NCBI RefSeq assembly: GCF_014138285.1
Contig: NZ_JACGXN010000008.1
Coordinates: 124,001 to 188,000, forward strand
Direction: 5' to 3'
Origin: Phyllobacterium myrsinacearum
GTDB taxonomy: Bacteria; Pseudomonadota; Alphaproteobacteria; Rhizobiales; Rhizobiaceae
Length of the DNA: 64,000 nucleotides
The position numbers and the translations under genes were made by a program. Under the pieces are notes generated by a model. The model saw nothing but the letters and a program-made list of their open reading frames with translations. It was not told where the DNA came from and did no database searches. This document shows, in pieces, positions 1-64,000 of the stretch (its first letter is position 1; the number at the start of each line of letters is the position of its first letter).

Positions 1-46
1 CCCATCTCGATTGCGTGCAACTGGTGCATGACACTCTCCCGACAAC

Positions 47-69
47 AAAAAGGCCGCTTCTCAGCGGCC
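47..69 (-). terminator. Rho-independent terminator of leuA
   Basis: On the minus strand, 18 bases after the leuA stop codon, a 7-bp GC stem (GGCCGCT/AGCGGCC, 52-69) with a GAGA loop is followed directly by five T residues. This is a textbook intrinsic terminator and ends the leuA transcript. Bases 1-46 to its left hold nothing I can identify. Confidence 0.85.
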
Positions 70-86
70 CTTTCAAGGTGTTCAAC

Positions 87-1787
87 TTACTTACCGATGA
101 TGCGGTTGGCAGCCGAGACAATGCCTTCAAGCGAGGCGGCAACAATGCTCTTGTTGATGCCCGCCCCGAAAATCTTGCCATTGGGATGCTCGATTTCCAT
201 GTAGCTGATGGCCGCCGCATCGGAACCGTGCTGGAGCGAATGCTCGGAGTAATTGGCAACCGAGAGCTTAAAGCCGAGATAATGTGACAGAGCATCGATG
301 AAGCCATCGACCGGGCCTGTGCCCCTGCCCTCGATCCGCTTCGTCTCGCCGCGGTCGGTAATTTCGGCGGAGAGGATGCGCATGCCCTTGTGCTCCGTGT
401 CCGGATAGGTGTGGTGATCCACAAATTTCAGGCGTGCATCCGGCTGATCTACATAAAGCTCGAGGAATCGCTGATAAATCTGCTTGGACGGCATCTCTTT
501 GCCTTCCTCGTCAGTGATGTGCTGGATGTCATCACGGAACTCCACCTGCATGCCGCGCGGCAGGTTGATGCCATAATCAGCCTGCAGGATATAGGCGAGA
601 CCGCCCTTGCCCGACTGGGAATTGATGCGGATGATCGCTTCATAGCTGCGTCCAACGTCCTGCGGATCGATGGGCAGATAGGGCACTTCCCACAATTCCT
701 TGTTGGCCTGTTTGATCGCCTTCATGCCCTTGTTGATCGCGTCCTGATGCGAGCCGGAGAAAGCCGTATAGACCAGTTCGCCCACATAAGGGTGACGTTC
801 CGGAATCACCAGCTGGTTGGAATATTCATAGACTTCCTTCATCCGGTTGATATCGGAGCAATCAATTTCGGGGTCGACACCCTGCGTGAACATGTTCAAT
901 GCCAGGGTAACGATATCAACATTGCCCGTACGCTCGCCATTGCCGAACAAGGTGCCTTCCACGCGGTCGGCACCGGCCATCAAGCCAAGTTCCGTCGTGG
1001 CAATGCCCGTTCCGCGATCATTATGCGGATGCAACGAAATGATCAGGTTTTCGCGGTTGTCGAGCTGACGGCACATCCACTCGATGCGGTCGGCATAGAT
1101 GTTCGGCGTCGACATTTCGACCGTCGACGGCAGATTGATGATGAGCTTGTTCTCTGGTGTCGGTTTGACGATTTCCGTTACCGCATTGCAAATTTCCAAA
1201 GCCACTTCGAGTTCGGTACCGGTAAAGCTCTCCGGTGAATATTGGAAGCGGAAGCCGCCACCGGCTTTGGCGGCCATGTCGGTGATCATCTTGGCCGCAT
1301 CCGTAGCAATGGTTTTGATGCCACTGACATCCTTATTGAACACAACCCGCCGCTGCAGTTCACTGGTCGAATTATAGAAATGGACGATCGGCTTGTTCGC
1401 ACCCTGCAACGATTCAAAGGTGCGGGTGATCAGTTCCGGACGGCATTGCACCAAAACCTGCAGCGATACATCGTCAGGAACATTGCCTTCCTCTATGCAC
1501 CAGCGGGCAAAGTCGAAATCCGTCTGCGAGGCTGATGGAAAGCCGATCTCGATTTCCTTGAAACCCATATCGAGCAACAGCGCGAACATGCGCACCTTGC
1601 GGTCGTGTCCCATAGGATCGATCAATGCCTGATTGCCGTCGCGCAAATCGACGGAACACCAGATCGGTGCTTTTTCAATGCGCTTTGACGGCCATTGCCG
1701 GTCTTTCAGGTCAACCGTGGGATAGGGTTCGTACTTTTTGCGGGCATCGGGCATACCCACAATGCGGGGAGCGGTCATATCGGTCAT
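87..1787 (-). CDS. leuA: 2-isopropylmalate synthase
   Basis: Catalyses condensation of acetyl-CoA with 2-ketoisovalerate, the first committed step of leucine biosynthesis, in the cytoplasm. The 566-residue protein is of the long LeuA type 2 (yeast/actinobacterial-like) form. The metal and substrate motif DLRDGNQ lies at residues 47-53 and the metal-binding HPHNDRG at 253-259; the C-terminal third should be the leucine-sensing regulatory domain. The open frame extends 19 codons further upstream, but the ATG at 1787, preceded by GAGAAG on the minus strand, gives the usual N-terminus beginning MTDMTAPRIV. Expression is very probably controlled by the upstream leucine-codon leader and attenuator. 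It stands alone, with its own terminator downstream. Confidence 0.95.
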   Translation of the reverse strand: MTDMTAPRIVGMPDARKKYEPYPTVDLKDRQWPSKRIEKAPIWCSVDLRDGNQALIDPMGHDRKVRMFALLLDMGFKEIEIGFPSASQTDFDFARWCIEEGNVPDDVSLQVLVQCRPELITRTFESLQGANKPIVHFYNSTSELQRRVVFNKDVSGIKTIATDAAKMITDMAAKAGGGFRFQYSPESFTGTELEVALEICNAVTEIVKPTPENKLIINLPSTVEMSTPNIYADRIEWMCRQLDNRENLIISLHPHNDRGTGIATTELGLMAGADRVEGTLFGNGERTGNVDIVTLALNMFTQGVDPEIDCSDINRMKEVYEYSNQLVIPERHPYVGELVYTAFSGSHQDAINKGMKAIKQANKELWEVPYLPIDPQDVGRSYEAIIRINSQSGKGGLAYILQADYGINLPRGMQVEFRDDIQHITDEEGKEMPSKQIYQRFLELYVDQPDARLKFVDHHTYPDTEHKGMRILSAEITDRGETKRIEGRGTGPVDGFIDALSHYLGFKLSVANYSEHSLQHGSDAAAISYMEIEHPNGKIFGAGINKSIVAASLEGIVSAANRIIGK

Positions 1788-1877
1788 TTGCTTCTCGTTT
1801 CCGGCCGTCTGCGCATCTGTGGCGCTCGTGCGGCACTTTTTCAAGCGTTGGAATGGTCTTGTAAAGGGGTAAGGAGC

Positions 1878-1909
1878 AAAAAGCCTGGCGGCACTTTCGA
1901 CCGCCGGAC
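1878..1909 (-). terminator. leuA attenuator hairpin
   Basis: Between the leader peptide stop and leuA, on the minus strand, GGCGG/CCGCC (1887-1905; the arms extend by CC/GG around one unpaired base) is followed by a run of five T at 1878-1882. It is placed so that ribosome stalling on the leucine codons just upstream could prevent it from forming. I read it as the terminator of a classical attenuation system; the competing antiterminator was not modelled. Confidence 0.7.
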
Positions 1910-1916
1910 GCTCCTC

Positions 1917-2036
1917 TCAACGAGCCCGGCGATCGCCGATAAGGTCGAGAAGTAGCGGAAGGAGATAGGCGCGGCTAGTCAAACCCGCAAAAGCGGATTT
2001 GGCAAAAGACGACTGATGTGTCTGGCGCGTTTCCAT
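1917..2036 (-). CDS. leuL: leucine leader peptide of leuA
   Basis: A minus-strand open frame just upstream of leuA contains the leucine-dense stretch LLPLLLDL close to its C-terminus, then stops 8-12 bases before a rho-independent terminator. This is the layout of an amino-acid leader peptide: under leucine limitation the ribosome stalls on the Leu codons and leuA transcription continues. With the ATG at 2036 the peptide has 39 residues; no clear Shine-Dalgarno precedes it, so the real start may be a closer TTG or GTG. The leucine run and the position, not the exact start, carry the call. Peptide-mediated attenuation of leuA is known in alphaproteobacteria. Confidence 0.7.
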   Translation of the reverse strand: METRQTHQSSFAKSAFAGLTSRAYLLPLLLDLIGDRRAR

Positions 2037-2037
2037 G

Positions 2038-2065
2038 GGCCAGACAATTAAACGACTGTCTGGCC
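2038..2065. terminator. Perfect 9-bp inverted repeat between esterase gene and leuL
   Basis: GGCCAGACA (2038-2046) and TGTCTGGCC (2057-2065) form a perfect dyad with a 10-base AT-rich loop. It follows the minus-strand esterase stop by about 28 bases and ends just before the leuL start. There is no T tract, so it may be a weak terminator, an RNA-stabilising hairpin, or an operator for the leu leader promoter. Confidence 0.45.
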
Positions 2066-2092
2066 GGATGCAAGAGGGTGTTTGGAGAGAAC

Positions 2093-3034
2093 TCAGTTCT
2101 TCTTCAACTGGGCGGTCGCTCCCGAAAGCCACTCGCTGACAACTTTCACGTCATCACTGCCGAGCCCATGATCGGACTTGATCGAACGCGCTTCGACGAG
2201 TGCGCCGTGTGTTCGCAGCAAGGTCTCCAGTGCCGGGGCAAACGGTGCATAGGTTTGATCGGACGCACCGGAAACCGTGAGAACACGTGCACCGGCAAGA
2301 TTGGCATCGGTGTTCTCTGTCAGCACTGGCATCGAGCGCAGAAGCACCGCCTGCTTGACCATATCCGGATAGAGCATCATCACGGCACCGACGAGATTTG
2401 CACCATTCGAATAGCCGAGATAGGTCGTGCGCTTCAGATCGATCTTGTACTTCTCCGTAGCCTGCTTCAAAAAGCCGGCAAACGCCTTCGCCTCGAAGTG
2501 GATGTCCTTCTGGTCGAAACTGACAGGTGTCAGGCGGCGGTACCAACGGCTGGTGCCATCCTGCACGATGCGGCCGCGAACGGCGAGCAGCAGGGCGTTC
2601 GGCGCGATCTTCGTGGCCAGCGATACAAGGCTTGTTTCATCCTGACCCGAACCGTGCAGAAGAACCATCGTATCGCCGTTCGGATCTTCCGGCCGGTAGA
2701 TACGATATTTGAATGCAAGATCATCGCGCAGCGCACTCTCGCCCTGTGGAAGAATTTCGCCTTTGACTGCCTTTTTCAAGATGCCTGCACTGCCTGTTGC
2801 AACGATATTGATAGGCTTCGCCTTTTCAGGCGCTGCCATAGCAGCCTGCGGTTTCTGCACGCAGGCGCCGGTGCTATTTTTACCTGTATTGGCAAGTGGA
2901 TCAACCGCACCGGTCAAAATCTGAGCCTTCGTCACGACGGGCTTGTCACAATCAGCCGTAACACTGGCGCTGGCAGGGTATGCCCCGGCAAGAGAAAGAC
3001 CAGCAATCAGTGCATAAAGATACGGTTTACCCAT
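2093..3034 (-). CDS. Secreted alpha/beta-hydrolase, carboxylesterase/phospholipase-like
   Basis: 313 residues. The N-terminus is a plausible Sec signal peptide (hydrophobic residues 5-22, small residues ASAS for cleavage), so the protein probably acts in the periplasm. The alpha/beta-hydrolase core starts near residue 120: oxyanion-hole motif LLHGSG at 125-130, nucleophile elbow GYSNG with Ser209, and likely acid Asp259 and base His289. This pattern fits the predicted-esterase (YpfH/PlaP-like) group. Residues 25-95 are a low-complexity linker unlike the enzyme part. Substrate cannot be told from sequence. An AGGA ribosome site precedes the ATG. The gene stands alone between leuL and the CDF transporter. 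Confidence 0.7.
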   Translation of the reverse strand: MGKPYLYALIAGLSLAGAYPASASVTADCDKPVVTKAQILTGAVDPLANTGKNSTGACVQKPQAAMAAPEKAKPINIVATGSAGILKKAVKGEILPQGESALRDDLAFKYRIYRPEDPNGDTMVLLHGSGQDETSLVSLATKIAPNALLLAVRGRIVQDGTSRWYRRLTPVSFDQKDIHFEAKAFAGFLKQATEKYKIDLKRTTYLGYSNGANLVGAVMMLYPDMVKQAVLLRSMPVLTENTDANLAGARVLTVSGASDQTYAPFAPALETLLRTHGALVEARSIKSDHGLGSDDVKVVSEWLSGATAQLKKN

Positions 3035-3340
3035 AAGTTAATCCTGACAGTTAAAGGTTAACTAACTTTGTAAACAGCCGCGGTTGTCCGCTCGGCGCTG
3101 CCATGCGTTGTTGGCGCTCGATTCTCAAAGGAATTGATGCTTGCCGCCAAATTATTTGTCCCCTGACCCACGCCCCCGGCGTTGCATCATGAATGGAGAA
3201 TTGCATTGCTGAACGACCATGTCGTCCGGCAGACACCCTATGTCAATATAATTGTAACGAAATCATGACGGACCGAAACATTGCGTGACAAATGTTGCAG
3301 TCAAGCATCGATTTTGGCGATTTTCCCGGTGAAGTTTGTT
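3035..3340. other. 306-bp intergenic region
   Basis: Lies between two minus-strand genes: downstream of the CDF transporter and upstream of the esterase. It probably holds the esterase promoter. I see no RNA gene, repeat or convincing short coding frame in it. Confidence 0.5.
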
Positions 3341-4249
3341 TCAGGCGAAGGGAACAGCGGCGGTGCCGATCGGCAGTTTTGCCTCTTCTTCAGGCTCCAC
3401 GTGGATAACGACGCTCGATTCGGGAATCTGCTGCATAAGCGCGTTTTCCATCCGGTCGCAAATAACATGCGCATCACCCACGCTCATTCTGGCATGAACG
3501 ACCAGATGAAACTCGATAAAAGTTACACGCCCGGCAATACGCGTCTTCAGATCATGCACCTCAAGCGCGCCACCGGCATTGGCCGAGATGATATCACGGA
3601 TGCGCATGGTTTCTTCGGTCGGCACACCGACGTCCATCAGCCCCTGCACGGAAGACCCGATCACATTCCAGCCCTGCCAGAGAATATTGAGTGCAACGAT
3701 GACGGCAAGCAGCGGATCGAGGATTGTCCAGCCGGTGACTACAGCACCAACAAGGCCGATGAACACACCGATCGATGTCACCACATCCGTCATGATATGT
3801 TTGCCGTCCGCGAGGAGAGCCGGGGATTTATGGCTGCGGGCACGGCTGATCAGCAAGGTGGCCCAAAGAGCATTGATCCCAGACGCAATGCCATTGATCG
3901 CCAGACCCAGCCACGGTTCGTCCATGACTTTCGGCGTTTCCCATGCGGACCAGACTTCCCGCAGAATCAACAGCGCCGCGACAACGATCAGCACCCCTTC
4001 GAGCACGGCCGAAAAATACTCGGCCTTGTGGTGCCCGAAGGGGTGATTCTGGTCGGCTGGCTTGTGACTGACACGAATCGCCCACCACGCTGCGAGCGCT
4101 GCCACCACGTTCACAATCGATTCCAGCGCATCGGAATAGAGCGCGACAGAGCCAGTGACATGATAGGCGGCATATTTCAGTGCCAGCACGCCGATGCCGA
4201 TGAAGATCGACCAGAACGCCAGTCGCTGGACGACATTTTCACCTTCCAT
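3341..4249 (-). CDS. Cation diffusion facilitator (CDF) family metal transporter
   Basis: 302 residues with about six membrane helices, an HPFGHHK loop (residues 69-75) and a C-terminal cytoplasmic domain, as in FieF/YiiP-type exporters of divalent metals by proton antiport. In helix 5 the usual H-x3-D metal pair is present (His151, Asp155). In helix 2 the usual pair (H or D, then D) is replaced by Glu43 and Asn47 in the string SDALESIVN, so metal preference cannot be inferred. Its ATG shares one base with the trpE(G) stop (TGATG), which indicates translational coupling and co-transcription with anthranilate synthase, a pairing with no obvious metabolic reason. Confidence 0.85.
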   Translation of the reverse strand: MEGENVVQRLAFWSIFIGIGVLALKYAAYHVTGSVALYSDALESIVNVVAALAAWWAIRVSHKPADQNHPFGHHKAEYFSAVLEGVLIVVAALLILREVWSAWETPKVMDEPWLGLAINGIASGINALWATLLISRARSHKSPALLADGKHIMTDVVTSIGVFIGLVGAVVTGWTILDPLLAVIVALNILWQGWNVIGSSVQGLMDVGVPTEETMRIRDIISANAGGALEVHDLKTRIAGRVTFIEFHLVVHARMSVGDAHVICDRMENALMQQIPESSVVIHVEPEEEAKLPIGTAAVPFA

Positions 4250-6438
4250 CAGGCAGCCCGTTCCTTTGCCTTGCGCGGCAGATGTGCCACCACGTTCTCG
4301 ATCATGCGCATACCCGCATTGTGTCCAAGGGTCATTATCGATTCCGGATGGAATTGCACCGCCGCAATCGGTTCACTCTTGTGCTCGAAAGCCATGATGA
4401 CCCCATCCTCCGTTTCCGCCGTTACAATAAACTCATCCGGCAAGCGGACCGGATCGGCAAAGATCGAGTGATAGCGCCCAACCGTGATTTCCTTCGGCAG
4501 ACCGGAAAAAATCTTGCCCTGCTTTGTAATGCGGATACGTGACGGTTTTCCATGCATCGGAACATGTAACTGCCGGAGCGAACCGCCATAGGCTTCGGTG
4601 AGTGCCTGCAATCCGAGACAGACACCGAAGATCGGCAGATCGCGTTTGCGCGCTTTTTTGATCGTCGCCTTGCAGTCAAAATCCTCGGGCGTGCCCGGCC
4701 CTGGCGAAAGCACGACCAGATCAGGCTTCAACCGGTCAAAGATTTCATCGGGTACCGGCGTGCGGACAGTGGTCACGGTTGCACCCGTCTGGCGGAAATA
4801 ATTGGCCAGCGTGTGGACGAATGAATCTTCGTGATCCACGAGCAGGATGGACAGACCTTCACCGACTCGCGCGACAGCACGTTCTTCCGCAGGGATATTG
4901 GTCTTGTGTGCGTCACGCACCGCCGCAATCATCGCTGAAGCCTTGAGTTCCGTTTCTGCCTCTTCCTCTTCCGGAATGGAATCGAACAGCAACGTTGCCC
5001 CTGCCCGCACCTGCGCAATGCCGTCCTTGATGCGGATGGTGCGCAGTGTCAGACCGGTATTCATGTCGCCATTGAAATTGACCATGCCGATCGCGCCGCC
5101 GTACCAGGCACGCGGGCTGCGTTCATTCTCTTCGATGAAACGCATGGCCCAGAGCTTTGGCGCTCCGGTCACCGTTACAGCCCATGCATGCGACAGGAAC
5201 CCGTCAAAGGCATCCATATCCTCGCGCAGACGGCCTTCAATGTGATCCACCGTGTGGATGAGGCGCGAATACATTTCGATCTGGCGACGGCCGATGACAC
5301 GCACGGAACCCGGCTCGCAGACCCGGCTCTTGTCGTTGCGGTCCACATCGGAACACATGGTAAGTTCGGACTCATCCTTCTTCGAGTTGAGCAGCTTGAT
5401 GATCTGCTCTGAGTCGGCAATCGCATCCTCACCGCGCTTGATCGTTCCCGAAATCGGGCAGGTCTCGATACGGCGGCCAACCACGCGCACGAACATTTCG
5501 GGCGACGCACCAACGAGATATTCATTGTCGCCAAGATTGATGTAGAAGGAATAGGGCGATGGGTTGATGGCCTTGAGACGACGCGAGATGACCGATGGTT
5601 TGGTCTCGCAACGCTCATAGAATGTCTGCCCCGGCACCACCTCGAAGAGGTCCCCGCGCTTGAAGCTTTCCTTGGCTTTCTTCACCAGTTCCGCATAGTC
5701 GCCCGGATTGTGATCGCCGCGGCCCGGAATCTTGTCGGTCGGCTTGAATGCCTTGGATTCGGTTTCGCGCGACAATCCCTCGGTGGAGGCGCCCTCAAAC
5801 GCATATTCATAACGGTCGAGCCATGCCTTGGCAGCATGATGGTCAACCACGAGAATTTCATCCGGCAGATAGAGCACGATATCGCGCTGATCATCCGGAC
5901 GCTTCAGCTTGTACTGGATCGGATCGAACTGGAAAGCCAGATCATACCCGAATGCACCGTACAGACCGAGATTGGCATCTTCCTCCGTAAAGAACAGGGC
6001 AACAATACCGCGCAAGACCGTAAACACTGAAGGAATGCGCGAGCGCTCTTCTTCTGTGAACGCACGGCTCGGCAGGGCGATTTCGAGGTCGAGCTTCGTA
6101 GCGCTCGCGACCGATATAGACACTTCGGCAAGCGCAGCAACGGCTTTGTGAATCGGCCGCAACAGGATTTCACCGCGCTTGTTAAGCGCCTCGATCGTCA
6201 TGTGCCGCCCGTTGGACGTGATGACGACCGGGGGATCGATGATGGCGGTGTCCCAGCGCGTATAGCGGCCCGGATACTCGTAGTTGGAAGAGAAAACCGC
6301 TCCGCAGCGTTCATCCAGTGCATCGACATATCCGTCGATTGCGCTGGCATAGGCGGTCGCAATACGTGACCGGGAAATCGTGACAGCGCCTGCAGTGTCG
6401 AATATTTCCACGTCACCCTCAATTCTATGCATCATCAT
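4249..6438 (-). CDS. trpE(G): Anthranilate synthase, fused large and glutamine amidotransferase subunits
   Basis: Converts chorismate and glutamine to anthranilate, the first step of tryptophan synthesis. A single 729-residue chain carries the TrpE N-terminal and chorismate-binding domains and, in the last 200 residues, a class I glutamine amidotransferase with the nucleophile motif VCLGLQ and the FHPES motif. The fused form and this length are characteristic of rhizobia. The frame is open 15 codons further upstream, but those codons run back towards the attenuator; the ATG at 6438 follows GGAG and is the first of three tandem ATGs. Regulation is by the trpL attenuator just upstream. The stop codon overlaps the start of the CDF transporter gene. 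Confidence 0.95.
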
Positions 6439-6481
6439 TTCCACTCCGTTGCATTTGGCCTTGGGGGTTGTACAGGCGGTC

Positions 6482-6516
6482 AAACAAAAAGGCCGCCCGG
6501 AAAACCCGTTGCGGCC
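6482..6516 (-). terminator. trp attenuator hairpin
   Basis: On the minus strand GGCCGC (6511-6516) pairs with GCGGCC (6491-6496), followed by TTTTTGTTT. It lies about 40 bases after the trpL stop and 45 bases before trpE(G). It is the terminator of the attenuation system; transcripts ending here would be a small RNA of about 120 nt. Confidence 0.85.
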
Positions 6517-6557
6517 CTGATCCCTTTACGTGCGTGCAAAAGGCTGCGTGGCCGCGT

Positions 6558-6605
6558 TCAGCGAGCCCACCACCAGCCATTTGAAATAATAACGCGCGTG
6601 TTCAT
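6558..6605 (-). CDS. trpL: Tryptophan leader peptide TrpL
   Basis: A 15-residue frame, MNTRVIISNGWWWAR, with three consecutive TGG codons, ends 42 bases before the trp attenuator. It has the same C-terminal SxxWWWAR-like ending that I recall for the Sinorhizobium leader (WWWAR). Ribosomes stall on the Trp codons when charged tRNA-Trp is scarce, allowing trpE(G) transcription. There is no Shine-Dalgarno: a candidate -10 ends eight bases before the ATG, so the message probably starts at or within a base or two of AUG, as reported for the leaderless rhizobial trpL. In Sinorhizobium the released RNA and peptide also act in trans; whether this holds here is inference. Confidence 0.9.
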   Translation of the reverse strand: MNTRVIISNGWWWAR

Positions 6606-6613
6606 GGCGGTGA

Positions 6614-6642
6614 TTGTTAGCGTTACGCGGCGACGCTTGCAA
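6614..6642 (-). promoter_or_regulatory. Candidate trpL promoter
   Basis: TTGCAA (6637-6642) and TAACAA (6614-6619) are separated by 17 bases on the minus strand, and the -10 box ends eight bases before the trpL ATG. This spacing predicts a leaderless or near-leaderless transcript. Confidence 0.55.
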
Positions 6643-6670
6643 CAGCAAAAATCACGTGTGCAAAAATCGG

Positions 6671-8350
6671 TCAGAAGAGTCCTTCGATAAGACCCTGGTC
6701 ATTGAGATGGATACGTTCGGCCGAAGGCGACTTCGGCAGGCCGGGCATGGTCATGATCTCACCACAGATCGCAACGACAAATCCTGCGCCCGCGGACAGC
6801 CGCACTTCACGCACGTGCACCACATGATTGACGGGAGCGCCGCGCAAACGCGGATCGGTTGAGAACGAATATTGCGTCTTGGCCATGCAGACGGGAAGAT
6901 GGCCATAACCCGCCGCCTCCCATTGCCGCAGTTGCTCGCGCACGCTGGCATCAGCGTCAGCCTCCGCACCGCGATATATGCGCTTGACCACCGTCTCGAT
7001 CTTGTCGAACAGAGACATGTCATCTTCATAGAGCGGCGAGAACTGCGCCGCGCCGCTTTCGGCAAGAGAAACCACCTTGTGTGCAAGCTCTTCGATGCCG
7101 GCCGATCCCTGCGCCCAGTGCTTGCAAAGGATGGCTTCTGCACCGTGGGCCGCAACGAAACTCCTCACCGTTTCGATCTCGGCATCCGTATCGGCGCTGA
7201 AATGATTGATCGCCACCACGACCGGCACTCCAAACTGCCGGACATTTTCCATGTGGCGGCCGAGATTGGCACAGCCCGCCTTCACTGCCGCCACGTTTTC
7301 AAGACCGAGATCGTCCTTGGCAACACCGCCATGCATCTTCATGGCACGGACCGTGGCCACGATGACGGCAGCGGCCGGTTTCAATCCCGCTTTGCGGCAT
7401 TTGATATTGAAGAATTTTTCAGCGCCGAGATCCGCGCCGAAACCGGCTTCCGTCACCACATAATCCGCAAGCTTGAGCGCCGTCGTCGTCGCAACGACGG
7501 AATTGCAGCCATGGGCAATATTGGCAAATGGCCCGCCATGCACAAAGGCCGGATTGTTTTCAAGCGTCTGTACCAGATTAGGCTGCATGGCGTCTTTCAG
7601 GAGAACAGCCATCGCCTTGTCTGCCTTAAGATCGCGCGCATAAACGGCGGTCTTGTCGAACCGATAGCCGATGATGATATCGCCCAGCCGCCGCTCCAGG
7701 TCCTGTAAATCCGTTGCAAGGCAAAGAATGGCCATGACTTCGGAAGCCACCGTGATGTCAAAACCAGATTCACGCGGGAACCCGTTGGCCACCCCGCCCA
7801 GCGACGACGCGATGTCGCGAAGCGCGCGGTCATTCATGTCCATCACCCGCCGCCAGGTAACGCGGCGCGTGTCAAGATTGAGTTCATTGCCCCAATAGAC
7901 GTGATTGTCGATCATGGCTGCGAGCAGATTGTGCGCCGAGGTGATGGCGTGAAAATCGCCGGTGAAATGCAGATTGATGTCTTCCATCGGGATGACCTGT
8001 GCATAACCGCCGCCGGCCGCACCACCCTTGATACCGAAACAGGGGCCAAGCGAAGCCTCGCGGATGCAGACAATCGCCTTCTTGCCGATGCGATTGAGAC
8101 CATCCCCGAGACCAACCGTGGTTGTCGTCTTGCCTTCACCAGCGGGTGTCGGACTGACGGCCGTTACGAGGATCAGCTTGCCGTCCTTGGCACCATGCTT
8201 CGAGCGAATGAATTCCGCTGAGAGTTTCGCCTTGTCGTGACCATAGGGAACGAGATGTTCAGGCGAGATACCGATCTTTGCACCGATCTCAAGCACCGGC
8301 TTTTTGCTCGCGGCGCGCGCAATCTCAATATCGGACTTAACGGCAACCAT
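6671..8350 (-). CDS. fhs: Formate-tetrahydrofolate ligase
   Basis: ATP-dependent synthesis of 10-formyl-THF from formate and tetrahydrofolate, feeding one-carbon units to purine and formyl-methionine synthesis. 559 residues, the usual family length, with the P-loop TPAGEGKT at residues 68-75 near the N-terminus. The frame is open upstream, but a strong GGGAGGAT lies eight bases before the second of two close ATGs (8350); the first ATG (8356) would be only two bases from it. Single gene, followed at once by the trpL promoter region. Confidence 0.93.
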
Positions 8351-8401
8351 CGGCATATCCTCCCTATCGTGAATACGCCAAATAGCATCGTGGAAACGAA
8401 A

Positions 8402-8430
8402 TGGGGATAGCGAGCGGCTCACTATCCCCA
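8402..8430 (-). terminator. Terminator downstream of putA
   Basis: TGGGGATAG/CTATCCCCA is a perfect 9-bp stem with an 11-base loop, followed on the minus strand by TTTCGTTT. It lies 30 bases after the putA stop and just upstream of fhs. Confidence 0.75.
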
Positions 8431-8460
8431 ATTGCACATCTTTTTCAGTGGTTTTTCCGT

Positions 8461-11400
8461 TTATTCGCCCATGGCGATCAGGCTGGCATTGCCGCCTGCA
8501 GCAGCCGTATTGACCGAGACCACCTGTTCCAGCGCAAACCGTGTCAGATACGACGGTCCGCCCGCCTTGGGACCTGTGCCGGAAAGACCCGAGCCTCCGA
8601 AGGGCTGTGTCCCGACAACCGCGCCGATCGTGTTGCGGTTGACATAGACATTGCCGACATCGAGCCGGTCGATGACCTTGGCAACTGTCGCTTCGATGCG
8701 TGTGTGCAGGCCAAAGGTCAGGCCGTAACCGGTCGAGGCGATCTGGTCGAGCACCTTGTCGAGATCCTTGGCCTTCCAGCGTACTACGTGCAGAACCGGC
8801 CCAAAAACCTCTTTTTCCAGTACTTCCGCATGATTGAGTTCGACAATATGCGGGGCAAAGAACAGTCCCTCGTCTGGAGCTGCACCGGCATAGCGAACCT
8901 TCTGGCTCTTGCGCATTGCGGCTATATGGGCAGCGAGCATATCGCGCTGCGCCTGATCGATGATCGGACCGATATCGGTGGACGCCAGCGACGGATCGCC
9001 AAGTGTCAGCTCGCGTGCCGCGCCTTCGATCATTTCGAGCATGTTGTCGGCAATATCTTCCTGCAGGTAGAGGATGCGCAGGGCCGAGCAGCGCTGGCCA
9101 GCGGAGCGGAAGGCGGACATGACAACATCGTCCGCAACCTGTTCCGACAAGGCGGTGGCATCGACGATCATTCCGTTAAGGCCGCCCGTCTCGGCGATCA
9201 GCGGAACGATCGGGCCCTTCTTCGCCGCAAGCGTGCGGTTGATGGCCCAGGCCGTATCGGTCGAGCCGGTGAAGGCAACGCCGGCAATATCCGCGTGGGA
9301 TGTCAGCGCTGCACCAACGGAGCCATCGCCTGGAACATACAGCACCGCATCTTTCGGTACACCCGCTTCGTGCAGGAGCCGGATGGCTTCATAGGCGATC
9401 AGCGGTGTCTGTTCCGCGGGCTTTGCTACAACCGTATTCCCCGCAGCAAGTGCCGCCGTGACCTGCCCCAGGAAAATCGCCAGCGGGAAATTCCATGGGC
9501 TGATGCAGACGAAGGCACCCCGCCCGCGATGGCGCAGTTTGTTGTCTTCGCCTGTCGGACCGGGCATGGCTTTGTCGGCCGCAAACTGACGACGCGCTTC
9601 AGCGGCATAGTAGCGGCAAAAATCCACCGCTTCACGAATCTCGGCAATACCGTCATCAAGCGTCTTGCCGGCTTCACGCGAAAGAAGATCCATCAGCAGA
9701 TCGCGATTGCTTTCCAGAAGGTCCCCCGCCTTTTCCAAAGCCTTGGCGCGGGTTTCAACCGGCACGCGCGACCACGAGACAAAGCTCTTTTTGGCGATGC
9801 CAACCGCTTTTGCCGCTTCATCGGCAGTCGCGAATACCACCGTACCGACAGCTGTACCGTTAACCGGCGAAATCACGTTCTGTGCTTTGCCCGAAGCTTT
9901 CACACCTTCGATCAGCGGCACGGCGCTGACTGTGCGGGACGCCTTGGCAATTCCGCTCAGGAGCGTAGCCAGCTCCTTGCGATCACCAAGCTCAACACCG
10001 GCCGAATTGGTGCGCTTGCCGTAGATTTTGGCGGGCAGAGGGATATGCGGATGGCGATAGCCCCTGCCGTCATTGAGCTTTTCCGCCGGACGCACCAGCA
10101 AATCCGCAATCGGTACATTGCTGTCGCCGACCACCGAGACGAAGGAAGAATTGGCGCCGTTTTCAAGAAGTCGACGAACGAGATAGGCCAGAAGGTCACG
10201 ATAACCGCCAACGGGCGCGTAGATACGGCAGGCGATTTTCTCGTCCTTTTCCGTGATCTGTTTGTACAGGCTTTCACCCATCCCGTGCAGGCGCTGGAAC
10301 TCAAACCCGGTCTTGTCGTCACCGGCCATTTCCAGGATCATGGCGACGGTCAGCGCGTTGTGGGTGGCAAATTGCGGGAATATGCGCGGCCGTGCATCGA
10401 GCATGCGCTTGGCACAGGCCATATAGGACGCGTCGGTTGCGGGCTTGCGGGTAAACACGGGATAATCGGGCAGACCACGCTCCTGTGTCCGCTTCACCTC
10501 CGTATCCCAGTATGCCCCCTTGACCAGACGCACCATCATCTTGCGGTTGTGGCGTGCAGCGAGCCGGTCGATGTGGTCGATTACTTCAAGCGCCCGCTTC
10601 TGATAGGCCTGAATGGCCAGACCGAACCCGTCCCAGCCATCCAGTGACGGATCGGCGAAAACACGGTCGATGACATCAAGCGACAGCTCAAGCCGGTCGG
10701 CTTCTTCGGCATCAACGGTGAAATTGAGATCGTAGGATTTGGCCTTCTGCGCCAGCGCCAGCAGATCCGGTACCAGCTCGGCCATGACCTGATCATGATG
10801 TGTGGCCAGATAACGCGGATGCAGCGCGGAGAGCTTGACGGAAATGCCCATGCGGTCCGGCAGCTTCTTGTTACCCGTTGCACGACCGATCGCATCGATG
10901 GCATCGGAATAGGATTTGAAATAGCCGCGCGCGTCCTTGCGCGTCCGGGCGCCCTCGCCCAGCATATCAAAGGAATGGCGATAGCCCTTGGCTTCGTTCG
11001 AAGCAGCACGCTTCAGCGCATCCTTGATGGTTTCGCCGAGCACGAAGTGGTGGCCGAGATAGCGCATGGCCTGCTTGGTCGCGGTGCGGACAGTAGGAAG
11101 ACCGATGCGCTTGACCAGCGAGGAAATCACTCCTTCCGGCGTCTCACCGGGCTTGATCACTTTGGCGGAGAGACCAAGCGCCCAGGCAGATGCCGATACA
11201 AACCAGGTATCGCCGCTTGGCTCATGCTCTGACCATTTGCCCTGCTTCAGCTTGTCTTCAATCAGCTTGTCCTGTGTTGCGGCATCCGGTACGCGCAGCA
11301 AGGCTTCGGCGAGCACCATCAGGGCCAGACCTTCACGGGTGGAAAGCCCATATTCGCGCAGAAAATCCTCGACACCGCCTATACCGCTGGCTTCCTTGCG

Positions 11401-11553
11401 AATCGTGGCGATATATTTGCTCGCGCGCGCATCGATACGGCGATTGACGTCTTCAGGCAGGGCAATGGTTTTCAGCAGCGATGCAACCAATTGCTGATCA
11501 TCAACAGCATATGGTGCATTAAAATCGTTTGAAGACGGCAACGGTCTGGTCAT
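8461..11553 (-). CDS. putA: Bifunctional proline dehydrogenase / delta-1-pyrroline-5-carboxylate dehydrogenase
   Basis: Oxidises proline to glutamate in two channelled steps using FAD and NAD+. At 1030 residues it is the short rhizobial type: the N-terminal ribbon-helix-helix DNA-binding domain of enterobacterial PutA is missing, so it should not be its own repressor. The proline dehydrogenase barrel covers roughly residues 180-480 ([10 protein letters not shown] and RIYAPVGGY regions visible) and the aldehyde dehydrogenase domain about 540-1000, with catalytic Cys in [10 protein letters not shown] near residue 820. A GGGGAAG ribosome site precedes the ATG. It is divergent from an Lrp-type gene that is the likely proline-responsive activator. 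Confidence 0.95.
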
Positions 11554-11595
11554 CAGGCTTCCCCTTATTGATTTTTCCCATATAATCTATTCCAC

Positions 11596-11612
11596 TTGGT
11601 TATTCTCACCAA
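11596..11612. promoter_or_regulatory. Candidate Lrp-type operator between putA and putR
   Basis: The dyad TTGGT-N7-ACCAA sits in the 110-bp divergent promoter region, 43 bases upstream of putA and 51 upstream of the regulator. Its size and symmetry suit an Lrp/AsnC dimer site. Not compared with other genomes. Confidence 0.4.
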
Positions 11613-11663
11613 TGAACGCTCCTGTGGCAGCGTAAAAAACTAAAAATACGGGGTGTTTTAGAA

Positions 11664-12125
11664 ATGAAAAATTTGGACAGCTTGGACCGGCGCATTTTGC
11701 GCGAGCTGCAGAAGGACGGACGGCTCTCCAACACCGAATTATCCGAGCGTATCAGCCTTTCCCAAACAGCCACCACAGAGCGGGTGAAGCGCCTGACGAG
11801 GGATGGCTATATTCTTGGCTACACCGCCAGACTGTCGCCGAAAAAGCTCGACCGTGCAATGCTGGTCTTTGTCGAAATCAAGCTGGATCGCACCACGCCT
11901 GATGTTTTCGCGACCTTTGCTGCAGCAACGCGCCGCAACCCCGATGTCATGGAATGCCACATGGTTGCCGGTGGTTTCGACTACCTGATCAAGGCGCGCG
12001 TCGCTGACATGGAGCATTATCGGCGTTTCCTCTCCGACGCGCTGCTTTCACTGCCGGGGGTGCGCGAGACACACACCTATGCGGTCATGGAAGAAGTCAA
12101 GGAAACGACACACCTGCCAGTCTAA
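11664..12125 (+). CDS. putR: Lrp/AsnC family regulator, likely proline-responsive activator of putA
   Basis: 153 residues: an N-terminal helix-turn-helix (LSNTELSERISLSQTATTERVKRL, about residues 21-44) and a C-terminal RAM/AsnC ligand-binding domain. Lrp-family regulators placed divergently to putA activate it in response to proline in Agrobacterium (PutR) and other alphaproteobacteria, so the name follows from position rather than from diagnostic residues. It would probably also repress itself through the shared intergenic region. Confidence 0.8.
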   Translation: MKNLDSLDRRILRELQKDGRLSNTELSERISLSQTATTERVKRLTRDGYILGYTARLSPKKLDRAMLVFVEIKLDRTTPDVFATFAAATRRNPDVMECHMVAGGFDYLIKARVADMEHYRRFLSDALLSLPGVRETHTYAVMEEVKETTHLPV

Positions 12126-12306
12126 GCAATCTGCAACCGGATACGCATCTTCATACAACTCCCCGTTCGTTGCCGAACCGGAATAACTCCATCATCAATG
12201 GACGTGTTGAGGACAAAAGCAACGGCACCGGGCCAGCGGTGTATCGGAGGAGATTGGCTGCTCCGACTGTGGCATCAGCCATGCTCTCGACTTTGGAGGT
12301 GACAAG

Positions 12307-12393
12307 ATGTGGTTTAGGCCCTTCAGCATCACCCTGGAAATGAAACGGATCCGGAATCGCTGGCAAGTGATCCTCCGGATCCAATTCATGTAA
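12307..12393 (+). CDS. Candidate 28-residue small protein
   Basis: In the 340-bp gap between putR and the DUF2333 gene, a strong GGAGG lies seven bases before an ATG opening a 28-codon frame. The peptide is very basic and rich in aromatic and beta-branched residues (it begins MWFRPFSIT and ends with ILRIQFM). A GC hairpin follows 14 bases after the stop, as a terminator would. No family recognised. The rest of the gap (12126-12300) may be its promoter and leader or a small RNA. An overlapping antisense frame at 12151-12426 has no ribosome site and is less likely. Confidence 0.4.
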   Translation: MWFRPFSITLEMKRIRNRWQVILRIQFM

Positions 12394-12406
12394 CAGGAAA
12401 GAGGGT

Positions 12407-12422
12407 GGGCGAAAGCTCGCCC
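12407..12422. terminator. Short GC hairpin after the small frame
   Basis: GGGCGA-AAGC-TCGCCC is a perfect 6-bp stem with a four-base loop between the plus-strand small frame and the minus-strand DUF2333 gene. It lacks a T tract; possibly a shared terminator for the two converging transcripts. Confidence 0.4.
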
Positions 12423-12465
12423 TCACTCCAAGGCAAAGTATAGCATTTTACCTGATCAAGTCTAC

Positions 12466-13590
12466 TTATTGCTGCAAAACCTGCTTGATATCAATCAGAT
12501 TGGAACGCACGCGCAGAATATAGAAACCCATGGTTGTCAGGTGGTTGGGCAACAACCATCCGCCCTCGCTGCCATTGGCGATGATCCACGGCCTGATGTT
12601 GAGCGCTGAGCGCAACTGCCCGTCCATACCATCCCACAGCGGTGTCAGGTGCTTCTCCTGCAGGACCTGCTTGAAGTCCACCTGCGCCGCGTTCATCAGG
12701 CCGTAGTAAGCATAAAGCTGACCGTAGGCGAACCAGAACCGGTCATCGGCGCGGGTATCGAACCAGCCGTAATTGTTGTTCTCGGAACGGTCCTTCAGGA
12801 TGGCCGAAGTGGCACCTATATCATTGGCGATACGGTCAATGAACTGGATGAGGTTGTCGGCCCGCGCATCAAAGATTGCGTTGCAGGTTTCGAGTTTCGA
12901 ATTGAACGACCTGAGATCTTTCACCGCTGAACGATAATAGCTCGGTGTCGGTGTCTTTGGACCGAACGGATTCAGGCCAAAATACCAGGCATCCTCGGTG
13001 AACTGCAGATTGCCGCGAGCTTTCTGCAGATCGCCGTCGATCTGCGAGGTTCCGCGAACGCGGCCAAGCGTGTCAACGAGTTCGACGCCCGTGCGCCGGA
13101 CAGCAGAATTGATACCACGCTGGAAAGCCGCCTTGTTGTCAAGGAATGGCGTGTCGTCCCATGATATGCCGAAGAAACCGAGTTTGAACAGCAGCATGGA
13201 TGATATCCAGGCATTCTGGTTGACGTTGAAATCGGTCAGATCGGCTGTGACCTCGACCACGGCCGATCGGGCGCAGCTCTTGGGTGCCGCATCAGCCGCT
13301 TGCGCCGGCACGGGTTCACCGGCGGCAACCTCGCGCTTTTCGAAATTGTAGGCAGCGACATAATCCGGATTGAAGTTGGTCCAGACCTGTGTGACCCAGA
13401 AGAAATAGCCATAAAGCCCGATCCAGAGGATCACAAACGCTCCGACGACGGTCTTCAGAATCCAGCCCCGCTGGGTGTACCATCTGCCTGCCCACAGGAA
13501 CGGCCAAAGGACGATCCCGACCGCATAACCGATGCCGCGTCCGATCAGGTAGAAAATCCGGCTGAAGAAGTTAATCACGGGATCGAGCAT
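12466..13590 (-). CDS. DUF2333 family membrane-anchored protein
   Basis: 374 residues. Two hydrophobic stretches near the N-terminus (about 10-35 and 45-68) anchor it in the inner membrane; the remaining 300 residues should be periplasmic. The sequence fits the uncharacterised DUF2333 family. Last gene of a five-gene minus-strand operon starting at 19222; it begins 12 bases after the stop of the preceding gene. Function unknown. As the only clearly membrane-embedded member it is the likely envelope anchor for whatever the operon builds. Confidence 0.75.
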   Translation of the reverse strand: MLDPVINFFSRIFYLIGRGIGYAVGIVLWPFLWAGRWYTQRGWILKTVVGAFVILWIGLYGYFFWVTQVWTNFNPDYVAAYNFEKREVAAGEPVPAQAADAAPKSCARSAVVEVTADLTDFNVNQNAWISSMLLFKLGFFGISWDDTPFLDNKAAFQRGINSAVRRTGVELVDTLGRVRGTSQIDGDLQKARGNLQFTEDAWYFGLNPFGPKTPTPSYYRSAVKDLRSFNSKLETCNAIFDARADNLIQFIDRIANDIGATSAILKDRSENNNYGWFDTRADDRFWFAYGQLYAYYGLMNAAQVDFKQVLQEKHLTPLWDGMDGQLRSALNIRPWIIANGSEGGWLLPNHLTTMGFYILRVRSNLIDIKQVLQQ

Positions 13591-13602
13591 TGTGCATCCT
13601 TG

Positions 13603-14889
13603 CTAGGAGGTGAGACCGTAGAGCCGCTTCCGCAGCCCTTCCTTGTCCTTCAAATAGGTTGTTTTGAGTATATCGACAACGTGTTCCTGATAGGCAGGGT
13701 TCCAGCGGCCGTAATCGGCGTAGAAACCCTGCTTGTTGAAGACATAGCGCGACAGGAAATCCCATGGGACAAAATCACTGATCAGCTGATTAACCAGCCA
13801 CGCATCGGGATGGCGCGGGAGCGCCCGTACCACGAGAAAACGGCGTACCGGATCGATCTCGGACAGGTTGATTTGGCCCGTCTGGGCGATTTCGCGTTTG
13901 ACGGCATTCAGGAACGGCCACGTCCCGTCATGATTGATCAGGCTGGCATTGGCATGGATCCAGGTCTGCAGCCAGATGCGGTCAATGCCTGCAAGGTTCC
14001 GCTCCGGCTCAAGTGTCTGGATGAGATGGCGGATAATCATCTCGCCGCGGTTTTCCAGATAGCCGGATTGTTCGACCCAGGATGCGCGCGGCAACTCGAT
14101 GCGACCGGTCGAAACAAGAAACTGGAACACCTGATCGGCGTCCTTGATGGAGATGTAATTGACCTGCCATGGGCGTGAACGCCGAAAACCCGGCGCCGAG
14201 GGATCGCCGATGACCGTGGTCGTATTGTCATCGACAAAAATATAGACGCCGCCGAAATGGCTGGTCCAGAAAGCGCTGTGCCGGAAGACCACCTTGTCCG
14301 GAACCAGCGAATTCTCGCGGATATCACCAGTTACCTTTGCAAGCTCCACCATGCGGTTGAGCAGGTCATTGTTGCGCCACGTGTTCGGTTCGTTTTGCAG
14401 CTTGTCTACCAGCAAGCGCAGTTCTGCCGCTTGCCCCATGACATTTTCTGCGGACAGGACGCGGAATTCGACCTGATTGATCGAAAGCAGATCCTCTATG
14501 TCGTTGACGATGGAAACCGTATCCTCGATCTCACCGTAGATCACATCCTTGATCGTCAACGCATTGATCGCCCGCGCATTGCTGCTGAAGAACTCGTACA
14601 TCAACTGGGATGTGTTGGAGAACTGCGTGTGGACAACCGGAAGCACTGCCTGATCCGGTGTGAGTATAATGAACCGCCGGTTCACGCCGTTCGGATCGAG
14701 ATAGGACGGGTCTTTCAGTTCGGTGGCGATCTCAGGCGAAAAGCCAGTTCGATCAATGTCGAACTGCTTGAGTTTCGTTGCCTTGAAGCCAAATGCCGTC
14801 AGAGCCCGGTTATACCGCTCGATCAGATGCGGCTGGTCGATTGTCAGAAGACGCCCGTAAATCAACTCGTTCTCATAGAGAAGGTCCAT
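13603..14889 (-). CDS. Conserved protein of unknown function, DUF6638-like
   Basis: 428 residues, no signal peptide or membrane segment, mixed helical and strand content. I believe this corresponds to the DUF6638 family found next to AAA ATPases in rhizobia, but that is from memory and not secure. The frame is open 61 codons further upstream, but that extension runs through an inverted-repeat element and is unlikely to be coding; the ATG at 14889 follows AGAGGGGG, which is itself the end of the repeat. Fourth gene of the five-gene operon, separated from the AAA ATPase by the repeat. Confidence 0.6.
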   Translation of the reverse strand: MDLLYENELIYGRLLTIDQPHLIERYNRALTAFGFKATKLKQFDIDRTGFSPEIATELKDPSYLDPNGVNRRFIILTPDQAVLPVVHTQFSNTSQLMYEFFSSNARAINALTIKDVIYGEIEDTVSIVNDIEDLLSINQVEFRVLSAENVMGQAAELRLLVDKLQNEPNTWRNNDLLNRMVELAKVTGDIRENSLVPDKVVFRHSAFWTSHFGGVYIFVDDNTTTVIGDPSAPGFRRSRPWQVNYISIKDADQVFQFLVSTGRIELPRASWVEQSGYLENRGEMIIRHLIQTLEPERNLAGIDRIWLQTWIHANASLINHDGTWPFLNAVKREIAQTGQINLSEIDPVRRFLVVRALPRHPDAWLVNQLISDFVPWDFLSRYVFNKQGFYADYGRWNPAYQEHVVDILKTTYLKDKEGLRKRLYGLTS

Positions 14890-14892
14890 GCT

Positions 14893-15047
14893 AACCCCCT
14901 CTGCCCCGACGGGCATCTCCCCCACAAAGGGGGAGATATCGGCATCGACAGTTGCGCCAACCTTGCAACGGCAAAGATTGATTGAAACGGCCATGACGGC
15001 TGTTCTCTCCCCTTGTGGAGGAGATGGGTGACAGCCCATAGGGGGGT
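14893..15047. repeat. Intergenic inverted-repeat (RIME/MITE-like) element
   Basis: The left arm (about 14893-14936) and the right arm (15003-15047) are imperfect inverted copies of about 44 bp: ACCCCCCT-like ends followed by ATCTCC(C)CCACAA. Each arm also contains a smaller palindrome (TCTCCCCC...GGGGGAGA). Such palindromic mosaic elements are scattered between genes in rhizobial genomes. Here the element splits two operon genes and its left end supplies the GGGGG ribosome-binding sequence of the downstream gene. Confidence 0.7.
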
Positions 15048-15059
15048 GCAAACAGGAGA

Positions 15060-16970
15060 CTATGCATCCCACTGCCCCCGGGCCTTCAAGGCTTCCACTT
15101 CCTTGATTGCCCGTTCACGCAGGCGCGCATCGCGGACAATCTTTTCAACGGCAGCATCGTCTGACTTGTCGGCATAGCGGAATTCCGAATCCGCATAACG
15201 GTTGGTTTCCTGCAGCACCATTTCCATCGTGAAGGGCTTGCGCAGTTCCTCGACCATCGCCTTCTTCTCATCATAGGGCTTGTGCATGAACGTCTCGGGC
15301 TTTTCAAACCATTCATCCGGCAGTTCGATGTCCATGGCGCGCATCTTGATCGCATCCGTAACATTTTTGATGGCGCGGCCGGTGAAGCGGGGTTCGCGCT
15401 CCTTGATCATATGCAGATAGGTGCCGATATCAGCGAGCGTTTCCGGCTCGCCGTTCTCACCAATGAAGCGCTCATAGACAGCCTTCAATCCGTCTTCCTG
15501 CGGCTTTGACAGCTGGTCATAGGCGGCATCCACCGCACGTTCGATCTGCTGATCCTCGAACAGCTTGTGTTCGCCGAGCGGAATCCTGTGATTCTTGCCC
15601 GCCAGCAACGCGAAAATGTCGATGTAGTCGTTTCGCGTCTGTGGTCCGTCAACGAGCCAGCGCGCGCCAGCGCGTTGGCGCAACGCATCGTCGACATTTT
15701 CCGGATAGTTGGAAAACATGCCGAATGAACAATTGCCGCGCACCACCGTGGATGCACCGGCAAACGCTTCCATCAGCACGCCAGTAATTTCCTGCTGACC
15801 TGCGGAAGCGCGGTCGTCGGAACGCCGCGCAGCAACCTGATCGATATCATCGATGGTTCCAAAACCGATCACGCGCGGATTGAGCACGTTGTTGACGAAC
15901 TGACGGCAGTTCTGGCCCGACTTGCCCTGATAGGAAGAAATCTGGTCGACACCGAAATTCTCATAATGGAAGGCATAACCTGCCACCTGACAATAATCAT
16001 TGACGAGACCGGCAATCATCTGGATCAGCGTTGTCTTCCCGGTACCGGGCGCGCCATCGCCGATGAAAGTGAACAAAAAGCCGCCCAGCTCGACGAAGGG
16101 ATTAAGCTGGCGGTCAAAATCATAGGCCATCAGCATTTTTGAAAGCTTCAATGCCTGATACTTCGCAATGTGGTTGCCGACGACTTCACTGGGCTTTTTG
16201 AAGGTCATGACGAGTGGCGTACGTTTCTTGCCCGGCGCCACATCGAAACCGTCAAGCGTGAAATCATCGCTGTCGAGACGCAGATGCGTGTCTTCAAAGC
16301 TGCCGAGCCCGTCAAACCGTCCCTTGCGTTGCAACAACCCTTCAATGGCGGCAGCGGCGTAGGCCTTTGCACGAGCCAGCATGGTCTGTTCATCGGCCGC
16401 ACCGGCAATTGTCCGGTCCAACCCGCCAATGACAGATTTCAGTGCGTCCTGCGCCGTATCGAAATTGAATTCCGGTGCCGTCACATCATTGGCTGCCTGG
16501 GTATCCGCTTCGATCAGTTGCGAAAGATAGGCTGCAAGTGCAAAGGCGGACACGTAGGCAGCCGCAGACAAGAGCTTTTTGAAATGGCTAGCATCTTCAC
16601 CCTGCAAGGGCGTTGACGCGTTGCGCGCCAGAAGATTTTCCAGATCGCTTTGGCGGCCAAAAACATCGGCAACGGCCAGTGCCACGGCAACACCGCGCCG
16701 TGCCCGGAAAAGCAGTGTGTGCTGGGCGATGGACAGCATTTGATCGTCAGGACGCACGGACTGGATGGTCTTTGTCAGGTCCACTTCACGCGTAGAGCGC
16801 AGACCGCCTGTCGAAACCGTCGAGACAAACCGCCGCCCGGTACCGGCAATCTCGGTTCCGGATTTGCTCTCGCCCGTCTCCAGCACCACAAAGCGCGTCA
16901 CCAGTGCCTGTGCCACAGGCAGATGCTTCGCTATGTCCTTTTCGTCAATGGTGGTCAAACCGACATCCAT
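15060..16970 (-). CDS. AAA family ATPase of an uncharacterised operon
   Basis: 636 residues. The N-terminal 290 residues are helical and not recognisable. The AAA module follows: Walker A GAPGTGKT at 306-313, Walker B-like VIGFGTIDDID at about 367-377, then sensor and C-terminal helical regions to about 560. The Walker B sequence is preceded by a small residue string rather than the usual four hydrophobics. A GGGGAG ribosome site lies seven bases before the ATG. Third gene of the operon, 12 bases after the preceding stop. The ATPase presumably remodels or assembles partners encoded beside it; MoxR-type chaperones with co-transcribed unknowns are the nearest analogy, by architecture only. Confidence 0.8.
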   Translation of the reverse strand: MDVGLTTIDEKDIAKHLPVAQALVTRFVVLETGESKSGTEIAGTGRRFVSTVSTGGLRSTREVDLTKTIQSVRPDDQMLSIAQHTLLFRARRGVAVALAVADVFGRQSDLENLLARNASTPLQGEDASHFKKLLSAAAYVSAFALAAYLSQLIEADTQAANDVTAPEFNFDTAQDALKSVIGGLDRTIAGAADEQTMLARAKAYAAAAIEGLLQRKGRFDGLGSFEDTHLRLDSDDFTLDGFDVAPGKKRTPLVMTFKKPSEVVGNHIAKYQALKLSKMLMAYDFDRQLNPFVELGGFLFTFIGDGAPGTGKTTLIQMIAGLVNDYCQVAGYAFHYENFGVDQISSYQGKSGQNCRQFVNNVLNPRVIGFGTIDDIDQVAARRSDDRASAGQQEITGVLMEAFAGASTVVRGNCSFGMFSNYPENVDDALRQRAGARWLVDGPQTRNDYIDIFALLAGKNHRIPLGEHKLFEDQQIERAVDAAYDQLSKPQEDGLKAVYERFIGENGEPETLADIGTYLHMIKEREPRFTGRAIKNVTDAIKMRAMDIELPDEWFEKPETFMHKPYDEKKAMVEELRKPFTMEMVLQETNRYADSEFRYADKSDDAAVEKIVRDARLRERAIKEVEALKARGQWDA

Positions 16971-16982
16971 GATTGCGCTCCC

Positions 16983-18134
16983 CTAAATGTCGCTAATGAC
17001 CTGGCCATTGGACAGGATATGGGTTTTGAATCCGCTGAAAACGCGGGTCGCCTCACCGGAGGCATACAGGGCCTGATAGGCTTCGTGCGGCACGAGTGCG
17101 TGCTGCTCGTAGCTGCTGACGCCCTGACGGGCCGCCTCCAGATCATCCGTATTGATGTAGAATTCCTCACGCGACGGCTCCGATGACCAGAGCCCGCGTT
17201 TTCCCGGCCGTTCCGCCTTCGAGAAGACTTCCTGCATGGTCCACGTCAGAAGCCAGGCATCTTCCGGTTTGCGGACGCGCTCCAGCACATCTGAGACCTT
17301 CTGGTTATGCTCGGTAATTCCCGCCGTGTAGAAAGGCCCAAGAACCACGCGCCGCAACTGCTTCGGATGCAGTTCAGGGAAATCATTGTCGAGACTGGTC
17401 GCTATCGTTATCGGCGAGAGCGAATAGGCCGAATTCTTGGCGGCGAAATCATCAAAGCGGCGCGCCAGCTCCGGATTGAGCAATCCGCCCACCGGCAGCG
17501 GTATCCGTACATTGGGATTGAGCTTGCCATCTTTGCCGACAAGGGTCTCCACGAGATTCTCCGACGAATCCTCGATGATTGCCATGTAGATCAGCGGCAG
17601 GTTGGACGCCCCGTCAAACGCCCCCCAATGCACCACATAGAGTGGCCGCATCGTCTTGGGGTTGACCGAAACGCGGATGGTCACTGGCAGGATGAAGGGT
17701 GAAAAAACCTCGCCCTGTTCCACGGCTTCAAGATAGATCCGCTCGGCCATCGACCGCTGCAGATCGCGTGGGAATTCGCGGTGCCGCAGGATGAAATCAG
17801 CCATTTCGTTGCGGAGCGCCGCCGCCGGTGGAATGGCTGCCAGCCGGGATTTCGTGTCCTTCTTGTCGTTTTCCAGTTCCAGCACGTTCTGGAAAACCGG
17901 AAAACCGCTTTCCGCACGCGAAATCTGGAACCGGTCGGTGAAACCGATCCGGTTGCGCCAGCATTCGAACGAAGCCTCCAGCCGCCGCAGATATTCCGAT
18001 ACGGTTTGCGCGACAAGATCGTGCTTGTAGAGCGGGGACTGCTGGTTGTTGAGAAAGATCTCCAGCCCGTCCAGTGCAGCACGTATCGCGCCGAAATAAC
18101 GTTCGGCGGCCGTCAGGTCAGCATTCTGCACCAT
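16983..18134 (-). CDS. Hypothetical protein in AAA ATPase operon
   Basis: 383 residues, soluble, no signal peptide. Residues 1-150 look helical; the middle has a beta-rich stretch (VTIRVSVNPKTMRPLYVVHW). No family recognised. Its ATG shares a base with the stop of the coiled-coil gene (TAATG), so the two are translationally coupled and probably made in fixed proportion. Second gene of the operon. Confidence 0.6.
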   Translation of the reverse strand: MVQNADLTAAERYFGAIRAALDGLEIFLNNQQSPLYKHDLVAQTVSEYLRRLEASFECWRNRIGFTDRFQISRAESGFPVFQNVLELENDKKDTKSRLAAIPPAAALRNEMADFILRHREFPRDLQRSMAERIYLEAVEQGEVFSPFILPVTIRVSVNPKTMRPLYVVHWGAFDGASNLPLIYMAIIEDSSENLVETLVGKDGKLNPNVRIPLPVGGLLNPELARRFDDFAAKNSAYSLSPITIATSLDNDFPELHPKQLRRVVLGPFYTAGITEHNQKVSDVLERVRKPEDAWLLTWTMQEVFSKAERPGKRGLWSSEPSREEFYINTDDLEAARQGVSSYEQHALVPHEAYQALYASGEATRVFSGFKTHILSNGQVISDI

Positions 18135-19222
18135 TAATTCTGCACATAGTCAGCGGAATTGTGTTTCTTCAGAACTTCCGAGAAACGACGTGAGAAAGCA
18201 TCGTCGGCAAGTTTCTTGCGCCGCTGGATGTCCTGCGTACTGACCATGTTCTTCTCGTGCATTTCGAGAAGATCGCCAATATGCTTCTGCGCGGCAGCGC
18301 CGACACCGGCCATGGTTTCTTCCGCTGCCGTATCAACCCGGCTGCCGAGCGTATTGATCTTGTGCGCGACATCCTGCTGAGCGGCTGTTTTCAACGAGTC
18401 TTCCAGCGCCTTGTAGAGCACGATGCGCTGTTCGGTATCGATGGAGAGCTTGTTGATCAGCGTGCTTTGGGCCGCAATCTGGTTGTTGAGCGAATCCACA
18501 AAGGTCTGAAACATGGAGGTGTAGCGCTCCAGCGTCTGGCTTTCAGCCAGAAGCTCCTGCTCCTTGGCCTGACGTTCATTGTATTCCGTTGCCAGTTTGG
18601 ACCGGTCGCCTTCCAGCGTCGCACGCGTTCCCTGGTCGGTGGATGCCGCAATCTTGTTCTCAATATCGAGCAGGAGGGGGTTAAGCTCTTCGATACGCTT
18701 CTGCGTGGCTTCGAGTGACGCTACCGTGGTCTTGCGGCGCTCAATGACATTGGCGAGGCTGGCTTCCGACGTCTTGTAGCGGGCATCGAGAACAGTCTTC
18801 TGCTCCTTCAGAATACCGACGATCCGATCAGACTTGGAAAGCAGCTCCTGCAGGTTGCCGGCCAGCGACATGTTGCGCACACGGTCGGTGCGCAGACGTT
18901 GCATCTTGTCTTTCGAGAAAACACCAACGAGCTTTTCCCAGCCTGAATAGCTCTTCATGCTTTCAAATTCAGAACCGAACACATTGGTCGCGTCTTCGAG
19001 CCCAATGATCAGATCGGCAATATTGCCTTCCATCACCTTCTGCTGGCGCAGAACGTCGTCAATGCGGGCATTTTCTATATCGAAGTCGGGATTTCCGATC
19101 TTGGCATCCGCCTTGGCGAATTTGTCGAGAACGACGCTGGACTGGTCAATCTTCGTCCGCATCTCGTTGACCATGTTACGGGTCTTTTCGATCTCGGTGT
19201 CAAAACTCTGCAAACTCGCCAT
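18134..19222 (-). CDS. Coiled-coil protein, first gene of the AAA ATPase operon
   Basis: 362 residues, almost entirely alpha-helical and charged, with heptad-like stretches at about 1-50, 125-240 and 270-350; no membrane segment. Overall size and helical bundle character recall TelA-type (toxic anion resistance) proteins, but I see no diagnostic TelA motif. Opens a five-gene operon (19222 to 12466) whose first two genes overlap. A dyad ATGCCGT-N12-ACGGCAT lies about 40-65 bases upstream and could be its operator. Confidence 0.65.
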   Translation of the reverse strand: MASLQSFDTEIEKTRNMVNEMRTKIDQSSVVLDKFAKADAKIGNPDFDIENARIDDVLRQQKVMEGNIADLIIGLEDATNVFGSEFESMKSYSGWEKLVGVFSKDKMQRLRTDRVRNMSLAGNLQELLSKSDRIVGILKEQKTVLDARYKTSEASLANVIERRKTTVASLEATQKRIEELNPLLLDIENKIAASTDQGTRATLEGDRSKLATEYNERQAKEQELLAESQTLERYTSMFQTFVDSLNNQIAAQSTLINKLSIDTEQRIVLYKALEDSLKTAAQQDVAHKINTLGSRVDTAAEETMAGVGAAAQKHIGDLLEMHEKNMVSTQDIQRRKKLADDAFSRRFSEVLKKHNSADYVQN

Positions 19223-19263
19223 TCGTGTCTCCCCTGAGTGCCCAAGATAAAATTATAAGTTAT

Positions 19264-19289
19264 ATGCCGTTTGAATATAGACACGGCAT
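19264..19289. promoter_or_regulatory. Dyad upstream of the five-gene operon
   Basis: ATGCCGT (19264-19270) and ACGGCAT (19283-19289) form a perfect 7-bp inverted repeat with an AT-rich 12-base centre, positioned between the tdk terminator and the first operon gene. Placement suits a regulator site or a promoter-proximal hairpin. Confidence 0.4.
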
Positions 19290-19295
19290 TTAACG

Positions 19296-19323
19296 AAAAA
19301 AAGCCTGTAGAAAAATGACAGGC
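19296..19323 (-). terminator. Rho-independent terminator of tdk
   Basis: On the minus strand GCCTGT/ACAGGC (19303-19323) with a 9-base loop is followed by seven T. It begins 10 bases after the tdk stop codon and separates tdk from the downstream operon. Confidence 0.85.
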
Positions 19324-19333
19324 GATATTCGCC

Positions 19334-19924
19334 CTAATGGTCTGAAGCAATCCGTCCGGTTTCTTCTTCCCAATGCTTGCGGCAAAGCGAGACATAGACC
19401 GATTTCTCGATCGAGACCTGATCGCCTTCGACAATCGCGTTCCCCGCCGAATCGTGCCGGACCACCATGGTCGCTTTCGAACCGCAATGACAGATGGTTC
19501 TGATTTCGCGCAATGTATCGGCAATCGCCAGCAATTCCGCCGAACCGGGGAAAAGCTTCCCCTGGAAGTCGGTACGAAGTCCGAAACACATCACCGGTAG
19601 ATGCAGCCGGTCGGCAACGCGTGCCAACTGCCACACTTGCTCCCTTGTGAGGAACTGCGCTTCGTCCACGAAAACACAGCTCAGCGGATTCTCACCATGG
19701 GCCGATGCAATGCGTTCGAAAAGATTGTCCTCATCGCGGTAAAGCTCGGCCGCAGCCGTCACACCAAGACGTGAAGAAATGACGCCGATGCCGTTTTCCG
19801 CATAATGCGCAGCCGTGAACATCATCGTCCGCATGCCGCGTTCCTGATAATTGTAGGATGCCTGCAGGAGCATGGTGGACTTGCCGGCGTTCATCGTCGA
19901 GTAGCTGAAATAGAGTTTTGCCAT
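19334..19924 (-). CDS. tdk: Thymidine kinase
   Basis: Phosphorylates thymidine with ATP in the salvage of pyrimidine deoxynucleosides. 196 residues, type II TK: P-loop STMNAGKST at residues 9-17, VFVDEAQFL (Walker B-like) near 88-96, and the zinc-binding cysteines in CHCGSKATMVVR with a further C near the C-terminus. Single gene with its own terminator. Confidence 0.94.
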   Translation of the reverse strand: MAKLYFSYSTMNAGKSTMLLQASYNYQERGMRTMMFTAAHYAENGIGVISSRLGVTAAAELYRDEDNLFERIASAHGENPLSCVFVDEAQFLTREQVWQLARVADRLHLPVMCFGLRTDFQGKLFPGSAELLAIADTLREIRTICHCGSKATMVVRHDSAGNAIVEGDQVSIEKSVYVSLCRKHWEEETGRIASDH

Positions 19925-20114
19925 GTTGGGGTTTAATCAGAGTTGGGCTTTGGCTTGAAGCCTTGCCGGTAAGGGAGGTGCAACTTTTGATCGAATATCA
20001 ACAACTGTCGCGAATTGACCGGATTTATGCGCGGCTATGCTTGAACCCCTTCTAAATTGGTGCTTGGTTCAGGGCCTTAACAGCCGGTAGAAAACCGGAG
20101 AGGGAGAACAATCG

Positions 20115-21056
20115 ATGAAAATGCTGACAAAACTCACGATTTCACTGGCGCTTACACTGACCGCGGGCGCTGCTTTTGCAGCGGAACCGGAAAGCTGCAA
20201 GTCCGTCCGATTCGCCGATGTGGGCTGGACGGACGTGACTGCGACAACCGCAGCGACCACTGAAGTATTGAAAGGACTGGGTTATACAACCGATATCAAG
20301 GTCCTTTCGGTGCCGGTGACCTACGCTTCACTCGGTAAGAAAGATATCGACGTTTTCCTTGGCAACTGGATGCCGACGCAAACCGCTGACATCAAGCCCT
20401 ATCTCGATAACAAGACTGTCGATGACCTTGGTCCAAACCTGACCGGTGCGAAATATACGCTTGCCGTTCCTCAGTACCTTTTTGACAAGGGCCTGAAGGA
20501 TTTCAAGGACATCGCCAAATTCAAGGACGATCTTGGCGGCAAGATTTACGGCATCGAACCTGGCAATGACGGCAATCGTCTTATTCTCGGCATGATCGAA
20601 AAGGACCAGTTCGGGCTGAAGAGCTTCGAGCTCGCAGAATCATCCGAGCAGGGAATGCTGGCGCAGGTAGCGAAACAGACCAAGAGCAAAAAGCCGATTG
20701 TCTTCCTTGGCTGGGCACCCCACCCGATGAACAACAATTTCAAGATGGCGTATCTGTCTGGCGGCGATGACGTATTCGGTCCTGACTTCGGCGGCGCCAT
20801 CATTCATACCAATGTCCGCACCGGCTATACAACGGAATGCCCGAATGTCGGGAAGTTGCTCACCAATCTCAAATTCAATCTCAAGATGGAGGGCGAGATC
20901 ATGGGTAAAATCACTGACGACGGTGAGGATGCTCCGAAGGCTGCCACCGAATGGCTGAAGGCCAACCCGGCGATTCTCGATACCTGGCTGGCCGGTGTAA
21001 CGACAATTGACGGCAAGGAAGGCATGCCAGCAGTCAAGAAAGCTCTCGGTCTTTAA
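20115..21056 (+). CDS. choX: Choline ABC transporter, periplasmic choline-binding protein
   Basis: 313 residues with a signal peptide cleaved after AAFA (about residue 22). It matches the ChoX/OpuAC-type substrate-binding fold; aromatic residues such as WTDVTATTAATTEVL and WAPHPMN are those expected in a quaternary-ammonium box. Delivers choline to ChoWV; in rhizobia choline is oxidised to glycine betaine for osmoprotection and nutrition. First gene of choXWV, followed by a GC hairpin before choW. Confidence 0.92.
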   Translation: MKMLTKLTISLALTLTAGAAFAAEPESCKSVRFADVGWTDVTATTAATTEVLKGLGYTTDIKVLSVPVTYASLGKKDIDVFLGNWMPTQTADIKPYLDNKTVDDLGPNLTGAKYTLAVPQYLFDKGLKDFKDIAKFKDDLGGKIYGIEPGNDGNRLILGMIEKDQFGLKSFELAESSEQGMLAQVAKQTKSKKPIVFLGWAPHPMNNNFKMAYLSGGDDVFGPDFGGAIIHTNVRTGYTTECPNVGKLLTNLKFNLKMEGEIMGKITDDGEDAPKAATEWLKANPAILDTWLAGVTTIDGKEGMPAVKKALGL

Positions 21057-21072
21057 AAGACCCGCCGACAAT

Positions 21073-21098
21073 ACCGCCCGACGCATCAGCCGGGCGGT
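21073..21098 (+). terminator. Intercistronic hairpin between choX and choW
   Basis: ACCGCCCG/CGGGCGGT is a perfect 8-bp stem followed by CCTTTCGTTT, 17 bases after choX. A leaky terminator or 3' stabiliser at this spot would make the binding protein more abundant than the permease and ATPase. Confidence 0.65.
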
Positions 21099-21137
21099 CC
21101 TTTCGTTTGATACTGCAACCGACAGAGGAATTTTCGC

Positions 21138-21980
21138 TTGGACTGGCTGACACAAGACAAGATTCCGGTAGGCAAGACGGCGAAGGCCGTCGTCGACTGG
21201 CTCACGAACAATTTCGCCGGGTTTTTCGACGGGCTCGCCTATGTCATGCAGTCGTTCATCGACGGACTGATGTTCATCCTGAAATACCCGCACCCCTTGA
21301 TCATGGTGGCTATATTTTCGGCCATAGCCTATGCGCTGCGCCGGTCGATCGCCGTCACGCTGCTGACACTGCTGGGGTTCCTGTTCATACTCAATCAGGG
21401 CTACTGGAAGGAAACAATGGAGACGCTGACGCTGGTGCTCTCCTCCTGCATCCTGTGCATGGGCATCGGTGTTCCCGTCGGCATCATTGCCGCGCATCGT
21501 CCGAAATTCTATTCCGCCATACGGCCCGTGCTTGATCTGATGCAGACGTTGCCGACCTTCGTCTATCTCATTCCGGCCATTGTCTTCTTCGGCATCGGCA
21601 TGGTTCCAGGCCTGATCGCCACGGCCATCTTTGTTCTCCCAGCCCCGATCCGGCTGACGCATCTCGGCGTGTCGTCCACCCCCCAGCACCTTGTCGAGGC
21701 GGGCGAAGCATTCGGTGCATCATCGAGCCAGCTTCTGTGGAAGATCGAACTGCCCTATGCCATGCCGCAAATTCTGGCGGGCCTTACCCAAACCATCATG
21801 CTGTCCCTCTCCATGGTGGTCATCGCTGCGCTTGTCGGGGCTGACGGGCTCGGTGTTCCGGTTGTGCGTGCACTCAACTCGGTCAACACTGCGCTGGGTT
21901 TCGAGGCGGGACTTGTCATCGTGGTTGTTGCCATCGTGCTTGACCGTATCTTCCGTCCCGGCAAGGAGCCAGGTGAATGA
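21138..21980 (+). CDS. choW: Choline ABC transporter permease
   Basis: 280 residues with an N-terminal amphipathic stretch, then about six membrane helices and the permease EAA-like loop (EAGEAFGASSSQLLWKIELPYAMPQILAG). It starts at TTG (21138), with AGAGGAA seven bases upstream; no ATG fits the family N-terminus. Its stop overlaps the choV start by four bases (ATGA). Confidence 0.92.
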   Translation: MDWLTQDKIPVGKTAKAVVDWLTNNFAGFFDGLAYVMQSFIDGLMFILKYPHPLIMVAIFSAIAYALRRSIAVTLLTLLGFLFILNQGYWKETMETLTLVLSSCILCMGIGVPVGIIAAHRPKFYSAIRPVLDLMQTLPTFVYLIPAIVFFGIGMVPGLIATAIFVLPAPIRLTHLGVSSTPQHLVEAGEAFGASSSQLLWKIELPYAMPQILAGLTQTIMLSLSMVVIAALVGADGLGVPVVRALNSVNTALGFEAGLVIVVVAIVLDRIFRPGKEPGE

Positions 21981-23023
21981 CCGCGATCACACTTGAAAAC
22001 GTTTGTATTATCTTCGGCAAGAAGACCGATGGAGCATTGGCGCTTGCCGACCAGGGTAAAAGCCGCTCCGACATTCAGGCGGAAACAGGCCATGTCCTCG
22101 GCGTCCATAATTGCTCGATCACCATTGCCGAAGGTGAAATCCTCGTGCTGATGGGCTTGTCCGGTTCGGGTAAATCCACGCTTCTGCGCGCCATCAATCG
22201 CCTCAATCCGATTTCGCGCGGGTCGGTTGTCGTGCATCACGGCGGGCGCTCCGTCGATGTCGGCAAGGCCGACAAGAACACGCTGCGCGATCTTCGCAAA
22301 CACCTTGTCTCCATGGTGTTCCAGCAGTTCGGACTTTTGCCCTGGCGCACAGTTGAAGAGAATGTCGGCTTCGGTCTCGAACTGTCAGGCGTTTCCAAGG
22401 AAGATCGGGCGGAAGCGGTCACGCAGCAATTGGCGCTGGTCAACCTCAAGGACTGGGCCAAGCGCAAGGTCGGTGAACTCTCGGGTGGCATGCAGCAGCG
22501 CGTCGGCCTTGCCCGCGCCTTTGCCACCGGCGCACCGATCCTGCTCATGGATGAGCCCTTCTCGGCCCTTGACCCGCTCATCCGCACCCGACTGCAGGAC
22601 GAATTGCTCAGCCTGCAGGAAAGATTGAAGAAGACCATCGTTTTCGTCAGCCACGATCTTGATGAAGCTATGAAGATCGGCAATCGCATTGCCATCATGG
22701 AAGGGGGCCGCATCATCCAGTGCGGTACGGCACAGGACATCCTGCTCAACCCGGCCAATGACTATGTCGCCGATTTCGTCGCCAACATGAATCCGTTGGG
22801 TGTGCTGACCGCCGGCGACATCATGGTGCCGCTCGACCGCAGCCGATCCGCCGCCAACCGCCCCTTTGCGGCAACGGCACGGCTGGACACTCCCGTGCGT
22901 CAGGTCATGCAGGCAGTATCAAAGAATGGCGGTGATGTCGGCATTGTCGAGAACGGAGCCATTCTGGGCATGATCTCCGCCGACGACATTGTGCGCGGGC
23001 TGCTGAAGCATCAGAGAAATTAG
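21977..23023 (+). CDS. choV: Choline ABC transporter ATP-binding protein
   Basis: 348 residues. Walker A GLSGSGKST at 60-68, signature LSGGMQQRVGLARA, Walker B ILLMDEPFSALDP, and a C-terminal extension of about 90 residues resembling the CBS-type tail of ProV/OpuAA ATPases (ends with a typical single CBS-like MISADDIVRGL). It is coupled to choW through an ATGA overlap. Confidence 0.93.
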   Translation: MTAITLENVCIIFGKKTDGALALADQGKSRSDIQAETGHVLGVHNCSITIAEGEILVLMGLSGSGKSTLLRAINRLNPISRGSVVVHHGGRSVDVGKADKNTLRDLRKHLVSMVFQQFGLLPWRTVEENVGFGLELSGVSKEDRAEAVTQQLALVNLKDWAKRKVGELSGGMQQRVGLARAFATGAPILLMDEPFSALDPLIRTRLQDELLSLQERLKKTIVFVSHDLDEAMKIGNRIAIMEGGRIIQCGTAQDILLNPANDYVADFVANMNPLGVLTAGDIMVPLDRSRSAANRPFAATARLDTPVRQVMQAVSKNGGDVGIVENGAILGMISADDIVRGLLKHQRN

Positions 23024-23041
23024 ACGGCTGCGGCGCAGATA

Positions 23042-23311
23042 TTATTTGTCGCCGCCGTCCTCATCCTCGTCATCGCCGGCCTTGTTGGCCGGTTGCCAGG
23101 CATTCGGTGTGACTTTTTTCTGCGTGTTTGAATCGGTAAAGATCCACCAGCCAGCATCTGTTTCGTCCCACTGACCGCCTGTTGCCTTCAGGCGATCCAG
23201 CGAACGGTATTGCGCCAGAGATTCGTTTTCCTGCCCGTCCTCATCTTTCCAGAAGACCTGGATCTTGCTGCCGTCTTTCGGCGCCGTTGCAATTGGCTGA
23301 CGTCCGCTCAT
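23042..23311 (-). CDS. Small acidic hypothetical protein
   Basis: 89 residues with a strong AGGAGG ribosome site seven bases before the ATG. The N-terminus (QPIATAPKDGSKIQVFW) and the WW-containing motif near residue 55 look like a small beta domain of the kind found in phage-related DUF551-like proteins; the C-terminal tail is Asp/Glu-rich. Function unknown. Convergent with choV; 18 bases separate the stops. Confidence 0.65.
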   Translation of the reverse strand: MSGRQPIATAPKDGSKIQVFWKDEDGQENESLAQYRSLDRLKATGGQWDETDAGWWIFTDSNTQKKVTPNAWQPANKAGDDEDEDGGDK

Positions 23312-23347
23312 AACAGTTCCTCCTGCAAAATCGTGCTGTTCGTGGTT

Positions 23348-23464
23348 CGTGGTTCGACAGGTTCACCATGAGGGACAGTGGTGCTGCAAAGCTAATCCGA
23401 GACGTCTCAGAATATAGCTCCCTGCAATCCTCACTCTCCCTCATGGTGAGCCTGTCGAACCACG
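23348..23464. repeat. 117-bp palindromic repeat, copy 1
   Basis: Terminal inverted repeats of about 28 bp (CGTGGTTCGACAGGTTCACC ... ending GTCGAACCACG) flank a unique core. The same 117-bp element, in the same orientation and of equal length, occurs at 48296-48412, and a shorter variant at 46905-46990. It sits just downstream of dppF and upstream of the small acidic protein gene. Confidence 0.85.
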
Positions 23465-23478
23465 CACCGTTTGGAAAA

Positions 23479-24312
23479 TCAAGCGGCAGCTTTTTTCTTC
23501 TCCAGTCGAGCCTTGATGCTGGCAACATCGGATTTCGGAGTCGCTGCAAACAGCGTCTTGGTGTAGCTGTGCTGCGGGTTGGAAAACACCTCGTCGCGCG
23601 TGCCGTATTCAACCACTTCGCCATAATACATCACCATCACCTCATCGGCGATGTAGCGCACGACCGACAGGTCATGGCTGATGAAGACATAGGTCAGGTT
23701 GAATTCATCCTGCAGGTCAGCCAGCAGGTTGAGCACTTGCGCCTGCACCGAAAGATCGAGCGCCGATACCGGTTCGTCCAGAACGAGCAGGCTGGGGCTC
23801 ATCATCAATGCACGGGCAATGGCAATGCGCTGACGCTGGCCGCCGGAGAACATATGCGGGTACCGGTTATAATGTTCCGGGCCAAGTCCGACTTTCACCA
23901 GCATCTGCATGGCGAGATCGCGCCGCTCGGCAGCTGTCTTGTTGGTATTGAGCAGCAAAGGCTCACCCAAAACTTCGCCGATCTTCTGGCGAGGGTTCAG
24001 CGATCCATAGGGGTTCTGGAAAATGATCTGCACCTTTCGGCGCATTTCGGGCGTGACCCGATCCTTGGCAATATTGATGGGCTTGCCATCAATAAGCAGC
24101 TCTCCTTCTGACTGGGGATCAATCAGGGTAAGGATGCGGCCCAACGTCGACTTTCCGCAACCGCTCTCGCCAACGATGGCAAGGGTCTTGCCCTTCTCCA
24201 GCGTGAAACTGACGCCCTTGACCGCACGCACCGTCTTTGGCTTGCCGAACAAGCCTCCGCTGACGTGGTAGTCACGGACAATATTGCGTCCTTCAAGAAC
24301 GATCTCGCTCAT
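23479..24312 (-). CDS. dppF: Peptide ABC transporter ATP-binding protein (DppF-like)
   Basis: 277 residues. Walker A GESGCGKST, signature FSGGQRQRIAIARA and Walker B LLVLDEPVSALD are all present. With DppD it should form the ATPase heterodimer of a dipeptide/oligopeptide importer. Last gene of the operon; its start overlaps the dppD stop by four bases. Confidence 0.9.
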   Translation of the reverse strand: MSEIVLEGRNIVRDYHVSGGLFGKPKTVRAVKGVSFTLEKGKTLAIVGESGCGKSTLGRILTLIDPQSEGELLIDGKPINIAKDRVTPEMRRKVQIIFQNPYGSLNPRQKIGEVLGEPLLLNTNKTAAERRDLAMQMLVKVGLGPEHYNRYPHMFSGGQRQRIAIARALMMSPSLLVLDEPVSALDLSVQAQVLNLLADLQDEFNLTYVFISHDLSVVRYIADEVMVMYYGEVVEYGTRDEVFSNPQHSYTKTLFAATPKSDVASIKARLEKKKAAA

Positions 24313-25163
24313 GATGCTGCTCCTGCATTGGCGGCTTCGTTCTTCATGAAATCCGCCACGGTTGACAGGCGGTCACCCGTTGCATTTTCCGGCAAGGCAG
24401 ACAGAAGGGCACGCGTATAGGGACTCTTGGGCGATTCAAACAGAGTGAGCACGTCGGCCTCCTCCATCTTGCGGCCCTTGTACTGGACGATCACTCGGTC
24501 CGCCGTTTCAGCGACCACGCCCATATCGTGGGTGATCATGATCAGCCCCATGCCATGCTTGGCCTGCAAGCCGACCAGCAGATCAAGGATCTGCTTCTGG
24601 ATCGTCACGTCAAGTGCCGTCGTCGGCTCGTCGGCGATCAGCAGTTTCGGATTGCACGCAATCGCGATGGCAATCATCACGCGCTGGCATTGACCGCCGG
24701 ACATTTGGTGCGGGAACGAACTCAGACGCTCTTCCGGTGTGGGGATACCGACCTGCTGCAGCAGCTCGATCGCCCGCTTGCGCCGGGCCTTGCCATCCAT
24801 TTTCATATGGAAACGCAAAACTTCTTCCAACTGGAAGCCAACGGTGAAGCACGGATTGAGGCTTGCCATGGGTTCCTGAAAGATCATCGCCACATCGCGG
24901 CCAACGATTTCCCGGCGCTGTTTGGTTGTCATGGTCAGCATGTCATGGCCATTGAAGACCATCTTATCGGCCGTCACGGTGGCCGTCTTCGGCAACAGTC
25001 CCATGACAGCGAGCATGGCGACCGACTTGCCGGAACCGGACTCGCCGACGATAGCCAGCACTTCACGTGCATCGACGTGCAGATCAATGCCCTGTACCGC
25101 CATGAACTGGCCGGAACTCGTGTCAAACCCAACCGAGAGATTCTTGATTTCAAGCAACGCCAT
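24309..25163 (-). CDS. dppD: Peptide ABC transporter ATP-binding protein (DppD-like)
   Basis: 284 residues. Walker [10 protein letters not shown], signature [14 protein letters not shown] and Walker [13 protein letters not shown] are present. Begins 4 bases after dppC and overlaps dppF. The C-terminus is shorter than in proteins with the full oligopeptide-transporter iron-sulfur tail. Confidence 0.9.
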
Positions 25164-25167
25164 GATC

Positions 25168-26085
25168 TCAGCTCCTCTTCAGTTTGGGATCGAGGGCATC
25201 GCGCAGACCATCACCAACAAGGTTGATCGCAAGCACGGTGATCAGAATCGCAAGACCGGGGAAAGTAACAACCCACCAGGCACGCAGGATGAATTCACGT
25301 GCCTCTGCCAGCATCGTGCCCCATTCCGGTGTTGGCGGCTGTGCACCCATGCCGAGGAAACCCAGAGCCGCAGCTTCAAGAATCGCATTCGAGAAGGACA
25401 GTGTTCCCTGCACGATCAGCGGTGCCAGACAATTCGGCAGAATTGTCTTGAACATCAGGCGTATATGGCCAGCGCCGGCAAGCTTGGCTGCAATCACGTA
25501 CTCACGGTTCTTTTCGCTCATGACAGCTGCACGCGTCAGACGCGCAAAGTGCGGTTGCAGAACCAGCGCGATTGCAATCATGGCGTTGAACAGGCCCGGT
25601 CCGAGAATTGCAACAAGCACCAGCGCCAGAAGCAGTGGTGGAAAGGCAAGGATAATGTCCATGATGCGCATGATCAGCGCATCGACCCATCCACGGAAAT
25701 AACCGGCGAGAACGCCCAGGATCACGCCCGTCACCATCGAGATGGCGACGACGATCAAACCGATGAACAGGGAAAAGCGCGCGCCATAGATCAGACGCGA
25801 CAGGAGATCGCGGCCAACGGCATCTGTACCCAGCAGGAATGACGAATTACCGCCTTCCTGCCATGCGGGTGGCGTCAGCAGTGCTTCACGATATTGCTCA
25901 TAGGGCGCATGCGGGGCGATGAACGGTCCAAAGACTGCAACCAGCAATAGAAAGAGCAAAACAACAAAGCCGACCACAGCGCCCTTATTAACGCTGAAAT
26001 AGAACCAGAATTCCGTGAACCGGCTCATGCGACCCTCTTTCGGGGCGACAGCAAGCGGTACGGGAGGGGAAACTTCGTTAGTCAC
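25168..26085 (-). CDS. dppC: Peptide ABC transporter permease (DppC-like)
   Basis: 305 residues: a cytoplasmic N-terminus, one helix at about 32-55, then the five-helix permease domain with the EAA loop near residues 210-235 (EAAALGFLGMGAQPPTPEWG follows it). Pairs with DppB. It begins 6 bases after the dppB stop. Confidence 0.9.
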   Translation of the reverse strand: MTNEVSPPVPLAVAPKEGRMSRFTEFWFYFSVNKGAVVGFVVLLFLLLVAVFGPFIAPHAPYEQYREALLTPPAWQEGGNSSFLLGTDAVGRDLLSRLIYGARFSLFIGLIVVAISMVTGVILGVLAGYFRGWVDALIMRIMDIILAFPPLLLALVLVAILGPGLFNAMIAIALVLQPHFARLTRAAVMSEKNREYVIAAKLAGAGHIRLMFKTILPNCLAPLIVQGTLSFSNAILEAAALGFLGMGAQPPTPEWGTMLAEAREFILRAWWVVTFPGLAILITVLAINLVGDGLRDALDPKLKRS

Positions 26086-26091
26086 AGTTCC

Positions 26092-27099
26092 TCACTTTAC
26101 GCGGATACGCGGGTTGACGACCGCATAGAGCAGATCGACAATCAAATTGACGGTCATGACGATCAGCGCGACCAGCATAAGGCCACCCTGAACGACGACG
26201 TAATCGCGCTTTGCGATAGCATCGATCATCCATTTGCCGATGCCCGGCCAGGAGAAGATCGTCTCCGTCAGGATAGCACCTGCCATCAGCAGGCCCATCT
26301 GCAGACCGATCGTCGTAATGACGGGGATCATGGCATTACGCAGGGCATGAATACCGATGACGCGCTTCGGAGCGAGACCCTTGGCACGCGCCGTACGAAC
26401 ATAATCCTCTCCCAGCACTTCAAGCATGGCCGAGCGCGTTTGCCGGGCAATAACCGCCAGCGGAATTGTTCCCAGCACGATCGTTGGCAGAATGAGATGC
26501 GAGAATGCGGACTTGAATGCGCCCTTGGGGCCGGAAATAAGGCTGTCGATCAGCATGAAACCGGTCGTAGGCTTGAAGAAATAGATCAGATCCATTCGGC
26601 CCGAAACGGGTGTCCAATGCAGGATACCCGCAAACAGGATGATAAGCAGGATACCCCACCAGAAAATCGGCATGGAATAGCCGACCAGTGCAATGCCCAT
26701 GCTCAGCTGGTCAAAGATCGAACCGCGCTTGACGGCTGCAAAAATACCAGCGGGAATGCCGATGATAATGGCAAACAGCATGGCGCAGATACTCAGTTCA
26801 AGCGTCGCAGGGAAGAGAGCCAGAAAGTCGGCAAGGACCGCGCGTTTGCTGGCGATCGACGTGCCGAAATCCCCATGAAAGATATTCCAGAGGAACGAGA
26901 AATACTGCTCCCAGATCGGCCTGTTGAAGCCAAACTGTTCCATGAGCAGCTGGTGACGCTCCGGCGTCATGCCGCGCTCGCCTGCAAGCGCAATAACGGG
27001 ATCGCCGGGAAGCAGGCGAATGAAGATAAAAGCCACAAAGCTGATGCCGATAAAAGTCGGGATCAGCAGCAGCACTCGTGAAGCGATGTATCGGAACAT
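26092..27099 (-). CDS. dppB: Peptide ABC transporter permease (DppB-like)
   Basis: 335 residues, six membrane helices, typical N-terminus of DppB/OppB permeases (RIASRVLLLIPTFIGISFVAF region) and the EAA loop around YVRTARAKGL. Second gene of the operon, after a strong hairpin that separates it from dppA. Confidence 0.9.
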   Translation of the reverse strand: MFRYIASRVLLLIPTFIGISFVAFIFIRLLPGDPVIALAGERGMTPERHQLLMEQFGFNRPIWEQYFSFLWNIFHGDFGTSIASKRAVLADFLALFPATLELSICAMLFAIIIGIPAGIFAAVKRGSIFDQLSMGIALVGYSMPIFWWGILLIILFAGILHWTPVSGRMDLIYFFKPTTGFMLIDSLISGPKGAFKSAFSHLILPTIVLGTIPLAVIARQTRSAMLEVLGEDYVRTARAKGLAPKRVIGIHALRNAMIPVITTIGLQMGLLMAGAILTETIFSWPGIGKWMIDAIAKRDYVVVQGGLMLVALIVMTVNLIVDLLYAVVNPRIRVK

Positions 27100-27110
27100 G
27101 GTAACCTAAT

Positions 27111-27141
27111 AAAAAGCGGTACCGGCTGAAGCCGGTACCGC
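27111..27141 (-). terminator. Intercistronic terminator-like hairpin after dppA
   Basis: GCGGTACCGGCT/AGCCGGTACCGC is a perfect 12-bp stem with a two-base centre followed on the minus strand by TTTTTATT. It lies 10 bases after the dppA stop and should terminate part of the transcription, giving excess binding protein. Confidence 0.85.
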
Positions 27142-27151
27142 GAGGAGTGAA

Positions 27152-28756
27152 TTACTCGGTGATGTCGACATCGGCGAAGTTATGAACACCGAAGGCGCTC
27201 TGCACGTAGCCGGTTACGTTCTTTGTCGTAACGTCGGTTACCAGCGAGTGTGCCAAAGTTGCCCATGGTGCTTCACGCTTGAACACAACCTGTGCTTCTT
27301 CATAAAGCTTGGTGCGCTCAGCAGGATCGGAAACCACGGCAGCCTTGTTGATCAGGTCCGTGAATTCCTTGTTGCACCATGCAGCGCGGTTCGAGCTGCC
27401 GACAGCCTGGCAGGACAACAGAGTTGCAAGGAAGTTGTCCGGATCACCATTGTCACCTGTCCAGCCGATGATGACGGCACCATCATGCTTTGGATCCGAA
27501 GCGCGCTTCAGATATTCCTGCCAATCGTAGCTGACGATCTCAACCTTGACGCCGACCTTGGCAAAATCGGACTGCAGGAGTTCTGCAGTGCGGCGGCCGT
27601 TTGGCATGTAGGGGCGCGCAACCGGCATTGCCCAGATCTTCATCGACAGATCTTTGACGCCGGCCTTTTCGAGGGCTTTCTTGGCTGCTTCAGGATTGTA
27701 CTCGTCATCCTTGATCGCCTTGTCGTACGACCACATTGTCGGCGGGATCGGATTGACTGCAGGTGTGCCCTGACCAAGGTATACAGCGTCAACAATGGCC
27801 TTCTTGTCGATGGCCTGATTGAGCGCCTTGCGCACTTCAGCCTTGTCGAACGGCGCCTGGGTCGTGTTGTAGGCAAGCGTTGAAACGTTCAGGCCCGGCT
27901 TCTGGATGACCGTCAGGTTGGCATCTTCCTTGAGGCCCTTAACATCAGCCGGATCCGGATAGATGGTGATGTTGCATTCGCCGGCCTTGATCTTCTGTAC
28001 GCGGACAGCCGCATCGGTTGTCACGGCGAAAATCAGATTATCAAGCTTGACCTTGCCCTTGAAATAGCTCGGGTTGGCTTCGTAGCGGATGGCCGTATTC
28101 AACTGGTAATCAACAAACTGGAACGGGCCTGTACCGACGGGTTGTTCGTTGAACTTGCCGAGGGTGCCGTCAGCAGCCAGCTTATCGGCGTATTCCTTGG
28201 AAACAATGGACGAGAAATCCATTGCCAGATTGGCGATCATTGGCGCATTTGGCTTGGTCAGCACGATCTTGACTGTCAGATCGTCAACTTTCTTGACTTC
28301 CTTGACCAGCTTGGGGAAATCCATGCCTTCGAAGTACTCGTAGGAAGCACCTTCGACATACTTGGCCCAAGGGCTGCCCTCTTTCTGACGCTCAAAGGAG
28401 AAAACAACGTCATCAGCATTCATATCGCGCGTTGGCGTGAAATAGCTGGTTGTCTGGAACTTCACGCCCGGACGCAGCTTGAACGTGTATTCAAGGCCAT
28501 CGTCGGAAATCGTCCAGCTCGTTGCCAGGCTCGGCTCGACTTCGGATGTACCCAGCTTGAATTCAACAAGCTTGTTGAAAACAGCCTGTCCAGTCGCATC
28601 GAGCGTTTCACCGCCGGTATAAAGCGCGGGATCGAAACCGCCAGGAGCAGCTTCAGAGCAGAACACGAGAGATTTAGCTGAGGCTCCACCTGCCATCAGC
28701 CCACCCGTCAACATTGCAAGCGCTGTCGCCGCAAGGAGTTTCTTGTAGGTCTTCAT
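27152..28756 (-). CDS. dppA: Peptide ABC transporter substrate-binding protein (DppA-like)
   Basis: 534 residues, SBP family 5 (cluster C), with a signal peptide ending at GGASA (about residue 26). Binds dipeptides or similar in the periplasm for DppBCDF. The frame is open 29 codons further upstream from a TTG, but GGTGGA lies just before the ATG at 28756, which also begins the signal peptide. First and probably most expressed gene of the operon. The exact ligand (dipeptide, heme, aminolevulinate) is not decidable from sequence. Confidence 0.9.
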   Translation of the reverse strand: MKTYKKLLAATALAMLTGGLMAGGASAKSLVFCSEAAPGGFDPALYTGGETLDATGQAVFNKLVEFKLGTSEVEPSLATSWTISDDGLEYTFKLRPGVKFQTTSYFTPTRDMNADDVVFSFERQKEGSPWAKYVEGASYEYFEGMDFPKLVKEVKKVDDLTVKIVLTKPNAPMIANLAMDFSSIVSKEYADKLAADGTLGKFNEQPVGTGPFQFVDYQLNTAIRYEANPSYFKGKVKLDNLIFAVTTDAAVRVQKIKAGECNITIYPDPADVKGLKEDANLTVIQKPGLNVSTLAYNTTQAPFDKAEVRKALNQAIDKKAIVDAVYLGQGTPAVNPIPPTMWSYDKAIKDDEYNPEAAKKALEKAGVKDLSMKIWAMPVARPYMPNGRRTAELLQSDFAKVGVKVEIVSYDWQEYLKRASDPKHDGAVIIGWTGDNGDPDNFLATLLSCQAVGSSNRAAWCNKEFTDLINKAAVVSDPAERTKLYEEAQVVFKREAPWATLAHSLVTDVTTKNVTGYVQSAFGVHNFADVDITE

Positions 28757-29088
28757 TTTTCCACCTTCAGAGGTTTTTTGTGTTGCCGGCCCCCTTGCCC
28801 GCAACCGAGGTTGCATGGAAGCCTTTGCAATGTCGCAATGCAAGCAGATTTATTCGCAGTCAACCTTCCAGCCAGTGAAGAATGGAAGATTCTGGGGAAA
28901 TTTTTCAACAAAGCCACAAAAATAGCGAAATTCACTAAATGAGCCGTCCATAACTTTTGCTATGCTTCGTTTTCAAATCGATACAATCTTGCCTTCCAGG
29001 CACTCTTTGCTCTCTGAGCGCGCAATATCGGCTGGATCAAGGGCCGAACTCATGCCAGAAGACGTGAAAACCAGCGAGGAGACGCATT
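28757..29088. other. 332-bp divergent promoter region
   Basis: Lies between dppA (minus) and the SDR gene (plus) and should hold both promoters. It is AT-rich around 28840-28970. I see no repeat, RNA gene or short coding frame with a good ribosome site. Confidence 0.5.
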
Positions 29089-29850
29089 GTGAACATTCAG
29101 GGTCAAACAGCGATTGTAACGGGCGGCGGATCGGGTTTGGGAGCTGCAACAGCGCGCGCATTGGCAGAAAAGGGCGCGAAAGTTGCACTTTTCGATATCA
29201 ATCTTGATGCAGCGCAAAAAGTGGCTGATGCCATCGGCGGCTTGGCCGTCGCCTGTAATGTCTCCAGTGCCGACGATGCGCAGCAGGCTGTCACCCACGT
29301 TGCAGACAAGCTTGGCACAGCGCGAATTCTCGTCAACTGCGCCGGTATCGCCAATGCCGGACGGATCGTTGGCCGCGATGGCCCCCATGATCTTGAGCTG
29401 TACCGCCGTGTGATCGAGGTCAATCTTATCGGGTCGTTCAACATGCTTCGGCTTGTCGGTGATGCTGCATCCAAACTTGAACCGCTCGATACCGGCGAGC
29501 GCGGCGTCATTATTTCGACTGCGTCGGTTGCGGCCTTCGACGGTCAGATCGGCCAGGCCGCCTACGCTTCCTCAAAGGCTGGCATTGCCGGTCTGACATT
29601 GCCGGCGGCCCGCGAACTTGCGCGTTTCGGTATCCGCGTCATGTCGATCGCGCCCGGTATCTTTGGAACGCCGATGCTGCTGGCCATGCCGCAGGAGGTT
29701 CAGGATTCGCTCGCGGCATCCATTCCATTCCCTTCCCGGCTTGGAAAACCGGAAGAATATGCCGCCCTGGCGCTGCATATTATCGAGAACCCGATGCTCA
29801 ACGGCGAAACTATTCGTCTTGACGGCGCAATACGTATGGCGCCTAAATAA
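29089..29850 (+). CDS. Short-chain dehydrogenase, 3-hydroxyacyl-CoA dehydrogenase type-2-like
   Basis: 253 residues. NAD-binding motif TGGGSGLG at 11-18, NCAG (NAG equivalent) near 84-87, and catalytic Ser/Tyr/Lys in the STASVAAFDGQIGQAAYASSKAG region. The insertions and C-terminal IRLDGAIRMAPK resemble the HSD17B10-like 3-hydroxyacyl-CoA dehydrogenases, which act on branched or short acyl-CoAs. Start is GTG (29089) with GAGGAG seven bases upstream. Stands alone. Confidence 0.85.
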   Translation: MNIQGQTAIVTGGGSGLGAATARALAEKGAKVALFDINLDAAQKVADAIGGLAVACNVSSADDAQQAVTHVADKLGTARILVNCAGIANAGRIVGRDGPHDLELYRRVIEVNLIGSFNMLRLVGDAASKLEPLDTGERGVIISTASVAAFDGQIGQAAYASSKAGIAGLTLPAARELARFGIRVMSIAPGIFGTPMLLAMPQEVQDSLAASIPFPSRLGKPEEYAALALHIIENPMLNGETIRLDGAIRMAPK

Positions 29851-30031
29851 GATAGATTGAACAGGTTCAAGCAAAATGCGAATAAACCGCAAGGTTGCGA
29901 TGCGACCAATAGTCATTGCAACCCTTTGGTATTGACCACGTTCTGTTAACGTCGGTCATCTAAATTCCTTTTTGGCTAGATATAGCTGAGAGCGCTGACA
30001 ACACCGCAATCAGAACCTGGAAAGGTGGCAG

Positions 30032-31225
30032 ATGTCCGTTATCAATCGCTTGGTCGTTTTATTGCCGGGCTTTGAACATATGCCGGTGGAGGCCCATCAT
30101 CGGCGCTTCCTGAGAGAAGCAACCAAGACAGCGCCTGTCTATGACATGGCATTGATTGAAGATGGTGCGCTGAAAGTTTCGTCTACGGAAGATACCGTCA
30201 GTATCGGCGAGTTTCGTCTGAAAACAGCGGGAACGAACTGGTCGGCACAGACCGATTTTGTTCTTTACGGCCTCGGCGATATCAATCTTTTCTATGCCTC
30301 CAGAAATCCTTTCGTTCGGATTCTGAGCGGAATTGTCGCGCTTATCGACTTCATTTTTACAGGCACGTTCTTCCGCTTTATCTCGACCAGCTGGCGCTAC
30401 GCACTTTTCTTCCTCTATCCCCTCGTCATCATGGGCTCCATTGTCGGCCTTTCCTTCGGTGCGGGAGGAATTGCCCAAAAGCTCACCGGCGATCCAACAG
30501 CATCCATCACGGTTGTAATCATCACGGCGCTGGCATTATTGGTGCTGGCGGCGCAAAGGATGCATTTTCTTCTGATCATGGACGACTGGACCTTTGCACG
30601 CGATATGGCGCGGGATCGGCGCCCCGATATTACAGCCAAGCTGCAACACGTGATTGCCAACGCTGCCGACCGTATCAGTCGCGCGCCGGCAACGACCGAA
30701 GTTGTCGTGGCTGCCCACAGCATGGGTGCAATTTGCGCCTTGCAGATTCTCGACGAAGCACTGCGCAAGAACAATTCTAGGCGCTACGGTTTGCTCACCG
30801 TGGGTTCGAGCCTTCTTAAGATTGCGCTGCACCCTGCAGCCAAGGCGTTGCGCACAAGTGTCGAAACTGTTGCGCGCAGTCGGGCGGTCTGGGTCGATGC
30901 GCAATCGCTGACAGATCCCATGAACTTCTACAAATCCAATCCGGTGAGAGACCTGAATATTTCTGACGCGGAATCCCCTGTTCTTGTCAGGGTTCGTTTC
31001 CGCCACCAGTTGTGTGATGAAACCTACAAGGCCATTCGACATAATTTTTTCCGCGTGCACCGGCAGTTTGTCTATGGTGTCGAAAAACGCACGGCTTATT
31101 CATGGCACGCGATATTGTGCGGACCCGAGTCTTTTTCCGACGTCGCCACGAGCGGCGGTCTGGCATGCGAATGCACCGCCCATGCCTCTTCATCCATGAA
31201 AATACCTGAAACTGCCGCCGTATGA
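30032..31225 (+). CDS. Membrane-embedded alpha/beta-hydrolase-like protein
   Basis: 397 residues. The N-terminus (VVLLPGFEHMP) looks like the first strand and oxyanion loop of an alpha/beta-hydrolase; three hydrophobic segments follow at about 95-120, 130-155 and 160-182; then the nucleophile elbow VVAAHSMGAI with Ser at about 232. A membrane hairpin inserted in a lipase-like fold is unusual. Overlaps the next gene by four bases (ATGA), so the two are coupled. Substrate unknown. Confidence 0.55.
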   Translation: MSVINRLVVLLPGFEHMPVEAHHRRFLREATKTAPVYDMALIEDGALKVSSTEDTVSIGEFRLKTAGTNWSAQTDFVLYGLGDINLFYASRNPFVRILSGIVALIDFIFTGTFFRFISTSWRYALFFLYPLVIMGSIVGLSFGAGGIAQKLTGDPTASITVVIITALALLVLAAQRMHFLLIMDDWTFARDMARDRRPDITAKLQHVIANAADRISRAPATTEVVVAAHSMGAICALQILDEALRKNNSRRYGLLTVGSSLLKIALHPAAKALRTSVETVARSRAVWVDAQSLTDPMNFYKSNPVRDLNISDAESPVLVRVRFRHQLCDETYKAIRHNFFRVHRQFVYGVEKRTAYSWHAILCGPESFSDVATSGGLACECTAHASSSMKIPETAAV

Positions 31226-31812
31226 TTTCGCTTGTCGTTGCTGGAAAGGCCCTTTGGGTCCTCTTTATCGTGGCCTGGTATCTATTGCGCCGCCCGTTCG
31301 ACAGGCGCGCACGCCGCGCCAAACTCACCGTCGACCGCAGAAAGGGTGCCGATACGATCCGGCTCGCCATATCCCTGATCGGGCTTGGCGTTATACCGGC
31401 GGTTTATGTGGCAACAGGACAACTGCGAATTGCATCATACACCCCAAGCCCCATCCTTCTGGCCCTTGGCGTTCTGACCGGCCTGGTCGCGCTTGCACTT
31501 TTTCGTCTGACACACAAGGCGCTGGGCCAGATGTGGTCTGTGTCGCTCCAATTGAAGCAAGATCACAAACTCATCACGACAGGTATCTACAAGCGCCTGC
31601 GACACCCGATGTATTCCGCCTTCTGGCTCATGGCATTGACCCAAGCCTTGCTTTTGCCCAATTATATTGCCGGTCTTTCAGGTCTGGCGGGGTTCGGTTT
31701 CCTGTTCTTCTTGAGAATAGGCGCAGAGGAGCGGATGATGGAAGAAGCCTTCGGGGAGGATTATCGTCGGTATCGCGCCAGCACGTGGCGCGTGCTGCCA
31801 TTCGTCTATTGA
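31222..31812 (+). CDS. Isoprenylcysteine carboxyl methyltransferase (ICMT)-family membrane protein
   Basis: 196 residues, about four to five membrane helices, with the family motif RLRHPMYSAFW (residues ~131-141) and the C-terminal EERMMEEAFGEDYRRY region that binds S-adenosylmethionine in ICMT/PEMT-type methyltransferases. Bacteria lack prenylated CaaX proteins, so the real acceptor is probably a lipid or small hydrophobic molecule. Translationally coupled to the upstream hydrolase-like gene, which suggests one lipid-related pathway. Confidence 0.75.
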   Translation: MISLVVAGKALWVLFIVAWYLLRRPFDRRARRAKLTVDRRKGADTIRLAISLIGLGVIPAVYVATGQLRIASYTPSPILLALGVLTGLVALALFRLTHKALGQMWSVSLQLKQDHKLITTGIYKRLRHPMYSAFWLMALTQALLLPNYIAGLSGLAGFGFLFFLRIGAEERMMEEAFGEDYRRYRASTWRVLPFVY

Positions 31813-31866
31813 AAGCTGATCCATAACGTATGGTGAAGTCATCACAGGATTGAAAAGAGAATTGCC

Positions 31867-32550
31867 TTGCTGAATATTGCTTCAACCGCTTCCATGCCGT
31901 TCAAGGTGCTGCTGGCATCAGCCTTCGCAGTCTCGCTCACCGCCTGCCAGTCGGCGCCGGAATCCGATGTTTCCGTTACACCGTCTGCCTATGCCGCGGA
32001 AATTCCGGAACTGACCTGCGCGTCTCATGGAAGCGTTAAAGGCTCTGCAGCGAAGTTGACGGCCAACCGGACCAAACCGGGTGATCCCGCCTACATCGAA
32101 TTCCGGCAGCGTCTGTCACCGGGCATTCCGAGCGGTCATATGTACGTCGTGTTCGGCAGGCTCGATGCAAACGGCAATCCTGTAACCCGTCAATACAATG
32201 GCCTCTTCCCCAAAGGCAGTCTGATCGGTCTCTATGGCGGAGCCATCATCCCCATGCCCGCCGAGCTGAAACCGAGCTATGCGGACTGCAATTTCTCCAC
32301 CGGTGCTGCCTATCGCGTTTCCCTGACAGAAGCCCAGTACCAGCGTCTTCTCGGCAAGGTACGCGCGAACCTGGCCAACCCGCCGCTGTGGACGATGTTC
32401 GGCTTCAACTGCAACAATTATGCTGCCTCATTGGGAAGCGTTGCAGGCCTTGTCGAACCTTCCAATCGCGCGCTGCCGTCATTTGCCTATATCTATGCTT
32501 ACATCGAAGTGAACGGGGACAAGAAACCACCCGCGAAGAAGCCAGTGTGA
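31867..32550 (+). CDS. Putative lipoprotein with conserved Cys/His
   Basis: 227 residues from a TTG start (31867), or 218 from the ATG at 31894. The lipobox LTAC places an acylated Cys at about residue 27, so it is likely a lipoprotein. The rest has a possible papain/NlpC-like arrangement: SGHMYVVFGR in the middle and GFNCNNYAASLGSVAGL near residue 180. This suggests a cysteine peptidase or acyltransferase-like fold, but I cannot confirm the family. Confidence 0.6.
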   Translation: MLNIASTASMPFKVLLASAFAVSLTACQSAPESDVSVTPSAYAAEIPELTCASHGSVKGSAAKLTANRTKPGDPAYIEFRQRLSPGIPSGHMYVVFGRLDANGNPVTRQYNGLFPKGSLIGLYGGAIIPMPAELKPSYADCNFSTGAAYRVSLTEAQYQRLLGKVRANLANPPLWTMFGFNCNNYAASLGSVAGLVEPSNRALPSFAYIYAYIEVNGDKKPPAKKPV

Positions 32551-32628
32551 ATTCAACATCACGACCGCTTTACCACTGTGGATTACCCCGCCTGTTTCCA
32601 TAATTTCGTCCCATTCCGGGAGGCATTT

Positions 32629-32739
32629 ATGCGACGTTTTGGGCTGTGGTACCAACGGCCATGTATGACCAAGAAGCCGTCCGCGGGACGCGGTATGATA
32701 TATTATATTTCTGCCCACATTTCAGAGAGCTCTGCGTAG
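32629..32739 (+). CDS. Candidate 36-residue upstream frame of DUF930 gene
   Basis: GGGAGG lies five bases before an ATG that opens a 36-codon frame whose TAG stop is immediately followed by the DUF930 start (TAGATG). The DUF930 gene has no good ribosome site of its own, so translation of this small frame could deliver ribosomes to it. Peptide basic, no family recognised. Confidence 0.4.
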   Translation: MRRFGLWYQRPCMTKKPSAGRGMIYYISAHISESSA

Positions 32740-33129
32740 ATGAAATCAGTTCTGGCCATGCTTTTGTTGACTGTTGCCATGGCAACTCCATCCAAAGCCA
32801 TGGATTCAAAGGAAGCCGAGGAACTTGAGGGCTTGAGCCCGGAAACGCGCCTGGAACAGCGTTGCGATCTTGAAGCAATGGAGCGCATTCACCATGACCC
32901 CGTCAAGCTGGTGCCAGACGAACTTGTTGCTTATGCCTTCAAGGAGCCCAAGGTGACCGGGGATAAAATCCAATCCACCGGCGCTGCTTTTCGCAGCAAG
33001 GGAGAATGGTACCACCTCTCCTACACATGCACGACGTCGCCCGATCATATGACCGTGCTGACATTTCAGTATGCAATCGGACAGATCGTTCCACACGACG
33101 AGTGGTCGCAGCATTACCTGGTGCCATAA
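32740..33129 (+). CDS. DUF930 family protein
   Basis: 129 residues with a short signal peptide (cleavage after SKA, residue 20). The string LSPETRLEQRCDLEAMERI and the following PDELVAYAF are the hallmarks of the rhizobial DUF930 family. Probably periplasmic; function unknown. Start ATG follows directly on the stop of a small upstream frame. Confidence 0.8.
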   Translation: MKSVLAMLLLTVAMATPSKAMDSKEAEELEGLSPETRLEQRCDLEAMERIHHDPVKLVPDELVAYAFKEPKVTGDKIQSTGAAFRSKGEWYHLSYTCTTSPDHMTVLTFQYAIGQIVPHDEWSQHYLVP

Positions 33130-33142
33130 TCGCATGTGAAGA

Positions 33143-33160
33143 GCGCCGCTTTCACGGCGC
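33143..33160. terminator. Hairpin between DUF930 and SleB genes
   Basis: GCGCCG-N6-CGGCGC lies between two convergent genes and probably serves as a terminator for both; T-rich sequence follows at some distance on the plus strand. Confidence 0.55.
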
Positions 33161-33175
33161 ACACACGTTCATTTC

Positions 33176-34129
33176 TTAGTTGCGGGAGCCTGGACGATCC
33201 TGCGCGAGCAGCATCTGCCCGATCGCATCGACCGATTTGCTCTTTGGTGCTTCAAAGGCAAGCACAGCCTGCTCTGCCGACTGCGGCACGGCCGCCGCGG
33301 TTCGTGTCGAAGCCTGAGCCGGTGCCGTGTAAACCATGGCAGGCGCTGGCGGATCAACCGGCACAGCGATATTGGCAAAGGCCAACTGCTGGGGTGCTGG
33401 TTCCGGAGCAGTCTGGTTCTGCGCCACGGCAAAAGGCTTATTGGTAACACGTCCGGACATTACAGCGGGCGCCGCCGGCTCTGCACTGGCCACCATAATG
33501 TTGCTGACCGCAGCCGGATTCGTATTTCTCATACTGGCAATATAAGCGTTGGCAATCGCAACGCTGGCCACCTTGTTACCCAAATCCGGGGTATTATACC
33601 GATCCCGCTTCTCGTAAAACGCATTTCCGCCAGCAACAACTGTGTAGTGCATGTTGCGATAGGGAAATCTGAGACCGGCCGTGTGGAAGAACATGGCTTC
33701 CTTGACCTTCGGATGACGCTGACCCTTGAGCACGGCATCTGCTGCCTGTTGCACATCAGGCAGTGCGGCTGACTGCATGGGCCGGGAAAGAACACCGGGA
33801 GCGAACTGCCCCTTTTCTCCCACGACGCCGCAAATCGTGTTGGCATATTTGCCGGAATCAAGACGGTTCATTACCACTGTACCCACCGCGAGCAGACCAT
33901 CCTGACTCGAACGGTTGGACTCAAAGAACATGGCCCGTTCCAGGCATTCCTTGTCCTTGGGTGTATAGGCATAGCTCGACGTCTTGGAGACTGATGTATT
34001 GCTGCTTGTCAGATTTGCCTTCACCTTACCGGCATGCTGGGCATTCTGTGTGGTACAGCCACTGACGAGGCCAATGGCGGCTATAACACCCACAATCGAG
34101 GGGGCTTTCCACTTCCTTGCGCCGATCAC
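33176..34129 (-). CDS. Cell wall hydrolase, SleB family lipoprotein
   Basis: 317 residues from the GTG at 34129; an in-frame TTG at 34207 would add 26 residues before the signal peptide and is less likely. Lipobox LVSGC ends a clear signal sequence. The SleB (Hydrolase_2) domain follows, with the conserved ERAMFFESNRSSQDGLLAVGTVVMNR string holding the catalytic Glu, and ends near residue 210. The C-terminal 110 residues are a Pro/Ala-rich low-complexity tail. SleB enzymes are lytic transglycosylase-like; in non-sporulating alphaproteobacteria they are thought to remodel peptidoglycan. Confidence 0.85.
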   Translation of the reverse strand: MIGARKWKAPSIVGVIAAIGLVSGCTTQNAQHAGKVKANLTSSNTSVSKTSSYAYTPKDKECLERAMFFESNRSSQDGLLAVGTVVMNRLDSGKYANTICGVVGEKGQFAPGVLSRPMQSAALPDVQQAADAVLKGQRHPKVKEAMFFHTAGLRFPYRNMHYTVVAGGNAFYEKRDRYNTPDLGNKVASVAIANAYIASMRNTNPAAVSNIMVASAEPAAPAVMSGRVTNKPFAVAQNQTAPEPAPQQLAFANIAVPVDPPAPAMVYTAPAQASTRTAAAVPQSAEQAVLAFEAPKSKSVDAIGQMLLAQDRPGSRN

Positions 34130-34369
34130 GAAGCAATTCTCATCGCTGTTTTTCCTGCTGGTGAAGTTGCTCACAGATTGATGTGATTTAGGGCCAAACA
34201 ATGGCAAAGAGAGTTAACAGGTCTCCACATTCTATCATCTATTTGAAATCATGACGTTATTTTATTCAAAAAAGAAGCAAAAAATTTCCAATAATGGCAA
34301 AATTAAGAATTTGTTTACCGTATTTACAGTATGGTTTTACACAACCGATCCGGCTTGAGAGGCAGAATC

Positions 34370-34561
34370 ATGCCAAGCTATTCCGCAAGATATGATACGC
34401 GTGAAGCACTGATGGAGGCGCTCGTCGAATTGATGGCGCTGGAAATTCCTGCTGAAGAATTTGCGCCGGTTCTATGTACGATCGGACCTGTCGATCTCGA
34501 TCTGCTTGCCGATTGCATGAACGATGTCGGCATCAACGACAACAGGTCCATCGCCGCTTAG
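34370..34561 (+). CDS. Small hypothetical protein
   Basis: 63 residues from the ATG at 34370, preceded by GAGAGG. Acidic, helical, rich in Leu/Met/Glu, no signal peptide. No family recognised. The 160 bp upstream is very AT-rich and probably contains its promoter. Confidence 0.55.
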   Translation: MPSYSARYDTREALMEALVELMALEIPAEEFAPVLCTIGPVDLDLLADCMNDVGINDNRSIAA

Positions 34562-34666
34562 CCACGTTCCTTTGATTCACTCTTCCGGCGGAGCAACATT
34601 CCGAAAATCACTTGTCCTGTACCGGTCGAACAATTATCTCTCGCTCAACGCAACGAGGGATGAGCC

Positions 34667-35446
34667 GTGACCGACAAGAAGGACGTATTACGCGAAACCG
34701 ACGCAGAGGCCATCCGGCTGGCAAAGACGTTGATCCGCACGGCCCGCTACGCTGCGATCGCGACACTCGACCCCATGACCGGCAGTCCGATCGCCACACG
34801 CGTCGGCCTTTCCACCGATCATGATGGCGCACCCATTATCCTCGTCTCGGGCCTTTCCGCTCATACGCCTGCCCTGATTGCGGACCCGCGTTGCTCACTT
34901 CTGATCGGCGACGTCGGCAAGGGTGATCCGCTGGCGCATGCTCGCATCACTGTATTTGCCGAAGCAAAAGAAATTGCCCGTGAAACTGCCGAACATGCTC
35001 GCCTCGAATGGCGCTACGTCTCACACCAACCCAAGGCCAAGCTCTATGTTGGACTGGGGGATTTCCGTTTCTTTCGTCTGGAACCCACTGGCGCAAGTCT
35101 GAATGGCGGGTTTGGCAAGGCTTACCAATTGGCCGCCGATGAGCTGCTCAGCCTTCATCCTGCCAATCAAGAACTGGCAACAGCGGAAAAGTCTGCCGTG
35201 GAACACATGAACGGCGATCATGCCGATGCGATTGCCCTTTATGCGCGGTTTTACGCGAAGGCACCCGATGGCAGCTGGCATATATCAGGTATTGATGCCG
35301 AGGGTTTTGACATCGCCGATGGCGATGACGTGCAGCGTATCTGGTTTTCCACGCCGCTCGGCTCCGCCAGAGATATGCATATGAGCCTTGTTCGCATGGC
35401 AGGCGAAGCGCGGACGGGCTTGGGCACCCCCAGCGAAACGGCCTGA
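34667..35446 (+). CDS. HugZ/HutZ family heme-utilisation-like protein
   Basis: 259 residues from a GTG start. An FMN-binding split-barrel (pyridoxamine-phosphate-oxidase-like) domain fills residues ~15-160 (YAAIATLDPMTGSPIATRVG), followed by a DUF2470 domain with the EHMNGDHADAIALYA motif. This arrangement is that of HugZ/HutZ proteins, which bind or degrade heme. No heme transporter lies nearby, so the role here may differ. Four bases separate it from the rRNA/tRNA methylase gene. Confidence 0.8.
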   Translation: MTDKKDVLRETDAEAIRLAKTLIRTARYAAIATLDPMTGSPIATRVGLSTDHDGAPIILVSGLSAHTPALIADPRCSLLIGDVGKGDPLAHARITVFAEAKEIARETAEHARLEWRYVSHQPKAKLYVGLGDFRFFRLEPTGASLNGGFGKAYQLAADELLSLHPANQELATAEKSAVEHMNGDHADAIALYARFYAKAPDGSWHISGIDAEGFDIADGDDVQRIWFSTPLGSARDMHMSLVRMAGEARTGLGTPSETA

Positions 35447-35450
35447 GGCG

Positions 35451-36287
35451 ATGCCATCGAAAGAGCAAGGCTGGCTGGAACAGCGCGTCATCCGCATTGA
35501 CGATGCCGAGGATATGCGGCTGGCGCCCTATCGCAATGTCCGGGAGCGGGATCTGGTCGGACGTGAAGGTCGCTTCATCGCCGAGGGCAAAGTTGTGCTC
35601 AACGTGCTGCTTGCCAATGCTGGTTTTGCTGTGGAGTCGCTTCTCGTTCTGGAAAACCGGCTGACGGGACTGACTGGGCAAATCGGCCTCTGCCCCGCTG
35701 ACGTCCCGGTTTATAGCGTATCCCGCACGGTTATGGACGCGATTGCCGGCTTCCCCATGCATCGCGGCATACTTGCCGTCGGCCGGCGCAGTGCGCCCTG
35801 CTCCGCCAGCCAGTTGCTTGACGCGCTACCGGAAAAATCTCTTGCCGTCGTCCTTTGCGGCATATCCAACCATGACAATATGGGGTCGATCTTCCGCAAC
35901 GCCGCGGCTTTCGAAGCCGATTGCCTGCTCATGGACGAAACCAGCTGTGACCCGCTCTATCGCAAGGCGATCCGGGTTTCGGTAGGGGCGGCGCTCAAAG
36001 TCCCGTTTGCGCGCGAAGGTTCGATTGAAGATCTCGTTGGCAAGTTGCAGCAGGCTGGCTTTGATATCTATGCGCTGAGCCCGTCGGGCAGAGAAACGAT
36101 CTACACCGCCCAGCCCGGCGCCCGCACCGCCCTATTGCTGGGCACGGAGGGAGAAGGCCTGCCGAAAGCACTGATGCAAAAACTGCGGACGGTCAGAATT
36201 CCGATGTCGCAGGCATTCGACAGTTTGAATGTTGCCACTGCTTCGGGAATCGCCCTGTCACGGTTTAGCCGGTTCTCCGGCGTTTGA
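35451..36287 (+). CDS. TrmH/SpoU family RNA 2'-O-methyltransferase
   Basis: 278 residues. Contains an N-terminal substrate-binding domain and the SPOUT trefoil-knot domain with motifs NHDNMGSIFRNAAAF, LLLGTEGEGLP and VPM-like RIPMSQAFDSLNVATASGIAL. Would methylate a ribose in rRNA or tRNA using S-adenosylmethionine; the exact nucleotide is not predictable. Its 3' end overlaps the convergent coiled-coil gene by 30 bp. Confidence 0.85.
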   Translation: MPSKEQGWLEQRVIRIDDAEDMRLAPYRNVRERDLVGREGRFIAEGKVVLNVLLANAGFAVESLLVLENRLTGLTGQIGLCPADVPVYSVSRTVMDAIAGFPMHRGILAVGRRSAPCSASQLLDALPEKSLAVVLCGISNHDNMGSIFRNAAAFEADCLLMDETSCDPLYRKAIRVSVGAALKVPFAREGSIEDLVGKLQQAGFDIYALSPSGRETIYTAQPGARTALLLGTEGEGLPKALMQKLRTVRIPMSQAFDSLNVATASGIALSRFSRFSGV

Positions 36288-37316
36288 GCCCATGGCAGAA
36301 GTAGCCTTTTGCAGTGCCCGGATGCGGTCTGCGAGGCTGACTATTGCTTCACCACTGTCGTCATAAACGAGTGAAGTGTCCTTCGTATCAGCCAGAAGCG
36401 TATGAACGGGCGAGGCTGGTCCCTCAAGCCGGGTGACCATCGCGACAACCTGTGAGGCGAGTGTATTCATTTCCTCGCGCAACAGCTTGCTTTCTTCAGC
36501 CTGTACTAGAGCCTGTTTGCCACGGGGCGTTTCCGTGGCTGCCGCACCCTGCCTGCGGCCTTCCGCAATCACCTTGCGCAAACGCTCATTGAGCCGCTCG
36601 ATTTCCTTTTCACGCCGCAAAAGCTCGGCCTCACTATCCGAGTCTTGTGTCACAAGTGCATTTGCCCGTGTTTCCGCATCGTCGCCACGTCTTTTTTCCT
36701 GTTCTAACGAATGTTGCAGGGCCTTGAGCTCTGCATCCAGCTTGCGTTTCTGCTCTTCGCTGTCCCGCCTGGCCTGACGCGCTTCCTTCAGCTCGTCTGA
36801 AAGATTTTCGATGCGGGTGCTCTGCGCCGCCACATCGATCTGCAGACTATCCGCCTTCGTTGCGGTGCTGGTCAGGCGGCGCTGCGAAAGCTCCAGTTCC
36901 GCCGAACGTTGCTCCAACAGTTGTGCGGTGCTGCTGAAATCCTTTCCGGCTTTGTCCAGCACTTCCTCGCGCGCGGCAAGCGAAGCCTGCAGTTCGGCAA
37001 TGGTAGCGTCGCGAACTGTGAGATCGCCTGTCAGCCTGCGAACCTGCCGGTCTTTTTCACTGAACTCCACCAATTGGCGCGCTGCCTTTTCCTTCATCTC
37101 CCCAAGCGTCATTTCCAGCTTGCGTTCGCTGACCGCATGTTCGGCGCGCAGACCATCGCGCTGCGCCTGTATCTCGTTGAGCGTCAGCGGCGTTTCCGCC
37201 TCAACCCGGCGCCGTGTGAGCAGCATGGCGCGACGCCAGACAGGGGGCGCGAATACCAGCGCCAACAACACGGCGCTCAAAAATCCAAGAGCAAAATAAA
37301 GCGCAGTCTGGATCAC
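36258..37316 (-). CDS. Membrane-anchored coiled-coil protein
   Basis: 352 residues. One N-terminal transmembrane segment (residues 4-26), then about 200 residues of continuous coiled coil (~45-275, rich in Glu, Arg, Leu, Ala), then a short variable tail. The architecture resembles RmuC-like or envelope-tethered scaffold proteins, but no enzymatic domain is present. Function unknown. Shares 30 bp at its 3' end with the convergent TrmH-type gene. Confidence 0.6.
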   Translation of the reverse strand: MIQTALYFALGFLSAVLLALVFAPPVWRRAMLLTRRRVEAETPLTLNEIQAQRDGLRAEHAVSERKLEMTLGEMKEKAARQLVEFSEKDRQVRRLTGDLTVRDATIAELQASLAAREEVLDKAGKDFSSTAQLLEQRSAELELSQRRLTSTATKADSLQIDVAAQSTRIENLSDELKEARQARRDSEEQKRKLDAELKALQHSLEQEKRRGDDAETRANALVTQDSDSEAELLRREKEIERLNERLRKVIAEGRRQGAAATETPRGKQALVQAEESKLLREEMNTLASQVVAMVTRLEGPASPVHTLLADTKDTSLVYDDSGEAIVSLADRIRALQKATSAMGSNAGEPAKP

Positions 37317-37372
37317 GATAAGGGTCCTATTGGTGGCTCAATCTGGCACAACGGCAGTCAGGCATCAAATGA

Positions 37373-37402
37373 CTAAGACGCGGAGGGATTTCCGCGTCTT
37401 AG
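37373..37402 (-). terminator. Terminator downstream of DUF1134 gene
   Basis: CTAAGACGCGGA/TCCGCGTCTTAG is a perfect 12-bp stem with a 6-base loop, 25 bases after the DUF1134 stop. The T content after it is modest. Confidence 0.65.
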
Positions 37403-37426
37403 CTATAGATCAGCAAAATGAAGGGA

Positions 37427-38011
37427 TCAAAACGGGTTCCAGGTCGGCGACTGGGTGATCTTGAGGTAGCCCACATTCACGCCAAGCCGCGCGCCGACAC
37501 CCGTGCGGATCGGCACGAGCAAAACCTGATTGCGCTTGAGCACATTGAAGCCAACGCCCGCGAAGAGATAGGCCGAACCGGCCACGCCGACGAAACGTCC
37601 GTACAGGTTCTGCACATCATCGAGATTGTAGACGAGCATCATGACCCGCGAGCCTTGACCACCGAAGTCCCATCCGATGGATGGCCCCTGCCAGAATGTT
37701 TTGTGATCGCCCGCATTCTTTGTGTAAAGCGAGCCTTCACCATAGGTGAGTCCGCCAATAATGGCGCCCGACCCCTCTTCACCGAGGATATAACCGTTCG
37801 GCAAACCATAGCTCTGGAAGATTTTCTCGACTGCCGATGCCAAACCGCCGGAAGTCGATCCAAAGAACCTCTGCCCCGAATTGACGATCTCGTCCATCGT
37901 GAACTGGTCCTGAGCAGCACTTGCCATACGCGGTTGCGCGACAACGAGTGACACCATCGTCAGGATCAGGAGAAAAAAACGGTTCATAGACAAGAATAGA
38001 GACGCCATCAT
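37427..38011 (-). CDS. DUF1134 family secreted protein
   Basis: 194 residues with a signal peptide (cleavage after ASA, about residue 32). Glycine-rich body with SGGLASAVEKIF, GYILGEEGSGA and WDFGGQGSRVMMLVYNL, the signature of the alphaproteobacterial DUF1134 (YSC84-like) family, thought to be periplasmic or lipid-associated. AAAAGGAA precedes the ATG; an alternative start lies at 37987. Confidence 0.85.
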   Translation of the reverse strand: MMASLFLSMNRFFLLILTMVSLVVAQPRMASAAQDQFTMDEIVNSGQRFFGSTSGGLASAVEKIFQSYGLPNGYILGEEGSGAIIGGLTYGEGSLYTKNAGDHKTFWQGPSIGWDFGGQGSRVMMLVYNLDDVQNLYGRFVGVAGSAYLFAGVGFNVLKRNQVLLVPIRTGVGARLGVNVGYLKITQSPTWNPF

Positions 38012-38331
38012 AATTCCTTTTGGCTGTTCGCTTCTTTGTCTGACGCCAGTTGCGAATCTTGTGTTCGCTTTACAATTGAAGCACCATTTAAAGGTCTAAA
38101 CCTTGTATAAAAGTTTATGAATCGATCTTGGCATTTCAATGACTTGCCAAGGACGAGAAAAAGATAGCGATTTCAGCAGCTAGCGAGCATTTTCGACGTC
38201 GTTCTTGCCCATGCGGACTGAGCTATGTATCCAAATGCAGCAACAGTCAGAGTGATTCGGCATGAACATCTGATTCGGCTCAACCTCAATATGCAGACCC
38301 CAACCGCCAGCAATCTTCAGGAGACTCTCTT
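38012..38331. promoter_or_regulatory. chpT upstream region with four GANTC sites
   Basis: 320 bp between DUF1134 (minus) and chpT (plus). GANTC, the CcrM methylation site of alphaproteobacteria, occurs at 38054, 38119, 38254 and 38272. Four in about 220 bp exceeds the one expected per 256 bp. It suggests methylation-state-dependent expression. No RNA gene or coding frame seen. Confidence 0.5.
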
Positions 38332-38961
38332 ATGACATTGCCCGTCATTCTTTCGGCAACGGACCTCGGAGCCCTGCTGAGCAGCCGTATCTGCCACGAC
38401 ATCATCTCGCCGGTGGGTGCGATCAACAACGGCCTGGAACTGCTCGAAGAGGGCGGCGCCGACGAAGATGCGATGAACCTCATCAAGTCGAGTGCCCGCA
38501 GCGCGTCTGCCCGGCTCCAGTTTGCCCGCATTGCTTTTGGTGCAGCCGGTTCCGCCGGCGTGCAGATCGACACGGGCGACGCGCAGAATGTCGCCAATGA
38601 ATATATGAAGGGCGAGAAAGCCGAATTCACCTGGACGGGCAACCGCGTGCTGCTGCCTAAGAACAAGGTCAAGCTGCTGCTCAATCTCGTGCTGATCGGC
38701 AATGCGGCCCTGCCGCGCGGCGGCACATTGAACGTCGCCCTCGAGACCCCGGAAACCGAACCGCGTTTTGTTTTGACATCCCGCGGTCCGATGTTGCGCG
38801 TTCCGCCAAAGTTCCTCGAACTGCACAGCGGCAAGACTCCGGAAGAGCCAATCGACGCCCATGCGGTGCAGCCTTACTACACATTGCTTCTGGCGCAGGA
38901 AGCCGGCATGACGATCTCCATTCATGCCACGCCGGAAGAAATCGTGTTTGCGGCCGCCTGA
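38332..38961 (+). CDS. chpT: Histidine phosphotransferase ChpT
   Basis: 209 residues. The dimerisation and phosphotransfer helix carries RICHDIISP with the phospho-accepting His22, followed by a degenerate GHKL-like domain without an ATP-binding lid, as in ChpT of Caulobacter and Brucella. It passes phosphate from the hybrid kinase CckA to CtrA and CpdR, controlling the cell cycle. The next gene encodes a small receiver, and ctrA lies 3.6 kb away, so relay members cluster here. Confidence 0.9.
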   Translation: MTLPVILSATDLGALLSSRICHDIISPVGAINNGLELLEEGGADEDAMNLIKSSARSASARLQFARIAFGAAGSAGVQIDTGDAQNVANEYMKGEKAEFTWTGNRVLLPKNKVKLLLNLVLIGNAALPRGGTLNVALETPETEPRFVLTSRGPMLRVPPKFLELHSGKTPEEPIDAHAVQPYYTLLLAQEAGMTISIHATPEEIVFAAA

Positions 38962-39088
38962 TCAGGCCGCAATAGGCAAAAATTGCTCTAAAATTTACCA
39001 TCCGCCTTGGGCATTTCTTCATGGAATGCCTGATACCCTTCTCCCCGGCGCGGCTGCAATCCTGCAGCAATTCCGGGGGGAGTTGGCA

Positions 39089-39466
39089 TTGTTACGTTGC
39101 ATGGTAGTTGACGGGGCACCGGTCGTTCGAAAAGTTGCAACGCGGCTGCTCGCCAGCGACAATGTTGTCGTTACGACTGCCGACACCGGCTTCCAGACGG
39201 TTTCCGCCTGCAGCGTGGAAATGCCTGACATCATTATTCTGGATTGTGCCCTGCCGGATATGCCGTCCGTCGATATTATCACCCAGATTCGCGCCCTTCC
39301 CGGCGGCGCCGCAGCCAAGGTTTATCTCTGCCTCGCGGAAATTGATGTCACGAAGATCATGCGGGCAAAAAGGGCGGGCGCAGCCGGTTATCTCCTCAAG
39401 CCGTTCAACCGTGAATCGATTTCGGGAATCCTGCCTTCACCTACTCTGGCGAACGGGACGCTCTGA
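39089..39466 (+). CDS. Degenerate single-domain response regulator
   Basis: 125 residues, receiver domain only. Phospho-acceptor Asp52 (ILDCALPDM) and Lys104 (LLKPF) are kept, but the acidic pair is reduced to Asp8-Gly9 (VVDGAPVV) and the switch Thr/Ser is Leu82 (YLCLAE). Such changes weaken magnesium binding or signalling. A TTG at 39089 follows GGGGAG by six bases; an ATG at 39101 or one at 39026 are alternatives. Next to chpT and similar in size to CpdR, but sequence does not prove it is CpdR. Its end overlaps the convergent LysR gene by 26 bp. Confidence 0.7.
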   Translation: MLRCMVVDGAPVVRKVATRLLASDNVVVTTADTGFQTVSACSVEMPDIIILDCALPDMPSVDIITQIRALPGGAAAKVYLCLAEIDVTKIMRAKRAGAAGYLLKPFNRESISGILPSPTLANGTL

Positions 39467-40319
39467 TCGGGCATTCCCTGCCGATGATATCGGCAAGAAA
39501 CGTCATGACTGTCCGCATCGCAGGTGAACGGCTGACATCCGGATAGGCCGTCAGCCACAGATCACGGACCGGTGGCGGCTTATCCACCGGCAGCCTCACC
39601 AGCATGGAGTCGCCATCCCCCATGAAACAGGGAAGCACCGCTGCTCCCAGACCAGCGCGCGCTGCCTCTTGCTGGCCAAACAGGTCGCTGGCCTGAAAGA
39701 TGATGGGGCGGCCTGCAAGGATCGAACGCAACCAGACCTGCTGGGCCAGATGATCCAGCGTCGCATCATAGGCGATGAAGGCCAAAGCGGCCGGCGGACG
39801 CTCCGCCTGTTCGCGCGTGGCATAAAGAGCGAAGCGCATGGCGCCGATCCGCCGGATCAGCAAATCCTTCTCCGTCGGCCTTATCATGCGGACGGCCAGA
39901 TCAGCTTCGCTGCGGTCGAGCGCCGCATTCTGCGCCGCACCGGCCAGTGCCAGCATTATGTCAGGATGCTCGCGGTGAAATTCCACCACGTGCGGCGCAA
40001 TGAGCCTTGCCGCGACCGCAGGTGGCGCGCTGATCCGCACCGTAGCCGTCGCCGAGACAACCAGACCGCGTGCGCGCCGCTCGACGGATTGCGACAGGCT
40101 CGTCATCTCCGCAACGAGTTCTGCAATGGCTGTTCCTTCCGCAGTCAGCGGCGAACGGCGCGGCAAACGGTCAACGAGATGCAAGGACAGGGATTGCTCC
40201 AGCGATGCCACGCGGCGCCCGACCGTTGCGTGATCAACACCAAGCTCACGGGCAGCTGCAGACAACGAGCCGGTCCGTGCCAGGACAGAAAAGTAATGCA
40301 AATCCTGCCAATCGATCAT
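39441..40319 (-). CDS. LysR family transcriptional regulator
   Basis: 292 residues: winged helix-turn-helix at 1-60 (LSAAARELGVDHATVGRRVASLE) and a periplasmic-binding-like effector domain. It is divergent from a quinone oxidoreductase gene, which it most likely controls; two dyads in the 91-bp gap are candidate sites. The frame is open further upstream, but the ATG at 40319 begins the canonical MIDWQDLHYF N-terminus. Confidence 0.88.
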   Translation of the reverse strand: MIDWQDLHYFSVLARTGSLSAAARELGVDHATVGRRVASLEQSLSLHLVDRLPRRSPLTAEGTAIAELVAEMTSLSQSVERRARGLVVSATATVRISAPPAVAARLIAPHVVEFHREHPDIMLALAGAAQNAALDRSEADLAVRMIRPTEKDLLIRRIGAMRFALYATREQAERPPAALAFIAYDATLDHLAQQVWLRSILAGRPIIFQASDLFGQQEAARAGLGAAVLPCFMGDGDSMLVRLPVDKPPPVRDLWLTAYPDVSRSPAMRTVMTFLADIIGRECPIRASRSPE

Positions 40320-40320
40320 T

Positions 40321-40336
40321 TGTGAATTATTGCACA
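40321..40336. promoter_or_regulatory. T-N11-A type dyad adjacent to lysR start
   Basis: TGTG-N8-CACA, one base before the LysR ATG. It has the imperfect dyad form favoured by LysR proteins and is placed for autoregulation. Confidence 0.35.
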
Positions 40337-40350
40337 GAAGAAGCGATAAA

Positions 40351-40381
40351 ACACGGAATTTCCTCACAGAGTGTTCCGTGT
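40351..40381. promoter_or_regulatory. Second dyad in lysR-qor region
   Basis: ACACGGAA (40351-40358) and TTCCGTGT (40374-40381) form a perfect 8-bp inverted repeat, 30 bases before the oxidoreductase start. Candidate operator or RNA hairpin in its leader. Confidence 0.4.
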
Positions 40382-40410
40382 TCCAATGCTCCTGTCCAAA
40401 GGAGAAGATC

Positions 40411-41376
40411 ATGTCGTTGATTGTGGAAATGACCGGCCATGGCGGCCCCGAAGTGTTGCAGCCAAGGGATGTCAGTGTGGCGGAACCGGGACCAGATGAG
40501 GTGCGCATCCGCCAAACGGCGATTGGCGTCAATTTTGTCGATATCTATTATCGAAACGGACTTTATTTGCCGCCAACCCTGCCAGCCGTGCTCGGGTTCG
40601 AAGGCGCTGGCAAGGTCGAAGCTGTCGGAACCAATGTTCCCCATCTGCAACCCGGAGATCGCGTCGGCTATGCCGGCATGCCACTGGGCGGCTATGCGGA
40701 AGTGCGGCTGATTCCGCAATCACGCCTGATCAAGTTGCCGGACACAGTTTCGGATCGCGTCGCCGCAAGCACGCTGCTGCGGGGCCTGACCGCTTACATG
40801 CTTCTGCACGAGGTACGCGCGATAAAGCGGGATGAGTGGATCCTCATGCACGCGGCCGCAGGTGGTGTCGGCCAGCTACTTATCCGCTGGGCCAAGCGTC
40901 TTGGTGCCCGCGTCATCGGCACGGTGGGCTCGGAAAGCAAGATTGCCCAGGCAAAGGCGACCGGGGCAGACGAGGTGTTGCTGTATAAATCGCCGGGATG
41001 GATCGACAGGGCACGCGACATCGCCGACGGAAAGGGTGTTCACCTCGCCATAGACGGTATCGGCGGCTCCCTCTTCATGGAAACATTGAAGACACTGCGC
41101 CCCTTTGGAACTCTCGGCTCCATCGGACAACCGGCGGGGCCGGTTCCCCCGATACGAATCGAAGATTTGGGCAATATTGCCGTCATGCGTCCCAGCGTCA
41201 TCGCCTCCGTCAACAATCCGGATTTCTACGAACGCGGTTCAAAAGCCCTTCTTGCTGTCTTGCAGGATGGCCTCGAGAGCCCAATCGGGGCTGAATACCA
41301 ATTGCATGATGCAGCCAGGGCACAAGCAGATCTTGAAGCCGGCAAGACAACGGGAAGTGTCATTCTGACCACGTGA
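40411..41376 (+). CDS. NADPH:quinone oxidoreductase (zinc-independent MDR family)
   Basis: 321 residues of the QOR type. Nucleotide-binding HAAAGGVGQLLIRWAKRLGARVIGTVGSE is visible, and the zinc-ligand cysteines of alcohol dehydrogenases are absent. Reduces quinones one electron at a time with NADPH. GGAGAAG precedes the ATG at 40411. It is divergent from a LysR gene. Confidence 0.9.
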   Translation: MSLIVEMTGHGGPEVLQPRDVSVAEPGPDEVRIRQTAIGVNFVDIYYRNGLYLPPTLPAVLGFEGAGKVEAVGTNVPHLQPGDRVGYAGMPLGGYAEVRLIPQSRLIKLPDTVSDRVAASTLLRGLTAYMLLHEVRAIKRDEWILMHAAAGGVGQLLIRWAKRLGARVIGTVGSESKIAQAKATGADEVLLYKSPGWIDRARDIADGKGVHLAIDGIGGSLFMETLKTLRPFGTLGSIGQPAGPVPPIRIEDLGNIAVMRPSVIASVNNPDFYERGSKALLAVLQDGLESPIGAEYQLHDAARAQADLEAGKTTGSVILTT

Positions 41377-41453
41377 CTCACGCCTGTTGCCGCCCCGCCG
41401 CGTCATCGCTAGGCTCGCATGATAGGAACGAGCAAATCCGAAAGCACAAGAAG

Positions 41454-41816
41454 ATGGCGATAACCGGCATTAATCACATACAACTGGCCATGCCGCAGGG
41501 CAAAGAACAGGCGGCCCGGGAATTCTATCACGGGCTTCTGGGCATTCCCGAGGTCCAGAAGCCCGAACAGCTTGCCGCACGCGGTGGATGCTGGTTCCAA
41601 ATCGGCAACGTGCGGATTCATCTTGGCGTCGAGCAGAACTTCCTGCCTGCAAAAAAGGCACATCCGGCTTTGCTTACGGACGATCTTTCGGCGCTCACAC
41701 GCGCATTGGAAGCGGCAGGTTATGCCATTACCGAGGACCAGCCGCTTGAGAGATACGATCGCCGTTTCGTCAACGACCCTTTCGGCAACCGCATTGAGCT
41801 GATGCAGATCAAATGA
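41454..41816 (+). CDS. Glyoxalase/VOC family protein
   Basis: 120 residues, a single vicinal-oxygen-chelate unit (GINHIQLAMPQGKEQAAREFYHGLLGIPEV). Metal-ligand candidates are His8 and a late Glu (RIELMQIK). Function within this broad family (glyoxalase, dioxygenase, antibiotic binding) cannot be chosen. Confidence 0.82.
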   Translation: MAITGINHIQLAMPQGKEQAAREFYHGLLGIPEVQKPEQLAARGGCWFQIGNVRIHLGVEQNFLPAKKAHPALLTDDLSALTRALEAAGYAITEDQPLERYDRRFVNDPFGNRIELMQIK

Positions 41817-41946
41817 ACGGTCATCGTTGGATTCAGCCCCATACGTCGTAAATTTGTCGGAAAATTCCGGATAATCTTTGCTATCGACCCTGAACGCTTC
41901 CACAATGAGGCCGGTCCCACGCAATCATCAGGATTACCGATTCCCT

Positions 41947-42525
41947 ATGAAACCTCTCTCCATCTCCACATTGACCATTTGCGGCATTGACGAATTGCCG
42001 GCCCAGAGCAGCCGCACTGTTACCCACGTTCTTTCCATTCTCGATCCGAACTGGCCGGAACTCGAAGCCTTTCATGCCTATGGCACCCACCACCGCACGA
42101 CGTTGAACTTTCACGACATTATCGACGCCGATGAAGGCAAGATTCTGCCTCAACCTGATCACGTTTCGGAAATCCTCAAATTCGGCAAAAGCCTTGCCGA
42201 ATCAAAGGTTGAGGGCGCCGAGGGCCACCTGCTGATCCATTGCCACATGGGAATATCGCGCTCGACGGCGGCCATGCTCTCATTGCTCGCCCAGACCTAT
42301 CCGCACGATTCGGAAGACCGGCTGTTTGAAAGATTGCGACAGATACGCCCGCAAGCCTGGCCGAATTCTCTGATGATCCAGTACGCCGATGATCTTCTCG
42401 GCCGCAAGGGCAAGCTGGTCGATGAACTCCGCCGTCATTATACTTGGCAGATCAAGCGCGAGCCGAATTATCTCGAGTGGATGGCCCGCATTGGCCGCAG
42501 CCGCGAGATTGAAATGGCCATCTGA
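41947..42525 (+). CDS. Tyrosine/dual-specificity protein phosphatase-like protein
   Basis: 192 residues with the P-loop HCHMGISRS holding the nucleophile Cys and Arg (C-x5-R), and an upstream Asp-rich loop (HDIIDADEG) that may supply the general acid. Cytoplasmic; substrate unknown. Followed by a strong hairpin shared with the convergent ctrA. Confidence 0.85.
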   Translation: MKPLSISTLTICGIDELPAQSSRTVTHVLSILDPNWPELEAFHAYGTHHRTTLNFHDIIDADEGKILPQPDHVSEILKFGKSLAESKVEGAEGHLLIHCHMGISRSTAAMLSLLAQTYPHDSEDRLFERLRQIRPQAWPNSLMIQYADDLLGRKGKLVDELRRHYTWQIKREPNYLEWMARIGRSREIEMAI

Positions 42526-42551
42526 TTCACGTTGAATCTGGCCTGAATACA

Positions 42552-42578
42552 AAAGGCTCCGTCAATGGCGGAGCCTTT
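42552..42578. terminator. Bidirectional terminator between phosphatase gene and ctrA
   Basis: AAAGGCTCCG/CGGAGCCTTT is a perfect 10-bp stem followed by TTGTTTGA on the plus strand and led by AAAA for the minus transcript. It separates two converging genes. Confidence 0.85.
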
Positions 42579-42602
42579 GTTTGACTGACCTGTTATAGGA
42601 GA

Positions 42603-43304
42603 TCAGGCGATTTCGCGCATATCCTGAGCATCTGGCTCGCGCAGTACATAACCACGGCCCCAGACGGTCTCAATGTAGTTGATACCACCGGAAGCACTGT
42701 CGAGCTTCTTGCGCAGCTTGCAGATAAAAACGTCAATGATCTTAAGTTCAGGCTCATCCATACCGCCATAAAGGTGGTTCAGGAACATTTCCTTGGTGAG
42801 CGTCGTACCCTTGCGGAGCGAAAGCAGCTCCAGCATCTGGTATTCCTTGCCCGTCAGGTGAACGCGCTGACCGGTGACTTCGACTGTCTTGGCATCAAGA
42901 TTGACGATCAGGTCGCCAGTCGTGATGACCGACTGGGCGTGGCCCTTCGAACGGCGAACGATCGCATGGATGCGGGCGACCAGTTCATCCTTGTGGAAAG
43001 GCTTGGTCATATAGTCGTCTGCGCCGAAACCAAGGCCGCGCACCTTGTCCTCGATACCGGCCATGCCGGAGAGGATCAGGATGGGCGTCTTTACCTTGGA
43101 GAGACGCAGGGTCCTCAGGACTTCATAACCGGACATATCCGGCAGGTTGAGGTCGAGGAGGATGATATCATAGTCGTAGAGCTTGCCGAGATCGACACCC
43201 TCTTCGCCCAGATCCGTCGTATAAACATTGAAGCTTTCCGACTTGAGCATCAACTCGATGCTCTGGGCCGTCGCACTATCGTCTTCGATTAAAAGAACCC
43301 GCAT
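42603..43304 (-). CDS. ctrA: Cell cycle response regulator CtrA
   Basis: 233 residues, OmpR family. N-terminal receiver with acidic pair at 8-9 and phospho-acceptor Asp51 (LDLNLPDM), C-terminal winged helix with the CtrA recognition region ([22 protein letters not shown]). Master regulator of the alphaproteobacterial cell cycle: binds TTAA-N7-TTAA-like sites and controls replication, division and motility genes. The C-terminus ends in hydrophobic IA, as needed for ClpXP recognition. The ATG at 43304 begins MRVLLIEDD, the family start. A 454-bp regulatory region lies upstream. Confidence 0.96.
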
Positions 43305-43758
43305 ATCATTCCCCTTTTCCCGCCGCTGAAATGGGTTGCCGTGCAATCCCGAAGTCAGGTCGCGAAACAAGCCGTTTCCATAACGTTAAGATTGCCACCG
43401 AATGGTTAACAAAATCTAATTCAGCTTTGCAAGTGTCTTTGACTCATAAGTTAAAAATCGCAGACACCGCATTGATTCATAAGGTGAGTCACCCAGTCAA
43501 AAACCATCAGCCAAAGCTTCAGGTTCTGCGCCTAAGCGATTCATTCGACTCAATAAATTTTTAGCCAGACACAACTGACTTCGGTTTACCGAGCTTTAAG
43601 TCTTAAGGCGTATGATTAATGCTGAACGTAAAGGAAAGGTTACCAGACGCGGCAACCTTTAAGTTTTTGTTTCATTTTTCCGAAGTGATTCGGGTGAAAC
43701 GCCAGCCGGATGACTCCAGTTCGAGGGTCTGTGTACCGGCTTTGTGGGGGTACAGAGT
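43305..43758. promoter_or_regulatory. ctrA/fliJ divergent region rich in GANTC, with CtrA half-site
   Basis: 454 bp without a gene. GANTC occurs seven times in 276 bp (43441, 43474, 43486, 43538, 43547, 43687, 43712), about seven times the chance rate. TTAACCAT, a CtrA-type half-site, is present on the minus strand at 43402-43409, and several TTAA words lie at 43386-43410 and 43596-43620. This matches ctrA promoters controlled by CcrM methylation and CtrA feedback. Confidence 0.65.
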
Positions 43759-44145
43759 ATGAAGTCGCATGAAGGTTTGGTTCGATTGAAGCTGTTTCAG
43801 GTCAAGGAAAAGCGCCGTCAACTCGGTCAGCTTGATCTTATGATGGGTGAATTCGAACGCATGGCTGCCGAATTGGACGCGCAGATTATGTCCGAGGAAA
43901 AAAAGGCGGGCATTACCGACACGTCGCATTTTGCCTACCCGACATTCGCCAAGGCTGCCCGCCAGCGTCGTGACAATCTCTTTGATTCGATCCGTGATCT
44001 GAAGACTCAGAAAGACGATGCCGAGGCGGCACTAACCGAATCAGAAGCTGAACTGGCCAAGGCCGAGGCGCTGGAACAGCGCGACGGCAAGGTTCGTGAT
44101 CTGGACGAAATGCCTGTCACTGACAAACGCGCCATGATTGGCTGA
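43759..44145 (+). CDS. fliJ: FliJ-like coiled-coil protein
   Basis: 128 residues, wholly helical coiled coil beginning MKSHEGLVRLKLFQVKEKRRQ. It fits the small FliJ-type flagellar export chaperones of rhizobia, which are often adjacent to ctrA. No other flagellar gene is in the window, so the assignment rests on sequence form and position. Confidence 0.6.
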   Translation: MKSHEGLVRLKLFQVKEKRRQLGQLDLMMGEFERMAAELDAQIMSEEKKAGITDTSHFAYPTFAKAARQRRDNLFDSIRDLKTQKDDAEAALTESEAELAKAEALEQRDGKVRDLDEMPVTDKRAMIG

Positions 44146-44171
44146 TCGAGAACGAAAGCCGGATTCACGGT

Positions 44172-44468
44172 CTAGTTCTGCTGCACCACATCGGCCCAAT
44201 CCTGATGTCGAAGGGATTGGGCGCGCATGAACGGGCATAGGGGAATGATCTTCCATCCCCCTGCCCTTGCGTCTTCTACCGCATGCAGCGCCAGCGCCTG
44301 CCCCACACCCCGGCCGCGCAATGCGTCGGGCACACCTGTGTGATCAACGATAACGAGTTCGGGATTCACCCGGGAAAACGTCATTTCCGCCTCATGTCCC
44401 GAGACGACGGCCACATAGCGTCCGCCCGTTGCGGTTTCTTCCTTGGTGATAGTGATATCGCTCGTCAT
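44172..44468 (-). CDS. GNAT-type N-acetyltransferase, small (YidJ-like)
   Basis: 98 residues. Contains the acetyl-CoA-binding RGRGVGQAL loop and the IPLCPFMRA motif of the minimal PF14542 family. The ATG shares its first bases with the start region of no other gene; it is divergent from pqiA-like. Acceptor unknown. Confidence 0.8.
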   Translation of the reverse strand: MTSDITITKEETATGGRYVAVVSGHEAEMTFSRVNPELVIVDHTGVPDALRGRGVGQALALHAVEDARAGGWKIIPLCPFMRAQSLRHQDWADVVQQN

Positions 44469-44548
44469 TGATCTTCTCCTTGACGTCCAAAGTGCCTTGC
44501 AGTCATTCATCATCTGTTAGATCAGGTTTTGAGGTGTGGCGGAACATC

Positions 44549-45019
44549 ATGGCATTCAAGAGAATTCTGATTCCCATCATTCTTTTTGTTGCAACTTTCT
44601 CACTCGCATTGGGTCTCACCATGCCGCTGATGAATGTCAGCAAGCTCTATTTCTTTGATGCGAATCCGTCACTGGTTGGTCTGATTGCAGCCCTATGGTC
44701 AGGCGGCGACCGGTTGCTCGCGGTGATCGTCACGCTTTTTTCGGTGATTCTGCCGATTGGCAAGCTCGCGGTCGCGCAGCTGGCCGCAGCACACGAACCG
44801 ATCGCCGCCCATGTGCTGCATCGCTGGATCGGCATCCTGTCGAAATGGTCCATGCTGGATGTATTGCTGGTTGCGCTGGTTATTTTTGCCGCCAAGACCA
44901 GCGGACTGGCCACGGCAATTGCCCAGCCGGGCCTGTGGTTTTTTGCGGCATCGGCGATTCTCTCGGCTGTCGCCACGCATTTCATCGTGCAGCAGGAAAA
45001 AGCAGACGCCCGGCCTTAA
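44549..45019 (+). CDS. Paraquat-inducible protein A-like membrane protein
   Basis: 156 residues, four hydrophobic segments (about 5-25, 48-70, 92-112, 125-145). This is one PqiA-type domain; full PqiA has two. PqiA-like proteins act with MCE-domain lipid transporters; no MCE gene is nearby. Ends at a hairpin facing sciP. Confidence 0.75.
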   Translation: MAFKRILIPIILFVATFSLALGLTMPLMNVSKLYFFDANPSLVGLIAALWSGGDRLLAVIVTLFSVILPIGKLAVAQLAAAHEPIAAHVLHRWIGILSKWSMLDVLLVALVIFAAKTSGLATAIAQPGLWFFAASAILSAVATHFIVQQEKADARP

Positions 45020-45034
45020 AAAGGAAAAGGCCGG
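45010..45034. terminator. Hairpin at end of pqiA-like gene
   Basis: CCGGCCTT/AAGGCCGG (stem 8 bp, loop 9) overlaps the stop codon of the pqiA-like gene and separates it from the convergent sciP. Confidence 0.6.
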
Positions 45035-45074
45035 TCTCAACGACCAGCCTAAGCCAAACTCAGGGCGACATCAT

Positions 45075-45350
45075 CTAATGACGATATTGCTGTATCCGGG
45101 TCGTTCTTAGTCCAGCCAGGCCATGATCGGAGATCGAGGACTGCCAGGACAGGAACTCCTCCACCGTCAATGTATAGCGATGGCAAGCCTCCTCAAGACT
45201 AAGAAGACCACCGCGCACAGCGGCAACCACCTCAGCCTTGCGGCGAATAACCCAACGCCGCGTATTGGCGGGTGGAAGATCGGCGATGGTCAGCGGACTG
45301 CCATCCGGGCCGATTACGTATTTTACTCTCGGTCGAACAAGATCGGTCAT
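45075..45350 (-). CDS. sciP: CtrA inhibitor SciP (DUF1153)
   Basis: 91 residues, helix-turn-helix protein of the DUF1153 family (VIGPDGSPLTIADLPPANTRRWV, then RRKAEVVAAVRGGLLSLEEACHRY). In Caulobacter SciP binds CtrA and DNA and represses CtrA-activated promoters in G1 cells. The ATG at 45350 gives the family N-terminus. Located 1.8 kb beyond ctrA; one GANTC site at 45427 lies upstream. Confidence 0.93.
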   Translation of the reverse strand: MTDLVRPRVKYVIGPDGSPLTIADLPPANTRRWVIRRKAEVVAAVRGGLLSLEEACHRYTLTVEEFLSWQSSISDHGLAGLRTTRIQQYRH

Positions 45351-45654
45351 TGTACTCTCTACACTAAACTTCAAGACCTATCGCAGCTGACATTACATGC
45401 AGGGCTTTAATAATTGCCTAAACCTCGAGTCATTCTCTGGTAACTTCTGCAAATTCCAAAAGATTGTTGAAAATGGCATTTTTGCCTGCTTTGGCCTCCG
45501 CCTCCGGCCGTGGCCGTGGCGACACATCGCTCACCTTTGCGTGAGAAAAATGCGGCACCCGCCACTTCCTGTTGGCAAGATCGAGTCAATTGACCTATAT
45601 AGGGGCCTTGAATATCCCTGCGCCGTTATGTCGCTGCAAGAACCGGATCCGCTT

Positions 45655-46845
45655 ATGACACTGAATAATCTCGATCTGCCGGGCAAGCCGGAAGACACCC
45701 GTATCGTCGTCGCCATGTCAGGCGGCGTGGATTCTTCTGTTGTCGCGGGCATTCTCAAACGCCAGGGTTATGACGTCGTTGGCGTTACCTTGCAGCTTTA
45801 CGATCATGGCGCATCGACCCACCGCGCAGGCTCATGCTGCGCCGGTCAGGATATCGAAGATGCGCGCCGCGTGTCCGAGCGGCTTGGTATTCCGCACTAT
45901 GTTCTGGATTACGAGGCCCGTTTCCGGGAAGCTGTCATCGATCCGTTCGCCAACAGCTATGTTAGCGGCGAAACACCGATCCCCTGCGTATCCTGCAACC
46001 AGACCGTTAAATTTGCCGATCTCCTGCAGACCGCGCGCGATCTTGGCGCCGACGCACTCGCTACGGGTCACTACATCCGCAGCCAGGCCAATGGAGCGCA
46101 CCGTGCCCTGTATCGGCCCGTGGATGCCGACAAGGACCAGAGCTATTTCCTTTTTGCGACAACGCAGGAACAGATCGATTATCTGCGCTTCCCGCTCGGC
46201 GCGCTGACCAAGCCGGAAACCCGCGCCATTGCCGAAGAGCTTGGCCTGTCCGTTGCCAACAAGCAGGACAGTCAGGACATCTGCTTTGTTCCGCAGGGCA
46301 AATATTCCGACATTATTTCCAAGCTGAAGCCTGAGGCTGCCAATCCCGGCAATATCGTTCATATCGACGGCCGCGTCCTTGGCCGCCATGAGGGCATCGT
46401 GCATTACACGATCGGCCAGCGTCGCGGTATTGGTGTTGCGACAGGTGATCCGCTCTATGTGGTGCATCTCGATGCCGCCAATGCGCGCGTTGTTGTCGGT
46501 CCGCGCGAAGCGCTGGAAACCCGCAAGGTGTTCCTGCGCAACGTCAATTGGCTCGGGGATGATGCGCTGGACAGCATTCCGGAAGGCGGCGTTGAAGTGT
46601 ATGCCAAGGTGCGTTCAACCCGTCCACCCCGCCCTGCCGTTCTGCATAACCGTGATGGCGAGACATGGGTGGAACTGGTCGATGGCGAAAGTGGCATTGC
46701 ACCCGGCCAGGCCTGCGTTCTCTATTCCGACGACAGCAATACTGCCAGGGTCTTCGGCGGCGGCTTTATCGGCCGCTCGGAACGTGCGCCGCAGGCAGAA
46801 GCCATGCTCAAGCGTTTGGCCCAGCAGGGTCAGGCCGTCGCCTGA
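45655..46845 (+). CDS. mnmA: tRNA-specific 2-thiouridylase
   Basis: 396 residues. PP-loop SGGVDSSV at 22-29, catalytic cysteines in PCVSCNQ and DSQDICF, and the C-terminal beta-barrel region. Thiolates U34 of tRNA-Lys, Glu and Gln using sulfur from a cascade. The frame is open further upstream; the ATG at 45655, with GGA seven bases before, gives the [10 protein letters not shown] start matching Brucella-type proteins, while 45628 is an alternative. Confidence 0.95.
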
Positions 46846-46904
46846 TCCGGTAAGCTCCTATCGGTGATGAAAGCGGGCCATGCTGCAAATCTGTGCTGCG
46901 TAGT

Positions 46905-46990
46905 TTGTGGTTCGCCCTTCGACAGGCTCAGGAAGCTCACCATGAGGGATAGGGCAGCTGCAAGCTGAGCTTGTCGAACCACGAACCACG
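46905..46990. repeat. Short variant of the palindromic repeat
   Basis: Begins GTGGTTCG and ends CGAACCAC with an internal TCACCATGAGGG, as in the 117-bp copies at 23348 and 48296, but it is about 86 bp and its arms carry extra inserted bases. It lies between mnmA and the convergent aminotransferase gene. Confidence 0.7.
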
Positions 46991-47005
46991 CAGCCTCCAA
47001 AGCGC

Positions 47006-48133
47006 CTAGGCGGCGCTTTTTTCGTGGAACTCGCGAATGGTTCCGATAATCCGATCCTGATCGGCCTCGCTCAGATAGGCATGCATCGGCAGGCACAGAA
47101 TATTCTTCGGCAGCGTTTCTGATACTTCAAGGCCACCCGGCGCGCGCATATAGTGCGCATAGGCTTCCTGCAGATGCAGCGGTTTCACATAATAGATCAC
47201 CGACGGAATGCCATTGGCCTGCAGATGCGACTTCAGGGCATCGCGGTTCTGTGTCTCAATGGCATATTGCGCCCAGGCCGAGCGCGAGCCTGTCGGCACA
47301 TGCGCGACCTTGGCGACGCTTTTCAGCCCATCGGAATAACGCTTGGCCACAACCTGCCGTGCTTCCATCTCGTCTTCGAGGATGGCGAGCTTTTCAATGA
47401 GGATGGCCGCCTGGATCGTATCGAGGCGTGAGTTCATACCGACACGCACGTTGTCGTACTGTGTCTCGCCCTTGCCGTGGAAAAGAATGGAACGCAGGAG
47501 ATCAGCCAGCGCACCGTCATTGGTGAACATGGCACCGCCATCGCCATAGCAGCCCAAGGGCTTGGCTGGATAGAAGCTTGTAGCCCCTACATGGCCGAAT
47601 GCGCCGCACATGGCATTATCCCGCTTGCCGCCGATCGACTGCGCCGCATCTTCGATCACGAACAGACCGTACTTGTCCGCAATCGCCGAAACCGATGTGT
47701 AGTCGGCAGCAAGGCCGAAGAGATCAACCGGGATGATGGCTTTCGGCTGAAGGCGGCCTTCCGCTAATACTGCCTTGATGGCCGCTTCCAGCTGCTCGGT
47801 ATTGATGTTGTAGGTGTCGGCGTCCACGTCGATAAAGACAGGCTCGGCACCGACAAGCGCGACAACTTCGGCTGTGGCGGCAAAGGTGAAGCTCGGGCAG
47901 AACACCGCATCACCCGGGCCGATGTTACGCGCCATGAGCGGAATCTGCAGTGCATCCGTGCCGTTGGCACAGGCAACCACATGCTCAACACCAAGATATT
48001 CGCCGAGACGCTTTTCGAACTCGGCAACTTCGGGGCCGAGAATATATTTGCCTTCGCGCACCACTTTGGCGATTGCCGCATCAAGCTTGCTGCTAATCCG
48101 TTCACGCTGTGCGCCGAGATCGATGAATTGCAT
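47006..48133 (-). CDS. DegT/DnrJ/EryC1/StrS family sugar aminotransferase
   Basis: 375 residues. PLP-binding Lys in SFYPAKPLGCYGDGGA, ANGTDAL near residue 58 and IEDAAQSIGG. Family members transfer an amino group to a keto nucleotide sugar. Two tandem ATGs (48136 and 48133) follow GGAG; the second has the better spacing. With the oxidoreductase beyond the repeat, it recalls the WlbA/WlbC (WbpB/WbpE) pair that makes 3-amino-uronic sugars for surface polysaccharide. Confidence 0.88.
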   Translation of the reverse strand: MQFIDLGAQRERISSKLDAAIAKVVREGKYILGPEVAEFEKRLGEYLGVEHVVACANGTDALQIPLMARNIGPGDAVFCPSFTFAATAEVVALVGAEPVFIDVDADTYNINTEQLEAAIKAVLAEGRLQPKAIIPVDLFGLAADYTSVSAIADKYGLFVIEDAAQSIGGKRDNAMCGAFGHVGATSFYPAKPLGCYGDGGAMFTNDGALADLLRSILFHGKGETQYDNVRVGMNSRLDTIQAAILIEKLAILEDEMEARQVVAKRYSDGLKSVAKVAHVPTGSRSAWAQYAIETQNRDALKSHLQANGIPSVIYYVKPLHLQEAYAHYMRAPGGLEVSETLPKNILCLPMHAYLSEADQDRIIGTIREFHEKSAA

Positions 48134-48295
48134 CATTGCTCCAATATCAAATGTCTCCGCGAATCCGTCGCGGAAAACGGTCAAGACAACTCTTTAGAAG
48201 GGCCGTGGGAGGACTGCCAGACGTTGTCGTTCAAAGTTTGTCCGGTCTTGTAACAACGCTTTACGTCAAGCGCAATCTGGCGGCATTTTTTGGTT

Positions 48296-48412
48296 CGTGG
48301 TTCGACAAGCTCACCATGAGGGAGAGTGGTGCTGCAAGGTCCATCTAAGGTTTTGCAGAATACAGCTCCCTGCAATCCTCACTCTTCCTCATGGTGAGCT
48401 TGTCGAACCACG
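48296..48412. repeat. 117-bp palindromic repeat, copy 2
   Basis: Same length and orientation as the element at 23348-23464, with about 85 per cent identity by eye, 26-28 bp terminal inverted repeats beginning CGTGGTTCGACAAGCTCACC. It lies upstream of the aminotransferase and downstream of the oxidoreductase, splitting the probable sugar-synthesis pair. Confidence 0.85.
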
Positions 48413-48433
48413 AGGCTACGTCCTGCCAATGAC

Positions 48434-49426
48434 TCAGCTGACCTTGCCGTGAGCAACGGTACCGGCGGTAAGAATCCGCAGGACGCGAATCGCTTCTTCG
48501 CCATCGGTCAGCGGCTCACTGCGCGTGTTGATGCTGTCGATGAAATTCTGGCATTCGCGTGTCAGGGGCATGCCCTGTGCGATCTTGATGTAGGTTGGCT
48601 CTTCCGTTGTCGATGCCCACTGACCATTGTCCTGCCAGATCGAATGCTTGTAGACCGCCAGCTTTTTGTCCCACTGTTCCATGTCATCGAAGACCGCCAT
48701 GGCCTTGGTCCCGACAACCGTAAGACGGCGTTCGCGATAGGGATTAAGGCGCGAGGCAAAGAGGTGCCCGCGAATATTGTTGGGAAAGCGCATGTGCAGA
48801 TGCGCAAAGTCGCTGAGATGATCAAGCACCGCCGCACCCTCACCGCGTACTTCCAGAGGCTCCGTGCCTGTAATGGCGAGGATCATCGACAGGTCGTGCG
48901 GCGCCAGATCCCAAAGGGCATCATTTTCCGTGTGGAATTTTCCAAGGCCCAGACGATGGGAATGGATATAGCGCACATCGCCAAGATCGCCTGCCTTGAT
49001 CAGCTCCAGAAGCTTTTCAAAAGCCGGGTGGAAGCGCAGCACATGGCCAACCATGAAGATACGGCCATTGTCGCGTGCCGCCTTCACCGCAGCTTCCGCG
49101 TCGGGAACAGTCAGTGCGATCGGTTTTTCGACAAGAACGTCCTTGCCATTGGTAACGGCACGAATCGCTGCAGCCGCATGAAACTGCGGTGGCAGTGCCA
49201 TGACGATGGCATCAACGTCGGGATGTGTGAAAAGATCCTCGACTTCAATGTGCAGAACATTCTGCTCCGCGGCAAAGCCGGCAGCGCGATCGGTATTCTC
49301 GTCAGAGACCGCAAATAGCGCTCCGAGACTCTTTAATGTCCGGATATGGTTGCTGCCCCAATAGCCGCAACCCAGCACTGCAATCCGTGGAGACATCTTT
49401 TCAGCCTTTTTCATGTCGGCATCCAT
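48434..49426 (-). CDS. Gfo/Idh/MocA family oxidoreductase
   Basis: 330 residues. Rossmann motif VLGCGYWGSNHIRTL (residues ~13-27), EKPIALT, and a C-terminal beta-sheet domain with WDLAPHDLSM. WlbA-like enzymes oxidise UDP-N-acetylglucosaminuronate at C3; the neighbouring DegT-type aminotransferase supports that reading. Start uncertain among 49426, 49414 and 49396. A palindrome TGTCAATTGACA at 49515-49526 lies upstream. Confidence 0.85.
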   Translation of the reverse strand: MDADMKKAEKMSPRIAVLGCGYWGSNHIRTLKSLGALFAVSDENTDRAAGFAAEQNVLHIEVEDLFTHPDVDAIVMALPPQFHAAAAIRAVTNGKDVLVEKPIALTVPDAEAAVKAARDNGRIFMVGHVLRFHPAFEKLLELIKAGDLGDVRYIHSHRLGLGKFHTENDALWDLAPHDLSMILAITGTEPLEVRGEGAAVLDHLSDFAHLHMRFPNNIRGHLFASRLNPYRERRLTVVGTKAMAVFDDMEQWDKKLAVYKHSIWQDNGQWASTTEEPTYIKIAQGMPLTRECQNFIDSINTRSEPLTDGEEAIRVLRILTAGTVAHGKVS

Positions 49427-49583
49427 TATCCGCAGGAAGAAACGAACACAAGTCTTGGATAAGGAGAAGATTGCTTGACAGGCCGTTGCTCCCCACATAT
49501 ATCCGCCCCGTCCCTGTCAATTGACAGCGCGTCCCCCGGTCCTCATTTGCAGGCTAGCCGTTCACGGGTCGCATGACATATGG

Positions 49584-49660
49584 GGCGAAGTAGCTCAGTA
49601 GGTTAGAGCAGAGGAATCATAATCCTTGTGTCGGGGGTTCGAATCCCTCCTTCGCTACCA
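49584..49660 (+). tRNA. tRNA-Met (CAU), elongator
   Basis: 77 bases including encoded CCA. Acceptor stem GGCGAAG/CTTCGCT, D arm GCTC...GAGC, anticodon stem GAGGA/TCCTT around ATCATAA with CAT at the anticodon position, T arm GGGGGTTCGAATCCCTC. The first base pair is G-U rather than the unpaired position 1-72 of initiator tRNA, so it is the elongator. Confidence 0.95.
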
Positions 49661-49782
49661 TTTCCTTTCCAAAAAAGGCGGTTTTCCGTTCACATTGTTG
49701 CGAAGTGTGGACAGACGCACGATTTTGATTTTTTGACACTGGTTTCAGAATAAGCAGGTTTCTGCCCGGCGTCAAAATAGTG

Positions 49783-50274
49783 TCATGATCCGGCAGCATC
49801 CCATTCGGTACGCAGAACAGCCATGACAAGCTCATCCCGATAGCTTCCCCCAAAGTAAGCACTTCCCCGCGCAATACCCTCGGGTACAAAGCCTGCGGCG
49901 AGATATGCACGGCGGGCACGCACATTTTCGGGAAAAACACCGAGCCAAACACGATGCACGTCAGTTTCATTGAAAATGCGGTCCAGGACAGATTGCAGAA
50001 ACCTGCTGCCATATCCTTGGCCCGGCTTCAGCATTGCAATGCGCTTGATCAATGACACACGATCCGGCGATGCCCAGTCCCGCACGATAGCAAAACCAAC
50101 GACCTCGTTGCCGTCCTTGGCAAGGAAATATCTGTATTTTTTGTCGGCAAGCGCCAATCGGTGGCGCACTTCATCCCAACGGCCCACGACAGCATCATAT
50201 CCGTCAAGGCGTTCAGCCCGCAAGATCAGGGGCAAATCAGACTCAGTCGCTTCAACCACCAGAATATCAGTCAT
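49783..50274 (-). CDS. GNAT family N-acetyltransferase
   Basis: 163 residues with acetyl-CoA-binding region (LKPGQGYGSRFLQSVLDRIF) and a C-terminal RRAYLAAGFVPEG. Similar in form to RimI/phosphinothricin-type GNATs. Acceptor unknown. Its ATG overlaps the stop of a decayed upstream frame. Confidence 0.8.
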   Translation of the reverse strand: MTDILVVEATESDLPLILRAERLDGYDAVVGRWDEVRHRLALADKKYRYFLAKDGNEVVGFAIVRDWASPDRVSLIKRIAMLKPGQGYGSRFLQSVLDRIFNETDVHRVWLGVFPENVRARRAYLAAGFVPEGIARGSAYFGGSYRDELVMAVLRTEWDAAGS

Positions 50275-50573
50275 GCGCTACAGCTCCGGCAAATCACGAT
50301 ATCTGCGATGAGCTCAGCCGTTCGAGCAATCAATCCATCAGGACAAACAATTGCAGTACAGCCAAAACTCGTCCAGCCACCCGACCCCTCGCCAGCAACC
50401 TCCGATGACATAACTCAACGGTTTGTTCTTTTCGCGCAGGCCTCCAGACTTTCGATGTAGGGTTCTCGCCTGAACGACGCCAGATCAACACTTCGTTCAT
50501 CCGCCCAGATCATGCAAGAGCCCCTGCATGGCTCGCTCGATAGCGCCAAAAACCGGGAACCGTTGCAAGGCGG
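50271..50573 (-). pseudogene. Possible remnant of a carbon-nitrogen hydrolase gene
   Basis: One minus-strand frame runs through this 300-bp region with a single internal TGA (50415-50417). The part after it contains GWTSFGCTAIVCPDG, close to the C-terminal G-x-S/T-x-I-x-x-P-x-G motif of nitrilase-superfamily enzymes, and ends with a TGA that overlaps the GNAT start (ATGA). The first part gives a helical stretch (REPYIESLEACAKRTNR) ending at the internal stop. I read it as a 5'-truncated, broken gene; the family call rests on one motif. Confidence 0.35.
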
Positions 50574-50662
50574 CTATACGCATACCCAAAAGCTAGCCCG
50601 CTGTCCCGACGATGAAAAGTCACTGAAGTGTGTCGGGCGTAAGCCGTACCAGACGAGCAGGT

Positions 50663-51757
50663 TCAGCTGCCTTCACCATATTTCGCATCGGGAACCACGA
50701 CGAGCTTGCCGACAAAGGCCTTTGCCATGAAATCACTCTGCGCCCGGTGGAATTCCGAGAGCGGGTAAACGCCGCCGACGAGCGGTTTGATCTTGCCTTC
50801 CTCAATGTAGCGGACAATGCGGCGGAAATCACCGCGCGTGCCCTGGGACGATCCGTGCAGCTGTAGCTGCTTCAGATACATGGTCCTGAGGTCGAGTTGC
50901 ACCACGGGTCCGGCAATGGCACCAGCCGTCGTATAACGGCCTTCCGGCCGCAGGACGCGCAGAAGATCGTTGAACATGGGGCCACCGACAAGATCGGCCA
51001 CCACATCAATTGGCTTGCCGTCGAGAACACGTTCCACGGCAGTGACAAGATCGCCATCACCGCGGGTAATCACCGCCTCGGCGCCGATATCAAGCAGCGC
51101 CTGCTCCTTGCCGGCACCGACCACGGCATAGGGAATGGCACCGCGCGCCCGTGCCAGCTGTACGATGCCCGACCCGACGCCACCCGACGCGCCCGTGACA
51201 AGAACCCGTTCGCCGGATTTCAACCCGGCTCGTTCAAGCATCTGTTCACCGGTCAGATAGGCGCAGCAGAAGGTGGCCAGTTCGATGTCGCTGAGATCAG
51301 TATTGACCACGTGGGCGTTTTCGGCAGGCACCGCGACATATTCGGCATATCCCCCGTCGCGGCCATGGCCGATGTAATCAATGTCGGCAAGGCTGTCGTC
51401 TTCGCGGTTATAGATGGAGAAATCCACCATGACGCGCTCGCCGATACGGCTATCGGCGACGTCAGCGCCTACGGCCACGATGTGGCCGACAATATCGGTG
51501 CCCTGGATTCGCGGGAAAGCGAGCGTCGGCTCCTGCCGCCGCCAGCTGGATACGGCGTTCGCATTATTCTCGGTGCCATAGGCGCCCTGACGCACCCAAA
51601 CATCCGTATTGTTCATGCCGCAGGCGGAGATTTCAATCAGAACTTCTCCGGCGGCCGGCTGCGCAACGGGCACATCTGTTCGGTACACCAGCTTGTCGAG
51701 ATCACCGTGGCCCGTCAGCAGGACGGCTGACATTGTTCGGGAAACCATATCCATCAT
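50663..51757 (-). CDS. Medium-chain dehydrogenase/reductase (zinc alcohol dehydrogenase-like)
   Basis: 364 residues. GroES-like N-terminus and Rossmann domain with VTGASGGVGSGIVQLARARGA; a structural-zinc cysteine cluster is not evident. Starts eight bases after the doeD stop, so it is probably transcribed with doeC and doeD. No role in ectoine breakdown is established for such an enzyme; it may reduce or oxidise an aldehyde intermediate. Confidence 0.8.
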   Translation of the reverse strand: MMDMVSRTMSAVLLTGHGDLDKLVYRTDVPVAQPAAGEVLIEISACGMNNTDVWVRQGAYGTENNANAVSSWRRQEPTLAFPRIQGTDIVGHIVAVGADVADSRIGERVMVDFSIYNREDDSLADIDYIGHGRDGGYAEYVAVPAENAHVVNTDLSDIELATFCCAYLTGEQMLERAGLKSGERVLVTGASGGVGSGIVQLARARGAIPYAVVGAGKEQALLDIGAEAVITRGDGDLVTAVERVLDGKPIDVVADLVGGPMFNDLLRVLRPEGRYTTAGAIAGPVVQLDLRTMYLKQLQLHGSSQGTRGDFRRIVRYIEEGKIKPLVGGVYPLSEFHRAQSDFMAKAFVGKLVVVPDAKYGEGS

Positions 51758-51765
51758 CCCGGACC

Positions 51766-53145
51766 TCAGAGTGTTTTTGCAACAGCATCGACAGCCGCAG
51801 CTGCGGCGTTGACGACGATATCCGCCTCCTCCCGCGTGAGGCAGAGCGGCGGAGCAAATCCGAGGATATCACCCTGTGGCATTGCCCGCCCGATAACGCC
51901 GCGCTCTGCCAAAGCTACCGCGATTTGCGGGCCGACCTTCTGCGACACGTCGAAAAATACCCTGTCATCCCGGTCTCTGACGAATTCAACCGCAGCCAGC
52001 ATGCCGTCACCGCGCACCTCACCAACGATGGGATGATTTCCCAGCGCATCGGCAAGCGCCTTGCGGAAATAGGCTCCGGTTTCTCCGGCATTGGTCACGA
52101 GATCCAGCTTGTCGATCAGCTCCAGATTGGCAACACCGGCGGCAGCGCAGATCGGATGAGCTGAATAGGTCCATCCATGACCGAGTGATCCGAGTTTGTC
52201 CGAGCCCTGCACCAGCACTTGCCAGACCTTGTCGCCAACGATGACGCCGGAAAGCGGCGCATAGGCCGAGGTCAGACCCTTGGCGATCGTGATCAGATCA
52301 GGCTTGATACCATAATGATCCGAACCGAACATCGTGCCCAGACGGCCAAAGCCCGTTACAACCTCATCGGCAACCAGAAGCACATCGTATTTGTTGAGGA
52401 CGGCCTGTATTTTCTCCCAGTATCCGGCAGGCGGCGGCACGATACCTCCGGTGCCGAGGATCGGTTCGCCGATGAATGCAGCCACTGTCTCCGGCCCTTC
52501 CGCAAGGATCATTTCCTCCAGTTTATCGGCGCAATGCTGGGAGAACTGCTCTTCGCTCATCGAGCGGTCTTCCCGGCGGAAATAGTAAGGTGCCTCCGTA
52601 TGCAGGATCGGTGCCCGCGGCAGGTCGAAGGCATTGTGGAAGAGATCGAGCCCGGTCAGGCTTCCGGTCATCACCCCTGAGCCATGATAGCCGCGCCAGC
52701 GGGAAATGATCTTCTTCTTGTCCGGCCGTCCAAGCACATTGTTGTAGTACCAGATCAGCTTGATGTTGGTCTCGTTGGCATCGGATCCGGAAAGACCGAA
52801 ATAGACCCGGCTCATGCCTTCTGGAGCCCGGTCGATAATCATCTTGGCGAGTTTGATCGAGACTTCGGTGCCATGGCCGACATAGGCATGATAATAGGCA
52901 AGCTCTTTGGCCTGCTGTGCAATCGCATCGGCTATTTCCTGCCGCCCGTAACCGACATTGACGCAATACAGTCCAGCAAAGGCATCAAGGCTTTTCCTGC
53001 CGTTCACATCAAAAATATGCACGCCTTCGCCGCCCTTGATTACCCGCGTCGGACTTTCGCCTCGTGCATGGGTGCCCATGTGGGTGGAGGGATGGAAAAA
53101 GTGGTCGCGGTCCCAGGCGTTCAGCTCGTTCGAACGGTCCAACAT
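51766..53145 (-). CDS. doeD: Class III aminotransferase, likely diaminobutyrate transaminase of ectoine catabolism
   Basis: 459 residues, fold type I PLP enzyme: Lys in ITIAKGLTSAY, ADEVVTGFGR and SGSDANETNIKL are present. In ectoine degradation DoeD converts L-2,4-diaminobutyrate to aspartate semialdehyde. The name follows from its place in the doe cluster; class III enzymes cannot be told apart by motif. Begins 23 bases after doeC. Confidence 0.82.
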   Translation of the reverse strand: MLDRSNELNAWDRDHFFHPSTHMGTHARGESPTRVIKGGEGVHIFDVNGRKSLDAFAGLYCVNVGYGRQEIADAIAQQAKELAYYHAYVGHGTEVSIKLAKMIIDRAPEGMSRVYFGLSGSDANETNIKLIWYYNNVLGRPDKKKIISRWRGYHGSGVMTGSLTGLDLFHNAFDLPRAPILHTEAPYYFRREDRSMSEEQFSQHCADKLEEMILAEGPETVAAFIGEPILGTGGIVPPPAGYWEKIQAVLNKYDVLLVADEVVTGFGRLGTMFGSDHYGIKPDLITIAKGLTSAYAPLSGVIVGDKVWQVLVQGSDKLGSLGHGWTYSAHPICAAAGVANLELIDKLDLVTNAGETGAYFRKALADALGNHPIVGEVRGDGMLAAVEFVRDRDDRVFFDVSQKVGPQIAVALAERGVIGRAMPQGDILGFAPPLCLTREEADIVVNAAAAAVDAVAKTL

Positions 53146-53168
53146 GTCTATTGCTCCTGCTTTTTGCC

Positions 53169-54662
53169 TCAGCTTGCTTCGAGGCAGAGATATTTGAGTT
53201 CCGTGAAGGCTTCGATGCCGTGGCGCGATCCTTCCCGTCCGAGACCGGATTGCTTCACGCCGCCAAAGGGGATCGGCGCACCGGTGATTTTGACCCGGTT
53301 GATCGCAACCATGCCGTATTCGAGCGCACAGCCCAGACGCAGCATGCGCTGGCCGTCGCGGGTAACGACATAGGCCACAAGACCATATTCCGTATCGTTG
53401 GCACGGCGAACGACTTCATCCTCGTCATCAAACACGGTCACAGCGGCCACTGGACCGAACGTTTCCTCGCGCATAATCAGAGCGGTATCGGGAACATTCG
53501 TCAGCAACGTCGGCTGGAAAAACAAAGGGCCTGCTGTGTGCCGCTTGCCGCCGGCAAGGCACCTGGCACCGCGATCGAGTGCGTCCTGTACCTGTTCTTC
53601 GACCTTCTGCACGGCCCTTTCATGCATCAACGGACCGATTTCCGCCCCCTCTGTCAGGCCGGATGCCACTTTCAACGCCTTAATTTTTCGAGCAAACGCA
53701 GCGACAAAAACATCATGAACCGGCCGTTCCACATAAATGCGATTGGCCGCCAGACAGTCCTGACCTGAGGTGGCAAATTTTGCACCGATCGCAATCTCCA
53801 CGGCGCGATCAATGTCACTATCGGCAAAGATAATCAGGGGCGCGTGTCCACCCAGTTCCATGACGAGGTTCTTCATTGTTGGTGCGCACTGTGCGGCAAT
53901 CAGACGTCCGACCTCGGTTGAACCTGTGAAACTCAAGGCGCGCACGCGCGGATCGGCGCAAAGCGCCTCGACGATAGGTGCTGCCTTGCCGGTGACAATA
54001 TTGAAAACACCCGCTGGCACCCCGGCCCGCTCCGCCAGTTCGGCAAGGGCAAGGGCTGACAACGGCGTCTCGGACGAGGGATGCGCGACAATGGTACAAC
54101 CGGCTGCAAGAGCAGCAGCTGCCTTGCGGGTCAGCATGGCAGACGGGAAATTCCACGGGGTAACGATACCGACAACGCCGATGGCTTCGCGGCTGACCAT
54201 CATCTGCGCACCGGGCAGATGGCTGGTTACGCCCTCTGCGTTCAGCCGCTTCCCCTCCTCCGCATAGAATTCGATGAAGGAAGCAGCGTATTCGATCTCC
54301 CCGCGCGACTCATCCAGCGGTTTACCCTGCTCGAGCGTCATGATCAGCGCGAGATCTTCCTTTGCCGCCAGAACCAGATCGTACCATTTGCGCAGGATGG
54401 AAGCACGTTGTTGCGGCAGCAACGAGCGCCATGAACGGAATGCGCGTGATGCAGCCTCGATGGCAAGAGAGGTTTCTTCCTGACCGAGCGCAGCGACCCA
54501 TGCAACCGGCATTCCCGATGCCGGGTCACGCACCTCAAATGTCTGCCCGCCTTTGCCTGAGACCCAATGGCCATCGATATAGGCAAGATCGCGCAACATC
54601 CTGCGATCCTGCAGGCGGTCAAGTCCATCGTGGCGTTCGGGTCGTGCGAAATGGGCAGACAT
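53169..54662 (-). CDS. doeC: Aldehyde dehydrogenase, likely aspartate-semialdehyde dehydrogenase of ectoine catabolism
   Basis: 497 residues, succinate-semialdehyde dehydrogenase type. Catalytic Cys303 (SGQDCLAANR) and Glu269 (MELGGHAPL) are present. In the cofactor motif the usual Lys of VKPSxETP is His194 (IVAHPSSETP). Oxidises aspartate semialdehyde to aspartate in the DoeCD route; a SSADH role is the alternative. GGGAG precedes the ATG at 54662 by six bases. First gene of doeC-doeD-MDR. Confidence 0.82.
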   Translation of the reverse strand: MSAHFARPERHDGLDRLQDRRMLRDLAYIDGHWVSGKGGQTFEVRDPASGMPVAWVAALGQEETSLAIEAASRAFRSWRSLLPQQRASILRKWYDLVLAAKEDLALIMTLEQGKPLDESRGEIEYAASFIEFYAEEGKRLNAEGVTSHLPGAQMMVSREAIGVVGIVTPWNFPSAMLTRKAAAALAAGCTIVAHPSSETPLSALALAELAERAGVPAGVFNIVTGKAAPIVEALCADPRVRALSFTGSTEVGRLIAAQCAPTMKNLVMELGGHAPLIIFADSDIDRAVEIAIGAKFATSGQDCLAANRIYVERPVHDVFVAAFARKIKALKVASGLTEGAEIGPLMHERAVQKVEEQVQDALDRGARCLAGGKRHTAGPLFFQPTLLTNVPDTALIMREETFGPVAAVTVFDDEDEVVRRANDTEYGLVAYVVTRDGQRMLRLGCALEYGMVAINRVKITGAPIPFGGVKQSGLGREGSRHGIEAFTELKYLCLEAS

Positions 54663-54838
54663 CGGGCTCTCCCTGAGAATAGACCGCAATGCTCACCGAT
54701 CCCGTCAGGAGAGAGTGACTGTAATGCGCCGCCTGCAGAGAGAGATTGTCCGATTTTCCCCCGTGATTTGGAGAGATGGACCGGGGTGTCAGTCGGGTGG
54801 TCCGTTCTAAGATTTGCGTGTCGCATGAGATGCGAATG

Positions 54839-55339
54839 TCAATTTCGTTCCACTAGCGGCTGGATCAGGTCATGAACAGGCAGAGCTGTTTCCTCTTTCA
54901 CCGTCTTGGTGATGATGTAGGAAAAATACCGGTCGATACCGAGCTCCCGTTGCAACAGATCATCGATAAGCCGCTGATAGGCATCGATATCCCGGGCGAC
55001 AATTTTCAGAATGTAATCGACACCGCCGCCAACCGACCAGCACGAGGTTACCTCGGGCAAAAGCTTTATCGCCCGCTCGAACCGCTCGAAATCCGTCTGC
55101 TTGTGCGACGCGAGCGTGACCTCCACGAGGATACTGGCGACTGGCGCAACCAGCCTGAGCGCCAGCCGCGCATGATAACCGGTGATAATCCCCGCCTTTT
55201 CCAGCCGGCGAAGCCTTGTCCAGCACGGTGTCGGCGAGATACCCGCCCGTTCGGCAAGGGCGAGTTTGGTGATCCGTCCATCCCGCTGGATGGCATCGAG
55301 AATGCGGATATCGATTGCGTCAAGCCTAGGTGCGCCCAT
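54839..55339 (-). CDS. doeX: Lrp/AsnC family regulator of ectoine catabolism
   Basis: 166 residues: helix-turn-helix at about 20-45 (ITKLALAERAGISPTPCWTRLRRLE) and AsnC ligand domain. In ectoine degraders an Lrp-type gene (DoeX/AsnC) sits in the doe cluster and is proposed to respond to diaminobutyrate derivatives. It is divergent from enuR with an 85-bp shared region and upstream of doeC. Confidence 0.85.
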   Translation of the reverse strand: MGAPRLDAIDIRILDAIQRDGRITKLALAERAGISPTPCWTRLRRLEKAGIITGYHARLALRLVAPVASILVEVTLASHKQTDFERFERAIKLLPEVTSCWSVGGGVDYILKIVARDIDAYQRLIDDLLQRELGIDRYFSYIITKTVKEETALPVHDLIQPLVERN

Positions 55340-55396
55340 TACCGTTCCAGTTCAAAGAGTGGATTGATCATGGCCTTGTGTTTTTCTCATTGTCAA

Positions 55397-55430
55397 TTGA
55401 CCTGATTTCAATCAATCTGAAATCATGACA
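55397..55430. promoter_or_regulatory. Inverted operator-like motifs between doeX and enuR
   Basis: TTGACCTGATTT (55397-55408) reads on the plus strand and AAATCATGACA (55420-55430) is the opposite-strand form of TGTCATGATTT. Between them lies a perfect dyad TGATTTCA-N7-TGAAATCA (55403-55425) that includes the A of the enuR ATG. The same word TTG(A/T)CATGATTT recurs at the ehuA promoter. Confidence 0.6.
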
Positions 55431-56810
55431 TTATGGCGTCCTGATATCAGCTCACTCACCCGCCCTGCCTACCTCTCGTTGGCGGACCAGATTGCACGCG
55501 CCGTGGGTGACGGCACCTTGGCAGCAGGTACGCGTCTGCCGACCCACCGGAAGATGGCGGAAGATCTGCAACTGTCCGTGCAGACGGTCAGCCGTGCCTA
55601 TGAGGAGCTCATTCGCCGGGGCATGCTTTCGGGCGAAACCGGGCGTGGCAGTTTCGTCAAGGCGCAGCGGCGCGAAATCGATCAGCCTTATCTGCCGGAG
55701 CGTCTTGGCGAAGTGATTGACCTTTCGATCCTCAAGCCCGTCTGCGAAAAAATGCATCATGAGCGTTTGAAGAAGGCGCTGGGCTGGCTTTCTGAAACCC
55801 TGCCCGCAAGTTCCGCTTTGTCGTTCCGTCCGAACGTGGTTTTCCCGCGCCACCGCGCCACGGCGGTCAAGTGGCTGCGCGAGTGCGGCCTTGATGTCCC
55901 CGCGTCGAATATCAGCGTCACCAACGGTGCGACCGCTGCGATGACCGTCGCCATCATGAGTGTTGCACCTGTCGGTTCGATCATTGCGACCGAAGCTACC
56001 GGGCACCATACTCTTGTGCCGCTGGCCTCCTATCTTGGGCTGACACTCAAGGGCATAGCCATTGACGATCAGGGCATAATCCCCGAAGCGCTGGATGCGG
56101 CATGCAAGGAATCCAGCATTCGCGCATTGTTTGTGCAGCCGGCCGCGATCAATCCATGCGCAACAGTGATGGGATCTGTCCGCCGCGCCGAGATTGTCGA
56201 GGTTGCGCGCAAACGCGATATTGCGATTGTCGAAAGCGATATACTCGGCCCTTTGGTCCAGGATCGTCCGCCACCGATTGCCGCACTGGCTCCCGAGCGG
56301 ACGCTCTATTTCACCAGCTTTACCAAGACTGTCGTACCGGGTTTACGCATCGGCTATCTGGCAGCGCCTGACCGTTATGTTGCCGCTGTCGCCAACCGCC
56401 ATCTCGTTTCCAACTGGATGGCAACACCTATGGTTGCGGAGATCGCCACACGCTGGGTCGAGGACGGCACGGCCATGGAACTGGTGCAATGGCAGCGCGA
56501 AGCCCTGCGGCGCAGACACGAGATTGCGTCGCAGGTGCTTTCAGGTACATTTTTCCGCTCGCACCCGCAAAGCCTGCATATCTGGCTGCCACTGACCGAC
56601 GGGCGAACGGAAGAGACCTTCGTCGCTCAGGCACGCTTGCAGAATGTCGCCATCGCACCCGGTGCATCATTCCGCATTTCGCAGGAAGACTGGACACCGG
56701 CCGTGCGCATATCGCTCGGCTCCACCACGGAAGCCGAATTGTTGCGTGGCCTTACGGTCGTCGGAAGTCTGCTGCAGGGTGATCCCGAACACCTGTTGCT
56801 CGCCATTTAG
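55425..56810 (+). CDS. enuR: MocR/GabR-type regulator of ectoine catabolism
   Basis: 461 residues. GntR winged helix at 1-80 (YLSLADQIARAVGDGTLAAGTRLPTHRKMAEDL) joined to a class I aminotransferase-like domain whose PLP Lys is in YFTSFTKTVVPGLRIGYLA. EnuR proteins repress ectoine uptake and catabolic genes and are relieved by pathway intermediates that bind to the PLP domain. The neighbouring ehu/eut genes support the call. An operator-like dyad overlaps its start codon, suggesting autoregulation. Confidence 0.88.
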   Translation: MTLWRPDISSLTRPAYLSLADQIARAVGDGTLAAGTRLPTHRKMAEDLQLSVQTVSRAYEELIRRGMLSGETGRGSFVKAQRREIDQPYLPERLGEVIDLSILKPVCEKMHHERLKKALGWLSETLPASSALSFRPNVVFPRHRATAVKWLRECGLDVPASNISVTNGATAAMTVAIMSVAPVGSIIATEATGHHTLVPLASYLGLTLKGIAIDDQGIIPEALDAACKESSIRALFVQPAAINPCATVMGSVRRAEIVEVARKRDIAIVESDILGPLVQDRPPPIAALAPERTLYFTSFTKTVVPGLRIGYLAAPDRYVAAVANRHLVSNWMATPMVAEIATRWVEDGTAMELVQWQREALRRRHEIASQVLSGTFFRSHPQSLHIWLPLTDGRTEETFVAQARLQNVAIAPGASFRISQEDWTPAVRISLGSTTEAELLRGLTVVGSLLQGDPEHLLLAI

Positions 56811-56844
56811 TCAAAGCGCGCAATTTCATGGCAATAAAACTTAT

Positions 56845-56883
56845 ATTGTCATGATTTAATTTTTATAATTGACATGATTTGAT
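56845..56883 (+). promoter_or_regulatory. Direct repeat and -10 box upstream of ehuA
   Basis: ATTGTCATGATTTAAT (56845-56860) and ATTGACATGATTTGAT (56868-56883) match at 14 of 16 bases with a 23-bp period, about two helical turns. A consensus TATAAT (56864-56869) lies between them, so a bound regulator would cover the promoter. The same core word occurs at the doeX-enuR region. Confidence 0.65.
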
Positions 56884-56934
56884 AAGTCTCTCATCGTTTA
56901 GGGCATAGCCGGTCTCAACCAGAGGGAGAGACGC

Positions 56935-57756
<822 letters not shown>

Positions 57757-57809
57757 TCGGCACGGCACCTGCACACCTTAAAACACAAGAAAACTGAGGA
57801 GTTGGGAAC

Positions 57810-58655
57810 ATGTTGAACTTGAAAACAATGAGTGCATCGATCGGAGCGATTGCACTGTCTGCCCTGGCGCTTTCCGTGCCTGCAAAAGCGGATGAAGCGC
57901 TCGACAAACTGAAAGCGCAGGGCTTTGCGCGCATTGCGATTGCCAATGAGCCACCTTTCACCGCGGTCAAGCCGGATGGCACAGTGTCCGGCGCAGGGCC
58001 TGATGTTGCACGAGCCGTCTTCAAGAAGCTCGGCGTGGCCGATGTGGTTGCATCCATCTCCGAATATGGCGCCATGATCCCGGGCCTTCAGGCCGGACGT
58101 CATGATGTGGTGACGGCCGGGCTGTTCATGAAACCGGAACGCTGCCGGGCCGTCGCCTATTCCGAGCCAATTCTGTGCGATGCCGAAGCTTTTCTGGTCA
58201 AGAAGGGCAATCCCAAGGGCTTCAAGAGCTACAAGGATATCGCGGTGGATGCGAAAGCAACCATCGGCGCACCCGGTGGCGGCACGGAAGAACGGCTGGC
58301 GCTGGAAGCCGGTGTGCCACGTGACCGCGTGATCGTTGTTCCCGATGGCCAGAGCGGCATCAAGATGCTGCAGGACGGGCGTATCGATGTCTACTCCCTG
58401 CCGGTTCTTTCCATCAATGATCTGGTCAAGAAGGCCAATGACCCGAATGTCGAAGTCTTCGCCCCCGTCGTGAACGCACCGGTCTATTGCGATGGCGCGG
58501 CCTTCCGCAAGGACCAGACCACCCTGCGCGACGAGTTCGACAAGGTTCTCGCCGAGATGAAGAAATCAGGTGAATTTGAGAAGATCGTCGAACCTTACGG
58601 CTTCTCGGCCAAGGCAGCCATGTCAACAACGCGCGAGAAGCTTTGCGCCGGCTGA
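57810..58655 (+). CDS. ehuB: Ectoine/hydroxyectoine-binding protein
   Basis: 281 residues, SBP family 3, signal peptide ending at AKA (about residue 27). Fits EhuB of Sinorhizobium, which binds ectoine and hydroxyectoine in an aromatic pocket. Followed by a 13-bp hairpin before ehuC. Confidence 0.92.
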   Translation: MLNLKTMSASIGAIALSALALSVPAKADEALDKLKAQGFARIAIANEPPFTAVKPDGTVSGAGPDVARAVFKKLGVADVVASISEYGAMIPGLQAGRHDVVTAGLFMKPERCRAVAYSEPILCDAEAFLVKKGNPKGFKSYKDIAVDAKATIGAPGGGTEERLALEAGVPRDRVIVVPDGQSGIKMLQDGRIDVYSLPVLSINDLVKKANDPNVEVFAPVVNAPVYCDGAAFRKDQTTLRDEFDKVLAEMKKSGEFEKIVEPYGFSAKAAMSTTREKLCAG

Positions 58656-58668
58656 CAAGCACCCTGTC

Positions 58669-58702
58669 ATGGTCACTCCGGCAGGGATACCGGAGTGACC
58701 AT
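58669..58702 (+). terminator. Intercistronic hairpin between ehuB and ehuC
   Basis: ATGGTCACTCCGG/CCGGAGTGACCAT forms a perfect 13-bp stem with an 8-base loop, 14 bases after ehuB. No T run; likely protects the upstream message and raises binding-protein yield. Confidence 0.7.
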
Positions 58703-58735
58703 CCGCAATTTCCGTCACGAACGAGAGCATGACCG

Positions 58736-59395
58736 ATGGGCCAGTGGGCCGGATATTTACAGCTGATTCTGGAAGGGGCGCTGGTTACCATCAAGCTGAC
58801 CCTGATGGGGTCCGTGCTTGCGCTGATCATGGCCTTTATCGCCGGCCTCGGCCGGATATCGCGATTCCGGGCTGTGCGCGCACTGGCCACCACCTATATC
58901 GAGTTCTTTCGCGGTACCTCCATCTTCGTCCAGCTCTTCTGGGCCTATTTCGTGCTGCCGCTGTTCGGCTTCTCGCTCACGCCGTTGCAGGCGGGTGTTC
59001 TGGCGCTCGGTCTCAACGTGGGAGCCTATGGCGCCGAAGTCGTGCGCGGTGCAATCAAGTCCATCGGACGGGAACAGTATGAGGCCTGCATTGCTCTGAA
59101 CTTCAACCGCTGGCAGAGCTTGCGCCATATCATTCTGCCGCAGGCTTTCGTACTGATGCTGCCGACCTTCGGTAACAATGCGATCGAGCTTTTGAAAGCC
59201 TCCGCTGTCGTATCGCTGATTTCCCTTTCGGACATGACGTTCCAGGCGCAGGTCGTACGCGCCCAGACAGGCAGCACATTGATGCCTTTCCTGACCATTC
59301 TTGTTCTTTACTTCCTTATGTCGTCGGTCATCTCCGCCGCGATCCGCGGACTGGAGCGTTATCTGACCCGCGGCCTTGACGGCGTGAGGTCCTGA
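58736..59395 (+). CDS. ehuC: Ectoine/hydroxyectoine ABC transporter permease EhuC
   Basis: 219 residues, five or so membrane helices, permease loop EACIALNFNRWQSLRHIILPQAF (EAA motif). Heterodimer partner of EhuD. One base separates its stop from ehuD. Confidence 0.92.
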   Translation: MGQWAGYLQLILEGALVTIKLTLMGSVLALIMAFIAGLGRISRFRAVRALATTYIEFFRGTSIFVQLFWAYFVLPLFGFSLTPLQAGVLALGLNVGAYGAEVVRGAIKSIGREQYEACIALNFNRWQSLRHIILPQAFVLMLPTFGNNAIELLKASAVVSLISLSDMTFQAQVVRAQTGSTLMPFLTILVLYFLMSSVISAAIRGLERYLTRGLDGVRS

Positions 59396-59396
59396 G

Positions 59397-60059
59397 ATGG
59401 AATGGGATTGGGCCTTTGTTATCGAAATTCTTCCGACCATGATCGAGGGCGTGAAGATCACCATTCTGGCAACCCTTCTGGGATCGGTGCTTGCCGCCAT
59501 TATCGGCCTTGGTCTGGCTATCCTGCGCCGCTCGAAGAATGCCTTTGTCTCGAAGCCCGTTGGCTTTCTCGCCGACTTCATTCGCGGCACGCCTTTGCTC
59601 GTGCAGCTGTATTTCATCTTCTACGTGCTGCCCGATGCGGGCATTACCCTCTCCCCGCTGGTCGCCGGTGTAATCGGCCTCGGCCTGCATTACGGCACCT
59701 ACACGGCAGAGGTCTATCGCGGTGGCATCGACAACGTGGCACGCGGCCAGTGGGAAGCTGCTCGCGCCTGCAATCTCTCGGCATTCCAGACCTGGACAAG
59801 GATCATTCTGCCGCAGGCCTTGCCGCCGATGATCCCGGCACTCGCCAACTATTTCATCGCCATGTTCAAGGAAACGCCGCTGCTTTCCGCGATCACCGTG
59901 CTTGAACTGATGAATCAGGCGCGAAGCATCGCCAATTACAACTATCGCTACATTGAGCCGATCACACTGGTGGGCGCATTCTTCCTGGTGATCAGTCTTG
60001 TATCCGTCATTGCCCTGCGCTGGCTCGAACGCCGCTATGGGCGGATCGAGGAGAGATAA
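59397..60059 (+). CDS. ehuD: Ectoine/hydroxyectoine ABC transporter permease EhuD
   Basis: 220 residues of the polar amino acid permease family; EAA loop EAARACNLSAFQTWTRIILPQAL. Begins immediately after ehuC and ends one base before eutA. Confidence 0.92.
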   Translation: MEWDWAFVIEILPTMIEGVKITILATLLGSVLAAIIGLGLAILRRSKNAFVSKPVGFLADFIRGTPLLVQLYFIFYVLPDAGITLSPLVAGVIGLGLHYGTYTAEVYRGGIDNVARGQWEAARACNLSAFQTWTRIILPQALPPMIPALANYFIAMFKETPLLSAITVLELMNQARSIANYNYRYIEPITLVGAFFLVISLVSVIALRWLERRYGRIEER

Positions 60060-60060
60060 C

Positions 60061-60840
60061 ATGGGTATTCCGATCAAGGTCACCCAAACAATGACGCCGC
60101 TTGGCTTCGATGACCGCCCCATTGCCAAGCGCGTCGGCCTCGTGATCCTCGCCACGGACCATACGACGGAACCGGACTTTCAGCGCATGGTCGCGAGCGA
60201 CACAATCGGCCTCTATACGGCGCGCATCCCCTATGCCAATCCGACGACCCCGGAAAATCTGCGTCGCATGCAGCCTGAACTGACGGTGGGCGCGGGATTG
60301 ATCCTGCCCGGCGAGAATCTCGATGCGATCTGCTATTCCTGTACATCGGCGTCGGTGGTCATCGGTGACGATGCGATCGAATCCGCAATCAAAGCCGCCA
60401 AGCCCGGCGTGCCGGTCATTACCCCGCCGCTTGCCGCCGTTCGCGCACTGCATGCCTTCGATGCCAGGCGTATCAGTGTGCTCACGCCCTATACCGTCGA
60501 AACGAGCACACCGATGCTGGCTTACTTCCAAGCCAAGGGTTTCGATATCGCCCGTTTCACCTGTTTCGGCCTCGAAGACGACCGGGAAATGGCACGCATT
60601 ACGCCCGCATCACTCGTGGCTGCAGCCACCGAAGCCATGGCCCCGGACTGCGACGCCCTGTTCATATCCTGCACCGCATTGCGCGCCGCCATTGCCGCCC
60701 CGCAGATCGAAGCGGCGATCGGCAAGCCTGTTGTCACGAGTAATCTCGCCACGGCATGGGCAACATTGCACCTGTGCGGCGAAAATCAGCCGCGACCGGA
60801 ACTTGGTCAATTGATGACCCGGTCCATGGGCGCCTGGTAA
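60061..60840 (+). CDS. eutA: Ectoine utilisation protein EutA, Asp/Glu racemase-like
   Basis: 259 residues. Racemase/arylmalonate-decarboxylase fold with two Cys-containing loops, ICYSCTSASVV and ALFISCTALRAA, that would flank the active site. EutA, B and C are thought to convert 5-hydroxyectoine towards ectoine; the exact reactions are not settled. The frame is open upstream, but GAGAG before the ATG at 60061 fixes the start. Confidence 0.88.
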   Translation: MGIPIKVTQTMTPLGFDDRPIAKRVGLVILATDHTTEPDFQRMVASDTIGLYTARIPYANPTTPENLRRMQPELTVGAGLILPGENLDAICYSCTSASVVIGDDAIESAIKAAKPGVPVITPPLAAVRALHAFDARRISVLTPYTVETSTPMLAYFQAKGFDIARFTCFGLEDDREMARITPASLVAAATEAMAPDCDALFISCTALRAAIAAPQIEAAIGKPVVTSNLATAWATLHLCGENQPRPELGQLMTRSMGAW

Positions 60841-60846
60841 ATCAGC

Positions 60847-61848
60847 ATGGCCCGGACATTTGTCACCCTGACCGAGATCGAGGCAGCGCGCCCGGTGATT
60901 GCGCCGCACATCCTGCACACACCCACGCTTCTGTCGGCAAGCCTGACCGAAAGGGTGGGGGTGCCGGTCTATCTCAAACTTGAACACCGGCAGATCACGG
61001 GAGCATTCAAGCTGCGGGGTGCCCTCAATGCCTTGAACAGCTTGTCGTCGGATGAAAGAAAGCGCGGTGTTGTCACCGCATCAACCGGCAATCACGGCCG
61101 CGCCCTCGCCTATGCCGCCGGCCTGCAAGGCATTCGCTCGATTATTTGCATGTCGAACCTTGTGCCTGGCAACAAGGTGAATGAGATCCGCAAGCTTGGT
61201 GCAGAAATCCGGATTGTCGGCACATCGCAGGATGACGCCCAGGAGGAAGTCGAGAAAATCGTCGCGCAGGATGGTTTCGCCATGGTTTCACCCTTTGACA
61301 ACCCGGCCATCGTCGCCGGTCAGGGAACAATCGGGCTTGAGATCATTGATGCCCTGCCGGACGTTGAAACCGTTCTCGTCCCGCTTTCCGGCGGCGGGCT
61401 CATCGCGGGGATCGCCGCAGCGGTTAAAGCTCTGAAGCCGAAGACAAGGGTCATCGGAATTTCGATGCAGAACGGCGCGGCAATGGCTGCCAGCCTCAAA
61501 GCCGGTCATCCCGTCAGCGTTGAGGAACAGCAAAGCCTGGCCGATTCCCTCGGCGGCGGCATCGGCCTCGACAACCGTGTGACCTTCGGCATGGTGCGTA
61601 AACTCGTCGATGAGGTCGTGCTGCTCTCCGAAGAAGAAATAGCGGCGGGCATCATCCACGCTTACGCGCAGGAGCGGGAAATCATCGAAGGCGCGGCAGC
61701 CGTTGGTATCGGTGCGCTTCTTGCGGGCAAGATCAGGTTGCAGGGACCAGTGGTTGCCCTGCTTTCCGGGCGCAATATCGACATGGGCCAGCATCGCCGC
61801 ATCGTCGCCGGATACCATGCAACGGAGACCGTGCCATGTCGCGCATGA
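60847..61848 (+). CDS. eutB: Ectoine utilisation protein EutB, threonine dehydratase-like
   Basis: 333 residues, fold type II PLP enzyme. PLP Lys in ITGAFKLRGAL (residues ~57), NHGRALAYAA, and the glycine loop LSGGGLIAG. In the eut pathway it probably acts as a dehydratase on hydroxyectoine. Overlaps eutC by 13 bases. Confidence 0.88.
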   Translation: MARTFVTLTEIEAARPVIAPHILHTPTLLSASLTERVGVPVYLKLEHRQITGAFKLRGALNALNSLSSDERKRGVVTASTGNHGRALAYAAGLQGIRSIICMSNLVPGNKVNEIRKLGAEIRIVGTSQDDAQEEVEKIVAQDGFAMVSPFDNPAIVAGQGTIGLEIIDALPDVETVLVPLSGGGLIAGIAAAVKALKPKTRVIGISMQNGAAMAASLKAGHPVSVEEQQSLADSLGGGIGLDNRVTFGMVRKLVDEVVLLSEEEIAAGIIHAYAQEREIIEGAAAVGIGALLAGKIRLQGPVVALLSGRNIDMGQHRRIVAGYHATETVPCRA

Positions 61849-62828
61849 CCATTCTCACTGAAGCCGATCTGCGCCGTATCGTTTCTCTCGATCTTGATGC
61901 GGTTGCGTGTGTCGAAGCTGCCTTCGAAGCCCTTGCAACGAAGGCCGTTGCCATGCCGCCGATTCTGCGGCTCGACATCCCGGAACATCGCGGCGAAGTG
62001 GATGTCAAAACCGCCTATGTCCCCGGTATCGATGCATTTGCGATCAAGATCAGCCCCGGCTTTTTCAACAACCCCCAGATCGGCCTGCCCAGCGTCAACG
62101 GCATGATGGTGCTGTTCTCCAGCAAGACCGGACTGGTCGAAGCCTTGTTGCTCGACAACGGCTATCTGACGGATGTTCGCACAGCGGCAGCCGGAGCCGT
62201 GGCTGCGAAATATCTTGCCCGCAAGAACGCAAGCGTGGCGACGATCTTTGGCGCCGGTGTACAGGCAGAACTGCAGCTCAAGGCACTGACACTGGTTCGT
62301 CCCATTGACGAGGTTCGTCTGTGGGCGCGTGATCCGCAAAAGGCTGAAGCGACCGCCAAGCGTATGCAGGCCGGGCTTGGCATCCAGATATCCGTTGAAA
62401 GCGATCCGTCGAAGGCCGTTGCGGGAAGCGATATTATAGTCACGACAACGCCGTCCGAGGAGCCGCTGCTTCGGGCGGAATGGCTGGAACCGGGTCAACA
62501 TGTGACCGCGATGGGGTCGGATGCCGAGCACAAGAACGAAATCGATCCGGTTATTATCCGGTTTGCCGATCTGTATGTCGCCGATAGCCTGAAACAGACA
62601 AGGCGGCTGGGCGAACTCCATCACGCCATAGCGGCAGGGTTGATTCCCGAAAACCAGGCCTTTCCGGAACTCGGCGCCATCATTGCAGGCACCAGTGCCG
62701 GCCGGCGGTCGGACCATGCGATCAGCGTTGCCGATCTGACCGGAACCGGCGTTCAGGACACCGCCATTGCCACGCTTGCCCGTGACCGCGCCAAAAAGGC
62801 CGGCGCCGGCACAGCGTTTGAAAGTTGA
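61836..62828 (+). CDS. eutC: Ectoine utilisation protein EutC, ornithine cyclodeaminase-like
   Basis: 330 residues, ornithine cyclodeaminase/mu-crystallin family with NAD-binding ATIFGAGVQAELQLKAL. GGAGA seven bases before the ATG at 61836 supports that start; an ATG at 61845 would give the minimal ATGA overlap with eutB. Third protein of the hydroxyectoine branch. Confidence 0.88.
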   Translation: MSRMTILTEADLRRIVSLDLDAVACVEAAFEALATKAVAMPPILRLDIPEHRGEVDVKTAYVPGIDAFAIKISPGFFNNPQIGLPSVNGMMVLFSSKTGLVEALLLDNGYLTDVRTAAAGAVAAKYLARKNASVATIFGAGVQAELQLKALTLVRPIDEVRLWARDPQKAEATAKRMQAGLGIQISVESDPSKAVAGSDIIVTTTPSEEPLLRAEWLEPGQHVTAMGSDAEHKNEIDPVIIRFADLYVADSLKQTRRLGELHHAIAAGLIPENQAFPELGAIIAGTSAGRRSDHAISVADLTGTGVQDTAIATLARDRAKKAGAGTAFES

Positions 62829-62851
62829 TATTCGAAAGTGAGGAAACCAGA

Positions 62852-64000
62852 ATGACCGAGCCCAATCTGAAGTTCAGCCGCGATGAGTTTGCGCAGAGGC
62901 TGGCAAAAACCCGCAAGGCCATGGAGAAAAAGGGCATCGACGTACTGATCTGCAGCGATCCGTCCAACATGGCATGGCTGACGGGGTATGACGGCTGGTC
63001 ATTTTACGTGCATCAGGCAGTAATCGTTCCACCGGAGGGCGAACCCATCTGGTACGGCCGCGGTCAGGATGCCAATGGTGCCAAGCGCACCGCCTATCTC
63101 AGGCACGACAACATTGTCGGCTATCCCGATCATTACGTTCAATCCACCGAACGTCATCCCATGGATTTTCTGTCAAAGCTTCTCGAAGAGCGTGGATGGG
63201 GCAAGAAGACCATCGGCGTCGAAATGGACAATTACTGGTTCTCGGCAGCAGCGTTCGCCTCGTTGCAAAAGCATTTGCCCAATGCCCGGTTTGTCGATGG
63301 AACAGCGCTCGTCAACTGGCAGCGTGCCATCAAGAGCAAGACAGAGCTCGACTATATGCGCAAGGCCGCACGCATTGTCGAACTCATGCACGAGCGCATC
63401 GTCAACAAGGTCGAAGTCGGTATGCGCAAATGCGATCTGGTTGCCGAAATCTACGATGCCGGCATTCGCGGGACCGATACATTCGGTGGCGACTATCCGG
63501 CTATCGTGCCGCTGCTTCCATCAGGAGCGGATGCATCTGCTCCCCACCTGACCTGGGATGACCAGCCCATGAAGAGCGGCGAAGGTACGTTTTTTGAAAT
63601 TGCCGGTTGCTTCAACCGCTACCATGTACCGCTGTCCCGTACGGTTTTCCTGGGCAAACCGACCCAGGCTTTTCTGGATGCGGAAAAGGCAACGCTTGAG
63701 GGGATGGAAGCAGGGCTTGCAGCCGCCAAACCCGGCAACACCTGCGAAGACATTGCCAATGCCTTTTTCGGTGTGCTCAGGAAATACGGCATCGTTAAGG
63801 ACAACCGCACCGGTTACCCCATCGGGATTTCCTATCCACCGGATTGGGGCGAGCGCACCATGAGCCTGCGCCCCGGTGACAAGACAGTACTGGAACCGGG
63901 TATGACGTTCCATTTCATGACCGGTCTCTGGCTTGAAACCATGGGTCTCGAGATCACCGAAAGCATCCTGATTACCGACACCGGCGTCGAATGTCTTGCC
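62852..64000 (+). CDS. doeA: Ectoine hydrolase, partial (runs off right edge)
   Basis: 383 codons visible, no stop before the window end. M24 (creatinase/aminopeptidase P-like) fold with an N-terminal creatinase domain (about 1-160) and catalytic domain. DoeA/EutD opens the ectoine ring to N-acetyl-diaminobutyrate. GAGG lies nine bases before the ATG. doeB (deacetylase) is expected next, beyond position 64000. Confidence 0.92.
   Translation, partial: MTEPNLKFSRDEFAQRLAKTRKAMEKKGIDVLICSDPSNMAWLTGYDGWSFYVHQAVIVPPEGEPIWYGRGQDANGAKRTAYLRHDNIVGYPDHYVQSTERHPMDFLSKLLEERGWGKKTIGVEMDNYWFSAAAFASLQKHLPNARFVDGTALVNWQRAIKSKTELDYMRKAARIVELMHERIVNKVEVGMRKCDLVAEIYDAGIRGTDTFGGDYPAIVPLLPSGADASAPHLTWDDQPMKSGEGTFFEIAGCFNRYHVPLSRTVFLGKPTQAFLDAEKATLEGMEAGLAAAKPGNTCEDIANAFFGVLRKYGIVKDNRTGYPIGISYPPDWGERTMSLRPGDKTVLEPGMTFHFMTGLWLETMGLEITESILITDTGVECLA

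Follow-up and report, generated by a model that had tools for sequence, protein, structure and literature searches.

What do five adjoining genes around an AAA ATPase do in Phyllobacterium myrsinacearum, and do they belong together at all? In the analysed DNA stretch of 64,000 nt (hereafter, the window), all five open reading frames lie on the minus strand, from the start of g1 at 19222 to the stop of g5 at 12466. As a first-pass annotation of the bare sequence had described, g1 and g2 overlap by one base (TAATG at 18134, common to both genes), and 12-base gaps separate g2 from g3 (16971–16982) and g4 from g5 (13591–13602). The domain names given there also hold, with g3 matching AAA (PF00004; 44.4 bits, curated cut-off 21.2), g4 DUF6638 (PF20343; 242.3 bits, cut-off 27), and g5 DUF2333 (PF10095; 83.6 bits, cut-off 22). 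Searches against Pfam returned only sub-cut-off matches for g1 and none for g2. The start of g4 was placed by homology at 14889; a longer reading frame from 15072 runs through a dispersed repeat with 59 match rows within the window's own genome, and in a close relative (G004, locus L019) the first base of g4 is the final base of the g3 stop codon. Promoter and terminator scans found 6 and 9 candidates, respectively, compared to 3.7 and 7.6 in shuffled sequence.

Table 1. Features of the locus, in window coordinates.
Feature	Coordinates	Strand	Description
g1	18134..19222	-	362 aa, coiled-coil protein, helical throughout; Pfam matches all below cut-off
g1 residues 273-294	18341..18406	-	conserved segment; candidate contact site for g3, g2 or g4
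g2	16983..18134	-	383 aa, family-less protein; no predicted membrane helix
g3	15060..16970	-	636 aa, classic AAA ATPase; ~300 residues ahead of AAA match
g3-g4 junction	14890..15059	.	dispersed repeat, outside the machine
g4	13603..14889	-	428 aa, DUF6638 protein
g5	12466..13590	-	374 aa, DUF2333 protein; exchangeable subunit

That the gene cluster is a real unit is well supported. In a phylum-wide sample of 398 genomes, g3 (E ≤ 1e-20) occurs in 26, all of which also carry g1 (26/26; window genome counted in), and g1 (E ≤ 1e-10) occurs in 30. As fetching loci by g3 or DUF6638 favours those with kept neighbours, the co-occurrence claim rests on this sample. Within the genus, g3 was found in 20 of 20 genomes, and a search among relatives recovered it from 33 of 59 (own genome counted). 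DUF6638 was detected in six of 289 genomes of the class, in five of them above cut-off, and all four of the latter other than the window's have g1, g2, and g3 adjoining. Of the 80 named loci, which are the best 80 among 456 confirmed relatives found with a query headed by an Aestuariispira protein and hence mostly come from Rhodobacterales, 73 have g1, g2, and g4 close to g3. Three of the exceptions stop at a contig end (L083, L089, L097) and one contains 323 N (L099); the true departures are L076, where g3 stands alone with the other core genes absent within ~8 kb, and L146 and L150, which lack g4 near g3 within 4.7 kb and 8 kb, respectively. The genes are thus kept together in related genomes. 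The proposed five-gene operon stands as a conserved, co-inherited unit, amended in that its core comprises four genes, g1–g4, and that the fifth place is exchangeable.

The gene set was seen in Sinorhizobium and related members of the window's family, in Rhodobacterales, Stappiaceae, Halomonas, Aestuariispira, and Vibrio, and Vibrio parahaemolyticus keeps the order g1–g2–g3–g4 at about 37, 29, 40, and 27% identity, respectively. Packing of the core genes is not always tight: median spacing in the named loci (best 80 of 456) is 160 bases for g1–g2, 75 for g2–g3, and 492 for g3–g4, the widest g3–g4 gap there spans 2,382 bases, and in the S. meliloti record (strain Ak57) g3 and g4 are separated by an endonuclease gene as well as an insertion sequence. 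In a quick tree of joined g1–g4 sequences, built from 38 of 68 rows holding all four genes and accompanied by long-branch warnings, the single Halomonas row nests inside Rhodobacterales. Each of the four Halomonas proteins has the same two nearest rows, the alphaproteobacterial loci L096 and L117, and Halomonas seems to have obtained the block from Rhodobacterales. Pairwise distances of g1–g4 correlate at 0.94–0.97, values of a height that shared ancestry alone also yields. Apparently, inheritance predominated for the core, with occasional transfer of the whole block.

As to what such a unit might do, we lean tentatively towards an undescribed four-protein core with an exchangeable inner-membrane partner, in which g3, through contacts that we infer, would pull on assemblies of g1. 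The motifs of g3 are those of a classic AAA ATPase and comprise a Walker A (residues 304–313), a pore loop 1 (Y347-Q-G), a Walker B ending in D374-D375, a sensor-1 N421, and the arginine fingers R431/R433/R437. GDGxPGTGKT, YQGKS, N421, and the three arginines are invariant in 84 of 84 g3 sequences, and in alignments YQG falls opposite YVG in an i-AAA protease and YLG in a proteasomal ATPase. The Walker B reads Asp-Asp in the same 84 sequences, with D375 where the canonical Glu is expected; hydrolysis by g3 may therefore be slow or absent, and since the Walker B is not Asp-Glu, we file g3 as an AAA-domain protein rather than a proven active ATPase. The invariant D375, opposed to Glu in the aligned i-AAA and proteasomal ATPases, would suit an ATP-gated scaffold or switch, with g3 as a nucleotide-dependent platform for g1, g2, and g4 and little or no hydrolysis. 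We rate this as rather unlikely: the invariant pore-loop aromatic, Walker A, sensor-1 Asn, and arginine fingers would be less needed in a protein that does not hydrolyse, and a Walker-B Asp may still support hydrolysis.

The fifth place would give the core its link to the membrane; in 75 of the 80 named loci (best 80 of 456), the next gene encodes a membrane protein. In the window and in same-family relatives this protein is DUF2333; in Rhodobacterales (PF07509, above curated cut-off), Stappiaceae, Halomonas, and Aestuariispira it is DUF1523. Profile comparison ruled out a relationship between the two families (probability 0.3). In g5 a single membrane helix is predicted (strongest 19-residue stretch, 42–60), and the ~300 aa behind it are probably periplasmic. 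After rows unreadable in frame had been dropped from the 80 loci, hydropathy assigned one or two membrane helices to 72 of 72 DUF1523 proteins, two to 59 of 59 x8 proteins, and none to any of the 76 g1, 78 g2, and 72 g4 sequences read. One or two stretches above threshold in 20 of the 71 remaining g3 sequences were taken for buried helices. Neither DUF2333 nor DUF1523 was matched next to g1–g4 on the Vibrio parahaemolyticus megaplasmid and a Rhizobium plasmid, and DUF2333 is present without g1 in relatives G022 and G033, which makes the link to the membrane optional.

The frequent membrane-protein neighbour would also fit a general chaperone or unfoldase, with g1–g4 serving an envelope or stress client without remodelling g1 assemblies. 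This explanation, which we consider unlikely, can also draw on a ChvI-bound DNA fragment inside S. meliloti SMc02733, a gene that may be g3 by gene count from shmR (SMc02726) along annotated neighbours. However, the equation of SMc02733 with g3 is deduced from this count, and in the accessible portion of the ChvI screen's report the fragments are mostly intragenic and SMc02733 is not named among the reporter-tested genes.

For the reading in which g3 acts on g1 itself, the fate of g1 in genomes devoid of the remaining core is informative. Where g2–g4 are missing, a diverged g1 and DUF2333 remain, again with tdk and choline-transport genes as neighbours. Four genomes keep a g1-like protein without g3, so g1 may have its own job or be decaying there. 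Three aligned g1 relatives from genomes lacking g2–g4, all of one genus, miss residues 273–294 (22 residues), and their tails differ from those of other g1 proteins; the fourth g3-less genome, G587, was covered by tblastn and open reading frame listing and stands outside this alignment. In g1, conservation of the segment is 0.918 versus a mean of 0.777, ranking 22nd of 341 stretches of equal length. On the basis of these three sequences from a single genus, residues 273–294 may be where g1 contacts g3, g2, or g4.

The predicted g1 structure features a long helical hairpin (120–193/197–318) after N-terminal helices, in a model of moderate confidence only (mean pLDDT 73, most of 288–327 below 50). 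With this hairpin beside a classic AAA ATPase, the cast is that of ESCRT-III and Vps4, and g1 could be a far-diverged filament former of the PspA/Snf7 type in a bacterial branch of that system, with g3 as its Vps4-type ATPase. Kinship of g1 with PspA was nevertheless rejected on profile comparison (probability 2.4 against PspA) and on the lack of a PspA_IM30 match in Pfam; Vipp1/PspA chains appeared only at E 0.44–0.71, amid unrelated coiled coils, and g3 has no Pfam match at E up to 1 ahead of residue 306. Searched with the moderately confident g1 model, Foldseek returned nothing at E ≤ 0.001, its best match (E 0.016) lying among generic helical bundles. VIA gave Z up to 14.3 to syntaxins, ClyA-type pore formers, SMC arms, and designed bundles, scores at the background level that the tool states for helical models. 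PspA/ESCRT-III chains were not among the best 50 rows of either tool, which excludes nothing. Descent from ESCRT-III/PspA appears quite improbable.

Less probable still is that the cluster serves in anti-phage defence, with a TRIP13- or IetA-like ATPase at its base. Weak PADLOC matches (TRIP13, E 1.2e-4; IetA, 9.4e-4) hint at it, but they are confined to the AAA domain, while g1, g2, g4, and g5 match nothing in PADLOC and none of the five genes matches cyclase, HORMA, or protease families in Pfam. The presence of g3 in 20 of 20 genomes of the genus likewise speaks against defence, and neither 50,697 phage records nor viral contigs yielded a match to g3 or a confirmed one, respectively. A stress or toxic-anion system of the TelA/Ter type can practically be dismissed: the resemblance of g1 to TelA-type proteins, drawn by the first-pass annotation from shape, extends to helical content and length and is refuted at the sequence level by the absence of a TelA match to g1 in Pfam, a profile comparison probability of 0.3, and the lack of any TelA match in the window genome.

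The two further core proteins are unrelated to each other, a common origin of g2 and g4 being ruled out by profile comparison (probability 0.4). In g2, residues S76, G77, and P79 are invariant in a 27-row and a 9-row alignment. The alpha/beta model predicted for g4 is confident (pLDDT 88.8, pTM 0.85) and is unmatched among solved structures, with a best Foldseek E of 1.3 and a Z below 5 for every one of 692 aligned chains (highest, 4.0). As the structure tool can miss a single-domain match above ~400 residues, a new fold is only possible for g4.

Spelled out, the pulling mechanism that we tentatively favour would run as follows. g1 would polymerise into elongated helical assemblies on the cytoplasmic side, close to the inner membrane. 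g3, presumably a hexamer, would grip its substrate through the aromatic pore loop (Y347) and then pull; the most likely target would be g1, at or near residues 273–294 together with the C-terminal tail. As a result, g1 assemblies would be taken apart or reshaped. g2 and g4 may be adaptors or docking subunits, and the membrane protein could link the machine to the envelope or report envelope state. The membrane-associated remodelling or scaffold machine suggested by the first-pass annotation thus remains a putative one. A bolder version, which strikes us as doubtful, would make the system a new class of ATP-driven filament remodelling not descended from ESCRT-III/PspA, with g1 as the founding filament-forming family, residues 273–294 as its handle, gripped by an AAA ATPase whose Walker B carries Asp, g4 as an adaptor of new fold, and inner-membrane anchors that vary between lineages.

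In the literature searched, no description of this operon was found, DUF6638 was named nowhere, and DUF2333 was named, in the accessible part of the source, in another gene setting. The earlier view of a unit without an assigned function, in which an ATPase occurs with a long helical and a membrane protein, is borne out, and DUF6638, DUF2333, and DUF1523, to which g4, g5, and the fifth protein of Rhodobacterales belong, are names without function. What makes the locus worth pursuing is that its gene order is kept across distant bacteria, that it apparently moved as a block, and that it combines an AAA ATPase with three further core proteins of no known function, among which g4 has a confidently predicted structure that lacks a solved counterpart.

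Among known systems, the nearest solved relatives of g3 by sequence are classic AAA ATPases (PF00004), i.e. the i-AAA protease 5ubv, the 26S proteasome regulatory subunit 4, and Afg2. With these, g3 shares the P-loop, aromatic pore loop 1, sensor-1 Asn, and arginine fingers; it departs from them in its Walker-B Asp, its long family-less N-terminal region, and its conserved partners g1, g2, and g4. CBASS TRIP13 and IetAS defence systems differ in that their partner genes find no PADLOC match among the other four genes here and that only the AAA domain of g3 matches. According to the accessible part of a 2024 mSystems survey of the Psp system (PMC11237479), bacterial PspA is sometimes found beside AAA ATPases; the sets described are PspA with a two-AAA-domain protein, and Vps4-like ATPases with a TPR/6TM protein, neither of which the g1–g4 gene set matches. 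Compared to ESCRT-III/PspA with Vps4, g1 is unrelated to PspA by profile and g3 has no MIT match in Pfam, whereas a helical hairpin protein adjoining a classic AAA ATPase, and possibly work at the membrane, would be common to both by analogy only. If the proposed mechanism is true, the locus would encode a hitherto undescribed machine, driven by ATP and working next to the bacterial inner membrane, as an analogue of ESCRT-III/Vps4.

At 12466–19222, where the first-pass annotation had claimed five minus-strand genes, five ORFs were found running from 19222 to 12466 and spaced as it had described, with a one-base overlap of g1 and g2 and gaps of 12 bases each at g2–g3 and g4–g5. Pfam assigned g3 to AAA, g4 to DUF6638 and g5 to DUF2333 above curated cut-offs; g1 gave sub-cut-off matches only, g2 none, and no NCBIfam match to the five genes exceeded the cut-offs. 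The AAA domain of g3 drew weak PADLOC and PHROGs matches, and g1 a single PHROGs match at chance level. We file g3 with the AAA-domain proteins, one defining residue being at variance, g4 with DUF6638 and g5 with DUF2333, leaving g1 and g2 without a family. The operon is flanked upstream by a thymidine kinase gene (named as annotated in the S. meliloti record) and downstream by what we take to be a PutA-like gene.

ORFs of the five-gene operon in the window
Gene	Feature	Strand	Length (aa)	Start
g1	ORF	minus	362	
g2	ORF	minus	383	
g3	ORF	minus	636	
g4	ORF	minus	428	14889
g5	ORF	minus	374	

A search of relatives detected g3 in 33 of 59 genomes, the window genome included: 20/20 of the genus, 9/15 of the family outside the genus and 4/24 of the order outside the family. 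Among 398 genomes sampled from the phylum, again including the window genome, 26 carried g3 (E <= 1e-20) and 30 carried g1 (E <= 1e-10), with g1 present in every one of the 26 g3-bearing genomes. DUF6638 was found in six of 289 class genomes, five above cut-off. Among 20 regions from 20 genomes selected by presence of g3 or DUF6638, gene order was retained in every case up to contig limits, all five genes being visible in 12. That the genes are kept together in relatives was further borne out by the named loci (best 80 of 456 confirmed relatives), 73 of which carry g1, g2 and g4 near g3. Contig ends (L083, L089, L097) or 323 N within the locus (L099) account for four incomplete sets; real departures are L076, with g3 alone, and L146 and L150, where g4 was not found. 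Thus g1–g4, usually with a membrane-protein neighbour, form a conserved unit.

The five-gene unit originally proposed stands as a conserved neighbourhood, but its core is four genes, the fifth place holding DUF2333 or DUF1523. DUF2333 lies 3′ of g4 in Rhizobiaceae loci and in three loci (L030, L031, L033) belonging to further families within the order, and DUF1523 does so in Rhodobacterales, Stappiaceae, Halomonas and Aestuariispira; the fifth gene is exchanged between the two. Profile comparison revealed no kinship between them. In the named loci (best 80 of 456), DUF1523 was found in 75, x8 in 64, x6 in nine and DUF2333 in none. Hydropathy analysis predicted one or two membrane helices in DUF1523 (72/72) and in each of seven DUF2333 proteins, and none in g1 (76/76), g2 (78/78) or g4 (72/72). 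The Rhodobacterales version also contains two small membrane families, x6 (three or four predicted helices) and x8 (two; 59/59), e.g. at L036:7562–7924 and L036:9296–9598, neither with a Pfam match above cut-off.

Matches to g3 occurred in 10 of 72,556 plasmid records (Sinorhizobium 4, Vibrio 4, Shinella 1, Rhizobium 1). The one Vibrio record inspected, from V. parahaemolyticus, has the order g1-g2-g3-g4, with DUF2333 and DUF1523 both unmatched within the 25.8 kb surrounding these genes. Upstream of g1 in Vibrio (L151:8161–9361), two same-strand genes of 90 and 279 aa without Pfam match are possible lineage-specific members. Plasmid pRlX5 of Rhizobium leguminosarum TP16 (L153) carries a more distant g1–g4 set, without DUF2333 or DUF1523 match, followed after g4 by ORFs of 678, 347 and 259 aa lacking predicted membrane helices. 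A quick tree of joined g1–g4 placed the single Halomonas row inside Rhodobacterales, and its two nearest rows were identical for each of g1–g4, which points to transfer as a block.

Between g3 and g4, the window holds a repeat of ~150 bases (14890–15059) that yields 59 match rows genome-wide, each strand and each partial copy being counted as its own row; as many rows fall on both strands, the repeat is partly palindromic. In the close relative G004 (L019), which lacks the repeat at this junction, g4 starts at the final base of the stop codon of g3, and the operon was therefore probably tighter before the insertion. Median gaps in the named loci (best 80 of 456) were 160 bases for g1–g2, 75 for g2–g3, 492 for g3–g4 (maximum 2,382), 0 for g4–x8 and 10 for x8–DUF1523. 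In the S. meliloti record, g3 and g4 are separated by an ISRm16 transposase and a gene with an endonuclease domain. Given this and the variable gaps, the neighbourhood is more strictly conserved than a single transcript. Insertions also accumulate at this junction in relatives (L024:8006–8688, L027:9329–9987, and L152:10100–11845, the S. meliloti pair per record annotation); apart from the S. meliloti insertion, the inserted gene pairs resemble VapBC toxin-antitoxin modules.

In all 84 g3 sequences, Vibrio included, GDGxPGTGKT, YQGKS, N421 and R431/R433/R437 are invariant, and the Walker-B Glu is replaced by Asp throughout. The YQG stretch aligns with the pore loops of an i-AAA protease and a proteasomal ATPase, making a threading ATPase likely. 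Hydropathy indicated no membrane helix in 51 of 71 g3 sequences and one or two hydrophobic stretches in 20, which we take for buried helices. In g2, S76, G77 and P79 never vary in the alignments, nor do several Trp, Pro and Arg residues. The g4 model (pLDDT 88.8, pTM 0.85) matched no solved structure. Predicted helical throughout, g1 is modelled with a hairpin (120–193/197–318) whose core is confident, individual blocks reaching pLDDT 98, whereas 288–327 is poorly modelled; structure searches returned generic matches. By profile comparison, g1 is neither TelA, for which a likeness in shape had been suggested (probability 0.3), nor PspA (2.4), and searches of the window's own genome for both gave no match.

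In S. meliloti, g1, g2, g3, g4, g5 and then fhs lie beside choline-transport genes and tdk; the record (L152, CP090106.1) is named pSymB, spans 3.72 million bases with these choline-transport, tdk and fhs genes, and, judged by usual replicon sizes, may be mislabelled. In four genomes (G380, G437 and G575 of one genus, plus G587), tdk is accompanied by a g1 relative (23–30% identity) and DUF2333, with no g2–g4 match in the stretch, and two (G022, G033) have tdk and DUF2333 with g1 absent. Together with S. meliloti, these genomes make up a reductive series at a single location. Across 12 genomes without g3, DUF2333 was found in six, a g1 relative in four and neither in six. Three aligned g1 relatives (G380, G437, G575) lack residues 273–294 and differ in their tails, a natural deletion where g2–g4 are absent. 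The segment falls among the best-conserved parts of g1, with a mean conservation of 0.918 vs. an overall mean of 0.777 (91 sequences; rank 22 of 341 windows, top 266–287). The simplest reading is that segment and tail serve the lost partners; alternatively, their loss might reflect decay of a useless protein.

Most likely, g3 would be a pulling ATPase for g1 assemblies beside an inner-membrane protein, with g2 and g4 as adaptors. Whereas the conserved unit, the ATPase motifs, the exchanged fifth gene and the natural deletion are observed, we infer contacts among the proteins, g1 polymerisation into assemblies, these as the substrate on which g3 would pull, and an envelope role for a machine adjoining the membrane protein. 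The strongest facts against such a pulling machine are the Walker-B Asp, the occurrence of DUF2333 without core genes and of g1-like proteins where the ATPase is missing, and loose gene packing. Excerpts of the S. meliloti literature place a ChvI-bound DNA fragment inside SMc02733 (PMC3687685) and equate shmR with SMc02726 (PMC8343143); counting annotated neighbours from shmR, SMc02733 could be g3, a weak lead. Searches of open-licence literature (DUF6638, DUF2333, DUF1523, PspA/TelA/AAA, S. meliloti tags) found no description of the operon. The PspA–AAA settings in the available excerpt of a 2024 Psp survey differ from the g1–g5 operon (PMC11237479).
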